A stretch of 64,000 nt of DNA from Paludibacter sp. (GTDB lineage: Bacteria > Bacteroidota > Bacteroidia > Bacteroidales > Paludibacteraceae): positions 124,001 to 188,000 of the forward strand of contig JAFLKK010000002.1 in NCBI GenBank assembly GCA_019163375.1. The letters are read 5' to 3'. The notes beneath the pieces are model-generated. The model made no database searches and was not told the origin of the DNA. It worked only from the letters and a program-made list of their open reading frames with translations. Position numbers and translations under genes: made by a program. This document shows positions 1 through 64,000 of this stretch, piece after piece. Each line of letters opens with the position of its first letter. Position 1 is the first letter of the stretch.

Positions 1-111
1 TTATTCGTACCGACGGTGGATTGGGCGGTTTCCGTTGGGGACTGGAATGCAAAAAGGCAATTCTGGAGTGGGAGAAGAAGTAGAACGATTAAATTGTGTG
101 AATCTGGGTTT

Positions 112-163
112 CGCGATTTCCAAATCGCGAGAATTAATATCTGAACGCGATTTCCAAATCGCG
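112..163. repeat. Two copies of palindrome CGCGATTTCCAAATCGCG
   Basis: The same 18-bp sequence occurs at 112-129 and 146-163. Each copy is self-complementary apart from the central CC (arms CGCGATTT and AAATCGCG), so each can form a hairpin or bind a dimeric protein. Both copies are followed by AGA/AGAC. Looks like a REP-type repeat. Confidence 0.7.
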
Positions 164-270
164 AGACCCGACAAAAATGAACAATGGTTGTCTTCACCGA
201 TTTTCAATTTGCACGCTGTGATTTTGAATTAGGTGCAGCGTCCCGAAATAGAAAGACCTTTCTAAACGAA

Positions 271-439
271 AGAGGAGGGTGTCCAATAAGTGTTTTTTTT
301 GAACGCAAATTACGCAAATAACACAAATTTTCGCAAATCTCATTTTTATAAATACAAATATATCAGCAATTTATATTTTGTGTCGATTTGCGGTTTTTGC
401 GTAATTTGCGTTCTTTTTTCTTTTTAGACACCCTCCTCT
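271..439. repeat. 169-bp MITE-like element with inverted ends
   Basis: The outer ends are perfect 13-bp inverted repeats (AGAGGAGGGTGTC at 271-283; GACACCCTCCTCT at 427-439). A second perfect 17-bp inverted pair lies inside (AACGCAAATTACGCAAA at 302-318 against 396-412). The centre is AT-rich and has no reading frame. The structure fits a small non-autonomous mobile element or a long imperfect hairpin; I see no clear target-site duplication. Confidence 0.6.
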
Positions 440-503
440 CAATATACAAGTACCGACGTTGACGAAGCGGGACGTTTCACCAAACTACCGGGTACTAACT
501 ACC

Positions 504-779
504 TCAAAATTCGAATTTCTCTACTTTGATGGCAGTCAACTCTTTCAAAATAGCTATGTTTTTGATGAATGCTGCCGTTGTTTCGTGACTGGACAACGAT
601 TCGCCGTCTTTCCATGTTTCGCAAATCAGCAACACATTGCCACGGGTAGCACTTTCAAAAATATCATACGCTATACAGCCATCTTCTTTCACCGAAGCAG
701 CAGTCAACTCTTTGGCAGCATCCAATACTTTGGCACGATTTACATCTTCTACCGAGATAAATACATTTAATCGAATCAT
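504..779 (-). CDS. Antibiotic biosynthesis monooxygenase (ABM) domain protein
   Basis: A small single-domain protein of about 91 residues. The sequence MIRLNVFISVED at the start, followed by a ferredoxin-like alternation ending in ETWKDGESLSSHETTAAF and KELT, is typical of the YgiN/ABM fold, whose members are cofactor-free quinol monooxygenases or dimeric stress proteins. The exact substrate is unknown. The start at 779 (MIRLNV) is preferred over an upstream in-frame codon at 809 because homologous proteins begin with a short beta strand. A -7-like TATTTTTG on the minus strand (807-814) lies just upstream. It stands alone, next to repeats. Confidence 0.8.
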   Translation of the reverse strand: MIRLNVFISVEDVNRAKVLDAAKELTAASVKEDGCIAYDIFESATRGNVLLICETWKDGESLSSHETTAAFIKNIAILKELTAIKVEKFEF

Positions 780-806
780 AATCGTATTTTTTTTATTTGT
801 GAGATA

Positions 807-814
807 CAAAAATA
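807..814 (-). promoter_or_regulatory. Putative -7 box of the ABM gene
   Basis: Minus strand reads TATTTTTG, matching the Bacteroidota TAnnTTTG -7 element, 28 bases upstream of the start at 779. Confidence 0.45.
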
Positions 815-941
815 AGAATTTTATATCGAACTTACGTTAATAGAATGTCGGATTTTTCTATCTGTGTTTATTATATGACATTATATCTTTCTAACTACTG
901 ATATAAAATGGTTTTGGAATACGATCAAACAGAAATAGTTG

Positions 942-1183
942 TATCTTTGCTTTGTGAAAATGGAAAGACGCCGCGCAAAGGCTCGCATAAATTCATAACG
1001 AAATAAAAACCGCCGTATACATCAAAATTTAGGATAGAAAATAGCTGTCACTTGTATAAAATATGCAGCTTAACCCGTTTCTATTCCAAATAAAGGTAGC
1101 GGATTAAACTTATGCCAACATCAGTTGTCTAAGGCATAGAAAGTAACACTAAATAACCAAAAATCATTTAAAAATATTCAACA
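942..1183 (+). promoter_or_regulatory. Promoter and long leader of the esterase gene
   Basis: TATCTTTG at 942-949 matches the Bacteroidota -7 element and would start transcription near 957, leaving a leader of about 225 nt before the ATG at 1184. The leader has a GC-rich GACGCCGCGC patch near 965 and a short stem (TATGCC at 1111-1116 with GGCATA at 1133-1138). I could not match it to a known riboswitch. No gene is seen in 780-1183. Confidence 0.4.
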
Positions 1184-2092
1184 ATGAGAAAAACAGTTGT
1201 CATCTTTATCCTTTTAGCTTCATTTTTTGCGTGCAATGCACAATCAGGTATTTCAGTAGATGTTGCCCGTAAGTTGAAAAATGCCCCAACTCCCAGTGTC
1301 GGTCACGGTAAAGACCTTGGAGATTTTAAGAGCGGGATTTATACCATTACCAGTGCAGGACTTGAGCGCCAATATACCATTGACATCCCCAAAAACTACG
1401 ACAAAAACAAAACTTACCATTTGATTTTTACCATGCACATGATGGGGGGAAGTATGAAAACAATGGTTGATAATAATTATTATGGTCTTAAAACCTATGC
1501 CGAAAAAGATAATGTTCCTGTTATTTTCGTTGCACCTCAGGGATACACCGACCATACTCCCTGGCGTGGAAGTGATGACAAAGATCATCTCTTCTTTGCC
1601 GATATGCTTAAATTGTTTAAAGATAAATTGAGCATTGACACCTCTCGCGTATTTTGCTGCGGATTTAGCTTTGGTGCCATGTTTACATACTCCTTATCAT
1701 TAGAATTTCAGAATGATCTTCGTGCTGTGGCTTGTTATGCTCCGGCCAACTGGAATATTTATCTTCCGGAAAATAAGCACAAACCTTTAGCTTACTTTAG
1801 CACAACAGGTACTCAAGACGGTCTTTGTAAGTATGTAAACTCAGATGAACGCAAACAAGGTGGTAAGTATTGTGTGTTGACACACATCGAAGATAATGGA
1901 TTAAAACAATTGCCGGAAATACCGTTAGCTACTACGCCGACTCATATCACAACCGAATTTAAAGGACTACCTGCAGAATATCCGGTAATGTTTGGCTCAT
2001 TTGTGGGTGGTCATACCGACAACGTTAAAGATCCCGGATCTGATGTCAACTGGATAGCAAAAGAAACGTGGGATTTCTTTATGCGTTTCTAG
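1184..2092 (+). CDS. Secreted/lipoprotein esterase, CE1/PHB-depolymerase-like
   Basis: A 302-residue alpha/beta hydrolase. The N-terminus MRKTVVIFILLASFFAC is a lipoprotein-type signal (candidate lipidated Cys17). The nucleophile elbow GFSFG places the serine at 162; an Asp at 212 (GTQDG) and His277 (GGHTDN) are in the right order for the triad. The layout resembles feruloyl/acetylxylan esterases of the CE1 and LpqC types, which release ester-linked groups from plant polysaccharides; the true substrate is inferred only. It is a single gene with its own promoter and a strong terminator at 2121-2172. Confidence 0.75.
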   Translation: MRKTVVIFILLASFFACNAQSGISVDVARKLKNAPTPSVGHGKDLGDFKSGIYTITSAGLERQYTIDIPKNYDKNKTYHLIFTMHMMGGSMKTMVDNNYYGLKTYAEKDNVPVIFVAPQGYTDHTPWRGSDDKDHLFFADMLKLFKDKLSIDTSRVFCCGFSFGAMFTYSLSLEFQNDLRAVACYAPANWNIYLPENKHKPLAYFSTTGTQDGLCKYVNSDERKQGGKYCVLTHIEDNGLKQLPEIPLATTPTHITTEFKGLPAEYPVMFGSFVGGHTDNVKDPGSDVNWIAKETWDFFMRF

Positions 2093-2120
2093 TAGCACGT
2101 CACATTTAATTTGAATAATC

Positions 2121-2172
2121 GTTGGGGGTATTTACAGATGCGCATCTGTAAATACCCCCAACTGTTTTTTTT
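2121..2172 (+). terminator. Rho-independent terminator, 42-bp perfect palindrome
   Basis: Positions 2121-2141 and 2142-2162 are exact reverse complements (21 bp each, no spacer), followed by TGTTTTTTTTATT. It ends the esterase transcript. The perfection and length of the stem exceed what a terminator needs. Confidence 0.85.
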
Positions 2173-2260
2173 ATTCCCGTTGCTTCCTGCTCTCCAAACT
2201 ACGAGGTGCTAAAATAGAAGCGCCGGCTACCGGCGGATTGCTCTTTGTTGACAGTTATAA

Positions 2261-2884
2261 TTATTCTTTATTAAATCTCCAAACTACACCAATACCAGGA
2301 TATAAAATATGCATATTCCTATTATAGTTGGAGTCTATACCATTGTCAGGCTTTTCTAATCTAGTAAATTCATAAGCAAATTGAAAATACCAATTCAGTC
2401 GACTATTACTATTTAACACTACTTTCGTACCACCCTTGAGTGTTATTCCATTAAGAAACTCTGCAGCTTGATCTATTTGTACAGGAATATCATTTTCAAC
2501 AGCGAAGGTCTTTGCCGAACTCCTAAACTGCCAGTTAGAATATCCGATGGCTATGTTCGGAATTATACTAATTTTGTTGATGTTTATTTTATAATCAACT
2601 TTAATTTTAGGACTTAGAATTATTAAAGTCACATCATTTTTAGAAAAACTCAAAACCGTTGAATTGATAAGAAATCCAATACCAAAGTTGTTTAATTTCA
2701 GAAGATTGTAATCTATCCCAATATCAACTAAACCTAAGTATCCGCCACGTGAATTGTTGTTTAAGAAATTATCTCCAATTGGTATCGGGTATCGCACGTC
2801 AATAGCTAATTCTTCTCTGTTAATCTGAGAGAATAGACTATTCATAGGAATTAAAATAATAAGGACAAAAAGGAGTCTTTTCAT
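2261..2884 (-). CDS. Outer-membrane beta-barrel-like protein
   Basis: 207 residues with a cleavable signal peptide (MKRLLFVLIILIPMNSLFSQ). The rest alternates polar and hydrophobic residues in strands such as GYLGLVDIGIDYNLL and KVDYKINI, and ends in a strand with aromatic residues (GIGVVWRFNKE), as in small 8-stranded outer-membrane barrels. No conserved catalytic motif is visible and I do not recognise a specific family. It is transcribed on the minus strand alone, downstream of a repeat-rich spacer. Confidence 0.6.
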   Translation of the reverse strand: MKRLLFVLIILIPMNSLFSQINREELAIDVRYPIPIGDNFLNNNSRGGYLGLVDIGIDYNLLKLNNFGIGFLINSTVLSFSKNDVTLIILSPKIKVDYKININKISIIPNIAIGYSNWQFRSSAKTFAVENDIPVQIDQAAEFLNGITLKGGTKVVLNSNSRLNWYFQFAYEFTRLEKPDNGIDSNYNRNMHILYPGIGVVWRFNKE

Positions 2885-3278
2885 TTTATTTATAGTTTAA
2901 ATATTACTTTTTTTCTTGTGTTTACGAAATGCCCCAATGTGGATAGTTCAGATTATGCTTCGCTAAACAGGAACTATTATCCACCCCTAAATCCCCTGAA
3001 GGGGACTTGAAGTTACTATCGTCTCCTAGAAGCTCTTTCTATAAATAAGTGACGTTTATAATTGCTTTGCCCGTATCGACACATTTGATTAAATGTATAT
3101 CTTCTCGAAAACCACTCTTAAGCCCCTTCAGGGGTTTGGGGTGGTTTCATTTTATCTACTCTTAAATCCGTCAGCAGAAGTATTTGGGGTGGCTATTTCG
3201 ATTTTTATTCCAAGTTACGCTTCGCTAAACATGAACTAGCCAGTGGCTGCAAAATAACATACTTGGACGAAAAGGGGC
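2885..3278. repeat. Spacer with inverted and direct repeats
   Basis: No gene is seen. A CCACCCCTAAATCCCCTGAA-type sequence (2981-3008) recurs in inverted orientation at 3121-3144 (AGCCCCTTCAGGGGTTTGGGGTGG with changes), and each copy has an internal CCCCT(T/G)AGGGG-like palindrome. A second unit around GCTTCGCTAAAC occurs as direct copies at 2953-2975 and 3215-3237. The arrangement suggests a decayed or non-autonomous insertion. Confidence 0.6.
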
Positions 3279-3917
3279 TTACAATTTCATATTTATTTTA
3301 TTGTAATTATCCATGTTTCTATTCATTTGTGTTATTTTGTCATGGCAATCACAACATACACTAACTAATTCGAATAAAGGTTCATTTTTCCAATATCTAT
3401 ATGATTTATGATGTACTTGTGTTGCTTTTTTCTCTAAACATGATTGACAAATGGAATTATCACGTTTTAAAACAAGTTCTCTTTTGTATTTCCAATCATC
3501 AGTTTTTAGATACTCATCGTGTTCTTTAATAAATTCATCAAATAATTTTTCTCTTTTGTATTGTTTACTTTTTGCTTGATATCTGTCATAGATCTCTTGT
3601 ACCTTATTGCGAGTATCAACGCTCATTTTCGAATAATCACATAAATCTGCGAGATTATTATTCACTTCAGGTAAAGATTCAAAATCTTCAACAATATCTC
3701 TTTTATAGTAAGGAGATTCTATTCTTCCGCAATTAAAACACTGTTTCTTTAAATGCTTTGATCCATTACCATTTGTGAATTTGACGAATGTTGGTTGATG
3801 ATTTTCACATGGTGTAAAATCAGTATAAATATAATCCCAACAGTTTATGCAATAATAAAATACGATGTTGTCGAATTTATATACACTACACTCACTATTA
3901 CATTTTGTACAATTCAT
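3279..3917 (-). CDS. HNH endonuclease with N-terminal zinc ribbons
   Basis: 212 residues. The C-terminus carries an HNH nuclease core with zinc-binding pairs CQSC (157-160) and CCDCH (188-192) around the HH of QVHHKSY (169-170). The N-terminal half has extra CxxC pairs (3/6, 23/26, 60/63), suggesting zinc ribbons for DNA or protein binding, joined by a charged helical linker (about 100-140). HNH proteins of this size act as stand-alone nucleases, in mobile elements or in defence; which one applies cannot be told here. It lies among orphan genes and hairpin-rich spacers. Confidence 0.8.
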   Translation of the reverse strand: MNCTKCNSECSVYKFDNIVFYYCINCWDYIYTDFTPCENHQPTFVKFTNGNGSKHLKKQCFNCGRIESPYYKRDIVEDFESLPEVNNNLADLCDYSKMSVDTRNKVQEIYDRYQAKSKQYKREKLFDEFIKEHDEYLKTDDWKYKRELVLKRDNSICQSCLEKKATQVHHKSYRYWKNEPLFELVSVCCDCHDKITQMNRNMDNYNKINMKL

Positions 3918-4135
3918 TGAATAATCTAATTTGTTAACTACTATGCTTTTTCGCTTTAAATTTCCGTTTCCTCCGATCCTCGTAGCTTATAAAATCTCTT
4001 GCTTTCCATATTCGTTGTTTTAAAAGCAAGGCAAGAGCCTTGCTTTTAAAACAACGAAGTCAGGAGACTTCGCCGAACTCAATGCCGCCAAACTACGCTG
4101 AACGAGGGTTTTGTCGGATGTTATATAAACTGTTA
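3918..4135. repeat. Structured spacer with long perfect hairpin
   Basis: Positions 4011-4032 and 4037-4058 form a perfect 22-bp stem with an AAGA loop. A second perfect hairpin (CGAAGTC, loop AGGA, GACTTCG; 4055-4072) overlaps its foot. On the minus strand the segment after gene 4136-4501 begins ATAACATCCG and contains CCCTCGTTCA, similar to the spacer after gene 4723-5250. A candidate attC-like or other recombination site rather than a terminator, because neither side has a proper U tract. Confidence 0.55.
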
Positions 4136-4501
4136 TTACTTACAATTACACTTTGTTTCACCATAATCAAAAAAGCTTAAGGGTCTTTGAATACTAGGAT
4201 AAGATTCAAGAAATACAATACAAATGCTGTCTCCAATTTGGTTCTCATCATCAGTCAATGCTGGCCATTTATATGTTTCTCCATTATAATCAAATTTATA
4301 CTCTAAACTTGGTGTTGTGTATCGTGATGTTAATCTTACATCTGTTATTATTCCTTTTTTGCAAATTCCATAATGTTTTAGAAGTTGAACTTCAATAAAA
4401 TAACGGATAAAAACATAAGATATAAATATAATGCATACATAAAAAAGAATTTTCCCACTTGTGATTTTTTCTTTTGTAATTTTTCCTTTTGCCTTCTTCA
4501 T
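4136..4501 (-). CDS. Membrane-anchored protein with DUF3592-like domain
   Basis: 121 residues. A lysine-rich N-terminus (MKKAKGKITKEK) precedes one transmembrane helix (about 18-38), then a small beta-rich domain with GIITDVRLTS, LEYKFDYNGETYKW and GDSICIVFLESYPSIQRPL. That pattern resembles the DUF3592-type extracytoplasmic domains of Bacteroidota; function is unknown. No promoter is clear. It sits between two similar structured spacers, in line with the neighbouring minus-strand orphans. Confidence 0.65.
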   Translation of the reverse strand: MKKAKGKITKEKITSGKILFYVCIIFISYVFIRYFIEVQLLKHYGICKKGIITDVRLTSRYTTPSLEYKFDYNGETYKWPALTDDENQIGDSICIVFLESYPSIQRPLSFFDYGETKCNCK

Positions 4502-4722
4502 AGACTTATGAATTTTATAAGCTTTTGTTTTTGGTGAGTTTCTTTAGCTTCGACTCTACATCTGCACTAACTATTTTTTATAGCTTGCCGCTAGCGACCG
4601 AGGCTATGGGCATTTGGAGGAAGCAAACTTGCTGGAATGCACGTCAGCCAGCCAATGAACGAGGCGTGTGTTATGGGTTGTTATTCATTTACATTAATTT
4701 CAAATTTCAACCTTAATATAGT
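4502..4722. repeat. Structured spacer, attC-like end of an orphan cassette
   Basis: Read on the minus strand, the spacer starts CCCATAACACACGCCTCGTT shortly after the stop at 4723, then contains stem-forming segments (AGCAA/TTGCT, GCATT/AATGC) and ends near AGTTAGTGC at about 4566. The opening resembles the inner boundary of known attC sites. The CCCATAAC part is the complement of sequence just upstream of the same gene (5268-5284). No gene is seen here. Confidence 0.4.
4668..4684. repeat. Left arm of 17-bp inverted repeat around orphan gene
   Basis: GTGTTATGGGTTGTTAT here is the inverted partner (16 of 17 bases) of 5268-5284. The two arms bracket the 175-codon gene exactly, as expected for the ends of an integron-type cassette or of a small mobile unit. 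Confidence 0.6.
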
Positions 4723-5250
4723 TCATGAGAAAAAATCCGAACGTACTTTTCTAATCTCGTCTGAAACCTCCTCAATCAACTTTGCACAATCTATCACAAA
4801 ATCATCGTTCACTTCTATTAATGTTGATATTTCTGAAACATCTCCCTCATCAAAATAATCACTGCCTGGCAGTTTTATTTTAAAAGGCAACATACTTGAT
4901 TTAGCAACCAACGTATCATAACTTCGCCCTCTTCCATGCTTAAGAACATTAATCGCACAGATAAAATCCTCGAAACGATTGTTGAGTAGATTATTTCCAG
5001 ATTGTTTTATAATACTCTTCGCTTTGTCAAAACCGTTTTTGCAAGCTAAGCCGTCCTGTAATATAGATTCAAATAACGAAAATATTCCAATTGCAGTGAT
5101 TGCCTTTTGTAATTGAATCATTTGTAAGTTTTTAACAAGATCAGTTGAGCCACTTGTTTGGAGAAGTTCAATAATATTAGATTCAACTTCTTTCAATGAG
5201 TCTAACGTAAAAGTTGTACTTCTCAACACCAATTCACTAAATCTATGCAT
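4723..5250 (-). CDS. Orphan helical protein, cassette-like context
   Basis: 175 residues, predicted almost all helical, no signal peptide. A segment FSLFESILQDGLAC and a later VLKHGRGRSYDTL are the most conserved-looking parts; the latter has a basic/His cluster reminiscent of HEPN-like proteins, but I cannot assign the family. Its tail is acidic then basic (EEVSDEIRKVRSDFF). It is bracketed by a 17-bp inverted repeat (4668-4684 and 5268-5284) and oriented like its two neighbours. No promoter is visible directly upstream. Confidence 0.6.
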   Translation of the reverse strand: MHRFSELVLRSTTFTLDSLKEVESNIIELLQTSGSTDLVKNLQMIQLQKAITAIGIFSLFESILQDGLACKNGFDKAKSIIKQSGNNLLNNRFEDFICAINVLKHGRGRSYDTLVAKSSMLPFKIKLPGSDYFDEGDVSEISTLIEVNDDFVIDCAKLIEEVSDEIRKVRSDFFS

Positions 5251-6158
5251 AATTCTTTATTTTTTATAATAACCCATAACACCAATATATGTGCAACAAA
5301 GTGGCATATATATCTTCATATAGCTGGATATGTGCAATAGAGTTGCACATATTTCCACTTTAGGCAATATATTTGTTTTGTTTTTTAATTAATTTAATCC
5401 CCCAAAGGTAAAAACAATTCTTTTACTCACAATACATATTCTTAATTATTTGGAACTTCTGATACTCTTTATTAAATAAGCCCGGAGTTTCTTTTCTTTA
5501 TTGCTTTGTTTTGTATCGCGAATAGCGTATTCCTTTCTGTTAGTTGAGTAATTATAATCATTTCCGCCCTTTTTCTTTGTTCCAGCTCATTATTACTATC
5601 CGGTATTTTTCTATTCGGTGTCAGTAAAGCCTTTATGTGATATTACACTATTTTATTTCTATAGTACAATTGCGAATAATGACATTGTATATTGATATTT
5701 ACTATGGGAAATGATAAATTATCCATGATAAAAATAATAATTACCAAGTGTAATATACTATTATAAATGTAAAATATAAAATTAGTCATTGATAATTGAT
5801 TATTGTTAATGACTAAAATATAATTATCTATAATTAATAGAATATTATTAATGGCTAATTATTCATTATAAATGAAAATTTATATATTTGCCACGGGTAA
5901 TTTACCATTACTTATGGTAAATGTACTAACTTCAATATGAAAATCTGTTTTGTGGTATTGAATAATAGCATTTTTGAGTTACAAAAGTGGTTTCTTTTAA
6001 AGCAAACGGATATTTATTCTCTGTATAAACCGCTTATTGACTCGTATTCCGGTTTTGTAATGCTTGAATAAATGAGTGTGTGTAACAATAGGTTTACAAC
6101 TGCTCTGCAACGAATGAATGCTGTTCGCACAATGATTTTTTACTCTAAAAACAACGAT
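5251..6158. other. Long AT-rich, palindrome-rich spacer
   Basis: No gene is seen until the frame at 6072/6159. The left part holds the right arm of the cassette repeat (5268-5284) and a hairpin, ATATGTGCAA (5330-5339), loop TAGAG, TTGCACATAT (5345-5354). Positions 5640-5930 are extremely AT-rich with short inverted units, for example TTAGTCATT (5782-5790) against AATGACTAA (5808-5816). TATATTTG at 5883-5890 fits a -7 promoter element reading into the next gene. Confidence 0.55.
5883..5890 (+). promoter_or_regulatory. Putative -7 box
   Basis: TATATTTG matches TAnnTTTG. It would produce a leader of about 170-260 nt for the FnIII-like gene, so the assignment is tentative. Confidence 0.4.
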
Positions 6159-6785
6159 ATGAATAAAGCGATTGTCTCTAAAACCTTTTCGGCAAAGAAA
6201 TACAAGGATGCTGATTTGCCGGTAAAAGCAAGATTTATATTGGAACAAATGACGAATAACGCTCATTTCCCCGATATTCAGGAAAAGTTGGACGAATTGA
6301 ACACGAAAATTGAAAGATATAAGACTGCATTGTCCGATTCTATTGAGGGTGGCAGGCTTACCACGGCTATTAAGCAAGAATGCCGACGTAAGCTGGAAGA
6401 CTGTTTGCAAGAACTGGCTACTTATGTGCAGTTAACGAGTAAAGGCGATGCTGTACTTATTAGCAGTTCGGGTTTTGATACACACAAGAAAGCGGCAAGG
6501 GTAGGAGTGCTCGATAAACCTGAAGCTGTACGAATAATACTGGAACCTATGCAGGGAAGTGCCTGGATAAGCTGCAATGGCGTGGACCGTGCGCTCTTTT
6601 ATGTGTTTGAGTACTGCGCGGCTCCACTCACTGCCGATAGTGTGTGGACACAAGTTACCGGTTCGCGGCGTAAGATGTTGATAGAAGGTCTTACCAGCGG
6701 TAAAGAGTATTGCTTCAGGGTTGCCGGGGCACGTACTCACCCATCGCGCATATGGAGTGACGTGGTGAAAAGTTATGTGATTTAG
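6159..6785 (+). CDS. FnIII-like protein of a Bacteroidota family
   Basis: About 208 residues from MNKAIVSKTF. The N-terminal half is helical (KARFILEQMTNNAHFPDIQEKLDELNTKIERYKTAL in outline) and ends with a segment on culture-wide conserved theme LATYVQL; the C-terminal 80 residues form a fibronectin type III-like module (LEPMQGSAWISCNG, TSGKEYCFRVAG). Similar proteins of about 210 residues recur in Bacteroidota with unknown function. No signal peptide. In-frame starts at 6072 and 6132 exist; I choose 6159 because family members start close to this point. Stands alone between repeat regions. Confidence 0.65.
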   Translation: MNKAIVSKTFSAKKYKDADLPVKARFILEQMTNNAHFPDIQEKLDELNTKIERYKTALSDSIEGGRLTTAIKQECRRKLEDCLQELATYVQLTSKGDAVLISSSGFDTHKKAARVGVLDKPEAVRIILEPMQGSAWISCNGVDRALFYVFEYCAAPLTADSVWTQVTGSRRKMLIEGLTSGKEYCFRVAGARTHPSRIWSDVVKSYVI

Positions 6786-7280
6786 AAAGCGGGAGATAAG
6801 AAAGTCTAACCTGTGGTCGATATATGTAACTGACTTTCGTTGTTGACGGAAACCGAGATGTTCGGTTCGGTGCTCTGCACCTTTTTGGGTATGGTTGGTC
6901 TGAATACTACAAATAGTACGGTGCTCTGCACCTTTGTCTTCTTCTGTATGTCCGTGCTACAAATGTTTGGTTACATCGAGTTTAAATTCTCCACCCTGTG
7001 GCTTTGAATTAGGTGCAGCGCACCGAACTATTTGTAGCGTATTAAATAAGAAAGTTACAAAGGTGCAGCGCACCGAACCCAAAGGCAATCCATACCAGAA
7101 GACAATCCATGAAATTGTTTTTTATCCCCTCCGTGGCATCGGTTTCAATCGGATGAATATTTTTATAAAACCGTTAATTCTAAAAATATTATATGTATAT
7201 TTGCTGCGTGATATTTTTCACTATTCATTCGATTCTTTTTTTGAGTAGTATCATATTAATCAATTAAACTTTAAAGCAAA
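6786..7280. repeat. Spacer with four copies of a GGTGC-GCACC palindrome
   Basis: Two copies in one orientation (GTTCGGTGCTCTGCACCTTT at 6865-6884; CGGTGCTCTGCACCTTT at 6919-6935) and two in the other (AGGTGCAGCGCACCGAAC at 7011-7028 and 7061-7078). The copies differ in the loop (CTC or AGC) while the GGTGC/GCACC stem is kept. The sequence ahead of 7011 (CTTTGAATTAGGTGCAGCG) repeats that at about 222-240. A -7-like TATATTTG (7196-7203) serves the SPFH gene. No gene is supported here. Confidence 0.7.
7196..7203 (+). promoter_or_regulatory. Putative -7 box of the SPFH gene
   Basis: TATATTTG, about 80 bases upstream of the ATG at 7281; matches the Bacteroidota -7 consensus. Confidence 0.5.
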
Positions 7281-8213
7281 ATGATGTCAATTCCTTTTAT
7301 TGTTATTGGAGCGCTTATTCTGTTAATCGTTCTTTCCGGTTTTGTTACTGTCAATCAGGGTAGCGTGGCTGTTATTACTATCTTTGGTAAGTATCGTCGC
7401 ATTATGCCTCCGGGTCTTAATTTCAAAATTCCATTTATCGAAATGGTTTACAAGCGTATTTCTATTCAAAACCGTTCGGTGGAGCTGGAGTTTCAGGCGG
7501 TAACGCAAGATCAGGCCAATGTGTATTTTAAAGCCATGTTGCTGTACGCTGTTTTTAATCAGGCCGACGAAACCATTAAAAATGTAGCGTTTAAGTTTGT
7601 GGATGATCGCAATTTTATGCAAGCTTTGATACGTACTATCGAAGGCACTATCCGTAGTTTTGTGGCTACCAAAAAACAAGCTGAGATTCTGGGTCTTCGT
7701 ACAGAGATTATTCAGGAAGTAAAAATGCATTTGGATAGTACCTTAGAAGAATGGGGTTATCATATGATTGATATTCAGTTGAACGATATTACTTTCGATG
7801 AAGAAATTATCAAATCTATGTCGCGCGTGGTGGCTTCGAACAACTTAAAAGCTGCTGCCGAAAACGAAGGTCAAGCCTTGTTGATTACTAAAACAAAAGC
7901 GGCCGAAGCCGAAGGGAATGCTATCAAAATTTCTGCGTTGGCCGAAAAAGAAGCTGCACAACAACGTGGACAAGGTATAGCGTTGTTCCGCGAAGAAGTG
8001 GCCAAAGGTATGGCGCATGCTGCAAAAGAAATGACTGATGCCGATTTGGATGCTTCGTTCTTATTATTCAGTATGTGGACCGAAGCTATTAAGCATTTTG
8101 GTGAAACAGGTAATGGTAACGTTATCTTCCTCGACGGTTCGACCGACGGTATGACCAAAACGGTAAACCAAATGATGGGAATGATGAAAATGAATGAAAA
8201 GCCTGCGAAATAA
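7281..8213 (+). CDS. SPFH/band 7 (stomatin-like) membrane protein
   Basis: 310 residues. One N-terminal membrane helix (IPFIVIGALILLIVLSGFV) is followed by the SPFH core: QGSVAVITIFGKYRRIMPPGLNFKIPFIE, then a region with QNRSVELEFQAVTQD and IIEGTIRSF-like segments, then an alanine/glutamate-rich coiled coil (AAENEGQALLITKTKAAEAEGNA). Stomatin-type proteins oligomerise in membranes and often scaffold proteases; no NfeD partner gene is adjacent. Start codon at 7281 or 7284 (MM). A terminator follows directly, so it is monocistronic. Confidence 0.9.
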   Translation: MMSIPFIVIGALILLIVLSGFVTVNQGSVAVITIFGKYRRIMPPGLNFKIPFIEMVYKRISIQNRSVELEFQAVTQDQANVYFKAMLLYAVFNQADETIKNVAFKFVDDRNFMQALIRTIEGTIRSFVATKKQAEILGLRTEIIQEVKMHLDSTLEEWGYHMIDIQLNDITFDEEIIKSMSRVVASNNLKAAAENEGQALLITKTKAAEAEGNAIKISALAEKEAAQQRGQGIALFREEVAKGMAHAAKEMTDADLDASFLLFSMWTEAIKHFGETGNGNVIFLDGSTDGMTKTVNQMMGMMKMNEKPAK

Positions 8214-8232
8214 TTAGGCTATCGTATATACT

Positions 8233-8279
8233 AAAACCGCTTTCGGGAAAAATAAATTTTCCGGGAGCGGTTTTTTTAT
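8233..8279 (+). terminator. Rho-independent terminator of the SPFH gene
   Basis: AAACCGCTTTCGGGAAAA pairs with TTTTCCGGGAGCGGTTT, followed by TTTTATT; 20 bases after the SPFH stop. Confidence 0.85.
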
Positions 8280-8297
8280 TATAACGAATACGTTAAC

Positions 8298-8380
8298 CGT
8301 ATTGGATAATATGATTTTATTTGTTTGATATTGAATGTAACGATATTGTAAAATCACCATTCTGTCTTTTATCCAATACG
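8298..8380. repeat. 12-bp inverted repeat, 59 bp apart
   Basis: CGTATTGGATAA (8298-8309) is exactly complementary to TTATCCAATACG (8369-8380). It lies in a 500-base gene-free spacer between the SPFH terminator and the next promoter; nothing else is recognised there. Confidence 0.5.
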
Positions 8381-8539
8381 CATGTTATTACTCCGATACG
8401 GAATTAAATCTTTCAGAACCTATTGAATAGAATATTGGTACGTTAAATAACATTAATATTAAACTTTATTTTCTTGGCGTAATTATCTGGTATTGTATAT
8501 CTTAAATTGATGTAAATTAAATTAATTCAATAAATTATA

Positions 8540-8580
8540 GTACTATGCATTGCATAGTACCAAAAATGCAATTATATTTG
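8540..8580 (+). promoter_or_regulatory. Promoter with 21-bp palindromic operator candidate
   Basis: GTACTATGCA (8540-8549), one T, then TGCATAGTAC (8551-8560) make a perfect palindrome. It ends 12 bases before a -7 box TATATTTG (8573-8580), so it would cover about -28 to -48 relative to a start near 8588. Position and symmetry suggest a dimeric regulator site controlling the 8718-12050 gene pair. Confidence 0.55.
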
Positions 8581-8717
8581 CAACCTGAAATTAGGTAGTA
8601 TAACCATCACCTATATTCGTTATAGTGAAGGATATAAAAAACAGTCTCAAAAAACAACTGGTCAATATCATTTGTTCTAACAATAATTTAATTATAAACT
8701 CATTAATCTATCAAAAA

Positions 8718-9626
8718 ATGAAGAAGTTAATTTCATCTGTATTCTTAGCCTTTTTGGCTATTTCGTTGATGGCTCAAGCGCCTGTAGCGCTTAAATTGAA
8801 CCTTGAAAAGGGAAAAGTGTATAAAGTGAAGAACACTAGTAAGCAAGTTATGCAAATAACTGCCGGCGGACAACAAATCAATATGGATATAACATCCAAT
8901 ACTGTTGTTAGTTATAAAGTGCTTAAGCAAGAAAATGATGTTATGGATATTGAATTTAAATTCGATACTATTGCTTCTAAAACTGTTTCGCCAATGATGA
9001 ACAGAGAAACGAATTCGGCTAAACCTGCCGGCAATGATCCTGTGGAAAAAATCATGAACAAGATGAGTAGCAACGCCATTATTGCAAAAATATCGACAGC
9101 TGGTAAATTTGTAGACTTTGTAACTTATCCTAAGTTTAAAGATAATGTTATGATGGTGTTGGATTCGATTCCTGCTGGAAAAAGAGATCAGGCCAAAACA
9201 GTTGCTGATATGCTATTGAAAGAATCGGCTGTAAAAAGTATGATTGAACCTATGTTTGCTTACTTGCCGGAGGCTGCTGTAAAAACGGGAGATAGTTGGG
9301 AAACAACCTATGTAACATCGGCAAGCGGTATATCAATGATAACGCTTAATTCGTTTGCCCTGAAAGGTGTGGAAAAGAATGTGGGTACAATAAGCGGTAA
9401 AATGGAAATCGAATCACTGCCTTCAACAGATCCTAATGCTCAAACTTCTCAGGAGATAAAAGGGAACATGACTTTTGAGGGTACAATAGATGTAGCTACA
9501 GGTATGGCTTTGAAAAATACAACTAAAGGTCGTATTGAAGGAACAATCACTCAAAAGGCCAATGGTCAGGAAATGAAAATGCCTATCGTTGTCGATTCTC
9601 AATCGGAAACGACAATGACTAAATAA
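8718..9626 (+). CDS. Secreted DUF6263-like protein
   Basis: 302 residues from MKKLISSVFLAFLAISLMAQ, a standard signal peptide, so the frame's longer upstream start at 8625 is rejected. The mature protein is beta-rich (LNLEKGKVYKVKNTSKQVMQ, TSNTVVSYKVL, DIEFKFDTIASK), contains a helical centre (VADMLLKESAVKSMIEPMFAYLP) and ends in repeated strands (GRIEGTITQKANGQEMKM). It resembles DUF6263 proteins, of unknown periplasmic or surface role. Probably co-transcribed with the outer-membrane barrel 40 bases downstream, suggesting joint function. Confidence 0.7.
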   Translation: MKKLISSVFLAFLAISLMAQAPVALKLNLEKGKVYKVKNTSKQVMQITAGGQQINMDITSNTVVSYKVLKQENDVMDIEFKFDTIASKTVSPMMNRETNSAKPAGNDPVEKIMNKMSSNAIIAKISTAGKFVDFVTYPKFKDNVMMVLDSIPAGKRDQAKTVADMLLKESAVKSMIEPMFAYLPEAAVKTGDSWETTYVTSASGISMITLNSFALKGVEKNVGTISGKMEIESLPSTDPNAQTSQEIKGNMTFEGTIDVATGMALKNTTKGRIEGTITQKANGQEMKMPIVVDSQSETTMTK

Positions 9627-9665
9627 GATCAGGCAATTCAATAGCCACTAAATTTATAAAAAAGA

Positions 9666-12050
9666 ATGAATAAAATTCTCATTGTACTGTTTTGCTTTGT
9701 TGCCATTAACGTAAATGCCCGACAAGTAATAACAGGTAGCCTTACCGACAAAGAAACCGTAAAACCTGTGGATGGAGCAAATGTAGAGTTACTACAATTG
9801 CCCGACAGCAGTGTTGTGGAATTGTCGAAATCAAGTTCCGAAGGTCTCTTTATGTTCTATAAAGCGGATACCGCCAAAACCTATTGTTTAAGGGTAAAAC
9901 ATTTAGCCTACAAAGCCACAGTGATTGCTGTTCCTAAAAAGAATGGCATGATTAATAATTTGGGAGCCATTTCTTTAGATCCGCGTACCTTCAATTTTAA
10001 AGAAATTGTAGTAAACGGAACAAGAGTAAAGGTTACCGAATTGGGTGACAGAACCATTTACGGCATTCCTGATGGTATCCGTAAAACTTCGACTGATGGA
10101 CTTGACGTGATTCGAAAAGTTCCTTCGGTTCAGGTGGACTATCTGAACGAGGACATTACGGTAAACGGAAAATCGAATGTAAAGATTGAAGTGGATGGTG
10201 TAACCCGCAATAAGGAATATCTGAAGCGACTTCATCCATCACAAATTTCGAAGATGGAAGTTATCACCAGTCCTTCGGGAAAATATGATGCTGATGTGGA
10301 TGCGGTTATCAATATTGTAACCAATCCGGCCATGAAGTATGGTTTGAAAGGTACGGTAAACCTGATGGCATTACCTGTTGGTACGGATACATATATGGCT
10401 CGCGCCAATGCAAGTCTGGATTATGGATTGGAGAAAATATCGTATTATGTGGCTGCCACCGGTATGCTTCAGAACTTCGATATTCAATCGGATATGACCC
10501 GTATTGCAGGCACCAACCAATTGCAGCGCAATAGTGATATGTTTATGAAGGGTAACAACAAAAATGTCAACTTCGGGATTATTTACGATCCGGACGAATT
10601 GAATAATTTGAACTTTAATGTATCGTATAATAGTAATGGTTCAAAGATTAATTCCGATGCATGGAGTTACAATAGTGCCAACAGTTTGGTGAACAGTATT
10701 TCAAGAACCCTGAGTAATGCGAAAACGAACAATGACGGAATTACGTCATCGCTGTTTTATAAACATAAGTTTGATAAAAAGTCGCAGCACGGTTATGAAG
10801 TAGAGTTAAGCTATTTCAATAGTTTGAATAATACTTCCGCAACCGATTTCCAAAATAGCAATTACAATCCGATTGATACTTCGTTGCTTTTTACCAGTGC
10901 TTGGCTAAACGAAAAAAGCAAGACTAAAACACAGACTTTGTCGGGTCAGGCCAATTATACTTTGCCTTTCGATAGTGTTTATTCGTTTAATGCCGGTGTG
11001 AGTGGGAATTTCAATAAGTATGCTATTGACAATGCGAGTTCGCTTTCTTCGGCACAGAATCTGGATTATGCCGATTTACGCCTGGGTGGTTATGCCGAGT
11101 TGTCGAGAAATTTCAAAAAAGGGAGTTTGAAGCTTGGATCGCGGTTTGAAACATCGCATGTGGAAATAAACTCCACATCGAACACAAATTACTTCTCGCC
11201 ACTGCCTTATGCAAATGCTTCGCTTAAGTTTAACGACAACAATAGTGTCAAGTTGGCTTATTCCAGAAGAGTGATTCGCCCGGGTGCAGGACAACTTAAT
11301 CCGTTTGTAAGTCAGGTCGACAGTCAAACCATCAGTCGTGGTAATCCTGATTTAAAACCGGCGTATCGTGATAATTTCCAGTTTACTTATAATGTAAAGG
11401 TGGCGGTAAAGAAAGTGACGGTTAACCTGGCTCCACAGTTGTTCTATGAAGCTAAAACCGGACTTATTCAAACAATTATCAGTCAGAAAGGCACTACAAA
11501 TGTGTTTGAAAGTATGCCGGTCAATGTATCCAACGGTTACGAAACAGGAGCTGCTTTATCGGTAAGTTCACAAATTGGTAAGGTTATGTTTAATTCCAAT
11601 TTCAGGTACTCGTTCAATCATATCGACAAGTATATGAATCAGATTGATGCAACCAACCAACGAAGCTGGAACTGGAACTCATTTATGATGTGTCCTTTAC
11701 CATTAGATCTGAAATTTATCTCCGTGTTCCAATTCAGTGGTCCGGTATTGGATGGACAAACAGAAACAAAGATGTCGCCATTTTATATTTTTGGCCTCAT
11801 AAAGCAGTTTAAGAACAATAGTTCGCTGACTCTTTTGTCGTTCAATCCTTTTGCAAAGAATTTCTTCGATAGCAAAGCAACGATGCAGAACAGTAGCGTG
11901 TATCAACGTACCGAAACGTACATGAAAACACAAGTGGCTTTTGCAGTAGCGTATAGTTATAATTTCAAAATTGGAAAATCAATAGAAAAACAAAAACGCA
12001 ATGTAGAACAACAAATTGAAGAAGGTGGTTTCAAAATACCAAGTTTCTAA
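9666..12050 (+). CDS. TonB-receptor-like outer-membrane barrel protein
   Basis: 794 residues with a signal peptide (MNKILIVLFCFVAINVNA). Residues about 20-105 are a carboxypeptidase-regulatory-like beta sandwich (ITGSLTDKETVKPVDGANVEL); about 110-220 are plug-like (IRKVPSVQVDYLNEDITVNGK, EVITSPSGKYDADVDAVINIVT); the rest is a large beta-barrel (outer-membrane beta-barrel family 3 type), with SRRVIRPGAGQLNPF typical of this group. Ligand is unknown and no SusD-like partner or TonB gene is adjacent. It follows the 8718 gene in the same transcript and ends at a terminator. Confidence 0.85.
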   Translation: MNKILIVLFCFVAINVNARQVITGSLTDKETVKPVDGANVELLQLPDSSVVELSKSSSEGLFMFYKADTAKTYCLRVKHLAYKATVIAVPKKNGMINNLGAISLDPRTFNFKEIVVNGTRVKVTELGDRTIYGIPDGIRKTSTDGLDVIRKVPSVQVDYLNEDITVNGKSNVKIEVDGVTRNKEYLKRLHPSQISKMEVITSPSGKYDADVDAVINIVTNPAMKYGLKGTVNLMALPVGTDTYMARANASLDYGLEKISYYVAATGMLQNFDIQSDMTRIAGTNQLQRNSDMFMKGNNKNVNFGIIYDPDELNNLNFNVSYNSNGSKINSDAWSYNSANSLVNSISRTLSNAKTNNDGITSSLFYKHKFDKKSQHGYEVELSYFNSLNNTSATDFQNSNYNPIDTSLLFTSAWLNEKSKTKTQTLSGQANYTLPFDSVYSFNAGVSGNFNKYAIDNASSLSSAQNLDYADLRLGGYAELSRNFKKGSLKLGSRFETSHVEINSTSNTNYFSPLPYANASLKFNDNNSVKLAYSRRVIRPGAGQLNPFVSQVDSQTISRGNPDLKPAYRDNFQFTYNVKVAVKKVTVNLAPQLFYEAKTGLIQTIISQKGTTNVFESMPVNVSNGYETGAALSVSSQIGKVMFNSNFRYSFNHIDKYMNQIDATNQRSWNWNSFMMCPLPLDLKFISVFQFSGPVLDGQTETKMSPFYIFGLIKQFKNNSSLTLLSFNPFAKNFFDSKATMQNSSVYQRTETYMKTQVAFAVAYSYNFKIGKSIEKQKRNVEQQIEEGGFKIPSF

Positions 12051-12073
12051 TCTTTGTTGATAGGTTTATACAG

Positions 12074-12123
12074 AATACGGGTTTCGGAAGTTTTAATGCT
12101 TCTGAAACCCGTATTTGTTTTTT
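12074..12123 (+). terminator. Rho-independent terminator
   Basis: AATACGGGTTTCGGAAG (12074-12090) pairs with CTTCTGAAACCCGTATT, followed by TGTTTTTTG. Ends the 8718-12050 transcript. Confidence 0.85.
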
Positions 12124-12218
12124 GTGGGTATTATATCAACGACCGAAGGGAGTAATATCGCAAAGCAATATCGCGACCGCAGGGAGCAAATAACAATTAA
12201 TAACTCCGCAGGCAAAAA

Positions 12219-13094
12219 TTATTCTCTCCACCTTTTGGTCAAATCGCCAAATGCATCAATGCGTCTGTCGCGGAAGAAAGGCCACATGCGACGAACCGTT
12301 TCGGTGCGTGATAAATCAATATCAACGATTAAATTTTCTTCTTTATCGTTTGACGCTTGGGTAATGATTTCACCCTGCGGGCCTGCTACAAAACTATTGC
12401 CCCAAAACTGTATGCCATTGGTTACCCCCGAAGGATCGGGTTCATAGCCGGTACGATTGCAGGAAATAACGTGAAGTCCGTTGGCTACTGCATGCGCCCG
12501 TTGTGAAATAACCCACGCATCGGTTTGACGTTGTTTTTCATCGTTGCTATCTGTACTTTCCCAACCAATAGCAGTTGGATAAATCAATAGTTCCGCTCCT
12601 GCCATAGTCATTAGTCGCGCAGCTTCGGGATACCATTGATCCCAACAAACAAGCACACCCAATTTACCTACTGATGTTTGAATCGGTTCAAAGCCTAAAT
12701 CGCCCGGAGTGAAATAAAACTTTTCGTAATAAGCCGGATCGTCAGGAATATGCATCTTGCGATATTTTCCGGCTACGGTTCCATCTTTTTCAATAACTAC
12801 GGCTGTATTATGATGTAGACCCGGGGCACGTTTCTCGAATAATGAAAGAACGATGACCACACCAAGTTCTTTTGCCAGTTTTCCAAACGATTCGGTGGAA
12901 GGTCCGGGAATCGTTTCTGCCTGTTCAAAAACTGCAGGATCTTCCGTCTGGCAGAAATACAAACCATTGTGCAACTCTTGCAGTACAATCAGTTCAGCTC
13001 CATTTGCAGCGCAGGTACGTATGTTGTTTTCCAGCTTAACTACGTTCTCAGAACGACTGGCAGTGTTGGATTGTTGAATAAGTCCTATTTTCAT
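12219..13094 (-). CDS. aguB: N-carbamoylputrescine amidase
   Basis: 291 residues of the nitrilase superfamily. The Glu-Lys-Cys triad is visible: E40 (LQELHNGLYF), K113 (YRKMHIPDDP) and C150 (VLVCWDQWYPE). These motifs and the length match AguB, which hydrolyses N-carbamoylputrescine to putrescine, CO2 and ammonia in the cytoplasm. It is 94 bases downstream of aguA on the same strand, supporting an operon. The spacer between them holds a REP-like palindrome (13128-13142). Confident. Confidence 0.93.
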   Translation of the reverse strand: MKIGLIQQSNTASRSENVVKLENNIRTCAANGAELIVLQELHNGLYFCQTEDPAVFEQAETIPGPSTESFGKLAKELGVVIVLSLFEKRAPGLHHNTAVVIEKDGTVAGKYRKMHIPDDPAYYEKFYFTPGDLGFEPIQTSVGKLGVLVCWDQWYPEAARLMTMAGAELLIYPTAIGWESTDSNDEKQRQTDAWVISQRAHAVANGLHVISCNRTGYEPDPSGVTNGIQFWGNSFVAGPQGEIITQASNDKEENLIVDIDLSRTETVRRMWPFFRDRRIDAFGDLTKRWRE

Positions 13095-13127
13095 ACTCTT
13101 CGATATTTACTTTGCGATATTTGTCCC

Positions 13128-13142
13128 TGCCTGCCGCAGGCA
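13128..13142. repeat. REP-like palindrome TGCCTGCCGCAGGCA
   Basis: Perfect 7-bp arms around one base, within the aguA-aguB spacer. A relative, TTGCCTAC-A-GTAGGCAA, lies at 20455-20471 between the helicase and yccF genes, so it is a dispersed family. Confidence 0.6.
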
Positions 13143-13188
13143 AGTTCGACGTTATTTAGTCTTTTTTCTTGAATCTTTGTTCTATTGT

Positions 13189-14205
13189 CTATTTCGGATA
13201 TTGCATCGTTACGCAATGCAGAGACCCATGTTGTTTGATTAATGCTCTGCAATCAATTCCGACTATTTCCCGATCGGGGAAGGCTTTTTTCAATTGTTCT
13301 TTTGCAATTTCATCTTTCGGTGAATTATAAGTAGGCACCAAAACGGCACCGTTGATGATTAAGAAGTTGGCATAAGTGGCAGGTAATCGTTCGCCTTCAA
13401 AATAGACTTCGTCGGCCATTGGTAGGGCAATCAGTCTGAAATACTTGTCGTCGGAAGTTTTAAATTTGCGAAGCTCTTTTTTCATTTTCCGCAACTCTTC
13501 ATAATGCTCATCTTCCGGATCATCGCATTTTACGTAGGCAATGGTGCTTCTGTCGCAAAGACGCGCCAGAGTATCCACATGACTATCGGTGTCATCGCCG
13601 GCTAAGTAACCATGGTTCAACCAAAGCACTTGTTTCAGTCCAAAATATTCTTTCAGTTTGGCTTCTATATCTTCTTCTGATAAATTGTTGCGGTTATCAG
13701 AAAGGAGGCATTCGGCCGTCGTCATAATCGTACCTTCACCATCCGATTCGATGCTGCCACCTTCCAGTACAAAGTCAAAGCAATTTTTGTGTCCGGCGTC
13801 GCCAAAAATTCCGGCTGCATACAGCTTTCGGGTAATCATATTATCATGATTGGCCGCAAACTTCATTCCCCAACCATTAAAAGTGAAATCATAAACCACG
13901 GGTTTACCATCTTCCAATACCGTTATTCCTCCATGATCGCGTGCCCAGGTATCGTTGGTTGGCATCTCGGCAAAAGTGATTTTAGATAAATCAGCGTCAC
14001 CCAGCAGTTCCTCCACTTCATCGGTATCCGTACAAACAATCAACAGATTTTGGTGTTTGATAATCTCACGGGCAATGTTCACAAAGCATTCGTTTACTTC
14101 GTCGAGCATATCAGCCCAATCGGTTTCGGAATGTGGCCATGTCAGTTGAACAAATTGTTGTTCAGCCCATTCGGCAGGTAATATTTTTGTCGGTTTTGAA
14201 TTCAT
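13189..14205 (-). CDS. aguA: Agmatine deiminase
   Basis: 338 residues of the peptidylarginine/agmatine deiminase family. Signature parts are NDTWARDHGG (84-93), GWGMKF, LEGGSIESDGEG (147-158), DTDSHVDTLAR with His209, and the terminal nucleophile Cys331 in GSLHCVTMQYP. AguA converts agmatine to N-carbamoylputrescine, which AguB next door processes. A minus-strand -7-like element (TATTTTTG, 14276-14283) lies upstream, divergent from the queC promoter. Confidence 0.93.
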   Translation of the reverse strand: MNSKPTKILPAEWAEQQFVQLTWPHSETDWADMLDEVNECFVNIAREIIKHQNLLIVCTDTDEVEELLGDADLSKITFAEMPTNDTWARDHGGITVLEDGKPVVYDFTFNGWGMKFAANHDNMITRKLYAAGIFGDAGHKNCFDFVLEGGSIESDGEGTIMTTAECLLSDNRNNLSEEDIEAKLKEYFGLKQVLWLNHGYLAGDDTDSHVDTLARLCDRSTIAYVKCDDPEDEHYEELRKMKKELRKFKTSDDKYFRLIALPMADEVYFEGERLPATYANFLIINGAVLVPTYNSPKDEIAKEQLKKAFPDREIVGIDCRALIKQHGSLHCVTMQYPK

Positions 14206-14275
14206 TTTTTTACCACTAAGGTATTAAGTTCACAAAGAGGCACTAAGTTTAGTGTCTTAGTGTGTATTTCTTCCG

Positions 14276-14331
14276 CAAAAATACAAAAAAAATGTTGTTC
14301 GTTCAATTCTCGATGCTTTTGAGTAATTTTG
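14276..14331. promoter_or_regulatory. Divergent promoters of aguA and queC
   Basis: Minus-strand TATTTTTG (14276-14283) points to aguA; plus-strand TAATTTTG (14324-14331) points to queC. Neighbouring 14206-14260 has the low-complexity CACTAAG-type repeat, also seen near 24190 upstream of recQ. Confidence 0.5.
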
Positions 14332-14353
14332 CGCCGAATAAAAAGTTGAAAAA

Positions 14354-14998
14354 ATGAGAGATATAGTAATTCTTTATTCGGGTGGAATGGACAGTTCAGT
14401 AGCGCTGTACAAACATGCCGATGAAATCAGATTGGCAGTTTCGTTCGATTATGGCTCCAAACATAATAAAATAGAAATTGGATATGCCGCTCAAAATTGT
14501 AAAGCATTGGGTATTGAGCATCGAATTGTAGACATAGACTTGAACAAGATGGGCTTTGTATCCGACTTGTTGCAATCGGGTGGTGCTATTCCCGACGGTC
14601 ACTATGAGGACGAAAGCATGAAGAAAACTGTCGTGCCGTTTCGTAATGGCATTATGCTGAGCATTGCTGCCGGTATTGCCGAAAGTATGGATTGCAATCG
14701 CTTGCTTATTTCCAATCATGCGGGCGATCATGCTATTTATCCCGACTGTCGTCCGGAGTTTATCAACAGCATGAGCGATGCCATTCGTTTTGGGACGTAT
14801 AATCATGTGGAGATTTTTGCTCCGTTTACTAATTTGACGAAACGTGAAATTGCTTTGATTGGAAAAGAAATCAATGTGCCTTTCGAAAAAACATATTCCT
14901 GTTACAATGGTCAGGAAGTACATTGCGGTACGTGTGGTACTTGCACGGAACGAAAAGAAGGGTTAGCGGGTTTTGACCCTACGCACTACCTAGCTTAG
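14354..14998 (+). CDS. queC: 7-cyano-7-deazaguanine synthase
   Basis: 214 residues. The ATP-pyrophosphatase P-loop SGGMDSS (9-15) is followed by FDYGSKHN and the zinc cysteines C183, C191, C194 and C197 (CYNGQEVHCGTCGTC). QueC turns 7-carboxy-7-deazaguanine into preQ0 for queuosine in tRNA. The -7 box is 23 bases from the ATG, so there is no room for a preQ1 riboswitch in the leader. Single gene, ended by the hairpin at 15064-15097. QueG, from the end of the pathway, is at 57359. Confidence 0.93.
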   Translation: MRDIVILYSGGMDSSVALYKHADEIRLAVSFDYGSKHNKIEIGYAAQNCKALGIEHRIVDIDLNKMGFVSDLLQSGGAIPDGHYEDESMKKTVVPFRNGIMLSIAAGIAESMDCNRLLISNHAGDHAIYPDCRPEFINSMSDAIRFGTYNHVEIFAPFTNLTKREIALIGKEINVPFEKTYSCYNGQEVHCGTCGTCTERKEGLAGFDPTHYLA

Positions 14999-15063
14999 GG
15001 CAGTGTTCTGATTTAGTAATAAGTATTTGATATACTATAGATCTTACGAACTATTTAATAATG

Positions 15064-15102
15064 AACGGTTCGCTTCAGTAATTTGAAGCGAACCGTTTGT
15101 TT
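15064..15102 (+). terminator. Rho-independent terminator of queC
   Basis: AACGGTTCGCTTCA (15064-15077) and TGAAGCGAACCGTT (15084-15097) form a perfect 14-bp stem, then TGTTTC. The U tract is short; it may also stop the convergent gene. Confidence 0.7.
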
Positions 15103-15128
15103 CTTGAATTCTGTTTTGAATAATTGTA

Positions 15129-15626
15129 TTAAAATGTAACTCCTGCTTTTAGTGCGATTGCACCAAATGTTACACTAACTCCAGATTCTGAGATAGCTTG
15201 CGATTGATATGCTAGAGAGACATTAAACTTATTAAACGACAAACCAATAGCTGGAGATATATAAACTCCACCAAATCCACCCATGTCACCTGTCCCTATT
15301 CCATATCCAAAATCAAGTGAACCAAAAGGTTTTAAATTCCGACTTGACGGAAGATATCCTTTGACGTTAGCAAAAACAGGGATTACACCAAAGCTCGATC
15401 CATCTTTTGTTAAAGAATTGTATCCCAGTCCTAATCCCAAAAATACATCCGGATTGAATCTCACGCCATGAACAGTTTCAACACAAAATCTGTTTATACT
15501 AAATGTTCCGACGCCTATTCCATAACTCACACTTGCTTCACCCTGATACTTGTTTACTTGAGAGAATGAATTCATAGTGAATGTCATAGCAAAGACTAGT
15601 AATGCAAACTTAATTGTTTTTTTCAT
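15129..15626 (-). CDS. Small outer-membrane beta-barrel protein
   Basis: 165 residues with signal peptide (MKKTIKFALLVFAMTFTMNSFSQ). Glycine-rich amphipathic strands follow (ASVSYGIGVGTFSIN, FGYGIGTGDMGGFGG, NVSLAYQSQAI) and the protein ends in a strand with terminal Phe (ALKAGVTF), the usual signal for barrel insertion. Function unknown; porin-like or structural small barrels of this length are common in Bacteroidota. Single gene facing queC. Confidence 0.65.
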   Translation of the reverse strand: MKKTIKFALLVFAMTFTMNSFSQVNKYQGEASVSYGIGVGTFSINRFCVETVHGVRFNPDVFLGLGLGYNSLTKDGSSFGVIPVFANVKGYLPSSRNLKPFGSLDFGYGIGTGDMGGFGGVYISPAIGLSFNKFNVSLAYQSQAISESGVSVTFGAIALKAGVTF

Positions 15627-15875
15627 TTTTGAAATTTGTTTATAATTAATATTTAGTTAGTTGCAGCAATATAACATGAGATATATTTATTATTTGAGTT
15701 ACGGAGACAAGCCTAAAAATTAAACTTCTTTTTTTTTTGACAAAAGTATGCTTTTTAATTAAAACTTGCAAATAATAATGTGAATTAATAGATAGCTTCA
15801 GAGATTATTGAATTTTATTAATGGATCTAAGTGAGTTCTCAGCATAACTCTTTTTCGTATTTATAAAAAAAACGC

Positions 15876-15883
15876 TATTTTTG
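15876..15883 (+). promoter_or_regulatory. Putative -7 box of the spermidine operon
   Basis: TATTTTTG, 43 bases upstream of the ATG at 15927; matches TAnnTTTG. Confidence 0.55.
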
Positions 15884-15926
15884 TAGTCTCAAGAACAAAT
15901 AACATAACTCTCAACAATCCAACAAA

Positions 15927-17129
15927 ATGGGAAAAGTATTGATTATCGGCGCCGGAGGCGTGGGAACTGTTGTGGTAAACAAAGTGGCTCAAAATCCGGA
16001 TGTGTTTACTGAAATCATGTTGGCTAGTCGCACCAAATCAAAATGCGACGTCATCGCTGCAGACGTAAAAAAACGTTTTGGCGTGGAAGTGAAAACAGCA
16101 CAGGTTGATGCTGATAATGTACCCGAACTTGTAACATTGCTCAACGCATATAAACCTGAATTGCTTATCAACGTGGCACTTCCTTATCAGGATTTGACGA
16201 TAATGGATGCTTGTCTGGAAGCCGGCGTAAACTATTTGGATACTGCCAACTACGAACCGAAAGACGAAGCTCATTTTGAATACAGCTGGCAATGGGCGTA
16301 CAAAGAACGCTTTGAAAAAGCAGGCCTAACTGCTATTCTTGGTTGCGGTTTCGACCCGGGAGTAACGAGCATTTATACTGCCTATGCAGCTAAACATCAT
16401 TTCGACGAGATTCATTATCTTGATATTGTGGATTGTAATGCCGGTGATCACCACAAAGCATTTGCAACCAACTTTAATCCGGAAATCAATATTCGTGAGG
16501 TAACTCAACGTGGGAAATACTGGGAAAATGGACAGTGGATCGAAACTGAACCACACGAAATTCACATGCCATTGAATTATCCGGAAGTTGGACCCAAAGA
16601 ATCGTATGTAATCTATCACGAAGAATTGGAATCGTTGGTAAAAAACTATCCAACTATTAAACGTGCCCGTTTTTGGATGACTTTTGGACAAGAATACCTG
16701 ACGCATTTACGTGTTATCCAAAATATCGGTATGGCGCGTATTGACGAAGTGGAATACAATGGACAAAAAATTGTTCCGATTCAGTTCCTGAAAGCTGTTC
16801 TTCCAAATCCGGGCGATCTGGGTGAAAACTACACAGGAGAAACGTCTATCGGTTGCCGTATCAAAGGGTTGAAAGATGGCAAAGAAGTAACTTACTACGT
16901 GTACAACAATTGTAGCCACGAGGCAGCATACAAAGAAACCGGTGCGCAAGGCGTAAGCTACACAACCGGAGTTCCAGCCATGATTGGTGCTATGATGTTC
17001 TTCAAAGGCGAATGGCGCAAAGCCGGTGTTTACAACGTTGAAGAATTCAATCCCGATCCGTTTATGGAACAATTGAACATTCACGGTTTACCTTGGCACG
17101 AATTGCATAACATTGATTTGGAATTGTAA
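15927..17129 (+). CDS. Carboxyspermidine (carboxynorspermidine) dehydrogenase
   Basis: 400 residues of the saccharopine dehydrogenase family. The NAD(P) Rossmann motif GAGGVG is at 8-13; further landmarks are NVALPYQDL, YLDTANYEPKD and LGCGFDPGVTS. Proteins like this condense putrescine (or diaminopropane) with aspartate semialdehyde to carboxyspermidine. The assignment over lysine-pathway saccharopine dehydrogenases comes from the following nspC gene, which removes the carboxyl group. The two genes are separated only by the 17134-17672 element. Confidence 0.9.
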   Translation: MGKVLIIGAGGVGTVVVNKVAQNPDVFTEIMLASRTKSKCDVIAADVKKRFGVEVKTAQVDADNVPELVTLLNAYKPELLINVALPYQDLTIMDACLEAGVNYLDTANYEPKDEAHFEYSWQWAYKERFEKAGLTAILGCGFDPGVTSIYTAYAAKHHFDEIHYLDIVDCNAGDHHKAFATNFNPEINIREVTQRGKYWENGQWIETEPHEIHMPLNYPEVGPKESYVIYHEELESLVKNYPTIKRARFWMTFGQEYLTHLRVIQNIGMARIDEVEYNGQKIVPIQFLKAVLPNPGDLGENYTGETSIGCRIKGLKDGKEVTYYVYNNCSHEAAYKETGAQGVSYTTGVPAMIGAMMFFKGEWRKAGVYNVEEFNPDPFMEQLNIHGLPWHELHNIDLEL

Positions 17130-17133
17130 AAAA

Positions 17134-17672
17134 TGTCTGAACTATGATTTTTATGATTAAATGATTGTTGTGATTTTTGATTGCAACAATCATTTTTTCT
17201 TAAGAGACAGACGAAATCAAAAATAGTTATGATTAATGAGCAATATAAATATTCTGCATTGACAGAGAAAATCATTGGTTGTGCCATGGAAGTCCATAAA
17301 ATTATTGGTAATGGCTTTCAGGAAGTGATTTACCAACGAGCATTGGAAATGGAAATGAATCTTCAAGGGCTTAAGTTTAGTCGCGAGTTTGAAATGCCAA
17401 TATTCTATAAAAATAATAGAATTGGAACTCGTCGGGTCGATTTTCTAGTTGAAGATGTTATTTCAGTTGAAATCAAAGCGGTAATTCAACTGGAGGATGT
17501 TCATCTGGCACAGGCCATTAATTACCTTGAAGCCTATAATTTGGAAATTGGACTCCTAATAAATTTTGGTTCAAAAAGTTTGACTTTCAAACGACTCACA
17601 AATTCTAAATTCAAATCATAGAGATCGCAAAATCACAATAATCATTTAATCATAAAAATCATAGTGCAGACA
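17134..17672 (+). mobile_element. GxxExxY cassette with 44-bp inverted ends
   Basis: Positions 17134-17177 and 17629-17672 are inverted repeats matching at 42 of 44 bases. They enclose a single gene (17229-17621) and begin 4 bases after the dehydrogenase stop. The right arm runs into nspC and supplies its GTG start (17664) and first codons. A further inner stem pairs ATGATTGTTG (17161-17170) with CAACAATCAT (17184-17193). No transposase and no clear target duplication; movement is inferred from structure. Confidence 0.65.
17229..17621 (+). CDS. GxxExxY protein (PD-(D/E)XK nuclease-like)
   Basis: 130 residues from MINEQYKYS; the longer frame start at 17181 is in the flanking repeat. The naming motif is G29-F-Q-E32-V-I-Y35 after an amphipathic helix (ALTEKIIGCAMEVHKIIG). 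Asp71 (RRVDFLV) and E81-x-K83 (SVEIKAV) fit the PD-(D/E)XK catalytic core. Members are short, often found in repeats or rRNA intervening sequences, and of unknown function. Here it interrupts the spacing between two polyamine genes and is the only cargo of an inverted-repeat unit. Confidence 0.85.
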   Translation: MINEQYKYSALTEKIIGCAMEVHKIIGNGFQEVIYQRALEMEMNLQGLKFSREFEMPIFYKNNRIGTRRVDFLVEDVISVEIKAVIQLEDVHLAQAINYLEAYNLEIGLLINFGSKSLTFKRLTNSKFKS

Positions 17673-18800
17673 GACTATCAAAATATACCTTCCCCTTGTT
17701 ATGTCCTCGATGAGGTCGCATTTCGCAAAAATCTGGCAATAATAAAATCGGTTAAAGAACGAGCCGGTGTGGAAATTATTCTCGCTTTCAAGGCTTTTGC
17801 TATGTGGAGCATGTTCCCTATTGTGCGCGAATATGTGCCTTACTCTACCGCCAGCTCATTGGCTGAGGCGCGTCTGGCATACGAAGAAATGGGCAGCAAA
17901 GCACATACGTACGGACCGGCTTATACCGATCGTGAATTTCCTGAAATAATGCGTTGCAGCAGTCATATTACCTTCAACTCTTTGCAGCAGTTCGAGCGTT
18001 TTTATCCACAAACTAAAGCGGAAAATATATCGTGTGGGTTGCGAATCAATCCTGAGTTTTCGGATGTGGAAACGGATTTGTACAATCCTTGTGCACCCGG
18101 ATCGCGATTAGGGGTTGTGGCCGAATTGTTGGGCGATACGCTTCCCGAAGGAGTGGAAGGGTTGCATTTTCATACACTTTGTGAGTCCACTTCTTTCGAT
18201 TTGGAGAGAACATTGGCAGTAGTAGATGAAAAGTTTGGCAAGTTCTTTTCGCAAATCAAGTGGTTGAACATGGGCGGTGGACATTTAATGACCAAAGAAG
18301 GGTATGATACCGAGCACTTGATTTCGTTGTTGAAGACATTCAATGCGAAATATCCCCATCTGCAATTGATTTTGGAACCGGGAAGCGCTTTTGCCTGGCG
18401 AACCGGCGTGTTGCTGTCTTCGGTAGTTGATATTGTGGAGAATAAAGGCATCAAAACCGCCATGCTCGATGTGTCTTTTGCCTGCCACATGCCTGATTGT
18501 CTCGAGATGCCCTATAAACCGGCTATTGTTGGAGCGACGGATGCTATTCTGAGCAAACCGACCTATCGGATGGGTGGAAACAGTTGCTTATCGGGTGACT
18601 TCTATGGCGATTGGTCGTTCGACCATGAGTTGAAGATTGGCGACCGCATAGTTTTCGAAGATATGATTCATTACACGATGGTGAAAACCACCATGTTTAA
18701 TGGTGTTTCGCATCCGGCGATGGGTATGTGGACGAAGGAAAATGAATTCAAACTGATTCGCGAATTCGGATACGAAGACTACAAAAATAGAATGTCGTAA
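17664..18800 (+). CDS. nspC: Carboxynorspermidine/carboxyspermidine decarboxylase
   Basis: 378 residues, PLP-dependent alanine racemase-fold decarboxylase. Motifs are SPCYVLDE near the start, the PLP lysine K43 in ILAFKAFAMW, HFHTLCES, GGGHLMT and LEPGSAFAW. It converts carboxyspermidine to spermidine, the step after the upstream dehydrogenase. The start is a GTG inside the right arm of the flanking repeat, giving MQTDYQNIPSP; no in-frame ATG fits the expected family start better. So the element seems to have replaced the native start region while leaving the gene intact. Confidence 0.92.
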   Translation: MQTDYQNIPSPCYVLDEVAFRKNLAIIKSVKERAGVEIILAFKAFAMWSMFPIVREYVPYSTASSLAEARLAYEEMGSKAHTYGPAYTDREFPEIMRCSSHITFNSLQQFERFYPQTKAENISCGLRINPEFSDVETDLYNPCAPGSRLGVVAELLGDTLPEGVEGLHFHTLCESTSFDLERTLAVVDEKFGKFFSQIKWLNMGGGHLMTKEGYDTEHLISLLKTFNAKYPHLQLILEPGSAFAWRTGVLLSSVVDIVENKGIKTAMLDVSFACHMPDCLEMPYKPAIVGATDAILSKPTYRMGGNSCLSGDFYGDWSFDHELKIGDRIVFEDMIHYTMVKTTMFNGVSHPAMGMWTKENEFKLIREFGYEDYKNRMS

Positions 18801-18869
18801 ATTAATGCATAATTCATACTGTACAATTCATAATTTGAAGATAAATTAATTGGTAATCAGATTATTTTG

Positions 18870-18877
18870 TACTTTTG
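18870..18877 (+). promoter_or_regulatory. Putative -7 box upstream of the DUF5652-like gene
   Basis: TACTTTTG matches TAnnTTTG; a TTGG sits 16 bases further up. The area (18801-18990) otherwise holds ATTAATGCATAATTCATA-type low-complexity repeats, also at 20406-20440. Confidence 0.45.
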
Positions 18878-18992
18878 TGCAGTGTGGATGATATGAAATT
18901 ATTTGTGATCTATTATCCCATAGTCAATTATAGAGAATAAGACTTGTAACTAATTACTCGTAACTAATACTAACCTCTAAAATTAAACTACA

Positions 18993-19253
18993 ATGGAAGA
19001 TCTACAACAGTTTGCCGGTATGTTAACATGGCTTATCCCTTTGGTTGTTATTTGTGCTCTTTGGGATGCCGTTTGGAAACTAATCGGTATGTGGAGAGCT
19101 GGTCGTAACAACGATCTGGCATGGTTTATTTGCATCGCAATTTTCAATACCCTCGGTATTTTGCCGATCATTTACATTCTAATGGATAACAATAAATCTG
19201 AAAAGAAAGAAAAATCAGAGGAATTGCCAAAAGAACAAACAAACTCACTTTAA
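18993..19253 (+). CDS. Small two-helix membrane protein (DUF5652-like)
   Basis: 86 residues with two transmembrane helices (about 11-27 and 45-64) separated by a basic loop (KLIGMWRAGRNN), then a charged tail (KSEKKEKSEELPKEQ). The WDAVWKLIGMWRA...WFICIAIFNTLGILPIIY pattern matches the DUF5652 type. Function unknown. It ends 9 bases before the helicase start, so the two are probably co-transcribed. Confidence 0.75.
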   Translation: MEDLQQFAGMLTWLIPLVVICALWDAVWKLIGMWRAGRNNDLAWFICIAIFNTLGILPIIYILMDNNKSEKKEKSEELPKEQTNSL

Positions 19254-19262
19254 AAATTATAT

Positions 19263-20405
19263 ATGTCTTTCGACTCTTTAGGATTATCTCCGGCTTTACT
19301 CAAAGCACTTGCTGATAAAAATTTCACTCAGTCTTATCCCATTCAGCAAGAAGCCATTCCGGCTATTCTAAAGAAGCGCGATGTGTTGGGTATTGCCAAA
19401 ACCGGTTCGGGTAAAACGGCCAGTTATGTGCTGCCTATTCTGATGAATTTACAGGGTAAAACCGTGACTAAAAATCGCCACGTCAATGTGTTGGTGTTGG
19501 TGCCAACGCGTGAGTTGGCTATGCAGGTAAGCGAAGTGTTCATTACCTTTGGTGCTGTGCTTCCGGATCGTGTAAAAACAATGGCGGTATTTGGTGGTGT
19601 TTCTATCAATCCGCAAATGATGGCTTTGCAGGGCGTCAATGTGTTGGTGGCTACGCCCGGTCGGTTGTTGGAGCTGGTTGAATCGAAAGCGGTTCATTTA
19701 TCGGAAATTGAAACGCTGGTGTTGGACGAAGCTGATAAAATGTTGAATCTTGGCTTTAGAGAAGAGATGAGTCTTATCTTTAAACTGTTGCCACGGAAGC
19801 GTCAAAACCTTTTGTTTTCAGCCACTTTGAATGATGATGTGACCCGCATTCATCAAATCATTTTACAAAACCCTATTGTCATAAAAATTGAAGAAGAAGT
19901 TGATACTTTTGATTTAATTTCGCAGTTGGGCTATTTTGTTTCGGAAGAGAAAAAAGGACCTTTGTTGCGTTACCTGATTAAAACTAACGACATGAAGCAG
20001 GTGCTGGTTTTTGCCGATTCGGTGTACAAGGTCGACAATATATCGGATAAGCTTCGCAAAAACGGGATTAAAGCGGCAGCCATTCATAGCAAGAAAAGTC
20101 AGGGTGCAAGAACAGAAGCATTGAGTAAATTCAAATCGGGTGAAATTCGTGTACTAGTAGCTACCGACTTGATTTCGCGCGGTATCGACATTCAGTTTTT
20201 GCCTTACGTGATTAACTACGAATTGCCCCGTTCACCAAAAGATTACATTCACCGCATTGGACGAACCGGTCGCGCTGAAAACCCGGGAGAAGCAATTTCA
20301 CTTATATCGCTCGAAGAGCAACACCATTTTCGCGTTATCCAAAAGAAAATGGGTAAATGGGTGACAATGATTGATAGTGATAAGCTTGATTTGCAGGGAT
20401 TTTAA
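19263..20405 (+). CDS. DEAD-box RNA helicase
   Basis: 380 residues, close to a minimal two-domain helicase. Visible motifs: Q motif (SYPIQQEAIP), Walker A AKTGSGKT (45-52), PTRELA (81-86), TPGR (131-134), DEAD (155-158), SAT (LLFSATLND), and motif VI HRIGRTGR. RhlE-like by size; there is no long basic C-terminal tail. Role in RNA unwinding, ribosome assembly or decay is inferred from the family. Confidence 0.93.
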   Translation: MSFDSLGLSPALLKALADKNFTQSYPIQQEAIPAILKKRDVLGIAKTGSGKTASYVLPILMNLQGKTVTKNRHVNVLVLVPTRELAMQVSEVFITFGAVLPDRVKTMAVFGGVSINPQMMALQGVNVLVATPGRLLELVESKAVHLSEIETLVLDEADKMLNLGFREEMSLIFKLLPRKRQNLLFSATLNDDVTRIHQIILQNPIVIKIEEEVDTFDLISQLGYFVSEEKKGPLLRYLIKTNDMKQVLVFADSVYKVDNISDKLRKNGIKAAAIHSKKSQGARTEALSKFKSGEIRVLVATDLISRGIDIQFLPYVINYELPRSPKDYIHRIGRTGRAENPGEAISLISLEEQHHFRVIQKKMGKWVTMIDSDKLDLQGF

Positions 20406-20454
20406 ATTAATGCATAATTTAGAATGCATAATTCATAATTGAACAACTCGTAAC

Positions 20455-20471
20455 TTGCCTACAGTAGGCAA
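20455..20471. repeat. REP-like palindrome TTGCCTACAGTAGGCAA
   Basis: Perfect 8-bp arms around one A, followed and preceded by CTCGTAACTTG-type direct repeats. Member of the same family as 13128-13142. Confidence 0.6.
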
Positions 20472-20507
20472 ATTTGTAACTATTTTCTCGTAACTTGTAA
20501 CTAAAAT

Positions 20508-20876
20508 ATGAAATCCTTAGGCAATATCATCTGGTTGGTTTTTGGTGGAGCGCTGATCGCTCTTGAATATGTTATCTCCAGCGTGGCTATGATGGTTACC
20601 ATTATTGGAATTCCATTCGGACTTCAAACGCTGAAGCTCGCCGTGCTTGCGTTGTGGCCTTTTGGTAGCGAAGTGCGTCCCCGTCCGGGTAATCCCGGTT
20701 GCTTGTCGACTATAATGAATATCATTTGGTTTTTTGTCGGTGGTTTTTGGATAGCGCTTACGCACCTGGTTTTTGGTGTTTTGTTTGGCTTAACCATTAT
20801 CGGTATTCCCTTTGCTTTGCAGCATTTTAAACTGGCCGGTCTGGCGTTAACTCCTTTCGGAAGAGAAATTGTGTAA
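20508..20876 (+). CDS. YccF-domain membrane protein
   Basis: 122 residues made of two copies of the YccF motif: IIGIPFGLQTLKLAVLALWPFG (29-50 region) and IIGIPFALQHFKLAGLALTPFG (near the end), each preceded by hydrophobic helices (IWLVFGG, IIWFFVGGFWIAL). Inner-membrane, function unknown. It overlaps nothing; the LytTR gene begins 20 bases later. Confidence 0.85.
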   Translation: MKSLGNIIWLVFGGALIALEYVISSVAMMVTIIGIPFGLQTLKLAVLALWPFGSEVRPRPGNPGCLSTIMNIIWFFVGGFWIALTHLVFGVLFGLTIIGIPFALQHFKLAGLALTPFGREIV

Positions 20877-20895
20877 TGACATATTAATTGACTTG

Positions 20896-21750
20896 ATGAT
20901 AAAACAATACCTCCAACAACCCTATCCGCTATACGAAAAGCGCTGGAACATAATAGTTGCAATCAGTTTGTTTATTTCGTTTTTCATGCTGTTTTTTCAA
21001 CCATTCGGGTTGTCGGCTTTTGAAAGCAACTATCGCTTGTATTTCGAAATTGGCTATGGAGTTGTTACCTTTCTCGTTTTGCTTATCGATCTCTTTGCCT
21101 TTCCTTTGCTTTTCAAAAAAACGTTTAAGTTCCAACAATGGACAGTGCTAAAGCAAATCATTTGGCAGGTATGGATTTTAGTTAGCATTGGTATTGTCAA
21201 CTTTCTCTATTCTTCCTTTTTCCTTTCTTTTTCAAACAACCTGAAGGCATTTCTTTATTTCCAGTTTTATACCTTGGTAGTTGGCATCATGCCTGTAGTG
21301 GTAGTGACGGTGATTAATCAAAACCGTTTGCTTGCAGAGAATCTGAAGATTGCCAATGAGTATAACAACGACTTTACGGCAAAAACCGATAATGCACCGG
21401 ACAACGAAAAAGTTTGTTTGGTAGCCGAAAACAGCAAAGACAGACTAGATGTAAACTCGTCCGATCTTATTTACATAACTTCCACGGGCAATTATATTCA
21501 GGCTTTTTATCAAAAAGAGAATGAACTGAAGAGTATCGTCCTACGCAATACCCTCAAACAAACCGAAGATCAGCTGAAAGAAAATCATTCAATGATAAAA
21601 TGTCACAGAGCGTTTTTGGTGAACAAGAATAAGATTGTTCGGGTGAAAGGTAACTCGCAAGGTCTCCGATTAGTTTTAGAAGGTACCGACGAGGAAATTC
21701 CTGTATCGCGAAACCTTTCCAAAAGTTTGATGGACATTATCAATGCCTGA
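20896..21750 (+). CDS. Membrane-bound LytTR DNA-binding protein
   Basis: About 284 residues from MIKQYLQQ. Four transmembrane helices occupy the first half (for example IIVAISLFISFFMLFFQPF and FLVLLIDLFAFPLLF). The last ~95 residues are a LytTR DNA-binding domain (DLIYITSTGNYIQAFYQ, LRNTLKQTEDQL, IKCHRAFLVNKNKIVRVKGNSQG). There is no receiver domain, so it is a membrane-tethered one-component-type regulator. An upstream start at 20869 would overlap yccF and is less likely. Confidence 0.85.
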   Translation: MIKQYLQQPYPLYEKRWNIIVAISLFISFFMLFFQPFGLSAFESNYRLYFEIGYGVVTFLVLLIDLFAFPLLFKKTFKFQQWTVLKQIIWQVWILVSIGIVNFLYSSFFLSFSNNLKAFLYFQFYTLVVGIMPVVVVTVINQNRLLAENLKIANEYNNDFTAKTDNAPDNEKVCLVAENSKDRLDVNSSDLIYITSTGNYIQAFYQKENELKSIVLRNTLKQTEDQLKENHSMIKCHRAFLVNKNKIVRVKGNSQGLRLVLEGTDEEIPVSRNLSKSLMDIINA

Positions 21751-21859
21751 TTCCTGCGTTCATTTATCCCACAACTAAGCAGCCCGTCACAGTTCGTAGC
21801 ATTTCATCACAAAAGCTTACCATATATCCCTGAAATTTTAGAGTACAAAGGCTTTCCCA

Positions 21860-21867
21860 TAAGTTTG
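21860..21867 (+). promoter_or_regulatory. Putative -7 box
   Basis: TAAGTTTG, 56 bases upstream of the ATG at 21923. Confidence 0.45.
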
Positions 21868-21922
21868 CACTGCAATTCAAAACGATTGCGTAATAAATTT
21901 ATTCACTCTAAAATTTCAAAAA

Positions 21923-22222
21923 ATGAAAAAGCATTGGATTCTTTTTGTAGCTATCGCTCTACTTCTAGTGGGAGCTGTTCTTTGTGCCGTTAGCGGTAAT
22001 GTGTTCACTATTGCAGGACACGAGTTTCATTATTTCTCGTCGGGCGATTATGCCATGGGTGTGTTTGCAGCGGGTACTTTTTCCATCGGTATTTTTTCTG
22101 CCGGTATCTTTTCAGTTGGTATTTTCTCTATTGGTATCTTTAACGTTGGCTTGTACGCTTTGGGCTTTTTTGTGTATGCGTGGAAGAAAAAATATCCGGG
22201 TATTTTTGATAAAAAGGAATAA
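21923..22222 (+). CDS. Small membrane protein with GIFSxG repeats
   Basis: 99 residues. One N-terminal membrane helix (ILFVAIALLLVGAVLCAV) precedes a run of five-residue repeats of form GxFxx (GVFAAGTFSIGIFSAGIFSV and onward to about residue 80), then a basic tail (WKKKYPGIFDKKE). The pentapeptide periodicity could form a hydrophobic beta-helix or a membrane hairpin; function unknown. The DNA shows matching 15-bp repeats. Confidence 0.65.
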   Translation: MKKHWILFVAIALLLVGAVLCAVSGNVFTIAGHEFHYFSSGDYAMGVFAAGTFSIGIFSAGIFSVGIFSIGIFNVGLYALGFFVYAWKKKYPGIFDKKE

Positions 22223-22240
22223 CCTTTTTTGAACGATTTT

Positions 22241-22282
22241 AAAACAGGTTTGAAGCTCTATTCAGACCTGTTTTAGTTTTTT
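22241..22282. terminator. Terminator hairpin between convergent genes
   Basis: AAAACAGGTTTGAA (22241-22254) pairs with TTCAGACCTGTTTT (one G-T pair), followed by AGTTTTTT. It overlaps the recQ stop and may work in both directions. Confidence 0.75.
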
Positions 22283-24177
22283 CCAAGACTTAATTTCATC
22301 AGTTCATTCTCTTTCAGTTGCCCGTTATCGATCATAAACCGAACTACTTTCAGGCTTTTGGGTTCTTTGACAGGGATTTTTTTTATCAAAGAGTTGATGG
22401 ACAATTCCTCTGAAGTTAATAGCTGGAGAATGTCCAGTCGGATGGTCTCAAATTCCTCGTCAGTAAGTTCTGTTTCTCTGCGCTTCTGACAAATATCACA
22501 TTTACCGCAAGGCTTGGTTTCTTTTTCTCCAAAATAGGAGAGGAGCACCTGACTGCGACAGATATTTTCTTCTTTGGCATAGTCCAATACACTTTTTACC
22601 CGGGAAATATAGCGCTCGCGGCGGTCGTCATAAGCTTCTTTGCCGAGCACTACACGTTCGGTTTCTACCCGCTCGTGTACAAAAGTCAGGTAGGGCGTTT
22701 TCTTTCGGGGAATAAACTGGATGATATGTTCTTTGGCCAGCGCAATGAGTTGTTCGTACACTTTGTCGCGTGTCCACTCTAGTCGTTTGGCAATAATATC
22801 TTCGTTTATCGATGCCAGATCGGTGAACAAGCCGGTGTACGAGCGCAGCAAAATATGAATCAGTTTATCCTGATCGGGTGTTAGTTTCGATTTGTAGAGA
22901 TCATCCTTGTTGGCAATAAAAAGCAGACGCGACGAACTATCCTGCTCGTCGGTAAGTTCCAGATAACCTGCCTGCTGAAGAATTTTGAGGCAATTGTACG
23001 AAATAAGAATGGGCAGTTTAAACTTAGCGCAGAAATCACCAATATCGAAGGCAAAAACACGGTCCAGTCCCGAGCCGACACCCATTTGCAGGTAATTGCC
23101 CAAGGCTTCGTATACCTTGCGCACCATCTCTTTTCCGGGGAAAGTGTCGGTAACGCGTTTTCGCATTTTTACCGCATCGCCATTGTTATAAAGCAGCACT
23201 GCAAAAGCCTTTTTCTCATCTCTACCCGCGCGCCCCGCTTCCTGAAAATAGGCTTCCACCGAATCGGGTAAATCCATGTGCACCACTGTGCGCACTTCCG
23301 CCTTGTCTATTCCCATGCCAAAGGCATTGGTAGAAACAATCACGCGTGTATCGCCCGATTTCCAGCGACTTTGCTTGGCGTCTTTCGTTTCGTTTTTCAG
23401 TCCGGCGTGGAAATTCTCCGCCGAAATACCGTTTTGATTCAGGAAATCGGCTACTTCTTTGGTTTTTTTTCGGTTACGTACATACACCACCGATGTACCG
23501 GCAACGCTGTTCAATATTTTGAGCAGATGTTCTTCTTTGTTCTCCACCGTGCGTACCACGTACACCAGGTTAGAACGTTGAAAGCTCTTTTGGAAAAGAT
23601 TCGGTTCGCGAAAAAGCAATTGTTTCTGTATATCGTCCACCACTTCGGGCGTAGCCGTGGCGGTAAGTGCCAGCACTGGAACGTCAGGTAATATCTCCCG
23701 TATATCGGCAATGCGGAGGTAGGAGGGACGGAAATCATACCCCCACTGCGAGATACAGTGCGACTCGTCCACAGCAATCATACACACGGTGGCTTGCTTT
23801 ATTTTTTGCAGGAAGATAGGCGTTGCCAATCGTTCGGGCGATACGTACAGGAATTTGTAGGCGCCAAACACCGAGTTGTCGAGTGTAAGCATAATGTCAT
23901 TTTGCGTCATGCCCGAGTAAATGGCCGCGGCCGTAATTCCACGTTTCTTCAGGTTCTCTACCTGATCTTTCATTAAGGCAATAAGCGGGGTAACTACTAT
24001 GCAAATGCCATCCATAGTCATTGCCGGAACCTGAAAAGTCAGTGATTTACCACCACCCGTTGGCATAAGTCCAAGCGTATCTTTACCCGACGCAATGCTG
24101 CGGATAATATCGCCCTGCAATGCCCGAAACTCATCATAGCCCCAGTATTGTTTAAGTATGGAAAGGTATTGTTGCAT
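22273..24177 (-). CDS. recQ: ATP-dependent DNA helicase RecQ
   Basis: 634 residues from MQQYLSILKQYWGYDEFR. Walker A MPTGGGKS is at 38-45, DESH at 137-140, then the RecQ aromatic loop CISQWGYDFRPSY, motif VI QEAGRAGRD, and a zinc-binding C-x-CGKCDIC cluster. A winged-helix region follows; no HRDC domain is evident at the C-terminus. RecQ acts in recombination and fork repair. The first 23 codons of the longer frame (to 24246) lack family similarity, so 24177 is chosen. A -7-like CAAAAATA (24274-24281, minus strand) is upstream. Confidence 0.93.
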   Translation of the reverse strand: MQQYLSILKQYWGYDEFRALQGDIIRSIASGKDTLGLMPTGGGKSLTFQVPAMTMDGICIVVTPLIALMKDQVENLKKRGITAAAIYSGMTQNDIMLTLDNSVFGAYKFLYVSPERLATPIFLQKIKQATVCMIAVDESHCISQWGYDFRPSYLRIADIREILPDVPVLALTATATPEVVDDIQKQLLFREPNLFQKSFQRSNLVYVVRTVENKEEHLLKILNSVAGTSVVYVRNRKKTKEVADFLNQNGISAENFHAGLKNETKDAKQSRWKSGDTRVIVSTNAFGMGIDKAEVRTVVHMDLPDSVEAYFQEAGRAGRDEKKAFAVLLYNNGDAVKMRKRVTDTFPGKEMVRKVYEALGNYLQMGVGSGLDRVFAFDIGDFCAKFKLPILISYNCLKILQQAGYLELTDEQDSSSRLLFIANKDDLYKSKLTPDQDKLIHILLRSYTGLFTDLASINEDIIAKRLEWTRDKVYEQLIALAKEHIIQFIPRKKTPYLTFVHERVETERVVLGKEAYDDRRERYISRVKSVLDYAKEENICRSQVLLSYFGEKETKPCGKCDICQKRRETELTDEEFETIRLDILQLLTSEELSINSLIKKIPVKEPKSLKVVRFMIDNGQLKENELMKLSLGKN

Positions 24178-24386
24178 AGGTTTTACTGCTAAGATACTAA
24201 GTACACAAAGATGCACAAAGTTTTTCTGGTGAGAGTTAGACTTCAAGTTGCACTACCACTTTTATTGAGATAACAAAAATACGAATAAGTTTCCAAACAA
24301 TAGTGGGAGTAGGAGATTGAACTCCTACTCCCACTAAACTTATGAAGGGAAGAAAACCGATTAGATTTTCTTTTTTATCTCAACCG

Positions 24387-24569
24387 TCAGTTACCTGTGG
24401 CTGCTTTCAGCACTTCGCGAACTTCGTCCTTGCAGTTTCCGCAAGCTTTATCCAGGAAAAACTCTTTGTTTATCTGGTCGACCGTTCTGTAACCTTTTTC
24501 TCTGATGGCAGTTGCAATTGTTCTTCTATGTATGTCATAACAACCGCAAATAATTGGATCTAGTGTCAT
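24387..24569 (-). CDS. BFD-like [2Fe-2S] protein
   Basis: 60 residues. Cys8 and Cys10 (IICGCYDI) and Cys43/Cys46 (KACGNCKDEV) are the four ligands of the BFD-like [2Fe-2S] domain found in bacterioferritin-associated ferredoxin and in nitrite reductases. Helices between them (RRTIATAIREKGYRTVDQIN) fit. It probably serves iron release or electron transfer; no bacterioferritin gene is adjacent. Single gene. Confidence 0.85.
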   Translation of the reverse strand: MTLDPIICGCYDIHRRTIATAIREKGYRTVDQINKEFFLDKACGNCKDEVREVLKAATGN

Positions 24570-25264
24570 GATGGTGAATTATTAAGTTAGACAATGCCCA
24601 AACTACTCTTGTTTGGATATTACATAACACCCACCATTTAAAATGGTTTTGAATGTTCATTTTTTTTAAAGAATAAAGGGGTAAATTAAAGTGAGTTCGA
24701 TATAATAAGAACCGGTCAGAATATAATGCCGTTTATCATAAAGAATATAACCTGCCACAGTTTATTGAATAGACCCCAATGAAAAACTTCGGCATCACAT
24801 CATCGGGCGATGAAACGTTCCCGCAAAACTGCGACATGACATCATCGGGTGATGAAGTGTTCCCGCAAAACTGCGACATGACATCATCGGGTGATGAAGT
24901 GTTCCCGCAAAACTGCGGCATGACATCATCGGGTGATGAAGTGTTCCCGCAAAACTTCGACAGAGCATCATCGATCGATGAAGTGCTCCCGCAAAACTGC
25001 GGCGGGGTTTCAGGCACGCCGGATGCCTTGTCGCAAAACTGCGCGAAGGTTTCAGGGATGCCGGAAGCACATTGCAAAACTTCTGCAAGGTTTCAGGCGA
25101 GCCGGAAGCACTGTTGCAAAACTGCGGGATGGTTTCAGGGATGCCGGAAGCATGTTGCAAAACTTCTGCAAAGTTTCGGGCACGCCGGATGTTCTGCCGC
25201 ACTTTTGCGACAGCCGATTGTTTGTCTTTTTCGTCTCTTGTGCTAATCAATACTGCTACATTCA
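24570..25264. other. Gene-free interval containing a tandem-repeat array
   Basis: Most of the interval is the array at 24794-25211. Frames through it on both strands give repetitive peptides, but two units are one base shorter, which breaks the frames, so I do not call a gene. 24570-24793 is plain AT-rich sequence. Confidence 0.6.
24794..25211. repeat. Ten-unit tandem array (41/42 bp) with covarying palindromes
   Basis: Units start at 24794, 24836, 24878, 24920, 24962, 25004, 25046, 25087, 25129 and 25170. Each has a small palindrome near its front and a conserved CGCAAAACTGCG-like end. Units 1-5 use a CATC...GATG stem (for example TCATCGGGTGATGA, TCATCGATCGATGA); units 6-10 use a GGC/GCC stem at the same place (TTCAGGCGAGCCGGAA). 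Units 7 and 9 are 41 bp, so a 14-residue protein repeat is not kept throughout. Confidence 0.85.
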
Positions 25265-27310
25265 TTAGTTCTGAAAATTTTTCTTGAACAGAATTGGCAA
25301 TATAAATGATTCACTTGTACTTTGACCATCTTTTTGACCGGGTATCCATTTGGGTATTGATTTGACAACCGAGATGGCTTCTTTCTCTAGGTAATTTACA
25401 ATTGATTTAGTAGAGTGAACTTGTGGTGAGATACTATTCGGGCTAGAATAGCTAATGCCTATTGCAGTAACTACTATCTTCTCCAATAGAGTAGCAGTTT
25501 CGTTCACTTTGTTCAATATATGAACGTTATCAACCAGACCCAGTTCGTTAACCGTAAATCCTACTAAGATTTGACCTCTTTGGTCATTTTCCATAGCTCT
25601 AACCGGATATTTTATATTTCGTGCAAGATAAGAACCGAGAGCATTAAATCCTCCCGGATATTCGGCTTTCCTGTCGGTTGCATTCAACGAACTTGTAGTA
25701 ACTATATTTCCACTTGCATCTCCGAATTTTATTGGCATCATGTAACGCGCACTTACAGGTACCCCGTTTTGCTTGCCGGGAATCCAGTTTGTCATTAAAT
25801 TAATCACTCGTAACGCTTCCTTATCGCACTCGGGACTTAAGCCTCTTAGTACTTTTGCTTGTTCAATTTTGCCCAGGGTGTTCACTACAAAACCGACAAT
25901 AACATGCCCTTGAATATTTTTATTTTTTTCAGCTTCGGGATAAATCAAATTCTTTTTCAAAAAATTCATTAACTCAACATCACATCCCTGGTATTCCGGC
26001 ATTTTTTCAACAACATCATAGATTATGTTTCCTAATGAATCCTTTTCTAACCTGACTTCTGCTTTCGAAACCTGGTCCTCTTTTTTACTAATAGCAATGA
26101 TAACTCCATTTGCTGCAGCTGGACCATACTTTTCAATAAGCTCCTTTTTTTCCTTCTCCTTTTTTGGAACAATGGTATTCAAGGAAGTCAATTTGGAAAA
26201 ATTCAACCATTTTGACTTGAATGACATTGGCAGTATTTGTCCATCTAATACAATTTGTAAGCTATCGAATTTTAGGTTAGAACTATGCCTGCCAAGTTCT
26301 CCCTCAATTTTAAAAACTATTGGTAGTGTATAATATATATTTTCCTTTTTTCCATTTATTTCGCCGGGTATCCAATCCGGTATTTGAGAAAGTACTCTCA
26401 ATGCTTCCCTGTCCAATCCCGGACTAACACTAGTTACAACTTTTGGATCTTTCACCTTGCCCGACCGATCAATAATAAACTGAACTATTACTTTCCCTTG
26501 ATGCCCATTTTCCAGGTCAATAATTGGATATTTTATGTGCTGTGCGAGATAGTTCATTAAAGCTATATCACCACCCGGAAATTGCGGTACTTTGCTGACA
26601 TCTTTGTAGGTATACCCATTATATACTATTTTACACTTTGATGTGTCATTGTGTAAATTCATGATGTCATAAGTGTTCAATAAAAGCACTCCATTACGTG
26701 CAACTTTACCGTATTGCTCAATGAGTTTGTTTTGGGCGGTTTCAGGGAAAGGCTTCAAAATGAAACCGGTATCAATTTGCTCGCTATTGATAACTTCAAG
26801 ATTAAATTTTAGTGGTAGCTTGATGCTGTCAATAACAATGAGCGTACTGTCAGTCATTTGCCAGTTTTCTCCGGCATTTTCTTCAGGAGTATATTTGAAC
26901 GTCACTTGCATAACCCTATAAACAGGCACTTTCTTGCCATTTAGTTCGCCGGGAATCCATCTAGGAAACGAGTTGATAACACGCAATGCCTCCTCATCAA
27001 GGCTAGGCGATAACTTCTTCACCACCTTTGCCTGAATAATCTGACCTATGCTACTAACAACAAACTGTATATTTACTTTTCCTTCCAGCTTATTCCGTTG
27101 AGCATCCTCCGGATATTTTATATTTTGCTGAATAAATTCAATTCGTGCAGCGTTACCTCCCGGGAATTCAGGTTCTTTGTCGACAACAGCCAGAATTGTA
27201 TCATTCTCGGCAATACTGTTCGCGTTTTCGCCACCCAAAGGGCTTGTCTTAGCATTGATACCAATTACCAGAAGAAGTATAGCAGCTATAAGTAGTTGAG
27301 GTCTGTTCAT
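25265..27310 (-). CDS. Four-TonB_C protein with plug-like modules
   Basis: 681 residues with signal peptide (MNRPQLLIAAILLLVIGINA). TonB C-terminal domains lie at about 43-140, 236-335, 431-529 and 545-676, each with the pattern KYP...GKV...FVV...G...LDxEALRV...WIPG. Between them (about 156-215 and 350-409) are short segments shaped like a TonB-receptor plug end: VIDSIKLP...EQYGKVARNGVLL and VLDGQILP...EKYGPAAANGVII. The last TonB_C has an inserted stretch (about 604-638). No N-terminal anchor beyond the signal and no proline-rich stalk, so it is unlike a standard energy transducer. Function unknown. Confidence 0.8.
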   Translation of the reverse strand: MNRPQLLIAAILLLVIGINAKTSPLGGENANSIAENDTILAVVDKEPEFPGGNAARIEFIQQNIKYPEDAQRNKLEGKVNIQFVVSSIGQIIQAKVVKKLSPSLDEEALRVINSFPRWIPGELNGKKVPVYRVMQVTFKYTPEENAGENWQMTDSTLIVIDSIKLPLKFNLEVINSEQIDTGFILKPFPETAQNKLIEQYGKVARNGVLLLNTYDIMNLHNDTSKCKIVYNGYTYKDVSKVPQFPGGDIALMNYLAQHIKYPIIDLENGHQGKVIVQFIIDRSGKVKDPKVVTSVSPGLDREALRVLSQIPDWIPGEINGKKENIYYTLPIVFKIEGELGRHSSNLKFDSLQIVLDGQILPMSFKSKWLNFSKLTSLNTIVPKKEKEKKELIEKYGPAAANGVIIAISKKEDQVSKAEVRLEKDSLGNIIYDVVEKMPEYQGCDVELMNFLKKNLIYPEAEKNKNIQGHVIVGFVVNTLGKIEQAKVLRGLSPECDKEALRVINLMTNWIPGKQNGVPVSARYMMPIKFGDASGNIVTTSSLNATDRKAEYPGGFNALGSYLARNIKYPVRAMENDQRGQILVGFTVNELGLVDNVHILNKVNETATLLEKIVVTAIGISYSSPNSISPQVHSTKSIVNYLEKEAISVVKSIPKWIPGQKDGQSTSESFILPILFKKNFQN

Positions 27311-27393
27311 TTTATAATGAGAATTTAGGTAGTGATACTTTAGTTCAAATTAATCGGGCATAAACATATACCGATGTAAAAATATTACGACGC

Positions 27394-28620
27394 TTACTTT
27401 TTTTCTACTTCTTTTGTCCCAATCAACACCACACCGTTCATAGCATCTTTGCCATAGTCTTTTGTTAGTTGCTTGATGACTTCTTTTGTTTTTGGTTCAA
27501 GAACCTTGTACGATGTAAGGTTAGCGTAACTGAGCCATGAAAGATCAAAAACCGATGGTAACCTGATACCATCGAGCATCACAACTGTTTTCTCATTTGG
27601 CTTCCATGCTGGTTTTTCGGTGGCAGGAACATCCAGTGTGAAGTTAACCGGCATGGTAACAACAATATTCACTTTTTCGTTGCATAGTGTGCCGGGAATC
27701 CAGTTGGGCAGGGTGTTGATTACGCGGATGGCTTCTTTGTCAAGATAATAATCGAGCGATTGAACCACTTTCACATCATTTATCTTTCCTGTTTTCTCTA
27801 CGGTAAATCGTACCATCACTTTTCCTTCGGTCTTCAGGCGCTTTGGCACAAACGGATATTGGATACTGTCGGCAATGTGTTTCAAAAGCAGGTCGTTTCC
27901 GCCTTCAAACTTCGGAATAGTGGCTGCTTCTTTACATCCTGTGGAATCGGCCAAAGCGTAATACATTTCGTATTTGTTGCTTTTGATCAACACTACTCCG
28001 TCGGCAGCTTGTTTGCCATATTCTTTCATCAGCCTTTCTTTTTCTTGTTCGGGAAAGGGCTTAAATACTTTTATATCATTAAATTTTCCAAGGTTTAGGA
28101 TGTCGATAGTAAAGTTTTCCGGCATTTTTACGTCATCGATGATCACCAGTGTTTTTTCATTCACATCCCAGTTGGTACTATCAATGGCTACGTATTTAAA
28201 GGTAATTGGCAATGTCATGTTTACGGCCACATTCAACTCGTTCTGAATGCCCGGTATCCATGCCGGAAATGAATTTACCACGCGCAATGCTTCTTTGTCT
28301 AATAAAGGAGATACGTTTCTGGCTACTTTTGCATTTTCAACCAAACCTTGTTTGTTGATTACAAACTGTACTATAACCTTACCCTCCTGTTTCTTTTTAT
28401 ATGCTTCGGCAGGGTACTTTGTGTTCCGGTAAATGTAATTCAACAGGGCTTTGTCGCCACCCGGAAACTTTGGCATACTATCAACGATGGAATAAACTGA
28501 ATCCTGTGTTGGTGTCACTGCCTGTTGTTGGGCTTTTGTTGTAAAAGAGAAAGTAAATAATAGCAGAAGAGCGATGCTAAATTTAAAAACATTGATGTTG
28601 GAAGTTGGTGTGTAATTCAT
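27394..28620 (-). CDS. Two-TonB_C protein alternating with plug-like modules
   Basis: 408 residues. An N-terminal signal or anchor (FKFSIALLLLFTFSFTTKAQ) is followed by TonB_C (44-142), plug-like (155-213, VIIDDVKMP...KEYGKQAADGVVLI), TonB_C (229-328) and plug-like (342-402, VMLDGIRLP...KDYGKDAMNGVVLI). The order is strictly alternating. Same strand and family as its neighbours. A minus-strand -7-like TATTTTTG (28691-28698) is upstream. Confidence 0.8.
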   Translation of the reverse strand: MNYTPTSNINVFKFSIALLLLFTFSFTTKAQQQAVTPTQDSVYSIVDSMPKFPGGDKALLNYIYRNTKYPAEAYKKKQEGKVIVQFVINKQGLVENAKVARNVSPLLDKEALRVVNSFPAWIPGIQNELNVAVNMTLPITFKYVAIDSTNWDVNEKTLVIIDDVKMPENFTIDILNLGKFNDIKVFKPFPEQEKERLMKEYGKQAADGVVLIKSNKYEMYYALADSTGCKEAATIPKFEGGNDLLLKHIADSIQYPFVPKRLKTEGKVMVRFTVEKTGKINDVKVVQSLDYYLDKEAIRVINTLPNWIPGTLCNEKVNIVVTMPVNFTLDVPATEKPAWKPNEKTVVMLDGIRLPSVFDLSWLSYANLTSYKVLEPKTKEVIKQLTKDYGKDAMNGVVLIGTKEVEKK

Positions 28621-28690
28621 AATGCAACTTTAATAGTATTTTATTTCTGGTGTAAATACCTGTGAATAATTAATTGTAAATTCTCGGAAA

Positions 28691-28698
28691 CAAAAATA
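28691..28698 (-). promoter_or_regulatory. Putative minus-strand -7 box
   Basis: TATTTTTG on the minus strand, 71 bases from the start at 28620. Confidence 0.4.
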
Positions 28699-28731
28699 CA
28701 AATAAGATTTGGTTTACGTGCATATACTAAA

Positions 28732-28752
28732 GGCTTCGCTCAGTGCGAAGCC
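28732..28752 (-). terminator. Possible terminator after the short TonB gene
   Basis: GGCTTCG (28732-28738) pairs with CGAAGCC (28746-28752); the minus strand then reads TTTAGTAT. Weak U tract. Confidence 0.4.
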
Positions 28753-28794
28753 CTTAATGCTAATTGATTTATAGTTTTTTTAGAATGCTGACTG

Positions 28795-29280
28795 TTATTG
28801 AAGTCTGAATACAACCGGTAATGTATAGCGCACCGATACTTTTTTGCCACCTTGTTCCCCCGGTTTCCAATAGCCGAGCAGCTTTACTACCCGCAATGCT
28901 TCCTTATCGAGATTTGGGTCTAAGCTGCGAAGAATTTGTACATCTTCTACCTTACCACTTTTGGAAACCACAAACCCAAGAATCACTTTTCCTTGTATTC
29001 TGCTCTCTTGCGCTACAGTTGGATATTTAATATGCTTCGAAAGAAACTCCATGAGTGCTTGGTCACCTCCGGGATATTCCGGCATTTTTTCCACCACATC
29101 ATAAATTCCATTTGTAGATGCAGAGTGGGTAATTGTAGTTTTGGGTTGTTCTGTCTTCGCTTTCAGAACGATTTTAGGTTCCTCTTTTTGTCTTGTAACT
29201 TTGTAGATAAAAAATGCGGCAATAAGAATAACAAGAACGGCAATTATTGTTTTTGTTGGTGCCTTTTTTTCTTCTTCCAT
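28795..29280 (-). CDS. Energy transducer TonB family protein (classical layout)
   Basis: 161 residues: cytoplasmic start MEEEKKAPTK, one uncleaved transmembrane helix (11-27), a short polar stretch, then a single TonB C-terminal domain (about 60-160) with YPGGDQALMEF, IQGKVILGFVV, LDKEALRVV and VSVRYTLPVVF. This is the only protein of the cluster with the classical inner-membrane TonB layout, though the stalk is short. It probably contacts an outer-membrane receptor; no ExbB/ExbD gene is in the window. Confidence 0.82.
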   Translation of the reverse strand: MEEEKKAPTKTIIAVLVILIAAFFIYKVTRQKEEPKIVLKAKTEQPKTTITHSASTNGIYDVVEKMPEYPGGDQALMEFLSKHIKYPTVAQESRIQGKVILGFVVSKSGKVEDVQILRSLDPNLDKEALRVVKLLGYWKPGEQGGKKVSVRYTLPVVFRLQ

Positions 29281-29323
29281 AATGATTGATTTTGATGGTT
29301 ATAAATCTATTTATAAAAACAGG

Positions 29324-30598
29324 CTATTTCTTTTTCTCTTTTTTCGCGTCGAGTTCTTCTTTTATCTCTTTTATTCGATATTCTGTCGCATTGTAGTAGG
29401 AGCCGATTCCACTTTGGATTTTGCCCAACTCAGTTGATGGTCGTGTGGTCATAAACAGATTGTAGTAGGTCAGCGCTTCTTCGGGCTTCTTCAATTCATG
29501 GTCGTAAACGCCACCGATAATATACAGTAGGCTTTTTTGTTCAGGTTTTAATTTAGAACTTATTTTCAGGTATTTTATCCTTTCGGGATTGTTGAAAAGT
29601 AATTCGTAACCTTTGGCAATGCCGTAGTTGTAATTATACAGTACCGAATCCTTAGGTGTTATTTTGTCCAATCCTCGCTTCAAATAAGCAATTCCCTCCT
29701 GCTGATGTCCGCTCAGAATAGCTGCTTTGCCCAGGTAATAGTACACAGTAACATTGTCCGAATCTTTTTTAAACGATTGTTTGAGGTGAAAATAAGCATC
29801 CGGATTTTCTTTATTGGCAAAATAACTTATCCCTAAATAAAAATGAGTGATAAACGAACTGTCGCCTTGTTGATACAATTTATTTAGGCGATAAATTGCC
29901 CGTGTGTGATTCTTTGTCATGCAAAGTCCAATTCCATTGTACTGATTTATCGTCTGATTGGACGAATCGATTTGTAAATACCTATTTGTGTAATAAAGTA
30001 GTGGGTCATATTTACTTTGTTGTAGAAAGATGTTCGACAATTTACTAAGCGTGCTATAATCTTCAGGATTGTACTGTAATGCTTTAGAGTAACAGTACAT
30101 CGACGAGTCGTTTTTCTGTAGTTGCCCGTAACAATCGCCCAGTATTGGATATAATACCGACAGCGAATCTTTCTTCAAAATTGGCAAAGCAAAGTTTATG
30201 GTCGATTTCCATTCTCGGAGTTTAAACATACTGTTCATGTAATTCAACTGCGCGAACCGGTTATTTGGTGCCGATTGAAGTGCCATGAAATAAAAGAACT
30301 TCGATTTGGAATGATTTCCGGATAGTTGATAACTCTCTGCCAGTTCATTGACTGCCGAAATATTGGTTGGATTCTGACGCACAATTTCTTCCAGCAATAC
30401 TATGGCAGATTTGTACTGCGCAATATTCTTATAGCACTTAGCCTTTAGAAAATCCAGTTCGGTCGATTTCTTTTCCTTCGAAATAAGCTGTATGGCTAAC
30501 TCGTAGTCGTAATTTTTTAGCGCATTTTGTATGGCGTTGGTTTGTGCGTGAAGAATGGAGAAACAGCATGTAAACAAGATAAATAGTGTTTTTTTCAT
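29324..30598 (-). CDS. Secreted tetratricopeptide-repeat protein
   Basis: 424 residues with signal peptide (MKKTLFILFTCCFSILHAQ). TPR-type helical pairs run from about 20 to 400 (for example YKSAIVLLEEIVRQNPTNISAVNELAESY, AYFHLKQSFKKDSDNVTVYYYLGKAA, EEALTYYNLFMTTRP). Ends in a charged tail (EELDAKKEKKK). A periplasmic scaffold is likely. It lies between two TonB-family genes, 19 and 43 bases away, so it is probably part of the same transcript. Confidence 0.82.
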   Translation of the reverse strand: MKKTLFILFTCCFSILHAQTNAIQNALKNYDYELAIQLISKEKKSTELDFLKAKCYKNIAQYKSAIVLLEEIVRQNPTNISAVNELAESYQLSGNHSKSKFFYFMALQSAPNNRFAQLNYMNSMFKLREWKSTINFALPILKKDSLSVLYPILGDCYGQLQKNDSSMYCYSKALQYNPEDYSTLSKLSNIFLQQSKYDPLLYYTNRYLQIDSSNQTINQYNGIGLCMTKNHTRAIYRLNKLYQQGDSSFITHFYLGISYFANKENPDAYFHLKQSFKKDSDNVTVYYYLGKAAILSGHQQEGIAYLKRGLDKITPKDSVLYNYNYGIAKGYELLFNNPERIKYLKISSKLKPEQKSLLYIIGGVYDHELKKPEEALTYYNLFMTTRPSTELGKIQSGIGSYYNATEYRIKEIKEELDAKKEKKK

Positions 30599-30616
30599 AG
30601 GAATGGTTTAAGTGTG

Positions 30617-31315
30617 CTATTTTTTTAACGTGATAAGAACAATCCCATTTTCAGCTTCGGGTCCATATTTGGAAATATTTTCATCTTTCCTGGCTTCAAG
30701 TGGATCTATTATTTTGATTGACTGAATAGTTTCCTCATTTATACTTTTAATATCAAATTCCTTTGGTTGTGATTTTCCATCCACAATATACAGAAGTGTT
30801 TTGTCTGATTCCGCGTTTTTTGTTCCAAGAACTACCGGGACTGAACTATTTTGAGCTTTGAATACAACCGGCAAAATATAAAAAACAGCTACTTTTTCTC
30901 CATTTTGTTCTCCGGGTAGCCACTTGGGCATTAATTTAAGTACACGTATAGCTTCATTATCTAATAGAGGGTCAGCACTTCGAAGAATCTTAAAGTCTCC
31001 CACTTTGCCATCGGCATTAATCACAAACTGAACAATTACCTTTCCCTGAATTCCAAATTCCTGTGCCCTAACCGGATATTTGATATTCATACAAAGAAAA
31101 CGCATTAATTCACTCTCTCCATTTGGGAATTGGGGCATTTTATCAACTGCAGTGTATATGGTATCTTTGATTGTTTTTGCAGAGTCAATCTTTGTTGCGT
31201 CCTTTTTCTTTGCTACGGAAGTTTGAGCATTGCCCGAAAGTACAAATGCTAAAGCCAATGGGGCAATGAGTAAGCATTTATTCATCCCCGATTTTAATTT
31301 TGCTAGTTGATTCAT
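30617..31315 (-). CDS. TonB_C plus plug-like protein, M56 C-terminus relative
   Basis: 232 residues. A signal/anchor (LLIAPLALAFVLSGNAQT) leads into TonB_C (55-153, IQGKVIVQFVI, WLPGEQNGEKVAV) and a plug-like tail (172-230, LLYIVDGKSQP...SKYGPEAENGIVLIT). The start closely resembles the join region of the M56 protein upstream (SLIVPLALALVVSSNAQT), so it looks like a duplicate of that protein's C-terminal half without the peptidase. A minus-strand -7 box lies at 31345-31352. Confidence 0.8.
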   Translation of the reverse strand: MNQLAKLKSGMNKCLLIAPLALAFVLSGNAQTSVAKKKDATKIDSAKTIKDTIYTAVDKMPQFPNGESELMRFLCMNIKYPVRAQEFGIQGKVIVQFVINADGKVGDFKILRSADPLLDNEAIRVLKLMPKWLPGEQNGEKVAVFYILPVVFKAQNSSVPVVLGTKNAESDKTLLYIVDGKSQPKEFDIKSINEETIQSIKIIDPLEARKDENISKYGPEAENGIVLITLKK

Positions 31316-31344
31316 GGTAGTTCCTTTTTTTAAATTAAGAAACG

Positions 31345-31352
31345 CAAATATA
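31345..31352 (-). promoter_or_regulatory. Putative minus-strand -7 box
   Basis: TATATTTG on the minus strand, 30 bases upstream of the start at 31315. Implies an internal promoter separate from blaI-M56. Confidence 0.5.
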
Positions 31353-31456
31353 CGGTTATTTTAAGAATCAACAAATGATAATGCTAAAAAATCAGCAGCA
31401 ATCAACATGACGCACTGTGAAAACCTTACTCGGTTTAATCTTTTAGATGCAGAGAA

Positions 31457-31490
31457 TAGTCCGCGTTGATAAATCAATCAACACGGACTA
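31457..31490 (-). terminator. Hairpin after the M56 gene
   Basis: TAGTCCGCGTTGAT (31457-31470) pairs with ATCAACACGGACTA (31477-31490) with one mismatch, 16 bases beyond the M56 stop. The minus strand after the stem lacks a long U tract. Confidence 0.5.
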
Positions 31491-31505
31491 TATTTGGATT
31501 TATTC

Positions 31506-33125
31506 CTATTTGGCTGGAAACTGATAGTTGGTTGTAATCAACACCACACCATTTTTCCCTTTGTCTCCGTAAAGTTTTGTAGCTGATGCATCTTTAAGTA
31601 CTGATATTGATTTAATGTTTGCTGGAATAAGTAAATCTGCCTCACTTTTCGAAGCTTCCTTTCCATCAATCATCATCAAAGGGTTTGCACCAGCAGGTAA
31701 ATTGTTGAATTTTACGCCAGACTCTTCTTTCCTGGCTCCATATCCTACCACTACTATCGGGTTTTCATTGGGGCCTAAAGCAGGTGCAGGAGTTGGAGCA
31801 TCATCTGCCAATTTGAATACTACCGGCATAGTATAGCGAACAGCTACTTTTTTGTCGTTTTGTTCACCTGGAATAAAATCTGGAAATGTGCTTATTACCC
31901 GTAGTGCTTCCTTGTCCAAACTCGGATCTACGGAGCGTAAAATTAGAGGATTTATTACTTTTCCTGCAGAGCTAACAACAAAACTGAGAATCACTTTACC
32001 TTGAATGTTATTTTCTTGAGCTATAACCGGGTATCTGATATTTCTTGATAAATGTGCCATCATCTCGCCCTCTCCTCCCGGGTATTGAGGCATTTTTTCT
32101 ACTACATCCCAGGTTTTTTCGGTTTCTTCGTTTTCTACCACCGTAACAGGGTCAGTTAGTTCTGCCGAACTTTTAGCAGGGGCTATCAGCGTTTTTTTCT
32201 CAGTAGCTTTTACTTCTTTTGTCGTAGTCGTGGTCAAGGCTTTTTTTGCCTTATTGATAACTGTTTGTGCATTGCTCGAAACAACCAGCGCCAATGCCAA
32301 TGGAACGATAAGCGAGTATTTCAGTAAATTCGCTTTGGTAGATTTTTTTTGATTCATCATAATAATACGTTTTTTTAAGGGTGACACATTAAATTTATTT
32401 CCAAGCTTATGCTCGGGAGTTTGATAAGACAATTGCAACAGATGATATTGATAGGTTTGCGAATCAAAACCCGATTCGATAACCTTGTTGTCAGCCAGAA
32501 ATTCTAGATTTTGTCGGATTTCACGCTTCAGCAACCAGGTGGCAGGATTCAACCAAAGAATGATGGTCAGAACTTCACTCACCAACACATCAAAACTGTG
32601 TCCCTGACGAACATGCGTCAACTCATGCGCTAAAATTTCTTTTGTTTCGTGCTCGTTATGCAACTCGGGATTCATAAATACCGACCCGAAAAACGAAAAC
32701 GGTGTGACTTCTTTTTCGATGGCAATGATTCGTGTGTTTTGCACCATTTTTACTGTTCCATGTAGGCGGATGCGAAGAATTGACGCAAGTTGCAGGATAA
32801 ACCGAACCAAAAGTATCAGAACTACCAAACCGTAAATAGCCATTGAAATATTTCCGAGGCTGAAAATGGATGTTTCACGTACTGCAGTTACTGTAAATTC
32901 TGGTAAGGTGGCATAATTTACAATCAATTTTTGAACAGGCTCTTGTTTCTGCAGCCAGCTCTCGACCGATAGAAATGGATATACAAACGAAAGCAATATG
33001 CTGAACAGCATATAATACCGACGGGTTTTCCAAAAAGTATCCCCGGCAAAAAATAATCGATAGAACAAGTAAAACAAAGCTATCGCAATGTTCACTTCTA
33101 GAAAATACATGAGTGCGTCGTTCAT
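31506..33125 (-). CDS. M56 (BlaR1-type) peptidase fused to TonB_C and plug
   Basis: 539 residues. Four membrane helices and the M56 zinc peptidase occupy about 1-255, with HELTH at 167-171 and the downstream Glu208. A further helix (270-287) leads to TonB_C (338-438) and a plug-like end with VVVGYGARKEESG (458-470), MMIDGKEA and KLYGDKGKNGVVLITT. M56/BlaR1 proteins sense an outside signal and cleave a BlaI repressor; here the sensor part is replaced by TonB_C and receptor-plug modules. The start overlaps the blaI stop by ATGA, so the two are translationally coupled. Confidence 0.88.
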   Translation of the reverse strand: MNDALMYFLEVNIAIALFYLFYRLFFAGDTFWKTRRYYMLFSILLSFVYPFLSVESWLQKQEPVQKLIVNYATLPEFTVTAVRETSIFSLGNISMAIYGLVVLILLVRFILQLASILRIRLHGTVKMVQNTRIIAIEKEVTPFSFFGSVFMNPELHNEHETKEILAHELTHVRQGHSFDVLVSEVLTIILWLNPATWLLKREIRQNLEFLADNKVIESGFDSQTYQYHLLQLSYQTPEHKLGNKFNVSPLKKRIIMMNQKKSTKANLLKYSLIVPLALALVVSSNAQTVINKAKKALTTTTTKEVKATEKKTLIAPAKSSAELTDPVTVVENEETEKTWDVVEKMPQYPGGEGEMMAHLSRNIRYPVIAQENNIQGKVILSFVVSSAGKVINPLILRSVDPSLDKEALRVISTFPDFIPGEQNDKKVAVRYTMPVVFKLADDAPTPAPALGPNENPIVVVGYGARKEESGVKFNNLPAGANPLMMIDGKEASKSEADLLIPANIKSISVLKDASATKLYGDKGKNGVVLITTNYQFPAK

Positions 33126-33478
33126 TTTTTCTCAATTAGTTTAATGATTTCCTGTAATTCTTCAGCTGAAATTTTTTGTTTCTCTACAAAGTAGCTCACC
33201 ATTTCTTTGTACGAATTGTCGAAGTAGTTTTGCACTACGCTCGTCATAAATTTGGATTTGTACTCGCTCTCTTCCACCATTGCGCTGTACTCGTAGGTAT
33301 TGCCATAGCGGGTGCTTTTTACATATCCTTTTCGTTCCAGATTTTTTATAATCGATGCCACCGTGGTGTAGGGTGGGGTAGGTTCATCCATTTTTTGGAT
33401 ATAATCTTTTATAAATCCTTTTCCATGTTGCCAGATAATCAGCATCATTTCTTCTTCTTGATTTGTTAGCTTTTCCAT
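33122..33478 (-). CDS. BlaI/MecI/CopY family repressor
   Basis: 118 residues from MEKLTNQEEEMM. The winged helix (LTNQEEEMMLIIWQHGKGFIKDYIQ, TVASIIKNLERKGYVKS, GNTYEYSAM) is typical of BlaI-type repressors, followed by a helical dimer region. The partner M56 gene overlaps its stop by 4 bases. A TTG start six codons upstream (33496) is possible but less likely. Operator-like sequence TAACGAAACTTAGTA (33530-33544) lies upstream, related to the palindromes at 35074-35108. Confidence 0.92.
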   Translation of the reverse strand: MEKLTNQEEEMMLIIWQHGKGFIKDYIQKMDEPTPPYTTVASIIKNLERKGYVKSTRYGNTYEYSAMVEESEYKSKFMTSVVQNYFDNSYKEMVSYFVEKQKISAEELQEIIKLIEKK

Positions 33479-33529
33479 ATTTTCTATTGTTTTCAATTTC
33501 TTATCTTTGTGTTCCTTTATAGATACTTC

Positions 33530-33544
33530 TAACGAAACTTAGTA
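33530..33544. promoter_or_regulatory. Degenerate operator-like site upstream of blaI
   Basis: TAACGAAACTTAGTA shares ACGAAA and part of the second half with the palindromes at 35074-35108. Suggests autoregulation; match is partial. Confidence 0.35.
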
Positions 33545-33584
33545 AGCCTGAAGATAATTATGTTTCTTTTGAATTTCGTCCTCT

Positions 33585-34964
33585 TTATTGATTCTTTAAA
33601 AGAGTATCCAATGTCTTTCTTAAATCATTATCTGAAGGTCTTTGGGCTTGTGAATTAATTAGTTTCCCGGCTTTGTCAATTAATACAAATGTTGGGATTC
33701 CTATAATTTGATATGCCTTTGCAACATTAGACTCAATCCCTCCTGTTGTAATAAGGCTTAAACCATCCGCCTTACTCTCTTTCACTACTTTCTCCCAACT
33801 CTCTTTATTTTCATCGATAGAGATACTTATAAATACTATATCTTTTCCTTTATAATCCGATTGCAGTTTTATATAACTTGGCATTTCTTGTCTACACGGG
33901 CCACACCATGTTGCCCAAAAATCGAGATACACATATTTTCCTTTGAAATCAGTTAGCGAATAGTTGGTGCCGTTAATATCGGCGCATGTGAAACCGGGAG
34001 CTTCTTTCCCTGATGTCAATAAAAGCTTCCTCGTGTAAATCTTTCGTATTTCCCTTGCATAGGTAGAATCGGTATTGTTTTTTTTGAAATACTCTTTCTG
34101 CTTTTCGAAGTGGTCAGCACCTTCAAATTCTAACTTCATTTTCGTATTCTCAAAAACTAAATATTCTTTAAGCTTTTGATTCTTTATTTCGTCTATTACT
34201 TTTAATGTTGCGTTTGAATAAGCATGTGGTAACTTTGACTCCAAAGAATCCATTTTTGCCAAAATAAATCTCGTTTTTACATTTATATAGTATTGTAAGA
34301 AACTTCTGTAGCTGGAGATATATAAATATTTATCATTCTCAATGGCGATTTTATTAAAAAAGTGATAATAACTTGTATCTTTAACGTTATTTTGAAGTCC
34401 GAGTACTGTTTTCAATGCAAAGGCACTATAAGATAACGATTCCTTTTCGTACTCAAAGAAGATAGGATCAACCTTGTTAGTAATTGTTAGTTTTTCAAAA
34501 TACTTTTGATATGCATCGTAAGTTGAATCGATATATTTTGTTGCAATCTCCAAAGGTTGCGTGTATACAAATCGATGATTAAAGTTTCTGGTTGCAATTG
34601 AAATTGAATCAAGAATTCTATTTTCAGTTGCTCCTTTTCCTTCGTATCTTATTGTGTTGCCAAAATTAGTTGCATCAAAAGATATCTTTAAAGAATAGTC
34701 GGGAGCAAGAAAAATATCTTTTTGGGCTTGTTCATACTTTAGAGTTTTGAAACAGGCGTTTTCTGTTTGAATGGTCTGATTAAACCCTCCATTAATCAGA
34801 TGAATGGTATCAAATGAGTTGGAGATTTTGAAATCATTAACAAGTAGTGGCGTTTTGTTGAATTTTTCAATATTACCACTTAATGTAGCTGTCTTGTTTT
34901 TCTGAAATGAGGAAAAGAACAAGATGAAGATCAGTCCAAGAAGAATACTTTTTTTCATTTTCAA
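33585..34964 (-). CDS. TlpA-like thiol-disulfide oxidoreductase
   Basis: 459 residues. A signal sequence (MKMKKSILLGLIFILFFSS) is followed by a long helical/beta N-terminal region and a C-terminal thioredoxin domain with the active site WATWCGPCRQEMP (WCGPC 353-357) and cis-Pro loop GIPTFVLID. Such DUF4369/TlpA proteins reduce periplasmic disulfides. Its promoter is overlaid by two operator-like palindromes, suggesting control by the neighbouring BlaI. Faces away from the subtilase gene. Confidence 0.88.
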   Translation of the reverse strand: MKMKKSILLGLIFILFFSSFQKNKTATLSGNIEKFNKTPLLVNDFKISNSFDTIHLINGGFNQTIQTENACFKTLKYEQAQKDIFLAPDYSLKISFDATNFGNTIRYEGKGATENRILDSISIATRNFNHRFVYTQPLEIATKYIDSTYDAYQKYFEKLTITNKVDPIFFEYEKESLSYSAFALKTVLGLQNNVKDTSYYHFFNKIAIENDKYLYISSYRSFLQYYINVKTRFILAKMDSLESKLPHAYSNATLKVIDEIKNQKLKEYLVFENTKMKLEFEGADHFEKQKEYFKKNNTDSTYAREIRKIYTRKLLLTSGKEAPGFTCADINGTNYSLTDFKGKYVYLDFWATWCGPCRQEMPSYIKLQSDYKGKDIVFISISIDENKESWEKVVKESKADGLSLITTGGIESNVAKAYQIIGIPTFVLIDKAGKLINSQAQRPSDNDLRKTLDTLLKNQ

Positions 34965-35073
34965 TTAATTTTTTGGTTGAGTTACGATGGAATATATAGA
35001 GAATATGTAAGATTGTTTTAGGGTTGTGTCTGTTTTCTTAATTGTTTGGCTAAATACTTTAATATTGATGTAT

Positions 35074-35108
35074 TACGAATACTTCGCAAATCTACGAAAG
35101 TTTCGTAG
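35074..35108 (-). promoter_or_regulatory. Promoter with two operator-like palindromes
   Basis: The minus-strand -7 box TAGATTTG spans 35087-35094. CTACGAAA-G-TTTCGTAG (35092-35108) is a perfect palindrome on its upstream side and TACGAATACTTCGCA (35074-35088) is an imperfect relative over the expected start site. A repressor bound to both would block the TlpA-like gene. Confidence 0.6.
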
Positions 35109-35178
35109 TTGAACATCTAAAATGCTAAAATATTAATGTTTTTTAATGTTTCTGAGATGAATTAGCTATTAAATATTG

Positions 35179-35186
35179 TATCTTTG
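35179..35186 (+). promoter_or_regulatory. Putative -7 box of the subtilase
   Basis: TATCTTTG, 22 bases upstream of the ATG at 35208; too close for the ORF's earlier TTG start to be used. Confidence 0.5.
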
Positions 35187-35207
35187 TATATATCAAAACA
35201 GAAGCGT

Positions 35208-36854
35208 ATGAAAACAACAACTACTTCTTTTCAAAAGGTCGGCTTATTTCTTGTTTTTCTATTATTTTCTTGTTCTTCAGTTTTAGCAACGACAGGTTAT
35301 TATTTCTATGTTCAATTTGCGAATAAAAACAATTCGCCTTATTCGCTGACAAATCCTTCGGAGTACCTTTCAGCCCGAGCTATCGAGCGTCGGGCGCAGC
35401 GTGCACCGGGTATTGATTCCACCGATTTGCCTATAACTCCTGCTTATTTGTCGCAGATAGAAAACCTGGGCATTCATGTTCATAATCGGAGCAAATGGAT
35501 GAATGGTGCAACGGTTATACTGGTCGATTCGTCCAAAATGAATATGGTTCGAGCATTACCTTTTGTAAAGTGGGTAAAGTATACCGGTCAAATTGATTTA
35601 GCTGCAGGTTCACCCAAACGAACTAAGGTGGTTGAACCTTCAAGCGATTACGGTAGTGCAGCGGCTCAAATCAACCAAATGAACGGAAAGTATTTACACG
35701 ATTTAGGTTATCGGGGAAAGGGAGTTGTGGTAGGCGTATTGGATGCCGGTTTTTTTAATGTAAATAAAAATCCTGCATTTGATAGCCTGAACTTGCAAGG
35801 ACGCTTGCTGGGAACAAAGGATTTTGTAAATCCGAATTCGAACATCTACGCCGAGGATGCGCATGGTGCTGATGTTATGTCCATTCTGGCGGGTAATTTA
35901 CCCGGATCGTTCATAGGTACTGCTCCCGATGCCTCTTTCTGGCTTATCCGAACAGAATATGTGACAACGGAATACCTTGTAGAAACTGATTTTTGGTGCT
36001 CGGGAATTGAATTTGCAGATAGTGTGGGGGTGGATGTGGTTAATTCATCTTTAGGGTATACAAAATTCAACGATCCGATTATGGATTATACCTATGCTGA
36101 TATGAATGGCGAAGTCTCAAGGGCTAGTCGCTGCGCTGCACTGGCTGCCAAAAAGGGCATTGTTGTTTGTAGTAGTGCCGGTAACGAAGGTAATAAAGCC
36201 TGGCATTATATCGGGTCACCTGCTGATGCAAAAGGAATAATTACTGTCGGTGGAGTCGACAATTCAGGTGTTTCCAGTACCTTTTCGTCCTATGGTCCCA
36301 GCTCCGACAATCGTGTGAAGCCGGAAATTTGTACAATGGGAACTTCAACAGCACTTATCTCAACAAATGGTATGCCTATCGTTGGAAATGGAACTTCTTA
36401 TGCAACGCCTGTTATGGCAGGGATGATGACTTGTTTTCTTCAGGTGGCGAAAAATGTAAACGCCCCCAGTAATCCGGCAACACTTTTAAAAACTGTATAC
36501 GAAACTGCAAGTAACTATGCTAATCCTACGGCTCAATTGGGGTATGGAATTCCTGATTTTCGTACTGCATTGGCACGCCTTCCCTTTTTTACTGCCCGGA
36601 AGATAGCTCAAACGAGCGATGTTGCTATTGGTTTTGATTTTTCAGACAGAACAATTCATATACGATTGTTTGATAACAAAATTTCTGCGGATGAGCTTGT
36701 TCGGGTTTATTCGGCAACAGGTATTTTGCAAGTGAATCAACCGGTTTCGGAGCATGAAACTGTTCTCCCGGCCGCTAATCTGGCTCCGGGTGTATATGTA
36801 GTTAATATAATCGGTGGCGGACAATCAAGTTCGCACAAGGTGGTGATAAATTAA
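35208..36854 (+). CDS. Secreted subtilisin-like serine protease (S8)
   Basis: 548 residues from MKTTTTSFQKVG with a signal peptide ending near LAT. The S8 triad is visible: Asp in VVVGVLDAGFF, His in EDAHGADVMSIL, Ser in GNGTSYATPVMAG; the oxyanion Asn is in SSAGNEGN. An N-terminal region (about 25-140) may be a propeptide. The last ~80 residues (RVYSATGILQVNQPV, LAPGVYVVNIIGG) look like a type-A T9SS sorting domain, so export to the surface by T9SS is inferred. Single gene. Confidence 0.88.
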   Translation: MKTTTTSFQKVGLFLVFLLFSCSSVLATTGYYFYVQFANKNNSPYSLTNPSEYLSARAIERRAQRAPGIDSTDLPITPAYLSQIENLGIHVHNRSKWMNGATVILVDSSKMNMVRALPFVKWVKYTGQIDLAAGSPKRTKVVEPSSDYGSAAAQINQMNGKYLHDLGYRGKGVVVGVLDAGFFNVNKNPAFDSLNLQGRLLGTKDFVNPNSNIYAEDAHGADVMSILAGNLPGSFIGTAPDASFWLIRTEYVTTEYLVETDFWCSGIEFADSVGVDVVNSSLGYTKFNDPIMDYTYADMNGEVSRASRCAALAAKKGIVVCSSAGNEGNKAWHYIGSPADAKGIITVGGVDNSGVSSTFSSYGPSSDNRVKPEICTMGTSTALISTNGMPIVGNGTSYATPVMAGMMTCFLQVAKNVNAPSNPATLLKTVYETASNYANPTAQLGYGIPDFRTALARLPFFTARKIAQTSDVAIGFDFSDRTIHIRLFDNKISADELVRVYSATGILQVNQPVSEHETVLPAANLAPGVYVVNIIGGGQSSSHKVVIN

Positions 36855-36900
36855 TTTTGAAATGTGATAATCCGGTGTGATTATTTTAAAATATGGAATA

Positions 36901-36934
36901 TGCATTGCTAATAATGCATTGCTAATAATGCATT
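36901..36934. repeat. 2.4 tandem copies of a 14-bp unit
   Basis: TGCATTGCTAATAA at 36901-36914 and 36915-36928, then TGCATT. Just ahead of xseA. Confidence 0.7.
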
Positions 36935-36940
36935 ATAATT

Positions 36941-38182
36941 ATGAACTCTATAACACTCTCAGAACTTACTTCTCAGATTCAGGAAACCATTCGCATGGGG
37001 TTTGATAGCCCGGTGTGGATTCGCGCCGAAATAAGCGAGTTGCGCGAAAACCCCGGGGGGCATTGTTATTTGGAACTAATCGAAAAGGACAGTCGTTCGG
37101 ATACCTTGCTCGCAAAGTCAAAAGCAACTATTTGGGCCACTACTTTTCGAATGCTAAAACCTTACTTCGAAAGTAGTACCGGTCAATCCCTGCGAGCCGG
37201 GCTGAATGTATTGGTGGCGGTAACGGTGGAGTTTCACGGCGTTTATGGTTTTAGTCTGAACATTCGCGACATCGACCCTACTTTTACCATTGGCGAAATG
37301 GCTGCCCGTCGGCTTAAAATTATTCGCCAACTCGAGGACGATGGCATCGTGGAGATGAACAAGTTGCTTGAACTGCCACCCTTGCCACAGCGGATAGCCA
37401 TTATTTCTTCGGCAACAGCTGCCGGCTATGGCGATTTTTGCGATCAACTGAACAACGATCCGGCTCAATTTGTTTTTTATACCAAACTTTTTCCTGCTAT
37501 TATGCAGGGCGATCAGGCCGAACTGTCTATCATCTCTGCTTTGGAAAAGATATACGACTCTGTTGATTTATTTGATCTTGTGGTAATTATTCGTGGCGGC
37601 GGAGCAACAACCGATTTAGCTTGTTTCGATTCGTACGATTTGGCATTGAATTGTGCACAGTTTCCGTTGCCTATTATTGCCGGCATTGGTCATCAGCGCG
37701 ATGTGTCCATTTTGGATATGGTAGCACATAGCAGTCTGAAAACACCAACTGCTGTTGCCGAATTTCTGATTTCGAATTTGCAACAAGCCGAAAATCAGGT
37801 GTTGGATATTTTTTCGGACATTCGCTACTTGGTGAAAAATAAACTGGAAAGCGAGAAATCTTTTGTGCATCAGGCAAAGATTCGCATCAAGCAAACTTTG
37901 CGAAGTTGGGTAGTGCAACGCGCGCATTTGCTCGATCGACAAAAAAATCGTTTGCAATCTTCCGTTCGGATGCAGTTGTTGAGGCAGAATAACAAACTTT
38001 TATTGCTCGATAAAAATATCGAAACGCATTCGCCGGCTTTCTTGTTACGACATGGTTATACCATTTCTACTGTCGATGGAAAACGAATCACTTCGGTGCG
38101 TCAGGTAAAAGTGGGTGATAAAATAAGTACCTTTGTAGCCGATGGCGAATTTATAAGTGAAGTAAGCCCTAAGGATAAATGA
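36941..38182 (+). CDS. xseA: Exodeoxyribonuclease VII large subunit
   Basis: 413 residues. The N-terminal OB-fold (SPVWIRAEISELRENPGGHCYLELIEKDS) and the catalytic domain with IAIISSATAAGYGDF, VIIRGGGATTDLACFDSYDLA and IAGIGHQRDVSILDMVAH are typical of XseA. The C-terminal coiled region is shorter than in long members. ExoVII degrades single-stranded DNA with a small subunit XseB, which I do not find in the window. It overlaps folB by four bases (ATGA). Confidence 0.92.
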   Translation: MNSITLSELTSQIQETIRMGFDSPVWIRAEISELRENPGGHCYLELIEKDSRSDTLLAKSKATIWATTFRMLKPYFESSTGQSLRAGLNVLVAVTVEFHGVYGFSLNIRDIDPTFTIGEMAARRLKIIRQLEDDGIVEMNKLLELPPLPQRIAIISSATAAGYGDFCDQLNNDPAQFVFYTKLFPAIMQGDQAELSIISALEKIYDSVDLFDLVVIIRGGGATTDLACFDSYDLALNCAQFPLPIIAGIGHQRDVSILDMVAHSSLKTPTAVAEFLISNLQQAENQVLDIFSDIRYLVKNKLESEKSFVHQAKIRIKQTLRSWVVQRAHLLDRQKNRLQSSVRMQLLRQNNKLLLLDKNIETHSPAFLLRHGYTISTVDGKRITSVRQVKVGDKISTFVADGEFISEVSPKDK

Positions 38183-38541
38183 TTATGAGTAAGATTACAC
38201 TTGAAAATATGGAGTTCCACGCCTTTCATGGTTGTATGGAACACGAGCAGGTGCTGGGCAATACATTTATTGTCAGCATTAGTATGATGATGGATACCCA
38301 GCTGGCAGGACAAACTGATAAGTTGGAACATACACTTAATTACCAATTGGTATATGATGTGGTGAAAGAGCAAATGGAGATACCCTCGAAATTGATTGAA
38401 CATGTGGGGCAGCGAATTTTGGATAAGATCATGAATAAGTTTCCTCAGATTCAAGCGTTGGAGGTTTGTCTCTCTAAATTGAATCCCCCTCTTGGTGGAA
38501 AAGTAAGCAAAGTGACGATAGACTTAAAGAAAGTGAGATGA
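38179..38541 (+). CDS. folB: Dihydroneopterin aldolase
   Basis: 120 residues. LENMEFHAFHGCMEHEQVLGNTF gives the active-site region (Glu and Tyr/Phe positions) and SKLIEHVGQRILDKI plus LSKLNPPLGGKVSKV the second conserved part. FolB cleaves dihydroneopterin to hydroxymethyldihydropterin in folate synthesis and forms an octamer. Translationally coupled to xseA. MIM gives an alternative start at 38185. Confidence 0.92.
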   Translation: MIMSKITLENMEFHAFHGCMEHEQVLGNTFIVSISMMMDTQLAGQTDKLEHTLNYQLVYDVVKEQMEIPSKLIEHVGQRILDKIMNKFPQIQALEVCLSKLNPPLGGKVSKVTIDLKKVR

Positions 38542-38620
38542 AAAATGTTATTTTGTAGGAATATATCTTAAAAACGCAAGTTTCTGTATGTATAAAATAT
38601 GAATATTCAGTCAGAATGAC

Positions 38621-38700
38621 TAATTTTGCAGATACAATTAAGCATTGTGTCAAATAGTGGGTTGTGAACGCCGATTTGTCGGCGTTCATTTTTTATTTTT
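38621..38700 (+). promoter_or_regulatory. Promoter followed by an attenuator-like terminator
   Basis: -7 box TAATTTTG (38621-38628), with AGTCA-GAA-TGACT palindrome (38609-38621) overlapping it. About 30 bases into the transcript a 10-bp perfect stem (TGAACGCCGA 38665-38674, loop TTTG, TCGGCGTTCA 38679-38688) is followed by TTTTTTATTTTT. It lies before the POT start at 38735, so it may cap a short transcript or attenuate the transporter. Confidence 0.5.
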
Positions 38701-38734
38701 AAATGGGTATAGGTTAATAGTAAAAAAAAGAATT

Positions 38735-40447
38735 ATGTCAGTAAATCAGTCAACAAGTCATCCCAAAGGACTTTATATCTTGTTTGCCACAGAAATGTGG
38801 GAGCGTTTTAATTATTATGGCATGCGTGCCGTTTTGGTATTGTTCATGACCAAAGCATTGCTCTTTGATAAAGCTTTTGCGTCGAGTTTATACGGAAGTT
38901 ATACCAGTCTGGTGTATTTAACGCCGCTGATTGGTGGGTTTATTGCCGATAAATACTGGGGAAATCAACGATCTATCATAGCCGGTGGACTCGTAATGGC
39001 GTTGGGTGAGATTCTGCTTTTCTTTTGCGGGAGTACATATGTTTCCGCTCCCGGACTTTCCACCATGTTCTTTTTTAGTGGATTGGGGTTAATGATAGCC
39101 GGTAACGGTTTTTTTAAGCCCAATATTTCTTCACTTGTTGGTCAATTATATCCCAAAGGCGATCGTCGCGTTGATTCTGCTTACACCATTTTTTATATGG
39201 GTATCAATGTTGGTGGGGCTTTAGGTCCATTTATCTGCGGTTTTGTAGGAGATACCGGTCATCCGGGAGATTTTAAATGGGCTTTTTTAGCAGGGGCTAT
39301 CGGTATGCTTACAAGTGTTGCCGTTCAACTCGCATTTGCCAAACAATATGTTATTGATCCGGACAAAAAAGTGCTTGGGCAGCCACCTCTAGAGGCACAT
39401 GCTCATTGGTCAAAACCGTTATTTGTTGTTTTAGGATTGGCCGCTTTTGCTGCACTTGCCATAGGGATGCTTTATGTGGATGCGAAAGTGTTTGTTTTTC
39501 TGCCCTACCTGCTGTTACTGGCTACCATACTTATTGTTGGAATTATTCTTACCGATAAATCATTGAATAAAGTCGAAAAGCAAAGAGTGTCGGTTATTTT
39601 CATTGTCGCCTTTTTTGTAATATTCTTCTGGAGTGCATTTGAGCAAGCCGGAGCTTCGCTCACTTTCTTTGCCGATGAGCAAACCAATCGCCATTTAGGA
39701 TTAGTTATACCAATATGGATTGTTTATCCACTAGGCATTGCAGCGTTGTTTTTTATCGCTAAATTGTTTAAAACGGTAAGATTATCGTTGGGTACCAAGG
39801 AAGATGCACGATTAAGAAACACGGTCTATGTATTACTTTCAGCATTAACCGTGGCTATTTTATATGGTATCATAACTGTTATCTCTGGTGGAAAGCCTAG
39901 TCTTACTTTGAACGAATTGCCCGCAAGTTCTTTTCAGTCTCTCAACTCGATAATTGTAGTGAGTTGTGCTCCGATATTTGCATGGTTGTGGTTGAAATTA
40001 GGGAAGTACGAACCGGCAGCTCCTACCAAAATGGCTATAGGTTTGTTTTTACTTTCGTTAGGGTATTTATGGATTGCTTTTGGAGTGAAGGATGTTGCTC
40101 CCGGCATCAAGGTGAGTATGATTTGGTTGGTGGGTATGTATGCTTTACATACCTGGGGTGAGTTATGTTTATCGCCTATCGGGCTTTCGTTGGTCAATAA
40201 AATGGCACCCATTAAATTTGGATCACTGCTTATGGCTGTATGGTTTTTGGCAAACTCGTTTGCAAATTATCTGGCCGGAACCTTAAGTTCGTTGTATCCA
40301 GATAAAAATCCAACCTCATTCCTGGGTTATACGATGACTAATCTGTACGATTTCTTTATCTTATTTGTGGTTATGTCGGGTATTGCCTCTTTGATTCTTT
40401 TTGGGCTTTCCAAATGGCTACAAAAACTGATGAATGGTGTAAAATAA
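38735..40447 (+). CDS. POT-family proton:oligopeptide symporter
   Basis: 570 residues from MSVNQSTSHP; the upstream frame to 38645 runs through the attenuator hairpin and is rejected. The PTR2/POT signature EMWERFNYYGMR follows the start, then FKPNISSLVGQLY and about 14 hydrophobic helices. FFWSAFEQAGASL and ELCLSPIGLSLVNKMAP are typical. Takes up di- or tripeptides with protons. Single gene with its own terminator. Confidence 0.92.
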   Translation: MSVNQSTSHPKGLYILFATEMWERFNYYGMRAVLVLFMTKALLFDKAFASSLYGSYTSLVYLTPLIGGFIADKYWGNQRSIIAGGLVMALGEILLFFCGSTYVSAPGLSTMFFFSGLGLMIAGNGFFKPNISSLVGQLYPKGDRRVDSAYTIFYMGINVGGALGPFICGFVGDTGHPGDFKWAFLAGAIGMLTSVAVQLAFAKQYVIDPDKKVLGQPPLEAHAHWSKPLFVVLGLAAFAALAIGMLYVDAKVFVFLPYLLLLATILIVGIILTDKSLNKVEKQRVSVIFIVAFFVIFFWSAFEQAGASLTFFADEQTNRHLGLVIPIWIVYPLGIAALFFIAKLFKTVRLSLGTKEDARLRNTVYVLLSALTVAILYGIITVISGGKPSLTLNELPASSFQSLNSIIVVSCAPIFAWLWLKLGKYEPAAPTKMAIGLFLLSLGYLWIAFGVKDVAPGIKVSMIWLVGMYALHTWGELCLSPIGLSLVNKMAPIKFGSLLMAVWFLANSFANYLAGTLSSLYPDKNPTSFLGYTMTNLYDFFILFVVMSGIASLILFGLSKWLQKLMNGVK

Positions 40448-40467
40448 AGCTGATTCATATAATGTAA

Positions 40468-40508
40468 AAATCCCTTTCCGATTTGTTCGGCAAGGGATTT
40501 TTTTTGTT
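40468..40508 (+). terminator. Rho-independent terminator of the POT gene
   Basis: AAATCCCTT pairs with AAGGGATTT around a secondary stem, followed by eight T. Confidence 0.8.
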
Positions 40509-40528
40509 TCTATCTTCTTATATAAAAA

Positions 40529-41035
40529 TCACTTCTTTACCTCTTTTACCTTTAATTCGATAACTTCGAGGTTCTGAATATTTTCGCCATCAATTTCGAA
40601 ACGGATAAGCGTTTGGACTTTGTGAAAACCATATTTGCCGGCTGCACCCGGGTTTATGTGTAGTAGTTTGAGTGCTCGGTCGTTTTGTACTTTCAGAATG
40701 TGCGAATGCCCGCAAACAAACAGTTTCGGAGGCTGCATAAAAATATCAGGGCGCACAAGCGGGTCATATTTTCCCGGATAACCGCCAATATGGGTAAGCC
40801 ATACTTTTACGCCTTCGCACATAAACCGGTTGTGCTGAGGGAAAATGGATCTTATGTCATGACTGTCGATATTGCCCCACACGCCACGCACGGGTTTAAA
40901 AGCACGTAGTTTATTCACAACGTCTATCGATCCCCAGTCGCCGGCATGCCATACCTCGTCGCAGTTGGCAAAATGTTCCAGTATGCGGTCGTCTAGCATT
41001 CCGTGTGTGTCCGAAAGAATTCCAATTCGAGTCAT
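40529..41035 (-). CDS. YfcE-type metallophosphoesterase
   Basis: 168 residues. Metal-binding motifs in order: ILSDTHG (7-13), HAGDWGS, GNIDSHD, THIGGYPG and CGHSHI. The length and layout match small YfcE/MJ0936 phosphodiesterases, active on phosphodiesters in vitro; the biological substrate is unknown. Single gene, with minus-strand -7-like TACTTTTG at 41058-41065. Confidence 0.9.
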   Translation of the reverse strand: MTRIGILSDTHGMLDDRILEHFANCDEVWHAGDWGSIDVVNKLRAFKPVRGVWGNIDSHDIRSIFPQHNRFMCEGVKVWLTHIGGYPGKYDPLVRPDIFMQPPKLFVCGHSHILKVQNDRALKLLHINPGAAGKYGFHKVQTLIRFEIDGENIQNLEVIELKVKEVKK

Positions 41036-41236
41036 TTTCTGTTGTTTTTAGTTAGTACAAAAGTAAGGAAAATAGGATAAAAGAACTAATTTACGGTTTG
41101 AGTTTCAAAAAATCACATATGATAGGACCTTGCAAGTTAAGTTAATGAAATGTAAGGGTTCTGTTTTTCTGTAAATAAACATAAATGTACGGTGAGATTT
41201 GGGCGTATCCAATTTTGTTTATAACTCTAATTTCGC

Positions 41237-41244
41237 TACTTTTG
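41237..41244 (+). promoter_or_regulatory. Putative -7 box of the M23-dxr genes
   Basis: TACTTTTG, 33 bases upstream of the ATG at 41277. Confidence 0.55.
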
Positions 41245-41276
41245 TGCACATTTCGACTTGATTTACAGTTGTAGCA

Positions 41277-42143
41277 ATGAAAAAGAAAACGAATAAGCTT
41301 GCCCCATTTATCCAAAAAATGCGATTTAAATATCGCGTTTCTATTCTCAATGAAAATACGTTGGAGGAGTCGTGGCATGTTCGTTTGTCTCGTTTTAGTG
41401 TTTTTATGATGGGGTCAACATTGGTGCTCATTACATTCATTGTCCTCACGATTCTTATTTTCGCCACGCCAATCAGTAGATATTTACCGGGTTACGGTGA
41501 TGCAGGTAACCGCACGGAGATTATTCGGGAATCTATGCGGGCAGATTCAATGGTTCAGCAGATTAATTTGCAAGCCGGTTATCTTGGAATTGTAAAGGAA
41601 ATTATTAATGGTAACATTAAACCGGACACAATTGCCTCCTTGAATCCTGAGGATTTAAAAGAGAAGGCGCGGGTTTTTATCGAAAAAAAGGAGAAAGAAA
41701 AGGAATTTGTCGACAAATTTGAAAAGGAGGAAAAGTATAATCTGGGAACAATTGAAACGAAGCCCAATGAAGATATATATGTCTTTTTTCGTCCTACCCG
41801 TGGGGTTATTTCGTCGTCTTTTAATATGTCGCAAAAGCAATACGGTATTAATCTGATTACCTCGCCCAACGAAAGCGTGGTAAGTGTTCTCGAGGGAACG
41901 GTTATTTATGCTGCATTTACATTTGATTTTGGCTGGGTTATTCAAATTCAACACGAGAACAATTATATTTCAATTTATAAAAACAATACCCAGTTGCTCA
42001 AAAAAGTGGGTGATGAAGTTAGAGCTGGTGAGAGTATTGCCATTACAGGTGAATCGGGGGGTAAAAAGACCGGAACCCAGTTCTACTTTGAATTGTGGAA
42101 ACAAGGGAAGCCGATTAACCCGGAAGAAGTAATCATTTTTTAG
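41277..42143 (+). CDS. Degenerate M23 (LytM-like) envelope protein
   Basis: 288 residues. One transmembrane helix (about 43-65), a helical charged stretch (EKEKEFVDKFEKEEK near 140-152), then an M23 fold (170-280). The zinc ligands are lost: the HxGxD position reads Q188-Y-G-I-N192, and the HxH position reads Q268-F-Y270 before FEL; only H226 remains. So it is likely a non-enzymatic, division-linked or hydrolase-activating protein, as in EnvC/NlpD-type degenerate members. Followed by dxr after 13 bases. Confidence 0.85.
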   Translation: MKKKTNKLAPFIQKMRFKYRVSILNENTLEESWHVRLSRFSVFMMGSTLVLITFIVLTILIFATPISRYLPGYGDAGNRTEIIRESMRADSMVQQINLQAGYLGIVKEIINGNIKPDTIASLNPEDLKEKARVFIEKKEKEKEFVDKFEKEEKYNLGTIETKPNEDIYVFFRPTRGVISSSFNMSQKQYGINLITSPNESVVSVLEGTVIYAAFTFDFGWVIQIQHENNYISIYKNNTQLLKKVGDEVRAGESIAITGESGGKKTGTQFYFELWKQGKPINPEEVIIF

Positions 42144-42156
42144 TACAGAAAAATAC

Positions 42157-43320
42157 ATGGATACCATCCCAAAAAAACAAATAGCAATTTTAGGCTCTAC
42201 AGGTTCCATTGGCACACAAGCGTTGGAAGTGATAGCCGATAATGCATCCTTATTTGAAGTTTACGCGCTTACTGCCAATAATAATGTAGATTTACTGATA
42301 CAGCAAGCGCGTAAGTTTACGCCGGAAATGGTGGCTATTGGCAACGAAAAACATTACAATCAGCTTAAAGACGCACTTGCCGATTTGCCGATCAAGGTTT
42401 TTGCGGGTAATGATTCTATAGCTCAGGTGGCCGAGATGCAACCTATTGATATTGTTCTCACTGCCATGGTTGGTTATTCGGGCTTGAAACCCACAATGAA
42501 TGCCATCCGGGCTGGGAAAAAGATTGCGCTTGCCAATAAAGAAACGCTGGTAGTGGCGGGAGAGTTAATTTGTGAACTGGCAAATGAGAGTAAATCGGCC
42601 ATTCTGCCGGTTGATTCGGAACACTCAGCCATTTTTCAATGCCTGGCTGGCGAAGGAAATAACCCGATAGAAAAGTTAATCCTAACCGCATCGGGTGGTC
42701 CGTTTCGCACCAAATCGATGCGTGAACTGGAACATGTCACCAGTGCACAGGCCCTTAAGCATCCCAATTGGGAGATGGGTGCAAAAATAACCATCGACTC
42801 GGCTAGTTTAATGAATAAAGGCTTCGAAATTATTGAGGCTAAATGGCTTTTTGGCGTTACGCCCGATCAGATTGAAGTGGTGGTGCATCGGCAGTCCATT
42901 ATTCATTCCATGGTTCAATTTGCCGATAGTTCTATCAAAGCGCAACTGGGAATGCCGGACATGAAACTTCCTATTCAGTATGCATTTACATATCCCGATC
43001 GTTTGAAAACGAATTTCCCCCGTTTTGATTTTAATCTTTGTTCTCAGTTTACGTTCGAACAACCCGATTTAGAGCGTTTCCGAAACCTTGGATTTGCGTA
43101 TTATGCCATGGAGCGTGGTGGAAATATGCCTTGCATACTCAATGCTGCCAACGAAATAGTTGTGGCCGCATTTTTGAAAGACAAGATTGGCTTTTTACAG
43201 ATGAGCGATATTATCGAAACGGTAATGGCCAAGGCGGAATTTGTAGCTAAACCAACTTACGAGGATTATGTAAAAACGGATGAGTTGGTGCGAATTCTCA
43301 CAAGCGAGTTGATAAATTAG
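42157..43320 (+). CDS. dxr: 1-deoxy-D-xylulose 5-phosphate reductoisomerase
   Basis: 387 residues. NADPH motif GSTGSIG (13-19), ALANKETLVVAGE, the metal-binding PVDSEHSAIFQ, LTASGGPFR, HPNWEMGAKITIDSASLMNKGFEIIEA, and VVVHRQSIIHSMVQF are classical. Dxr makes 2-C-methylerythritol 4-phosphate in isoprenoid synthesis. Downstream rseP after about 211 bases; this neighbourhood is common in bacteria. Confidence 0.96.
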   Translation: MDTIPKKQIAILGSTGSIGTQALEVIADNASLFEVYALTANNNVDLLIQQARKFTPEMVAIGNEKHYNQLKDALADLPIKVFAGNDSIAQVAEMQPIDIVLTAMVGYSGLKPTMNAIRAGKKIALANKETLVVAGELICELANESKSAILPVDSEHSAIFQCLAGEGNNPIEKLILTASGGPFRTKSMRELEHVTSAQALKHPNWEMGAKITIDSASLMNKGFEIIEAKWLFGVTPDQIEVVVHRQSIIHSMVQFADSSIKAQLGMPDMKLPIQYAFTYPDRLKTNFPRFDFNLCSQFTFEQPDLERFRNLGFAYYAMERGGNMPCILNAANEIVVAAFLKDKIGFLQMSDIIETVMAKAEFVAKPTYEDYVKTDELVRILTSELIN

Positions 43321-43531
43321 CAACAGAAGTGGCTGCAATTTCTTGTTCAAAGTTGACTTCTAAAACGCATATACGAAACAAATACACGGAATTCAATGTT
43401 ATCGTACAGATCGTGACAACAATTAGTGGATAGTCAGCATCACTAGCTATTCGATGATGAAATACTACCGAAGCTAGACTTTAAAACGGTAAGAAAAAAT
43501 AAAAATTAAATAAATCACCCCAATATTTTCT

Positions 43532-45019
43532 ATGGAAGCATTCTTTATTAGAGCCTTACAGCTTATTCTCAGTCTTTCGATATTAGTTGTTCTTCACGAA
43601 TTTGGTCACTTTGCCTTTGCGCGGTTGTTCAAAGTTCGTGTCGAAAAATTTTATATGTTCTTTAATCCCACTTTTTCATTAGTACGTGCAAAAAAAATAA
43701 ACGGCAAATGGAACATTAAGTTTTTTGCAAAAAATGTATCTGCAACTGAGCGTCCGGTATTGGATGCTGACGGTGATGTAAAGATCGATGCAAAAGGGAA
43801 AACAATCATGGAGCAAATTCCCGTGGAGGAATTGCCCGAAGGTCATTGGCACAAATACCCCGAGAATACCGAGTGGGGAATTGGTTGGTTGCCTCTTGGC
43901 GGCTATTGTTCTATTGCCGGTATGGTCGACGAAACCAAGGATTTGTCGCAAATGGCTGCTGAACCCCAACCGTGGGAGTATCGCTCACGCTCGGTTTGGC
44001 AACGTCTACCCATTATTGTTGGTGGCGTGTTTGTGAATTTTATATTGGCCATGGTTATTTATTCGGCGGTACTGTATACCTGGGGCGAGGAGTATCTTCC
44101 GCTTCAAAACGCAAAATATGGTTTGCAATTTTCAAAAACATTACAGGAAAATGGTTTAAAAAATGGAGATAGAATAATCTCTATCGATGGGTTAGCTGTT
44201 GAAAAACAGTCTGATGTTATCGAAAAGATATTGATTGAAGGTAGCCAAAACATCAAGGTGGCAAGAGATAGTCAGCAGATAAACATCCAACTTCCTGCCG
44301 ATTTGACTCAAACTATTCTTCGTGCCGAGGAAAAAGAACTGGTTGCCATTCGTCAACCATTTGTTATTGCAGAACTTTCAAAGGGTATGGGTGCCGATGC
44401 TGCAAAGCTGCAGGCAGGCGATAGTATCGTGGGACTAAATGGTAAACAGTTGTCTATATTCCAGGATATTGCTAATGAACTTTCTGTGAATAAAGACAAA
44501 CAAATAAATATTGATTATGTGCGCAAAGGCGTATTGTTGCACTCATCTGTTAAGGTAGATGAAAATGGGAAATTGGGCGTTACCCCTAAACCCTATACCG
44601 ATTTTATGCAAACCAAACGCACCGAATACGGATTCCTAGCAGCTGTTCCAGCAGGTATTAACCTTGGTTGGGAAACCCTTACCAGCTATGTAAAGCAATT
44701 TAAAATTGTATTTACCAAGGAAGGTTCAAAGCAAATGGGCGGATTTGGAACCATCGGAAAATTGTTCCCGAAAGTTTGGGACTGGCACGTTTTCTGGATG
44801 TTAACGGCTTTTCTTTCTATCATCCTTGCTTTTATGAACTTATTGCCTATTCCGGCTTTGGATGGGGGCTATGTAATGTTTCTTCTTTATGAGATGATTA
44901 CCGGCAAAAAACCAAATGATAAGTTTCTGGAATATGCCCAAACAGCCGGCTTTTTCCTACTGATGGCATTGCTTATCTATGTGAATGGGAACGATATTTT
45001 TAAAGCAATTTTCAAATAA
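43532..45019 (+). CDS. rseP: RseP-like site-2 membrane protease (M50)
   Basis: 495 residues. HEFGH (22-26) is in the first membrane helix; a partner motif LLPIPALDGGY lies near the C-terminus. Two PDZ-like regions occupy about 190-345 (LKNGDRIISIDGL, LQAGDSIVGLNGK). It is longer than E. coli RseP by an insert after the HExxH helix (about 55-130, containing ATERPVLDADGDV). Cleaves membrane anti-sigma factors or signal-peptide remnants; no sigma/anti-sigma gene is nearby. Confidence 0.93.
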   Translation: MEAFFIRALQLILSLSILVVLHEFGHFAFARLFKVRVEKFYMFFNPTFSLVRAKKINGKWNIKFFAKNVSATERPVLDADGDVKIDAKGKTIMEQIPVEELPEGHWHKYPENTEWGIGWLPLGGYCSIAGMVDETKDLSQMAAEPQPWEYRSRSVWQRLPIIVGGVFVNFILAMVIYSAVLYTWGEEYLPLQNAKYGLQFSKTLQENGLKNGDRIISIDGLAVEKQSDVIEKILIEGSQNIKVARDSQQINIQLPADLTQTILRAEEKELVAIRQPFVIAELSKGMGADAAKLQAGDSIVGLNGKQLSIFQDIANELSVNKDKQINIDYVRKGVLLHSSVKVDENGKLGVTPKPYTDFMQTKRTEYGFLAAVPAGINLGWETLTSYVKQFKIVFTKEGSKQMGGFGTIGKLFPKVWDWHVFWMLTAFLSIILAFMNLLPIPALDGGYVMFLLYEMITGKKPNDKFLEYAQTAGFFLLMALLIYVNGNDIFKAIFK

Positions 45020-45029
45020 CTTCAAAAGT

Positions 45030-45386
45030 ATGCGTCCAATTGCAATTTGCTACCCCAAATGCGGAACATGCCAAAAGGCTGAAAAATGGCTAAAGGCAAA
45101 CGATATTGAATATACGTATCGTCCCATAAAAGAGGAGAATCCAACGGCTGATGAACTGAAAAGTTGGCTGAAACAAAGTGGTTTGCCCATTGCTAAATTC
45201 TTCAACACCAGCGGACTGCTTTACAAAGAACAGAATATGCAAGATAAGGTAAAACTGCTTTCAGAATCTGAACTGATTGATGTTTTGGCTTCTAACGGGA
45301 TGATGGTGAAACGACCCATTTTGCTTGCCGGAGATAAAGTGTTGGTGGGGTTTAAAGAAGAGGAATGGCAACAACTTTTTAAATAG
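45030..45386 (+). CDS. ArsC/Spx-family thioredoxin-fold protein
   Basis: 118 residues from MRPIAICYPKCGTCQ. The CGTC near the start, the R at FNTSGLLYKE (GLLY), and the C-terminal MMVKRPILLAGDKVLVGFKEEEW are ArsC/Spx/MgsR features. Arsenate reductase-like proteins of this kind are often of unknown function. The start is 11 bases after the rseP stop, so co-transcription is likely; the frame start at 44985 would overlap rseP. Confidence 0.88.
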   Translation: MRPIAICYPKCGTCQKAEKWLKANDIEYTYRPIKEENPTADELKSWLKQSGLPIAKFFNTSGLLYKEQNMQDKVKLLSESELIDVLASNGMMVKRPILLAGDKVLVGFKEEEWQQLFK

Positions 45387-45398
45387 TTATACGGTCGG

Positions 45399-46406
45399 TT
45401 ATCGGCTCGTACAATTTCTACACATTTCGAATTGCTTCCGGTTTTGAAGGATTTTTCCTCTGAATCCGGAAGCTTTTTTGTTGTGCCAGTTGCTAATGAA
45501 TGAGTCTTCACTGATATTCCCAAACGAAAATTCCGACAATTTGTCAAAACAGCAGGGTAAAATGTTTCCATTAGAATTCACCACTGCTCCGTTCCACAAT
45601 CTCCAACAATGATTGGGCTGTTTCGCTTTTAGTTGATAGCTACCTTGCTTGTTTTGCTCATATCGCGAGTATTTTTTAGTTGTAGGCATGAGTTTGTGTC
45701 CATGCTCGAAATCGTAGAGCTGAGCGGTCTTAAAAGTCAATCGGTCTGCCCCCAATGACTTTGTTAGTTGCTTCATTTCCTTCATTTGGTGTTCATTTGT
45801 TTTGAGTACCAAAAACTGAACTTCTACCAAAGGAGTAACCGACTTTAATTCCTTTTTTAAAGCCACCACATGCCTTATTCCATTTAATGCTTTTTCCAGT
45901 TTTCCTCCTACACGGTACGTTTCGTACGTTTCTTGTGTACTTCCATCCACCGATATAATCAACTTGTCAAGCCCCGAGAGTACCAGCTCTCTCGCTCTGC
46001 TATGGGTTAAAAACTGAGCATTAGTCGACGTAGAGGTAAATAATCTAGCCCGATGCGCATAGTTTACCATATCAAATAGATGCGAATTAAGTAAAGGTTC
46101 GCCTTGAAAGTAAAAAATAATGTGAATCAGCTTCGGTGAAAGTTCGTCTACAAGTTTCTGATAACGTTCGTTGTCAAAAAAAATATGTGCAGGCGAATGA
46201 TTGCTTTTATTTCCAACCGGGCATTCCGGACAATGTAAATTGCAAAAATTTACTGGCTCTACCGAAATGAAATAGGGGGATGTCTGAATATAACCCCTTA
46301 TACCTGATAATGATAGGATGTACGACAATTGGAGTTTAGAGTAGTTTGTAAGCCTCCTGAATGTGAAATATTTGAGCGATGAGAATAAATGTGTGAATAT
46401 AAACAC
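45399..46406 (-). CDS. Radical SAM/SPASM enzyme
   Basis: 335 residues, GTG start at 46406. The radical SAM cluster CNLHCPEC is near residue 54-61, followed by YFQGEPLL, ISVDGSTQETYETYR and a long loop. Near the C-terminus, GNILPCCFDKLSEFSFGN and FEMCRNC give SPASM-type auxiliary cluster cysteines. Substrate unknown; these enzymes often modify peptides or sugars. Convergent with the ArsC-like gene, 12 bases apart. Confidence 0.85.
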   Translation of the reverse strand: MFIFTHLFSSLKYFTFRRLTNYSKLQLSYILSLSGIRGYIQTSPYFISVEPVNFCNLHCPECPVGNKSNHSPAHIFFDNERYQKLVDELSPKLIHIIFYFQGEPLLNSHLFDMVNYAHRARLFTSTSTNAQFLTHSRARELVLSGLDKLIISVDGSTQETYETYRVGGKLEKALNGIRHVVALKKELKSVTPLVEVQFLVLKTNEHQMKEMKQLTKSLGADRLTFKTAQLYDFEHGHKLMPTTKKYSRYEQNKQGSYQLKAKQPNHCWRLWNGAVVNSNGNILPCCFDKLSEFSFGNISEDSFISNWHNKKASGFRGKILQNRKQFEMCRNCTSR

Positions 46407-46513
46407 TGTAAAAAATTAATAAGCGATTTAATGAAGAAAGTTATTTTTATGAATAATACACAAAAAAATGTCAAACACAATTACAAAGTAAGCAATAATT
46501 AAGGTATAGTTAG

Positions 46514-46521
46514 TATATTTG
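46514..46521 (+). promoter_or_regulatory. Putative -7 box of the OmpA/TPR gene
   Basis: TATATTTG; leads to a leader of about 135 nt before 46664. Confidence 0.45.
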
Positions 46522-46663
46522 TGACAAAATAAAATATAATAAAATCATAAAAAATGAGTTACTATATTTTCTTCTAATTGATATAATAAAAATCAGAGAA
46601 TTTTGTTCTTTATAAATAGAAAATTCAAATATTATTCAAATAATTCACTTCACACAAATTTTT

Positions 46664-48367
46664 ATGAGAAAGCAATTGTTTTTCGTGTTTTCAATGGTTC
46701 TGGCCTTAGTTTTTAGTTCTTGTAGCAAGGATTTGACAGCTTTAGACCCAAGTTTATTTAAATGCAACCCAAATCCGCTAGAGGTTAAGGGTGGTAAAGT
46801 TGATGCTACCATTACCGGTACATTCCCAGTAAAGTATTTCAACAAAAAAGCTACTGTTACAGTAACTCCGGTTTTGAAATTTAATGGTAAAGAAGTGAAA
46901 AGCACTTCTGCAACTTTCCAGGGCGAAAAAGTAGTTGGCAACGATCAAACTATTTCTTACAAAGCAGGTGGTACGTATACTATCAAAGCTTCGTTCAATT
47001 ATGTTCCTGAAATGGCTAATTCAGAGTTGTTTCTGGAATTTAGCGTTTCAACTAAAAAGAAAACGTATGCTATTCCTAGCGTAAAAGTTGCCGATGGTGT
47101 TATTGCAACATCACAATTGGTTTCTACAAGCGCAAAAGAAAATGCTCCGGTTATTATCGCTGATAAATTCCAACGCATTATTCAGGAAAAACAAGAAGCA
47201 GATATCTTATTCTTAATCCAAAAATCTGATCTTCGCAAGAGCGAAACCAAATCGGCTGATATTGCTGAATTGACTAAAAAGATCAAAGAAGTAAAAGAAT
47301 CTCAAAACAAACAAGTTTCTGGTTTGGAAATCTCGGGTTATGCTTCTCCTGATGGTGGTATGGATTTGAATACCAATCTTGCTGAAAAACGTCAAAAAAA
47401 CACAGTTGATTTTTATAACAAAGAGTTGAAGAAAATCAAAACAAGTGTTACTATTGATTCTAAATTTACTGCTGAAGACTGGGCTGGTTTCCAAACTTTG
47501 ATGGAAAACTCAAATATTCAAGACAAACAAGTTATCTTGCGCGTGTTGACTATGTATACCGATCCGGAACAACGCGAACGTGAAATTAAAAATCTTTCTG
47601 TAGCCTTCAAAAGCATTTCTACTGAAATCTTACCTCAATTACGTCGTTCAAAAATGAAATTGACTGTTGATGTAACTGGAAAATCAGATGTTGAATTGAC
47701 TCAATTAGCTAAAGAAGATGCTTCTAAATTATCTGTTGAAGAATTACTTTTTGCTGCAACTTTGACAAATAACTTGTCTGAAAAGGCTGCTATCTATCAA
47801 AAAGTAACAGAACTTTATCCAAGTGATGTTCGTGGTTTCAATAATTTAGGTGCTGTTCAATTCCAACAAGGCGATGTAGCTAATGCTTCTCGTAACTTAG
47901 CAAAAGCATTGGAAATTGACCCAACTTCGGCTGATGCTAACTACAATGCAGGTTTAGCTACTATGGCTTCGGGCGATTTATCAAAAGCTGAAGTATTGTT
48001 CGGTAAAGCTGCCGGAACAAGCGCTAACGTAGGTCAGGCTTTAGGAGCAATCTATACAACTAAGGGTGACTATGCAAAAGCAAAAACGTATTTCGCTCAA
48101 GCACCATCAAACAATGCTGCTTTACTTCAAATTTTGAATGCTGATTATAGTGCTGCTACTAAAACATTGGCTGCTGTAGCTCAACCAGACGCTATGACAG
48201 CGTATTTAGGTGCTATCGTTGGTGCTCGTACTAACGACCGCGAAGTAGTTTATAGCAACTTGAAGAGCGCTGTTAAACAAGATAGTTCTTTAGCTTTGAA
48301 AGCTGCAAAAGATCTTGAGTTCTCTAAATTTGTAACTGATGCTACTTTCCTTTCAATTGTAAAATAA
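46664..48367 (+). CDS. OmpA-like/TPR lipoprotein
   Basis: 567 residues. A lipoprotein signal ends at Cys20 (MVLALVFSSC). After a beta-rich region (about 25-140) there is an OmpA-like segment (VSGLEISGYASPDGGMDLNTNLAEKR) and then TPR units (NNLGAVQFQQGDVANASRNLAKALEIDP, ANYNAGLATMASGDLSKAEVLFGKAA). It likely links outer membrane and peptidoglycan. Codon use is rich in A/T-ending codons, like a highly expressed gene. Monocistronic; terminator at 48390-48431. Confidence 0.85.
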   Translation: MRKQLFFVFSMVLALVFSSCSKDLTALDPSLFKCNPNPLEVKGGKVDATITGTFPVKYFNKKATVTVTPVLKFNGKEVKSTSATFQGEKVVGNDQTISYKAGGTYTIKASFNYVPEMANSELFLEFSVSTKKKTYAIPSVKVADGVIATSQLVSTSAKENAPVIIADKFQRIIQEKQEADILFLIQKSDLRKSETKSADIAELTKKIKEVKESQNKQVSGLEISGYASPDGGMDLNTNLAEKRQKNTVDFYNKELKKIKTSVTIDSKFTAEDWAGFQTLMENSNIQDKQVILRVLTMYTDPEQREREIKNLSVAFKSISTEILPQLRRSKMKLTVDVTGKSDVELTQLAKEDASKLSVEELLFAATLTNNLSEKAAIYQKVTELYPSDVRGFNNLGAVQFQQGDVANASRNLAKALEIDPTSADANYNAGLATMASGDLSKAEVLFGKAAGTSANVGQALGAIYTTKGDYAKAKTYFAQAPSNNAALLQILNADYSAATKTLAAVAQPDAMTAYLGAIVGARTNDREVVYSNLKSAVKQDSSLALKAAKDLEFSKFVTDATFLSIVK

Positions 48368-48389
48368 TAAGGAAGTAACTTTAATATTG

Positions 48390-48431
48390 AAAATCCGATG
48401 TGCAATTTTTGCACATCGGATTTTTTTTTTC
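48390..48431 (+). terminator. Rho-independent terminator
   Basis: AAATCCGATGTGCAA (48391-48405) pairs with TTGCACATCGGATTT, followed by ten T. Textbook structure. Confidence 0.9.
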
Positions 48432-48645
48432 AATTTAGTGACTGACTTTTCCTGCTCTAATATGGCAAATTGTCATGTATTCTCCCGTTTGACATATTTG
48501 GCTAACATTTTGTATATAGAACTTTCTCGAATTTATACTGCTACTCGATACTGAAATGCTGATTTTTTATCTTTTCTCGGGCAGTTTTAAAGAAAATTAG
48601 TTGATATTCTACTCAACAACATTTTCATTTTCGGGCATTTAACTG

Positions 48646-48653
48646 TATCTTTG
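48646..48653 (+). promoter_or_regulatory. Putative -7 box of the rsfS-ftsH operon
   Basis: TATCTTTG, about 39 bases before the rsfS ATG at 48692. Confidence 0.55.
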
Positions 48654-48691
48654 CAAGAATTTCAAAAAAATAAAATAATCAGAACAATAGA

Positions 48692-49051
48692 ATGAAGGAA
48701 AACGAATTAATAGTAGCCAAGATTGTTGAAGGAATACAAGAACGTAAAGGAAAAAATATAGTGGTGGTAAACTTGAATAAATTACAGGAAGCGCCATGCA
48801 GTTATTTTGTGATTTGTGAGGGGGATTCGAATGTACACGTTAATGCTGTAGCCAATTCGATTAAAGACTGGGTGCGTGATGAAATAAAAGTGAAACCTTA
48901 TGCAACAGATGGTTTCGAAAATTGCGAATGGATAGCAATGGATTACGGACAAATTATTGTACACGTTTTTCAACGTCATACACGTGCATTTTACGATATA
49001 GAACATTTGTGGGCTGATGCTGATCTGAAAAGAATAGAGGACGTTCTTTAA
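48692..49051 (+). CDS. rsfS: Ribosomal silencing factor RsfS
   Basis: 119 residues with the RsfS signature: CSYFVICEGDSNVHVNAVANSI, CEWIAMDYGQIIVHVFQRHTRAFYDIEHLWADA. RsfS binds L14 of the 50S subunit and prevents subunit joining in starvation. First gene of a run with ftsH, LUD, cdsA and an acyltransferase. Confidence 0.95.
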   Translation: MKENELIVAKIVEGIQERKGKNIVVVNLNKLQEAPCSYFVICEGDSNVHVNAVANSIKDWVRDEIKVKPYATDGFENCEWIAMDYGQIIVHVFQRHTRAFYDIEHLWADADLKRIEDVL

Positions 49052-49147
49052 ATTGTATTTTTGAATTAAAATAGCAAATTTCAAAACAAGATTGTGTATT
49101 TTTTGTTCTAGGTAATTAATCAACAAAATAACGATAGGAATAAAAAG

Positions 49148-51160
49148 ATGGAAAATAAAACACCAAACCCCGTAAAACCGAATAGTAAAATGCCGAAATT
49201 TAATATTTCGTGGATTTATGGAATTATCATTTCTGTTTTACTCGGTATGTTTTTGTTTAGCGATAATACGCCGACAAAAGAAGTAAATTACACTTCTTTT
49301 AGAGACTATGTGAAAAGAGGGTATCTGGAAAAGATTGATGTCTATTCTTCTAAGGGTATTTTGGAAGCTCAGGTGTTGAAGGATTCTATGAAATACGTTT
49401 TCGGCAAAGATGTGAAGGCATACGAAAAAGATCGAATGTTTACCGTTAGAGTGCCTGCTGAACAATTTGCTAGAGATAATCAATCAGCCGAAGAAAAATA
49501 TGGAATCAAAAGTAATGTAGCATATAAAGAAGGCCGGGATTATTACGATATTCTGTGGGGATTGTTTCCTATTCTATTGCTTATTTTGTTTTTCGTGTTT
49601 ATGAATCGTCGTATGTCGGGCATGGGCGGTGGAGCAGGTGGCGGCGGAATTTTTAATGTAGGAAAGTCCAAAGCGCAACTTTTCGACAAAGGCGATACAA
49701 CGAATAAAATTACATTTAAAGATGTAGCCGGTTTGGCTGAAGCGAAACAGGAAATTGAAGAGATCGTAGCGTTTTTGAAGAATCCTTCGAAATACACAGA
49801 ATTGGGTGGAAAAATACCGAAAGGTGCATTGCTTGTTGGCCCTCCGGGAACGGGAAAGACATTACTTGCAAAGGCGGTAGCCGGCGAAGCTGATGTTCCT
49901 TTCTTTTCTATGTCGGGTTCTGATTTTGTGGAAATGTTTGTTGGGGTAGGTGCTTCACGTGTTCGTGATTTATTCCGTCAGGCAAAAGAAAAATCGCCTT
50001 GTATTATTTTTATTGATGAAATAGATGCAGTTGGTCGTGCCCGTGGTAAAAATGCCAATATGGGAAGCAACGATGAGCGTGAAAATACATTGAATCAATT
50101 ATTGACAGAAATGGATGGTTTCGGAACAAACAGTGGAGTCATTATTTTGGCTGCTACCAACCGTGCCGATATTCTGGATAAAGCGTTACTCCGTGCCGGT
50201 CGTTTCGATCGTCAGATTCATGTGGATTTACCGGATGTTCATGAACGAAAAGAAATCTTCAATGTTCACCTTCGTCCTATTAAGATTAATGAAACGGTAG
50301 ACGTGAACTTTTTATCCCGTCAAACTCCCGGTTTTTCGGGTGCAGATATTGCTAATGTGTGTAACGAGGCAGCACTTATTGCGGCTCGTAAAAATAAAAC
50401 CTTTGTCGAAAAGCAGGATTTTCTGGATGCTGTCGATCGTATCGTTGGTGGTTTGGAAAAGAAAACCAAAATTACTACCGTTGCCGAGAAAAAATCGATT
50501 GCATATCATGAAGCTGGTCATGCTACTATTAGTTGGATGACTGAGCATGCTAATCCATTGGTTAAAGTAACTATTGTTCCCCGCGGTGAAGCGCTTGGTG
50601 CTGCCTGGTATTTGCCAGAAGAGCGACAACTGACCAATCGTGAACATATGCTTGACGAAATGTGCTCTACCTTGGGTGGGCGTGCTGCCGAAGAAGTGTT
50701 CTTGCATCAAATGTCAACAGGAGCAATCAATGATTTGGAACGTGTAACGAAGCGTGCATACGCCATGGTTGCTTATTTCGGTATGAGTGAGCAATTGGCT
50801 AATATGAGTTATTACGATTCGTCGGGCAATTCTGATTATGGATTTACAAAACCATATAGCGAAAAGACCGCTGAGCTGATTGACTCGGAAGCAAAAAATA
50901 TTGTAGCTGTGGCATACGAACGGGCTAAACAAATTTTGAACGACAATGCGGCAGGTCATAATGCGTTGGCCGAATTGCTTATTGAAAAAGAAGTAATTTT
51001 CGCCGAAGATTTGGAGAAAATTTTTGGAAAACGTCCATGGACTTCGCGCAATGATGAATTGATGGCCCAAAATGGTGCAGCAATTGAAGAAGGTCTTGCT
51101 GAAATCATTGAATCTATCGAAATTCCGGAAAATACATCAGACGAAAATACAGAAAAATAA
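49148..51160 (+). CDS. ftsH: ATP-dependent membrane zinc metalloprotease FtsH
   Basis: 670 residues. Membrane helices at about 22-37 and 138-153, a glycine-rich linker (MGGGAGGGG), Walker A GPPGTGKT (231-238), Walker [10 protein letters not shown] (286-293), second-region-of-homology [10 protein letters not shown], and the zinc site HEAGH (454-458). Degrades misassembled membrane proteins. The C-terminus is acidic. Eight bases before the LUD gene start. Confidence 0.97.
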
Positions 51161-51167
51161 ATATACT

Positions 51168-51806
51168 GTGCAGAATAATTCTTCTCGTCAGGAAATACTC
51201 GAACGAATAGCAGCCGCCGGTACAAGGCGGCTGGCTTTTGTTGATAGTGCTCCAGTCGATGCTGAATCTGTTTACAAGCCTATTCTTCCTGATGATATTA
51301 CTTGTTTTATGAATGAGCTTGAGGCTATAAATGGTGTATGTGTGTTATGTGACGACGAAGCCGATTTGTATGCGAAATTAAAATCTTTTGTTGCTAATAA
51401 AGAGTTGCCCTACCTTTTTTGTCGGGATACTCACATTGCCCAACAATTAGAGCTGAACAAAATACCATTCTCTTTTGATGAAGCTCATTTTGACGCCATG
51501 CAGGCCGGTATCACCGGTTGCGAATTTTTGGTGGCGCGCACAGGTAGCGTGTTGGTTTCGTCGGCATCGCAGTCCGGGCGCCAATTAAATGTGTTTCCAC
51601 CTGTACATATCGTGTTGGCGCATGTGTCACAACTCGTTAGTTATCTCGATGAGGCACTTGTTGCTGTGCAACAAAAGTACGGCGATCATCTTCCTTCTAT
51701 TGTTTCCACCATTACAGGTCCAAGTCGAACAGCCGATATTGAAAAAACATTGGTACTCGGCGCCCACGGACCAAAAGAATTTATTGTTTTTCTTTCCAAA
51801 ATGTAA
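51168..51806 (+). CDS. LUD-domain (LutC/YkgG-like) protein
   Basis: 212 residues from a GTG at 51168 (VQNNSSRQEILERI), which begins 7 bases after the ftsH stop; the ATG at 51072 would overlap ftsH by about 90 bases. The LUD fold is shown by AGITGCEFLVARTGSVLVSSAS and SIVSTITGPSRTADIEKTLVLGAHGPKEFIVFL. LutC-type proteins act in lactate oxidation complexes, but no lutA/lutB is adjacent, so the role here is open. Confidence 0.9.
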   Translation: MQNNSSRQEILERIAAAGTRRLAFVDSAPVDAESVYKPILPDDITCFMNELEAINGVCVLCDDEADLYAKLKSFVANKELPYLFCRDTHIAQQLELNKIPFSFDEAHFDAMQAGITGCEFLVARTGSVLVSSASQSGRQLNVFPPVHIVLAHVSQLVSYLDEALVAVQQKYGDHLPSIVSTITGPSRTADIEKTLVLGAHGPKEFIVFLSKM

Positions 51807-51903
51807 AGTTTTCTTATCTTTGTGGGCTGTTCTGATTTCTCGGACAGCCATCAATCTCCGATATTAATTGTCAACTGTTGATTATACCCTTATTGAAATA
51901 CGT

Positions 51904-52713
51904 ATGAATAACTTTGTAATGCGAACGCTTAGTGGAATATTATTTGTCACGCTAATTGTTGGTTCCATTTTGCTTAATCACTTTACTTTTGCTGCTGTTT
52001 TTGCGTTGATAAGTGGTTTGGCTGTACTTGAATTTCATAAGCTTACTAATTCGGACCGCGTGAGCGTAAATTTAGGAGTAGGCTTATTTGGGGCATTATT
52101 ACTCTTTCTCAGTTCTTTTTTGCATGCTTCAGAAATCCTCCCCGGAGTCGGCTACTCAATTTATGGTTTTTATATCGTAATTGTGTTGGTTTCAGAGCTA
52201 TATCGCAAAAAGACCAATCCACTACATAATTGGGCTTACTTTATTATGGGGCAAGTGTTTATAGCGCTGCCATTTTCATTGTTGCCATTTATAGCTTATA
52301 TCTCTGGTTATCAACCATTGGTGCTGCTGGCAGTGTTTGTAACTATCTGGGTGAATGATACTGGGGCTTATCTGTTTGGAGTTACTTTGGGTAAGCATCG
52401 CTTGTTCGAACGTATTTCGCCTAAAAAATCGTGGGAAGGTTTCTTTGGTGGTGCTGTGGTTGCTTTGCTCTCGGGTTATGTTTTTTCGCTGCTTATCCCG
52501 GAAATTAGTTTGATTCAATGGTTTATGTTTTCTGAAATAATTGTCGTTTTTGGAACCTATGGCGATTTGATTGAATCACTGCTGAAGCGCACAGTGAATG
52601 TAAAGGATTCGGGTACAATTATTCCCGGACATGGTGGTATTCTCGATCGATTTGATAGTATGTTGTTGGCTGCACCGGTCATTTTTATTTATTTGAATTT
52701 TTTATTTAAATAG
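51904..52713 (+). CDS. cdsA: Phosphatidate cytidylyltransferase
   Basis: 269 residues from MNNFVMRTL. Several membrane helices and the CdsA signature ISPKKSWEGFFGGAVV, with GDLIESLLKR and VKDSGTIIPGHGGILDRFDS, are present. It makes CDP-diacylglycerol for phospholipid synthesis. The frame's upstream TTG at 51868 lacks family support. The next gene is a likely acyltransferase, so the two fit a lipid-synthesis pair. Confidence 0.95.
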   Translation: MNNFVMRTLSGILFVTLIVGSILLNHFTFAAVFALISGLAVLEFHKLTNSDRVSVNLGVGLFGALLLFLSSFLHASEILPGVGYSIYGFYIVIVLVSELYRKKTNPLHNWAYFIMGQVFIALPFSLLPFIAYISGYQPLVLLAVFVTIWVNDTGAYLFGVTLGKHRLFERISPKKSWEGFFGGAVVALLSGYVFSLLIPEISLIQWFMFSEIIVVFGTYGDLIESLLKRTVNVKDSGTIIPGHGGILDRFDSMLLAAPVIFIYLNFLFK

Positions 52714-52784
52714 AAAGTGACTTTTTGAGTCATTCGCATATTTTTTATTGTATAACCAACCAATTGATAGAAAAAGATAGTAGT

Positions 52785-53936
52785 ATGGAATATAACTTTG
52801 ATGAAATACGTTGTTTTAAGAATGAAGAGGTGCACGCTGCTTTGGAGCGTCTGAGTAATGAAAAGCAATTTATGAAAGTGATGAGCACGATTTATCCTCT
52901 GTTGCCAAAAGAAGTGATAAAACAGCGGTTGATGACTTTTCAGTCTAATTTTTCTTTTCAGAAGGAAATTGTTTATCCGTTTTTGCAGTACCTCGAAGCT
53001 AATAAAACTACTGGTATTAAGCTTAATGGTGTTGAAAAGATTCAAAAGGATGGTGCTTATCTTTACATCTCAAATCATCGTGACATTATTCTTGATTCGG
53101 CATTTCTTTGCGGTAAATTTATCGAAAATGACATGGATACGGTGGAAATTGCCATTGGTGATAACTTGCTCATTTTCCCGTGGATAGAAGATTTAGTGCG
53201 TGTAAATAAGAGTTTTATTGTAAAACGTGGTCTTAGTGCTCGTTCTGTATTAGAGAGTTCTCAGCGCTTATCGGCATACATTGCACATACTATTTCTGAT
53301 GATAAGAAACAATCTATTTGGATTGCTCAGCGCGAAGGACGTGCCAAGGATTCAAACGATAAAACTCAGGAAAGTTTATTGAAGATGTTTAATATGAGTG
53401 GCAAGGAGTCTTTTACGGAAAATCTTATTAAATTGAATATCTGTCCACTTTCTATTTCGTACGAATATGATCCATGTGATTTTCTAAAGGCCAAAGAGTT
53501 TCAACTGAGACGGGATAATCCGGAGTTTAAAAAACAACCTCAGGATGATTTAGTCAATATGGAAACAGGAGTGATGGGCTATAAAGGGAGTGTGGTTTAT
53601 GAAATAACCGGTTCTGTTAATGAAGAATTGAGAATTATTGGCAACGAATTCAGTCATAAAAATGAGCAAATTGCTCAAGCTGCACTTCTTATTGATAAGC
53701 GTATACATTCCAACTATTCTATCTTTGCCAATAATAGAATTGCCTACGATTTATTGCATGGCGATGAGCGTTTTAAGCATGAATATTCGTTGATGGAAAA
53801 ACTTGATTTTGATCATTATTTGTCGAAACAGATTGCAAAAATTGATATTGAGAACAAGGATGAGAGTTTCTTACGAAAGAAACTTCTTGAGATGTATGCT
53901 AATCCTCTGATTAATAAGCTAGAGTCTTTAAAATAA
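52785..53936 (+). CDS. Glycerol-phosphate acyltransferase-like protein
   Basis: 383 residues from MEYNFDEIRC. PlsC-like core: YISNHRDIILDSAF (95-107), VKRG (in RVNKSFIVKRG), and IWIAQREGRAKDSND as the substrate motif. The H98/D104 pair is spaced one residue more than the usual HX4D, and D100 lies between, so the active-site assignment needs care. Larger than PlsC because of N- and C-terminal extensions. Follows cdsA, consistent with phospholipid assembly. Confidence 0.82.
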   Translation: MEYNFDEIRCFKNEEVHAALERLSNEKQFMKVMSTIYPLLPKEVIKQRLMTFQSNFSFQKEIVYPFLQYLEANKTTGIKLNGVEKIQKDGAYLYISNHRDIILDSAFLCGKFIENDMDTVEIAIGDNLLIFPWIEDLVRVNKSFIVKRGLSARSVLESSQRLSAYIAHTISDDKKQSIWIAQREGRAKDSNDKTQESLLKMFNMSGKESFTENLIKLNICPLSISYEYDPCDFLKAKEFQLRRDNPEFKKQPQDDLVNMETGVMGYKGSVVYEITGSVNEELRIIGNEFSHKNEQIAQAALLIDKRIHSNYSIFANNRIAYDLLHGDERFKHEYSLMEKLDFDHYLSKQIAKIDIENKDESFLRKKLLEMYANPLINKLESLK

Positions 53937-53950
53937 AAATTATAGAAATA

Positions 53951-53988
53951 AAAAAAACGGATATCGAATTTTCGATATCCGTTTTTTT
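53951..53988. terminator. Bidirectional terminator
   Basis: 18-bp perfect stem (53951-53968 with 53971-53988) with A and T tracts on both sides, between the acyltransferase and the convergent decarboxylase. Confidence 0.92.
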
Positions 53989-54009
53989 TTATTTCTATGT
54001 GTATGAGAT

Positions 54010-55401
54010 TTAATACCCCAAAATTTTCAACATTGATTTATAACTCTGTTCTTTTGCAAATAGTTTTGTAAAGTACTCACCATCTTCATCCTTGTCAATA
54101 ATTACCAGTTTTGGAGCAGGTATTAAGCAGTGTTGAATTCCCCCGAAGCCACTCAGTGATTCCTGATAGGCGCCAGTGTGAAAGAAACCGATGTATTGCT
54201 CCTGTTCTTCACGCATTTTAGGTAAGAATACCGCATTGGAATGTACTTCCGCGTTGTAAAAATCTTCACTGTCGCAGGTTAATCCACCTAAGTTTACTCG
54301 CTCATATTCAGAGTCCCAGTTGTTGATGGCCAAAAAGACATAGCGTTGATTGATAGCCCAGGTGTCGGGGAGGGTAGTCATGAACGAACTGTCAATCATA
54401 TTCCATAGCTCACGATCATTCTGTTTCTTTTGGTTTACGATTGAATAAAGCATTGCGCCACTTTCGCCTACAGTGTATGAGCCGAATTCAGTAAATATGT
54501 GTGGTTCAGGAACACCATTTTGATCACAGATTGTTTTGATCTGAGCTACAATTTCCTCAGCCATATATTCGTAGTCGTACACCATGTCGAGGTGTGTTTG
54601 AATTGGGAAACCTCCACCAATATTCAAACTATCCAACTGAGGACACTTCTTCTTAAGCTCGCAATATAAATTGACTGCTTTGTTTAATTCATTCCAATAG
54701 TAGGCTGTGTCTTTTACTCCTGTATTGATGAAGAAATGGAGCATTTTCAACTCTACCTGTGGATTGTTGGCAATATGTTTAGTGTAGTATGGTATGATGT
54801 CATTGTACCGTACACCTAGCCGGGATGTATAAAAATCGAACTTCGGTTCTTCTTCGGCTGCAATTCGAATACCTACTTTGAATGGGTTGTCGAAGTCTTT
54901 TAGAAATAGATCTAATTCAAACTTATTGTCCAAAATAGGAATTACATTGGTAAAACCCTGACGAATTAAGTTCTGAATGTTTTCAACATATTGTGGTCGT
55001 TTGAAACCATTGCAGATGACGTATGTGTCTGGTTTTAAAAGCCCTTGCTCATACAGTGATTCCATTATGTTGATATCGAATGCCGACGATGTTTCAAGAT
55101 GAACCCCGTTTTTAAGTACCTCTTCCATTACAAATGAAAAATGAGAACTCTTTGTACAGTAGCAGTAGTTGTAGTCGCCGTTGTAGTCAACTTTAGCCAT
55201 GGCCACATTGAACATACGCCTTGCTTTGTGTATGTTCTGCGATATTTTGGGTAGATATGCTACGCGTAACGGTGTGCCGTACTGTTTGATAATATCCATA
55301 AGTGGTACTCCGCACCACTCCAGTTCGTTTTCTATAATATTGAACTCATCGTTTGGAAATTCAAAACTCTGTTCAATAAGATCTTTGTACTTGTTTTTCA
55401 T
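54010..55401 (-). CDS. speA: Arginine decarboxylase (PLP, Bacteroidota type)
   Basis: 463 residues, shorter than the E. coli SpeA. PLP Lys is K84 (YCYCTKSSHFSF); other motifs are LNIGGGFPIQTHLDM, FTEFGSYTVGESGAM and IGFFHTGAYQESLSGFGG (the C-terminal substrate loop). It should make agmatine, feeding AguA. The gene symbol is by family and context; diaminopimelate or lysine/ornithine decarboxylase is less likely. Minus-strand -7-like TACTTTTG lies at 55509-55516. Confidence 0.9.
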   Translation of the reverse strand: MKNKYKDLIEQSFEFPNDEFNIIENELEWCGVPLMDIIKQYGTPLRVAYLPKISQNIHKARRMFNVAMAKVDYNGDYNYCYCTKSSHFSFVMEEVLKNGVHLETSSAFDINIMESLYEQGLLKPDTYVICNGFKRPQYVENIQNLIRQGFTNVIPILDNKFELDLFLKDFDNPFKVGIRIAAEEEPKFDFYTSRLGVRYNDIIPYYTKHIANNPQVELKMLHFFINTGVKDTAYYWNELNKAVNLYCELKKKCPQLDSLNIGGGFPIQTHLDMVYDYEYMAEEIVAQIKTICDQNGVPEPHIFTEFGSYTVGESGAMLYSIVNQKKQNDRELWNMIDSSFMTTLPDTWAINQRYVFLAINNWDSEYERVNLGGLTCDSEDFYNAEVHSNAVFLPKMREEQEQYIGFFHTGAYQESLSGFGGIQHCLIPAPKLVIIDKDEDGEYFTKLFAKEQSYKSMLKILGY

Positions 55402-55882
55402 TTAGTTGTATTGTTTGAATTGTGAATGAAAAAAGTAAGTGAATTAGATTGTAACTTTTTATTCCATCCAGTTTACTCGGATTAAAATATCTTGTTACAA
55501 AAAGCTTGCAAAAGTAATAAATTAAACTGGAATCCGATTCTCTTAAGGGGAATATTTCTAATAATTATATGTTGTTAGGAATTGTTGTTGGTTGTTTCTG
55601 AGGTAGTTTCTCTTTTTATTTGTTTTACGAATATTCTCAACCTGATCTATTTTCAATTTAAAGTTGGTGCAAATTCATCTCTTTTTACTTTGTATTTTTG
55701 TGTATAAAGTGGCTTTTTCTTAAATTATGGAATATGATTTCTGAATTCCATGAAAATATTTTGATTCCTAATGTAAATAATTTATCTTTACGTCCATATT
55801 TGTAAGTTCTATTGCAATACAATCTTTTTTAGTGTACTTTACAGACAGTTTTTATCTCCAATTATAATTGAATGTCTAAAAT
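55402..55882. other. Spacer with divergent promoters
   Basis: No gene is seen. Minus-strand TACTTTTG at 55509-55516 serves speA; plus-strand TATTTTTG at 55693-55700 may serve the next gene with a leader of about 170 nt. Otherwise AT-rich without repeats I can define. Confidence 0.5.
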
Positions 55883-57355
55883 ATGGGAAAATCTTTACTA
55901 AGTTTTAAAAGTTTTTTTTCGTTTTTGTTTTTGACTGTCGCCATTGGTGTGTCGAGTCAGAATACTAGTTATTTGGGTTTAGATGGTGGTCTGGAAGGAG
56001 TATCGGTTGTTGAAAACGTTGCCACAGGCGATGTTTTGCCCAGGGTAAATAAATGGGTTAAAGCTAACGCAGCTTTGACAATTTCTAAAGATACAACCGT
56101 TGTAAGAAGTGGAAATAGTTCATTAAAAGTTACTACTTTGTCGAGTACAGCTTACAGAGTTTGGTCGCCGTTGATGACTATTCCTGAATCTACTACAAAA
56201 TGGGTTATACAATATTTTAGAAGAGCAGCAAGCACAACTGACGGTATTCAGACGATTAGCAATGTTTATAGGGGTACGGGTGAAGTAAAAGCATCTCCCT
56301 ATAATACGGTATCGGCAGCTAATGTGTGGGAGAAGGTTGTCTATTTTCCCACTACAACTACCGCTTCTACTGCAGCATCTGCTGTAGCTGCAGGTTTGTA
56401 TTGTAAACGGATAGTTGCAGGTGGTGATATGTATTTTGATGATTTCTGTGTATATGAGTCCGCGTTGGGCGAAGATATTACAGCGCCCGATGCTCCAACA
56501 GATGCAAGTGTCCACACATTTACGTCAACAGCTCTTGCTCTTACATGGAAAGCTCCACTCACAGGAACTGACGGCGGTAAATACTTGGTGGTAAGAGGAG
56601 TCGTTGATCCTACAGCTGCTCCAAATGTTAATGGCATTTATGCCGTAAATAGTAAAATATCTGCCGATGCTGTAGTTGTATATCAAGGCTCTGAAACTAA
56701 TTTTGTTGATACTGCTCTTACTGCAGGTGGGCAATATTACTATCGAATTTATGCTTATGATAAGGCTTATAACTATTCAGCTTCTCTTCCTATAAATGCT
56801 GTAGTAGGTGCAACGCTGCCCACAATTGCGATTACCCAGGTGGATGTTCCAACCATGAGTACCAATGTAGGTTGTATGGAATCTGAAATGATTTATGTGA
56901 GTGCAATTAATCTGACTGATGCTAATGGTGTTGCTCTGTCGGTGACAGGAGAAAATGCTAATTTTTTCACTCTTTCAAAATCCTTTATCGAACAAACTGG
57001 TGGTGTTGTTTCAACAACCCCTGTGAGAGTTACGTATCGTCCAACAGAGGATGGGTCACATTCTGCCATACTGACAGCTACAAGTAATGGTGTTACTTAC
57101 TCTGTTCGGAATTTAAACGGTACGGCCAAAACGCTTCATGATCATGGAAATCACAACTCTCAATTGATATTTTTTGTGAGAAACGGTTATGTGTTATTTC
57201 TTGCAAATGAGAGAGATGCTATTTGTGTGTATAATGCTATGGGTCAGAAAATACTTAGTAAAATGGCAGTTCAGGGATTGAATGTTATTTCATTAAACAT
57301 ACACGGGGTTATTGTTATAAAAGTTGGTGACAAAGTAGCAAAGGCAATATTGTAG
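55883..57355 (+). CDS. Secreted multi-domain protein with FnIII-like module
   Basis: 490 residues with a signal peptide (MGKSLLSFKSFFSFLFLTVAIGVSSQ). A jelly-roll-like N-terminal domain (about 30-190, WVIQYFRRAASTTDGIQ, MYFDDFCVYE) precedes an FnIII-like module (200-305, DAPTDASVHTFTSTALALTWKAP, AGGQYYYRIYAYD) and an Ig-like region (320-420). The end (AICVYNAMGQKILSKMAVQGLNVISL) resembles a T9SS-type sorting domain. Likely surface or extracellular, ligand unknown. Confidence 0.75.
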   Translation: MGKSLLSFKSFFSFLFLTVAIGVSSQNTSYLGLDGGLEGVSVVENVATGDVLPRVNKWVKANAALTISKDTTVVRSGNSSLKVTTLSSTAYRVWSPLMTIPESTTKWVIQYFRRAASTTDGIQTISNVYRGTGEVKASPYNTVSAANVWEKVVYFPTTTTASTAASAVAAGLYCKRIVAGGDMYFDDFCVYESALGEDITAPDAPTDASVHTFTSTALALTWKAPLTGTDGGKYLVVRGVVDPTAAPNVNGIYAVNSKISADAVVVYQGSETNFVDTALTAGGQYYYRIYAYDKAYNYSASLPINAVVGATLPTIAITQVDVPTMSTNVGCMESEMIYVSAINLTDANGVALSVTGENANFFTLSKSFIEQTGGVVSTTPVRVTYRPTEDGSHSAILTATSNGVTYSVRNLNGTAKTLHDHGNHNSQLIFFVRNGYVLFLANERDAICVYNAMGQKILSKMAVQGLNVISLNIHGVIVIKVGDKVAKAIL

Positions 57356-57358
57356 TTG

Positions 57359-58279
57359 TCAATCTTTTTTGCCTGTAATCTTTATGTTTTGTTTAAGCTT
57401 ATTGTATCCTGCTCTCTTGATTGCAGAATGTCGAAAAGTTTGATCAAATGATTCTTTGCTGAGTGACTCCCAAGTTTCTCTGTCCCAACTAAATAATTCT
57501 TCAACGGCTTTAAGCTCAGGATGTAAATGTGGTTTTGCCCATTTATGATTCCACGGGCATGCATCTGCGCAGATATCGCAACCCAAAGCGCAATTGGATA
57601 GTTGGCTGTGAAATTCAGCAGGAATTTCATTTTTATTCTCTATGGTCAAATAGGATATACAGCGGCGGGCGTCTAACTTACCGTTGGTTAGGGCTTTAGT
57701 TGGGCAGGCATCAATGCAGCGGGTACACGAACCACAACGCGGGCGAATAGGGGAGTCATAATCCGTTTCGATATTTAGCATTAAAATGCCGATAAAGCAG
57801 TAGGAGCCTACATCAGGATGGATAAGTTGTTTGTGCTTACCAATCCAGCCCAGTCCGGCTCGCTCGGCCCAACGCCGTTCGAGTACAGGGGCTGAATCAA
57901 CAAACAGGTGCTGATAATCAGAACAGACACTCTCCGAACCATAGACTTCGCAAATCTGCTTCTCCAATTCATTCAATTTCGCTTTCAGAACGGTATGATA
58001 GTCAACTTGCGAGTATGCATATTTGGCTATTTTAGGAGCTGAATCCAGCTGTTTTTTGAGCGGATAGTAGTTCATAAGTACTACCACTATAGATTTGCAA
58101 CCGGGTACTAAAACGCGGGGATCTGTTCGTTTTTCGAAATTGCGAGCCAGATAACTCATTTCGCCGTGCATTTCGTCCTCAAGCCATGATCGCAGAAAAG
58201 CAGCATCCTCGGTTAGTTCATCTGCTTTTGCAATACCACAAGCATCAAAACCAAGCGAAAGTGCTGCTTCTCTAATCAT
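57359..58279 (-). CDS. queG: Epoxyqueuosine reductase
   Basis: 306 residues. The cobalamin/4Fe-4S architecture is visible: DACGIAKAD near the start, VDSAPVLERRWAERAGLGWIGKHKQ in the middle, then ferredoxin motifs CGSCTRCIDACPT and CALGCDICADACPWNHK. QueG reduces epoxyqueuosine to queuosine in tRNA. Convergent with the previous gene, 3 bases apart. QueC is at 14354. Confidence 0.95.
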   Translation of the reverse strand: MIREAALSLGFDACGIAKADELTEDAAFLRSWLEDEMHGEMSYLARNFEKRTDPRVLVPGCKSIVVVLMNYYPLKKQLDSAPKIAKYAYSQVDYHTVLKAKLNELEKQICEVYGSESVCSDYQHLFVDSAPVLERRWAERAGLGWIGKHKQLIHPDVGSYCFIGILMLNIETDYDSPIRPRCGSCTRCIDACPTKALTNGKLDARRCISYLTIENKNEIPAEFHSQLSNCALGCDICADACPWNHKWAKPHLHPELKAVEELFSWDRETWESLSKESFDQTFRHSAIKRAGYNKLKQNIKITGKKD

Positions 58280-58334
58280 ATATTTTGTGTTTTGTAATTA
58301 TATAGGCGAATTTTCTCGCTATAAAATTAGTTGC

Positions 58335-59474
58335 TTACAAACCCTTTGAAATTTCACGGTTCAATTCTTCTAAATTAAGACTACGCCCAATTATTGAACC
58401 TTTTTTGTCCATTAAGAAAGTGGTAGGAATGGACGAAACGTTGTAGCTCGAAGCAGCAATCGTATTCGGTCCGTTTTCATCACGTACGCAAACCCAGGGT
58501 ATGTTGGCAACCGATTTCTCCCAAAGCATTTTGTTTCTGTCCAGCGATACCTGATATATTTCAAATCCACGGCTGTGGTATTTGTTGTATAATTCACGCA
58601 ATGCAAAGGTATAGTCCACACTTTGTTCATTTTCGTATGCCGAAAAATCTATCAGAATCATTTTTCCTACTAAATCTGAAAGATTTTGTGTTTTTTTGTT
58701 TTTGTCGGGCAGAGAGATATTGATATAGCCTACACCATTTTCTTCTAATACTTTGTTCCACGACTCCTTGTCTTTGGCTTGTCTTTCTGTACGAATTGCA
58801 TCCAGAACGAGGCTGTAAAGATTTTTTGTTCGTTCATATTCCGGCATGTATTCATTAAATGAAGTTGCAACTGCACTACAATATGGTTTATCGGACTTGA
58901 TATAAGGTGAAAACAAGTAGGTATTATTTACTTTTTGATACAACGCAAAGTACGCTGCTGTAGAGCGTGGATTTTGTAAAATCAACTTACGCGCCATTTC
59001 TTTGTGTGCTTCAATGTCTTTTTCAATTACAGCAATTTTTGCATTTCGAACTTCCGAACTGAGGTCGGATGTAAGCTCATTTGCCTTTTTTTGTATGTTC
59101 ATTACAGATTTACGCAGCTTCTGAATCTCTAAAGATGGCTGTGAGCCAGTTAGTTGATAATCAGTTGCGAAGTTGGTTAGTTTTGAATTTATTGTAATGT
59201 CTTCGCATGAATCTACTGTAAAAGCAATAATTTTATCTTTAAGTCTTAATCTATAATAATCGGGATATTTGGGTCGGGTCGATTTAAAACTAAAATCGCC
59301 GGTTGAGCCTAATTTTACAGAGTCGAGTACAGTTGTTTTTAATAATCCGGTGTGCTCGATATAAAGCGTATCGCCCTCGGCATCCTTAATGGAGCCACTT
59401 ACGCTAAACCGGTTATTGTTATTGCACGAAACCAGCCCAGCAAAAACAAGTAATATAATGAGTGCTTTTTTCAT
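58335..59474 (-). CDS. Thioredoxin-fold lipoprotein without CxxC
   Basis: 379 residues. A lipoprotein signal (MKKALIILLVFAGLVSC, Cys17), a DUF4369-like N-terminal domain (about 23-105), a helical linker with charged residues, and a C-terminal thioredoxin fold. The usual WCxxC is replaced by SAYENEQS (278-285), so no redox-active pair. The cis-Pro loop SIPTTFLMD is kept. Compare the neighbour family member 33585-34964, which has WCGPC. Role may be binding only. Confidence 0.85.
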   Translation of the reverse strand: MKKALIILLVFAGLVSCNNNNRFSVSGSIKDAEGDTLYIEHTGLLKTTVLDSVKLGSTGDFSFKSTRPKYPDYYRLRLKDKIIAFTVDSCEDITINSKLTNFATDYQLTGSQPSLEIQKLRKSVMNIQKKANELTSDLSSEVRNAKIAVIEKDIEAHKEMARKLILQNPRSTAAYFALYQKVNNTYLFSPYIKSDKPYCSAVATSFNEYMPEYERTKNLYSLVLDAIRTERQAKDKESWNKVLEENGVGYINISLPDKNKKTQNLSDLVGKMILIDFSAYENEQSVDYTFALRELYNKYHSRGFEIYQVSLDRNKMLWEKSVANIPWVCVRDENGPNTIAASSYNVSSIPTTFLMDKKGSIIGRSLNLEELNREISKGL

Positions 59475-59521
59475 AATGGTGTGAATTTTTCAGTATCTTC
59501 TTTTTAGAAGTGTTTTGTGAA

Positions 59522-60028
59522 TCAATTAGTCTTGAACGCGTAATTTACTTTCGATAATTGCTCATTTGCTTCTACAATTTTCTTTTTCAAATCCTCTTTG
59601 TATTGAATTAGTTTTAATTGTAGTTTTTCATCGCCAACGGCCATCATTTGTACGGCCAGAATTGCCGCATTTAATGATGCATTGATTCCTACAGTTGCTA
59701 CAGGGATTCCCGGAGGCATTTGAACAATAGCGAGCAATGCATCCATACCATCGAGCGATGCATTTATTGGCACTCCGATAACCGGAATTGTGGTCATTGA
59801 GGCAATTACACCGGGTAGATGAGCGGCCATACCTGCAGCGGCAATTATTACCTGTATACCATTGGTTCTTGCATTAGAGGCAAAAACTTCAACTTCGCGT
59901 GGTGTACGGTGAGCAGATAGCGCATTTATTTCAAATGGAATTTCAAATTCGTTGAGTAGTGCGGCTGCCTTTTCCATTACGGGCAAGTCGGATGTACTGC
60001 CCATTATAATACTTACTTTTGGTTTCAT
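59522..60028 (-). CDS. purE: N5-carboxyaminoimidazole ribonucleotide mutase
   Basis: 168 residues. IIMGSTSDLPVMEKAA (8-23), INALSAHRTPREV, AGMAAHLPGVIASMT and PVIGVP are the PurE class I signature. PurE interconverts N5-CAIR and CAIR in purine synthesis. Its partner PurK is not in the window. Next to gcvH, the gap 60029-60209 has a hairpin only. Confidence 0.96.
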   Translation of the reverse strand: MKPKVSIIMGSTSDLPVMEKAAALLNEFEIPFEINALSAHRTPREVEVFASNARTNGIQVIIAAAGMAAHLPGVIASMTTIPVIGVPINASLDGMDALLAIVQMPPGIPVATVGINASLNAAILAVQMMAVGDEKLQLKLIQYKEDLKKKIVEANEQLSKVNYAFKTN

Positions 60029-60162
60029 AATGTGTTGGTTGAACTTTCGTTCAAAGGGTTGACGAAAATAAATGATTATAGCCTCAAAACAACATACATT
60101 TAATAAATGTTGCTTTGAATTATTTGAGTCTTTTTACATGATGATGTAAAAGTGTGATGATA

Positions 60163-60198
60163 CTCAGAAACTCAAAATTTTAAAAATGAGTTTCTGAG
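60163..60198. terminator. Hairpin after gcvH
   Basis: CTCAGAAACTCA (60163-60174) and TGAGTTTCTGAG (60187-60198) form a perfect 12-bp stem with a 12-base loop. Just past the gcvH stop; no strong U tract, so a weak terminator or stability element. Confidence 0.5.
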
Positions 60199-60209
60199 CA
60201 GATAAGGTC

Positions 60210-60587
60210 TTATCCAATAAGTGCTTCGTAATCAGCCGCTGAAAGTAGATTGTCTAATTGAGTAGCATCTGATACAGCAACTTTTACCATCCAACCTTCG
60301 TTGTATGGATCATCGTTTACCAATTCAGGTGCATCCATAAGGCTTTCGTTGAATTCCAGAATTTCGCCATCAATTGGTAAATATAGATCAGAAACAGTTT
60401 TAACGGCCTCTACAGTACCAAATACTTCGCCTTCCTTCAATGTTTCGCCAACTGTTTCAACTTCTACAAAGACAATTTCTCCTAATTCGCTCTGAGCGTA
60501 ATCGGTAATGCCTACATATGCTACATCGCCTTCAATGCGAATCCACTCGTGTTCTTTTGTGTACTTTAAATTTGCTGGTACGTTCAT
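60210..60587 (-). CDS. gcvH: Glycine cleavage system H protein
   Basis: 125 residues. The lipoyl-lysine K63 is in the [16 protein letters not shown] context; [19 protein letters not shown] is also typical. GcvH shuttles the aminomethyl group between P, T and L proteins; none of these are in the window. The membrane EEP gene begins 42 bases upstream on the same strand. Confidence 0.96.
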
Positions 60588-60628
60588 GATTTTTTAATTT
60601 ATATGTGTTTGTATTTTATAATGTTTAA

Positions 60629-61741
60629 CTATTCAACTGAGCCCTTTATATTGATGTTGCAAATTACGGGAAAATGATCTGAATATTTTACTTTTTCCGA
60701 TAAGTATTTTTGAGGAAAAAATGCTGTGGAGTCGTAAAGAACATAATCAATCCGAAATCCGTAATGTTTTTCGTTAAATGTCCACCCCAGTCCCTTGCCG
60801 GTTTCCGAAAATGCATCTTTCAATTTTCCTTTTACAGTTGTGTATGCGTATGAAACAGGTACATCGTTGAAATCGCCACAAACAATCACTTTGTAGGGGG
60901 ATTGGTCTATCACTTTTGCAACGATATCAGCTTGTCTGGCTCTTAATTTATAGGCGGTGCCTAATTTCCGGGAAAGTTGGCGAGTTACACCAGACAAATT
61001 ATCGGCATCAAAGTTATCTTTCAATTTCAATGGCATTGCTCTGTCATCTTCCGTCAGCCGGTTAGACTCTAAATGATTATTTACTAGCCGGATGGTTTCA
61101 TTGTTGATTTTTATATCAGAATAGATCGATATATTTGCCCCGGACGTGTAATTAATCCGTTTTTTGTTGATAATCGGGAAAACCGAAAAAGTGGCAATTC
61201 CGGATTTTCGTGAAGGCATATCTTCCTTGTAGTCAATGTGTTTGTATTTGTATTTTTTGAATATGCGTAACATATCCTTTTCTGTCAAATGCTCATCCTT
61301 TTTGCTGACTACAAACTCTTGTAAGCAAACAATATCAGCATTGCTATCTAAAATGTATTGCATTACTTTGTTCGGTCTTCGTCGGGTGTGCTTTTTGAGA
61401 TCTCCGCTTATTTTGGTGTTGTAAGTCAATAGTTTGAAATGGTTGTTGCTTAACTCAATTTTAGGTTTGCTCAAATGGAATGGAAATGTTTCATTAATTT
61501 CTGTAGCTGAAAAAATCAAAATGCTCAATGAAATCAAGAAGTACCATTTTCGGGCTAATAACCAAAAAATAACAAATATTACATTTGCAGCTAAAGTAAT
61601 CGGAAATCCGAGAGGAAGATAGGCAAGAAAAATAAACTTGTTGGGGCTTAAAACAGTTCCAAGCAAAGTTAGAAGCATTATGAAGCCTGCCACTAAATTT
61701 GCAGCTATCATTCCCCATTTTAATATTGCTTTGCCAAACAT
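60629..61741 (-). CDS. Membrane endonuclease/exonuclease/phosphatase (EEP) protein
   Basis: 370 residues. Three membrane helices lead (about 8-85), then an EEP domain with LLTYNTKISG, VCLQEFV, LVNNHLES, VCGDFNDVPVSYAY and YSDHFPVI. These are the DNase I-like catalytic motifs (Asn, Glu, His/Asp, His). May act on phosphoesters at the periplasmic face. Followed by gcvH. Confidence 0.88.
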   Translation of the reverse strand: MFGKAILKWGMIAANLVAGFIMLLTLLGTVLSPNKFIFLAYLPLGFPITLAANVIFVIFWLLARKWYFLISLSILIFSATEINETFPFHLSKPKIELSNNHFKLLTYNTKISGDLKKHTRRRPNKVMQYILDSNADIVCLQEFVVSKKDEHLTEKDMLRIFKKYKYKHIDYKEDMPSRKSGIATFSVFPIINKKRINYTSGANISIYSDIKINNETIRLVNNHLESNRLTEDDRAMPLKLKDNFDADNLSGVTRQLSRKLGTAYKLRARQADIVAKVIDQSPYKVIVCGDFNDVPVSYAYTTVKGKLKDAFSETGKGLGWTFNEKHYGFRIDYVLYDSTAFFPQKYLSEKVKYSDHFPVICNINIKGSVE

Positions 61742-61791
61742 TCCTTGTAATTTTAATTCATAATCTTCAGTTCGTAATTATGAATAGAAAA

Positions 61792-62682
61792 CTAGTTTTT
61801 CTTCCCTTGATCGAATAATTGTTTTTTCTCGTCGGCGTTTAGACTCTCATATCCAGAGGTTTTGATTTTGTCGAGAATGTGGTCGATTTGAGCCATTTTA
61901 CGAGCCTTGTTCGCGTTGTATTCTGCATCGCTCATTGGCCCGGTTTTGCGAGTTTTGTTAGGCTTTATCTTGAGTTTTCGAGGTCGAAACAAATCATACA
62001 CAGCATCCAGTAACCAGTTTATTCCCTTGGTTAAATCTGCACCTTGTTGCAAAGATACAACAAATAAATAACCTGCCAAAGCGCCTCCAAGGTGTGCTAA
62101 CTGACCACCGCCATTGTCGGAAGTTATGCTAAAGAAACTCAATAGAACAATGGCTGTAGCTATGTATTTTAGCTTGATGTTGCCCAGGAACAGAAGTTGC
62201 ATTTCCATGTTGGGTGATCGCACGGCTGTGGCAACAATAATTGCCATAATTGATGCAGATGCCCCCAGTAAAAGACTTTGATGAAGAAGTGGTGCATAAT
62301 GTGGAAATATGTTGAATGCGGCGATATAAAATGCTGCGCCAAATAAACCTCCAAGCAGATACAAACCGACCAACTGCTTCTCTGAGAAATACAATGTGAA
62401 TAATTTGCCAAACCAAAAGAGATTCAACATATTAAACAAGATGTGCATAAACCCCTCGTGCAAAAACATGTACGTTATTGGTGTCCAGACTCTATGCAAG
62501 AGTAATGGTACATACGCAGGTACGGCTAAGAAAGAAACGATATATTCGCCCGAATTATTAAATAAGGTAAGAAAAATGACGACCAACTTAAGCGTTGTAA
62601 ATATTGCTAAGTTGATTATTATTAGTCTACTTAGAGCATTTCCTTGTTTGAAAGTATGTTTGATACTATCTATTATATTCAT
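61792..62682 (-). CDS. Rhomboid family intramembrane serine protease
   Basis: 296 residues from MNIIDSIKHTF; the frame start at 62718 lacks support. The catalytic serine is S142 (LLGASASIM) and histidine H197 (QLAHLGGAL); the HILFNMLNLFWFG helix supplies the conserved Asn. A cytoplasmic C-terminal extension (about 235-296) is charged (KIKPNKTRKTG). Next to a second rhomboid, 51 bases apart on the same strand. Confidence 0.92.
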   Translation of the reverse strand: MNIIDSIKHTFKQGNALSRLIIINLAIFTTLKLVVIFLTLFNNSGEYIVSFLAVPAYVPLLLHRVWTPITYMFLHEGFMHILFNMLNLFWFGKLFTLYFSEKQLVGLYLLGGLFGAAFYIAAFNIFPHYAPLLHQSLLLGASASIMAIIVATAVRSPNMEMQLLFLGNIKLKYIATAIVLLSFFSITSDNGGGQLAHLGGALAGYLFVVSLQQGADLTKGINWLLDAVYDLFRPRKLKIKPNKTRKTGPMSDAEYNANKARKMAQIDHILDKIKTSGYESLNADEKKQLFDQGKKN

Positions 62683-62733
62683 ATTTTGTTGTTCAATAAA
62701 AAAAAAGACTCCGGTCAAAAATGGACAGACAAA

Positions 62734-63525
62734 TTACAATTGTCTTTTCTTTTTCCAATACAATATTAAAATGATCCCAAAAAGCATTCCACCCAAGTGA
62801 GCGAAGTGAGCAATATTGTCGCCGGAAAAACGAGCAACACCCAGAAAAAGTTCTGCAATTCCGTACATGAATACAAAATATTTAGCCTTGATGGGCACGG
62901 GGAAAAAGAGAAGCATTAGTTTTAAATCGGGAAATAACCACCCGAAAGCTAATAAAAGTCCAAAGACAGAACCTGAAGCACCTACTGTTATTGGAGCATT
63001 ATAAAGTGCTTGTTTCAGTTCCAGTATTTGTGGAGTTACTATAGCAGTCAGATTCGTGATGTCCATATATCGACTCAGGAATTCGGAAATCGGAAGTAGA
63101 GCTTCACCCGAGTTACTCGACATTGCTTGATTTAAAGCTGTAACTACCGGTTGAAATTCTACCGTCCAAAAAAGCTGTTGTACAATGCCGGCTCCCACTC
63201 CTGTAACTAAGTAGTAAAACAGGAATCGTTTTGGGCCCCAAAGTTGTTCTAATAATCCTCCAAACATGTATAAACTAAACATATTGAAAAACAGATGTGT
63301 AAATCCACCATGCATAAATATGTATGTGATAAATTGAATGATGTTAAATTCAGATGATGCCCAGTAGTGTAAGCCAAAAAAATCGGATAATTTTCCATCA
63401 ATGCCCAAGCGTCCAAAAATGGTTGGAGATACTTCTGTGGCAAGCCACATGATGACATTTATAATTATTAAGTTTTTTACAATTGGTGGAATTGAATCCA
63501 AAAAATTAGATCGAAAATTATTCAT
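62734..63525 (-). CDS. Rhomboid family intramembrane serine protease
   Basis: 263 residues. HLFFNMFSLYMFGG, the catalytic S184 (VGASGSVFG) and H243 (FAHLGGMLFG) are clear. An insert between helices (about 130-178) is longer than in the neighbour at 61792, and the C-terminal tail is short. The two are a tandem pair but distant paralogues. Minus-strand -7-like TACTTTTG lies at 63660-63667. Confidence 0.93.
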   Translation of the reverse strand: MNNFRSNFLDSIPPIVKNLIIINVIMWLATEVSPTIFGRLGIDGKLSDFFGLHYWASSEFNIIQFITYIFMHGGFTHLFFNMFSLYMFGGLLEQLWGPKRFLFYYLVTGVGAGIVQQLFWTVEFQPVVTALNQAMSSNSGEALLPISEFLSRYMDITNLTAIVTPQILELKQALYNAPITVGASGSVFGLLLAFGWLFPDLKLMLLFFPVPIKAKYFVFMYGIAELFLGVARFSGDNIAHFAHLGGMLFGIILILYWKKKRQL

Positions 63526-63829
63526 TTGTATTTCTGATTGAGTTTGTGTTAAATATCATGTTTTTGAGGCTGCTATTGTCACTTGGAAGTACGGCTCTTT
63601 TGTAGACGTAATAGTTGGAAATGACCGATAAACAAGCATAAGTGCTTTGATTTGAAATGCAAAAGTAATGAAAATTGCACCAAAAATATGTTTTCTAACA
63701 TATTTTTCGAAAAGATGCAAAATAATCAGTTTTTTTTTTAATTAAACGCTTGTATATTATGCACAAACTACTACATTTGCAATATCAAAATACAGTTTTA
63801 TTGTTTCTAATAAAAAAAATCAAAATCTT
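63526..63829. promoter_or_regulatory. Divergent promoters of rhomboid and HU genes
   Basis: Minus-strand TACTTTTG (63660-63667) faces the rhomboid gene; plus-strand TACATTTG (63772-63779) faces the HU gene. No gene in between. Confidence 0.5.
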
Positions 63830-64000
63830 ATGAACAAAGCAGAATTAATTAATGCCATTGCTGAAGAAGCAGGTCTTACTAAAGTGGATGCAAAAAAAGC
63901 CTTAGAAGCTGTTGTAAAAGGTGTGTCTGATGCACTCGTTGCTGGAGACAAAGTTAGTCTAGTAGGTTTCGGAACTTTCTCTATTACTGAACGTGCTGCT
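63830..64000 (+). CDS. HU-family DNA-binding protein (partial)
   Basis: 57 codons before the window ends. MNKAELINAIAEEAG, KVDAKKALEAVVKGVSDAL and VSLVGFGTFSI are the HU/IHF signature. A chromosome-architecture protein; complete in the organism but cut here. Its -7 box is at 63772-63779. Confidence 0.95.
   Translation, partial: MNKAELINAIAEEAGLTKVDAKKALEAVVKGVSDALVAGDKVSLVGFGTFSITERAA

Follow-up and report, generated by a model that had tools for sequence, protein, structure and literature searches.

Bacteroidota take up many nutrients through TonB-dependent receptors, and to our knowledge it is not settled how cells monitor this receptor machinery. The Paludibacter sp. genome considered here holds 57 plug matches (56 over the cut-off), and among these matches is an M56 membrane protease. 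The gene for this protease lies next to a BlaI-type repressor gene in the window, which is the whole 64,000-nucleotide stretch of contig JAFLKK010000002.1 that was analysed; all features described below are on its minus strand. In Staphylococcus, BlaI and M56 proteins form a beta-lactam relay (PMC7593790). What does such a pair sense when the protease and its neighbors are built from TonB C-terminal domains (TonB_C) and pieces of receptor plug?

The five TonB_C genes of the original prediction were found where it had placed them, at 25265..27310 (p681), 27394..28620 (p408), 28795..29280 (p161), 30617..31315 (p232), and 31506..33125 (the M56 protein). TonB_C is far over the Pfam cut-off in all five, and our own domain model counts 4 + 2 + 1 + 1 + 1 = 9 copies, the number that had been claimed. 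The same model places six plug-like modules in four of the genes, in the order expected. Writing T for TonB_C and p for the plug-like module, the orders are T-p-T-p-T-T in p681, T-p-T-p in p408, T-p in p232, and M56-T-p in the protease. The predicted fusion of both interacting partners was likewise borne out, with TonB_C and plug-like module in one chain and a TonB-box-like motif added in some M56 proteins. The extent of the gene run needs correction, as it starts with a thioredoxin-like (TlpA/ResA-type) gene upstream of blaI (33585..34964; Pfam Redoxin, AhpC-TSA, and Thioredoxin_8), which has a signal-peptide-like start and is the first gene after an operator-like element. The blaI gene (33122..33496; Penicillinase_R, 5.7e-31) and a gene for a TPR protein (29324..30598; Pfam TPR) complete the set of eight genes. 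Homologues of the TPR protein occur at other M56 loci (L054, L057, L058, L061, and L067) and beside tandem genes at L198 and L199.

Against a SusC/RagA-type plug, the plug-like modules match 57 of 126 columns, all in its C-terminal half, and are referred to here as half-plugs. The proposed likeness to receptor plugs stands as a profile match of SusC type, but only this half of the plug is present; unlike the receptors themselves, the window proteins lack the N-terminal plug half and show no barrel family in Pfam. Taken alone, the M56 module passes the PF07715 cut-off (25.3 bits). Within the whole protein it scores 23.3 bits against a Pfam Plug cut-off of 23.9, and against the SusC signature TIGR04057 it reaches 46.3 bits, with a cut-off of 46.2. 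Whole-protein Pfam scans gave no plug match at E<=1 for the other five modules. Two plug models without window rows each recognise six of six modules at 16 to 86 bits, with shuffled proteins at <=4.1 bits, although the rows of both models had been gathered with a window-seeded model. A model of five SusC plugs alone gives 57 bits for M56, 22 for p232, 10.4 and 10.8 for p408, and 11.7 and 4.6 for p681, the last of which is not convincing as a plug by its sequence score. Of the 65 half-plugs found, 45 were built into a profile, which has 20 PDB matches at E<1e-3, all of them TonB-dependent receptors. Foldseek with the p408 model returned TonB domains and no receptor plug among the best 50 rows; the structural plug match comes from the M56 model.

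The M56 protein (Pfam M56, 6e-14; TonB_C, 4.1e-18) is a BlaR1-like membrane protease whose HExxH motif (H167, E168, and H171; 32613..32627) is invariant in an alignment of 25 sequences, the window included. It continues into a TonB_C (residues 339-440; 31806..32111; Pfam and own domain model), a TonB-box-like motif, IVVVGYG (residues 457-463; 31737..31757; motif search), and a half-plug (residues 479-534; 31524..31691). Its predicted structure matches BlaR1 (8exp, E 4e-5), the TonB C-terminal domain (6i97_D), and RagA (6sml); by sequence, the corresponding ranges are residues 159-274 for BlaR1, ~357-439 for the TonB domain, and ~475-533 for RagA/SusC. As in BlaR1-BlaI and MecR1-MecI, a BlaI-type repressor adjoins an M56 zinc protease of the membrane whose C-terminal domain is extracytoplasmic, whereas no penicillin-binding domain was found here, Pfam giving M56, TonB_C, Plug just short of its cut-off, and two weak matches below theirs. 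From sequence and model, the BlaR1-like sensor appears to be replaced by TonB_C, TonB-box-like motif, and half-plug, an arrangement that is new here and that, as in SusC/RagA receptors, sets a TonB-box-like motif ahead of the plug portion. The linker carrying the box is disordered in the predicted structure (pLDDT below 50), and pairing of the box with the TonB_C of the same M56 chain was rejected on that model. At ~48 residues, the M56 linker may also fall short of a receptor in the outer membrane.

Relatives of this protease were sampled from 80 loci among the matches listed for a TonB_C-rich query and 20 loci hand-picked for long open reading frames and coverage. Counts from this selected sample, from which loci gathered later are kept out, are not prevalences: among the matches listed, TonB_C is present in 82 of 84 M56 proteins, a figure largely built in by the query, blaI lies within 120 bp upstream in 79 of 84 distinct proteins, and in 45 of 84 one or two TonB_C stand without a half-plug. 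The box motif, newly reported here, is found at four different positions in 15 of the 82 M56-TonB_C proteins among the matches listed, compared with 2/2501 other open reading frames and a shuffled mean of 0.07; the regex was chosen after the motif had been seen, and the Fisher value for this comparison overstates significance because related sequences are not independent. A motif similar to IVVVGYG opens the SusC plugs of the same genome, as read in the five of 12 plug regions that a regex extracted. Of eight relatives scanned, five have an added CarbopepD_reg_2, the SusC-type N-terminal extension, and one has four Plug matches.

The companion proteins repeat these modules. p232 (half-plug 30620..30805, by own domain model and SusC-only model; TonB_C 30851..31156, by own domain model) aligns along its length with the M56 protein from residue 257 onward, and its first 52 residues score 101 against M56, with a maximum of 55 in 500 shuffles. 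By these alignments, p232 arose by duplication of the sensor half of M56, a relationship that is new here. p161 has an N-terminal hydrophobic anchor by hydropathy, a linker of ~30 residues, and a single TonB_C (28798..29103 by own domain model; Pfam 2.5e-21). p408 (Pfam and own domain model) has TonB_C at 28189..28494 and 27631..27936 and half-plugs at 27973..28161 and 27409..27597, both half-plugs also seen by the SusC-only model; the best PDB match of its AlphaFold model (mean pLDDT 82, pTM 0.49) is the TonB_C fold of 6i97_D, and no TonB box was found in it by regex. In p681, which was likewise read with Pfam and the own domain model, TonB_C 1 to 3 lie at 26888..27193, 26303..26608, and 25715..26020, and half-plugs 1 and 2 at 26669..26854 and 26081..26269, both half-plugs also by the SusC-only model and the second being the most diverged. 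TonB_C 4 of p681 (25277..25687) carries an insertion that splits its match in two; within this insertion, motif search finds a TonB-box-like IVVTAIG (25457..25477). Both p408 and p681 begin with a signal-peptide-like segment and contain no further strongly hydrophobic 19-mer. The shared C-terminal TonB_C fold relates these proteins to the TonB energy transducer, from which they differ in carrying up to four TonB_C per chain, in showing no proline-rich linker by eye in any window protein, in the signal-peptide-like start as the only such segment of p408 and p681, and in lacking exbB or exbD by Pfam among the eight genes at 25265-34964. The canonical TonB of this genome is encoded elsewhere, after ExbB-, ExbD-, and ExbD-family genes.

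Ahead of the thioredoxin-like gene and blaI stands a 34-bp double dyad (35074..35107), new here, in which two TACGAA/TTCGTA-type dyads surround TAGATTTG, presumably a -7-like element. It fits exactly the pattern that precedes blaI in relatives, where the dyads were picked by eye, and 0.00 such matches are expected. It is the only such site in its genome at up to 3 mismatches, and it occurs in 24 of 48 genus genomes, at one place each, which in every case precedes blaI/M56. Among 36 genus genomes, 19 contain an M56 match better than 1e-45, a cut set after seeing the data; 18 of these 19 have the site, compared with 0/17 of the others. G004, with an apparently truncated M56 match, lacks it. These observations make the double dyad a candidate operator, to which BlaI would bind. 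Directly upstream of the window blaI the pattern is absent, the site being upstream of the thioredoxin-like gene. TACANNTGTA, the core of the classical BlaI operator, has one chance-level match at 41264 and none near the operon, and ACANNTGT was rejected as an operator, with 18 matches vs 19.8 expected.

The reading that we favor, a serious possibility if short of probable, is that the operon is under a BlaI/M56 proteolytic relay in which a periplasmic sensor made of TonB-system parts replaces the beta-lactam-binding domain. In the resting state, BlaI bound to the double dyad (35074-35107) would keep the promoter closed. Engagement of TonB and its receptors would be read by the M56 sensor, possibly from TonB boxes that receptors expose while transporting, and the sensor's own box and half-plug would compete with these as built-in ligands. 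Engagement would lead the zinc protease to cleave BlaI and release the operon, presumably as one transcript, for the exported module copies p232, p408, and p681, the anchored TonB_C of p161, the TPR protein, and the thioredoxin-like protein. The free sensor copies might then titrate or bridge the same partners, acting as feedback or as adaptors. A signal relay through BlaI/M56 is plausible from sequence, given the invariant HExxH, the BlaR1, TonB, and RagA matches, the adjacent blaI, the unique site, the box motif, the relatives with CarbopepD_reg_2 or Plug, and the p232 copy. Counting against it are the disordered box linker, the possibly short M56 linker, the M56 proteins without half-plug or box, the lack of the classical operator, G004 without the site, and alternating proteins without blaI/M56.

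This last point touches the proposed tie between alternation and BlaI/M56, which is real in this window, where both genes are in the operon and the operator-like site heads the locus, but which is not strict, as seven of 12 distinct alternating loci show neither gene in the DNA examined. Such loci include those of G005, G009, G022, and G024, where both the double-dyad site and an M56 match better than 1e-45 are absent; therefore, the exported proteins do not need the BlaI/M56 switch, which lowered our confidence in the favored reading. Twice (L198 and L199) they adjoin the TPR gene. The main role may lie with the exported TonB_C/half-plug proteins, which would occupy TonB or the TonB boxes of receptors as decoys, brakes, or adaptors and deliver no energy, their amount being set by BlaI/M56 in some genomes on some envelope cue. 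This rival survives best, and we consider it rather doubtful. The signal-peptide-like starts of p408 and p681 and the missing exbB/exbD, with the canonical TonB behind its ExbB/ExbD/ExbD genes, are consistent with it. On the other hand, M56 proteins bear the same modules, which are hence also part of the switch, and the absence of M56 at L199 may be an assembly effect because this locus is near a contig end.

It is unlikely that BlaI/M56 is here an ordinary switch for cell-wall or beta-lactam signals, with TonB_C and half-plug as general periplasmic scaffold or peptide-binding domains lacking any link to TonB transport. Such a switch would agree with the Staphylococcus relay (PMC7593790) and with the absence of the box by regex in 67 of 82 M56-TonB_C proteins among the matches listed. 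However, box motif and half-plug derive from the same receptor class, the M56 protein has no penicillin-binding domain by Pfam, and Pfam finds no beta-lactamase among the eight genes behind the site. Domain shuffling with local duplication, leaving an alternation without dedicated function, is less likely still: the numbers of TonB_C and half-plugs differ greatly, with 11 combinations in 84 sampled M56 proteins among the matches listed, and half-plug 2 of p681 is badly diverged, but T-p-T-p proteins in four other genomes keep the same order at 51-54% identity to p408, and a single operator-like site is conserved. The originally suggested self-assembly, in which the TonB_C of one molecule would bind its neighbor's box or half-plug by strand addition to form periplasmic chains, found no support and is very improbable, since the alternation of partners in one chain and the box-like motifs even within a TonB_C (L054, L055, and L154, as well as p681) are set against a p408 without box by regex and with a model pTM of 0.49, and against the disordered M56 box linker.

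Beyond this locus, the relay could represent a Bacteroidota-wide BlaI/M56 class that senses TonB-dependent transport directly, with TonB_C as reader, a TonB box and half-plug serving as decoys in many members, protease activity set by competition between internal and receptor ligands, and, in this genus, secreted soluble sensor copies as feedback; we regard this extension as conceivable and somewhat unlikely. If true, transport would be linked to transcription by a pathway distinct from sigma/anti-sigma cell-surface signalling. In that system (TonB-dependent receptor, anti-sigma, ECF sigma), too, regulated proteolysis would couple receptor state to transcription (PMC7593790), whereas here a BlaI/M56 pair would do so with receptor-derived parts inside the protease. 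The locus further departs from BlaR1-BlaI and MecR1-MecI in its operator-like sequence and in the sensor copies in its operon. No published description of M56/BlaI with TonB_C/plug was found in open-access full text, most subscription papers and preprints being outside that scope. A BlaR1-like protease whose sensor comes from both interacting TonB partners, with one conserved operator-like site and a small gene set, is a directly testable candidate, and BlaI/M56 pairs in Bacteroidota should not be read as beta-lactam sensors by default. A blaI-family gene of Porphyromonas gingivalis, whose neighbor by locus tag is an M56 gene, shows lower expression under excess hemin (LFC -1.74; PMC10470040).

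The M56 protease encoded at 31506-33125, directly downstream of blaI (33122-33496), carries a TonB_C domain and one of six modules that resemble part of a receptor plug. The original prediction placed TonB_C domains in five minus-strand genes, and all five were found there, namely p681 (25265-27310), p408 (27394-28620), p161 (28795-29280), p232 (30617-31315) and the M56 gene, with Pfam TonB_C far over its cut-off in 5/5. A window-seeded TonB_C model returned the same counts of 4, 2, 1, 1 and 1, although an insertion split the match to the final TonB_C of p681 into two pieces. The order of modules was likewise as proposed, with two plug-like modules in p681, two in p408, one in p232 and one in the M56 protein.

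The similarity of these modules to receptor plugs, also part of that prediction, was borne out by profiles, but it extends to the C-terminal half of the plug only. In a whole-protein Pfam scan, the M56 module reached 23.3 bits against Plug (cut-off 23.9) and no other window module came near; scanned alone, it scored 25.3 bits, over the cut-off of PF07715, and it scored 46.3 bits against the SusC signature model (cut-off 46.2). A 32-module profile, aligned by hhalign with five SusC plugs of the same genome (of 12 regions fetched), matched the final 57 of the 126 plug columns at a probability of 99.0 (pair E 5.5e-18) and gave <1% against TonB_C, BlaI and M56 alignments. With a profile of 45 modules, out of 65 found, 22 PDB matches were obtained at E<=1; 20 had E<1e-3, all of them TonB-dependent receptors, including SusC, RagA and the enterobactin and colicin I receptors, and the remaining two had E of about 0.6. 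Scanned singly against PF07715, 19/45 half-plugs matched at E<=0.1. Two models lacking window rows, whose rows had nonetheless been found with a window-seeded model, each recognised 6/6 window modules, at 16 to 86 bits as against <=4.1 for shuffled proteins. A model built from SusC plugs only scored the M56 module strongly (57 bits) and that of p232 clearly (22 bits), while three modules of the tandem proteins p681 and p408 were weak (10-12 bits) and the last was unconvincing (4.6). These profile and model matches identify the window modules as C-terminal half-plugs, of which the M56 copy is nearest to receptors and those in the tandem proteins are most derived. At locus L081 in a relative, a single M56 protein combines three TonB_C domains with four Plug matches (whole-protein E 2.6e-26) and a CarbopepD_reg_2 domain.

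HExxH is unchanged across 25 aligned M56 sequences, including that of the window. The M56 structure model (mean pLDDT 77) matches BlaR1 (8exp, E 4e-5), the FoxA-bound TonB C-terminal domain (6i97_D, E 1e-4) and RagA/SusC (6sml, E 0.1, probability 1.00, 46% identity across 57 columns). Sequence comparison places these three at residues 159-274, 357-439 and 475-533, respectively. The p408 model (pLDDT 82, pTM 0.49) matches TonB domains, and a plug is absent among the 50 matches listed.

Between its TonB_C and half-plug, the M56 protein has the motif IVVVGYGARK, which resembles the opening motif of SusC plugs in the same genome (EEVVVVGYG, DEVVVVGYG), presumably the TonB box in Bacteroidota. Across the loci sampled, 15/82 M56-TonB_C proteins have VVGY[GA] in their periplasmic part, as compared with a mean of 0.07 and a maximum of 2 in shuffled periplasmic parts and 2/2501 ORFs matching none of four models, one of which resembles a receptor plug fragment. 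The motif lies ahead of the first TonB_C in nine of the 15, between TonB_Cs in three, within a TonB_C in two and past the last in one. That it is kept while its position varies suggests selection on the box or its repeated capture. Looser box-like motifs are found in TonB_C insertions of p681 (IVVTAIG) and of a protein at L154 (VVVTAYA). Internal pairing of the box within the M56 protein is unsupported, since its linker is predicted to be disordered (residues 442-478, pLDDT <50).

Nearly all of p232 can be aligned to residues 257-531 of M56, a stretch that takes in the last transmembrane helix, and the first 52 residues of p232 score 101 against M56 (maximum 55 in 500 shuffles). At least one product of the cluster is thus a free-standing duplicate of the sensor that the protease carries, and the copied helix could act as its signal peptide. 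Both p408 and p681 start like exported proteins and have no further strongly hydrophobic 19-mer; p161 is anchored.

A 34-bp double dyad matches exactly once in the window (35074-35107; 0.00 expected), upstream of the thioredoxin-like gene (33585-34964) that comes before blaI, and the 4.66-Mb genome has no second place at <=3 mismatches. In the genus, 24/48 genomes have the pattern, each at a single place and many on both strands there, while the reversed pattern, used as control, matched in one genome. At 22 of these 24 sites blaI comes first and then M56; in L176 and the window a thioredoxin-domain ORF is first. With an M56 match cut of 1e-45, chosen afterwards, 19/36 genus genomes have a better match, and the site is present in 18/19 of these and in 0/17 of the others; in G004, the one of the 19 that lacks it, M56 appears to be truncated. 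The simplest reading would be a dedicated BlaI with one target, the site being its putative operator. Inspection by eye of 82 distinct stretches upstream of blaI gave two dyad types, whereas several stretches, including that directly upstream of the window's blaI, had neither. One type, seen in the genus of the window and in some of its neighbours, is a TACGAA/TTCGTA pair that flanks TAnnTTTG, which corresponds to the -7 element of Bacteroidota. The other, AACTAA-N4-TTAGTT, is frequently doubled; it occurs in many blaI loci of Bacteroidota outside the genus, often as two copies about 20 bp apart, and ahead of a further blaI in the genome of the window (L051, contig C1), which stands with two M56 genes whose periplasmic parts matched neither the TonB_C nor the half-plug model.

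The favoured, albeit tentative, mechanism is a relay in which BlaI/M56 would read whether TonB is engaged with its receptors, built-in ligands would compete with receptor-borne ones, and free sensor copies would act as feedback or adaptors. Alternatively, the exported TonB_C/half-plug proteins may be primary, with BlaI/M56 merely setting their amount in some genomes. Alternating proteins, defined by two or more TonB_C in alternation with two half-plugs, were counted in twelve distinct loci, of which five also have blaI and M56 (the window, L054, L055, L058, L068=L077) and seven have neither in the sequence examined (L071=L075, L074, L076=L202, L198, L199, L200, L201; L074 and L199 lie near contig ends). 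Four genus genomes (G005, G009, G022, G024) have alternating proteins, yet neither an M56 match better than 1e-45 nor the site; therefore, a homologue of the TPR gene (29324-30598, minus strand) plus a tandem protein looks like a unit able to exist without the switch. In L198 and L199, where blaI and M56 are absent from the locus sequence examined, the TPR homologue adjoins the tandem gene, and this pair may be the system's older core. Because of the switch-free loci, the relay was lowered from just short of even to its present tentative standing, a wider transport-sensing class slipped slightly and is now unlikely, and primacy of the exported proteins rose from improbable to unlikely. p408 is 51-54% identical to proteins of the same domain order in four other genomes.

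BlaI/M56, TonB_C and plugs are already known components, and PMC7593790 describes the flanking paradigms, BlaR1-BlaI proteolysis and receptor-driven cell-surface signalling. Searches of an open-access library listed no account of a sensor that combines them, of half-plugs as modules, of a box built into the protease, of exported proteins in which the domains alternate, or of the single operator-like site. In Porphyromonas gingivalis, a blaI-family gene adjoining an M56 gene is reported to be under-expressed in excess hemin (PMC10470040), an outside lead.

The selected loci encode 84 distinct M56 proteins; TonB_C is present in 82, a frequency largely due to selection, a half-plug as well in 36, and blaI lies directly upstream in 79. 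A Por_Secre_tail, the type IX secretion sorting domain, is above cut-off at the end of the M56-TonB_C proteins of L170 and L159 and was seen by eye in L103; such a domain is odd on an inner-membrane protease and might reflect cleavage and export of the periplasmic part. A simpler second TonB_C cluster in the genome of the window (L025, contig C5) consists of four adjacent genes with one TonB_C each and a near-identical N-terminus of ~45 residues. Directly downstream of p681, a tandem repeat array of 41-42 bp units (24783-25191) is open in several frames on both strands.
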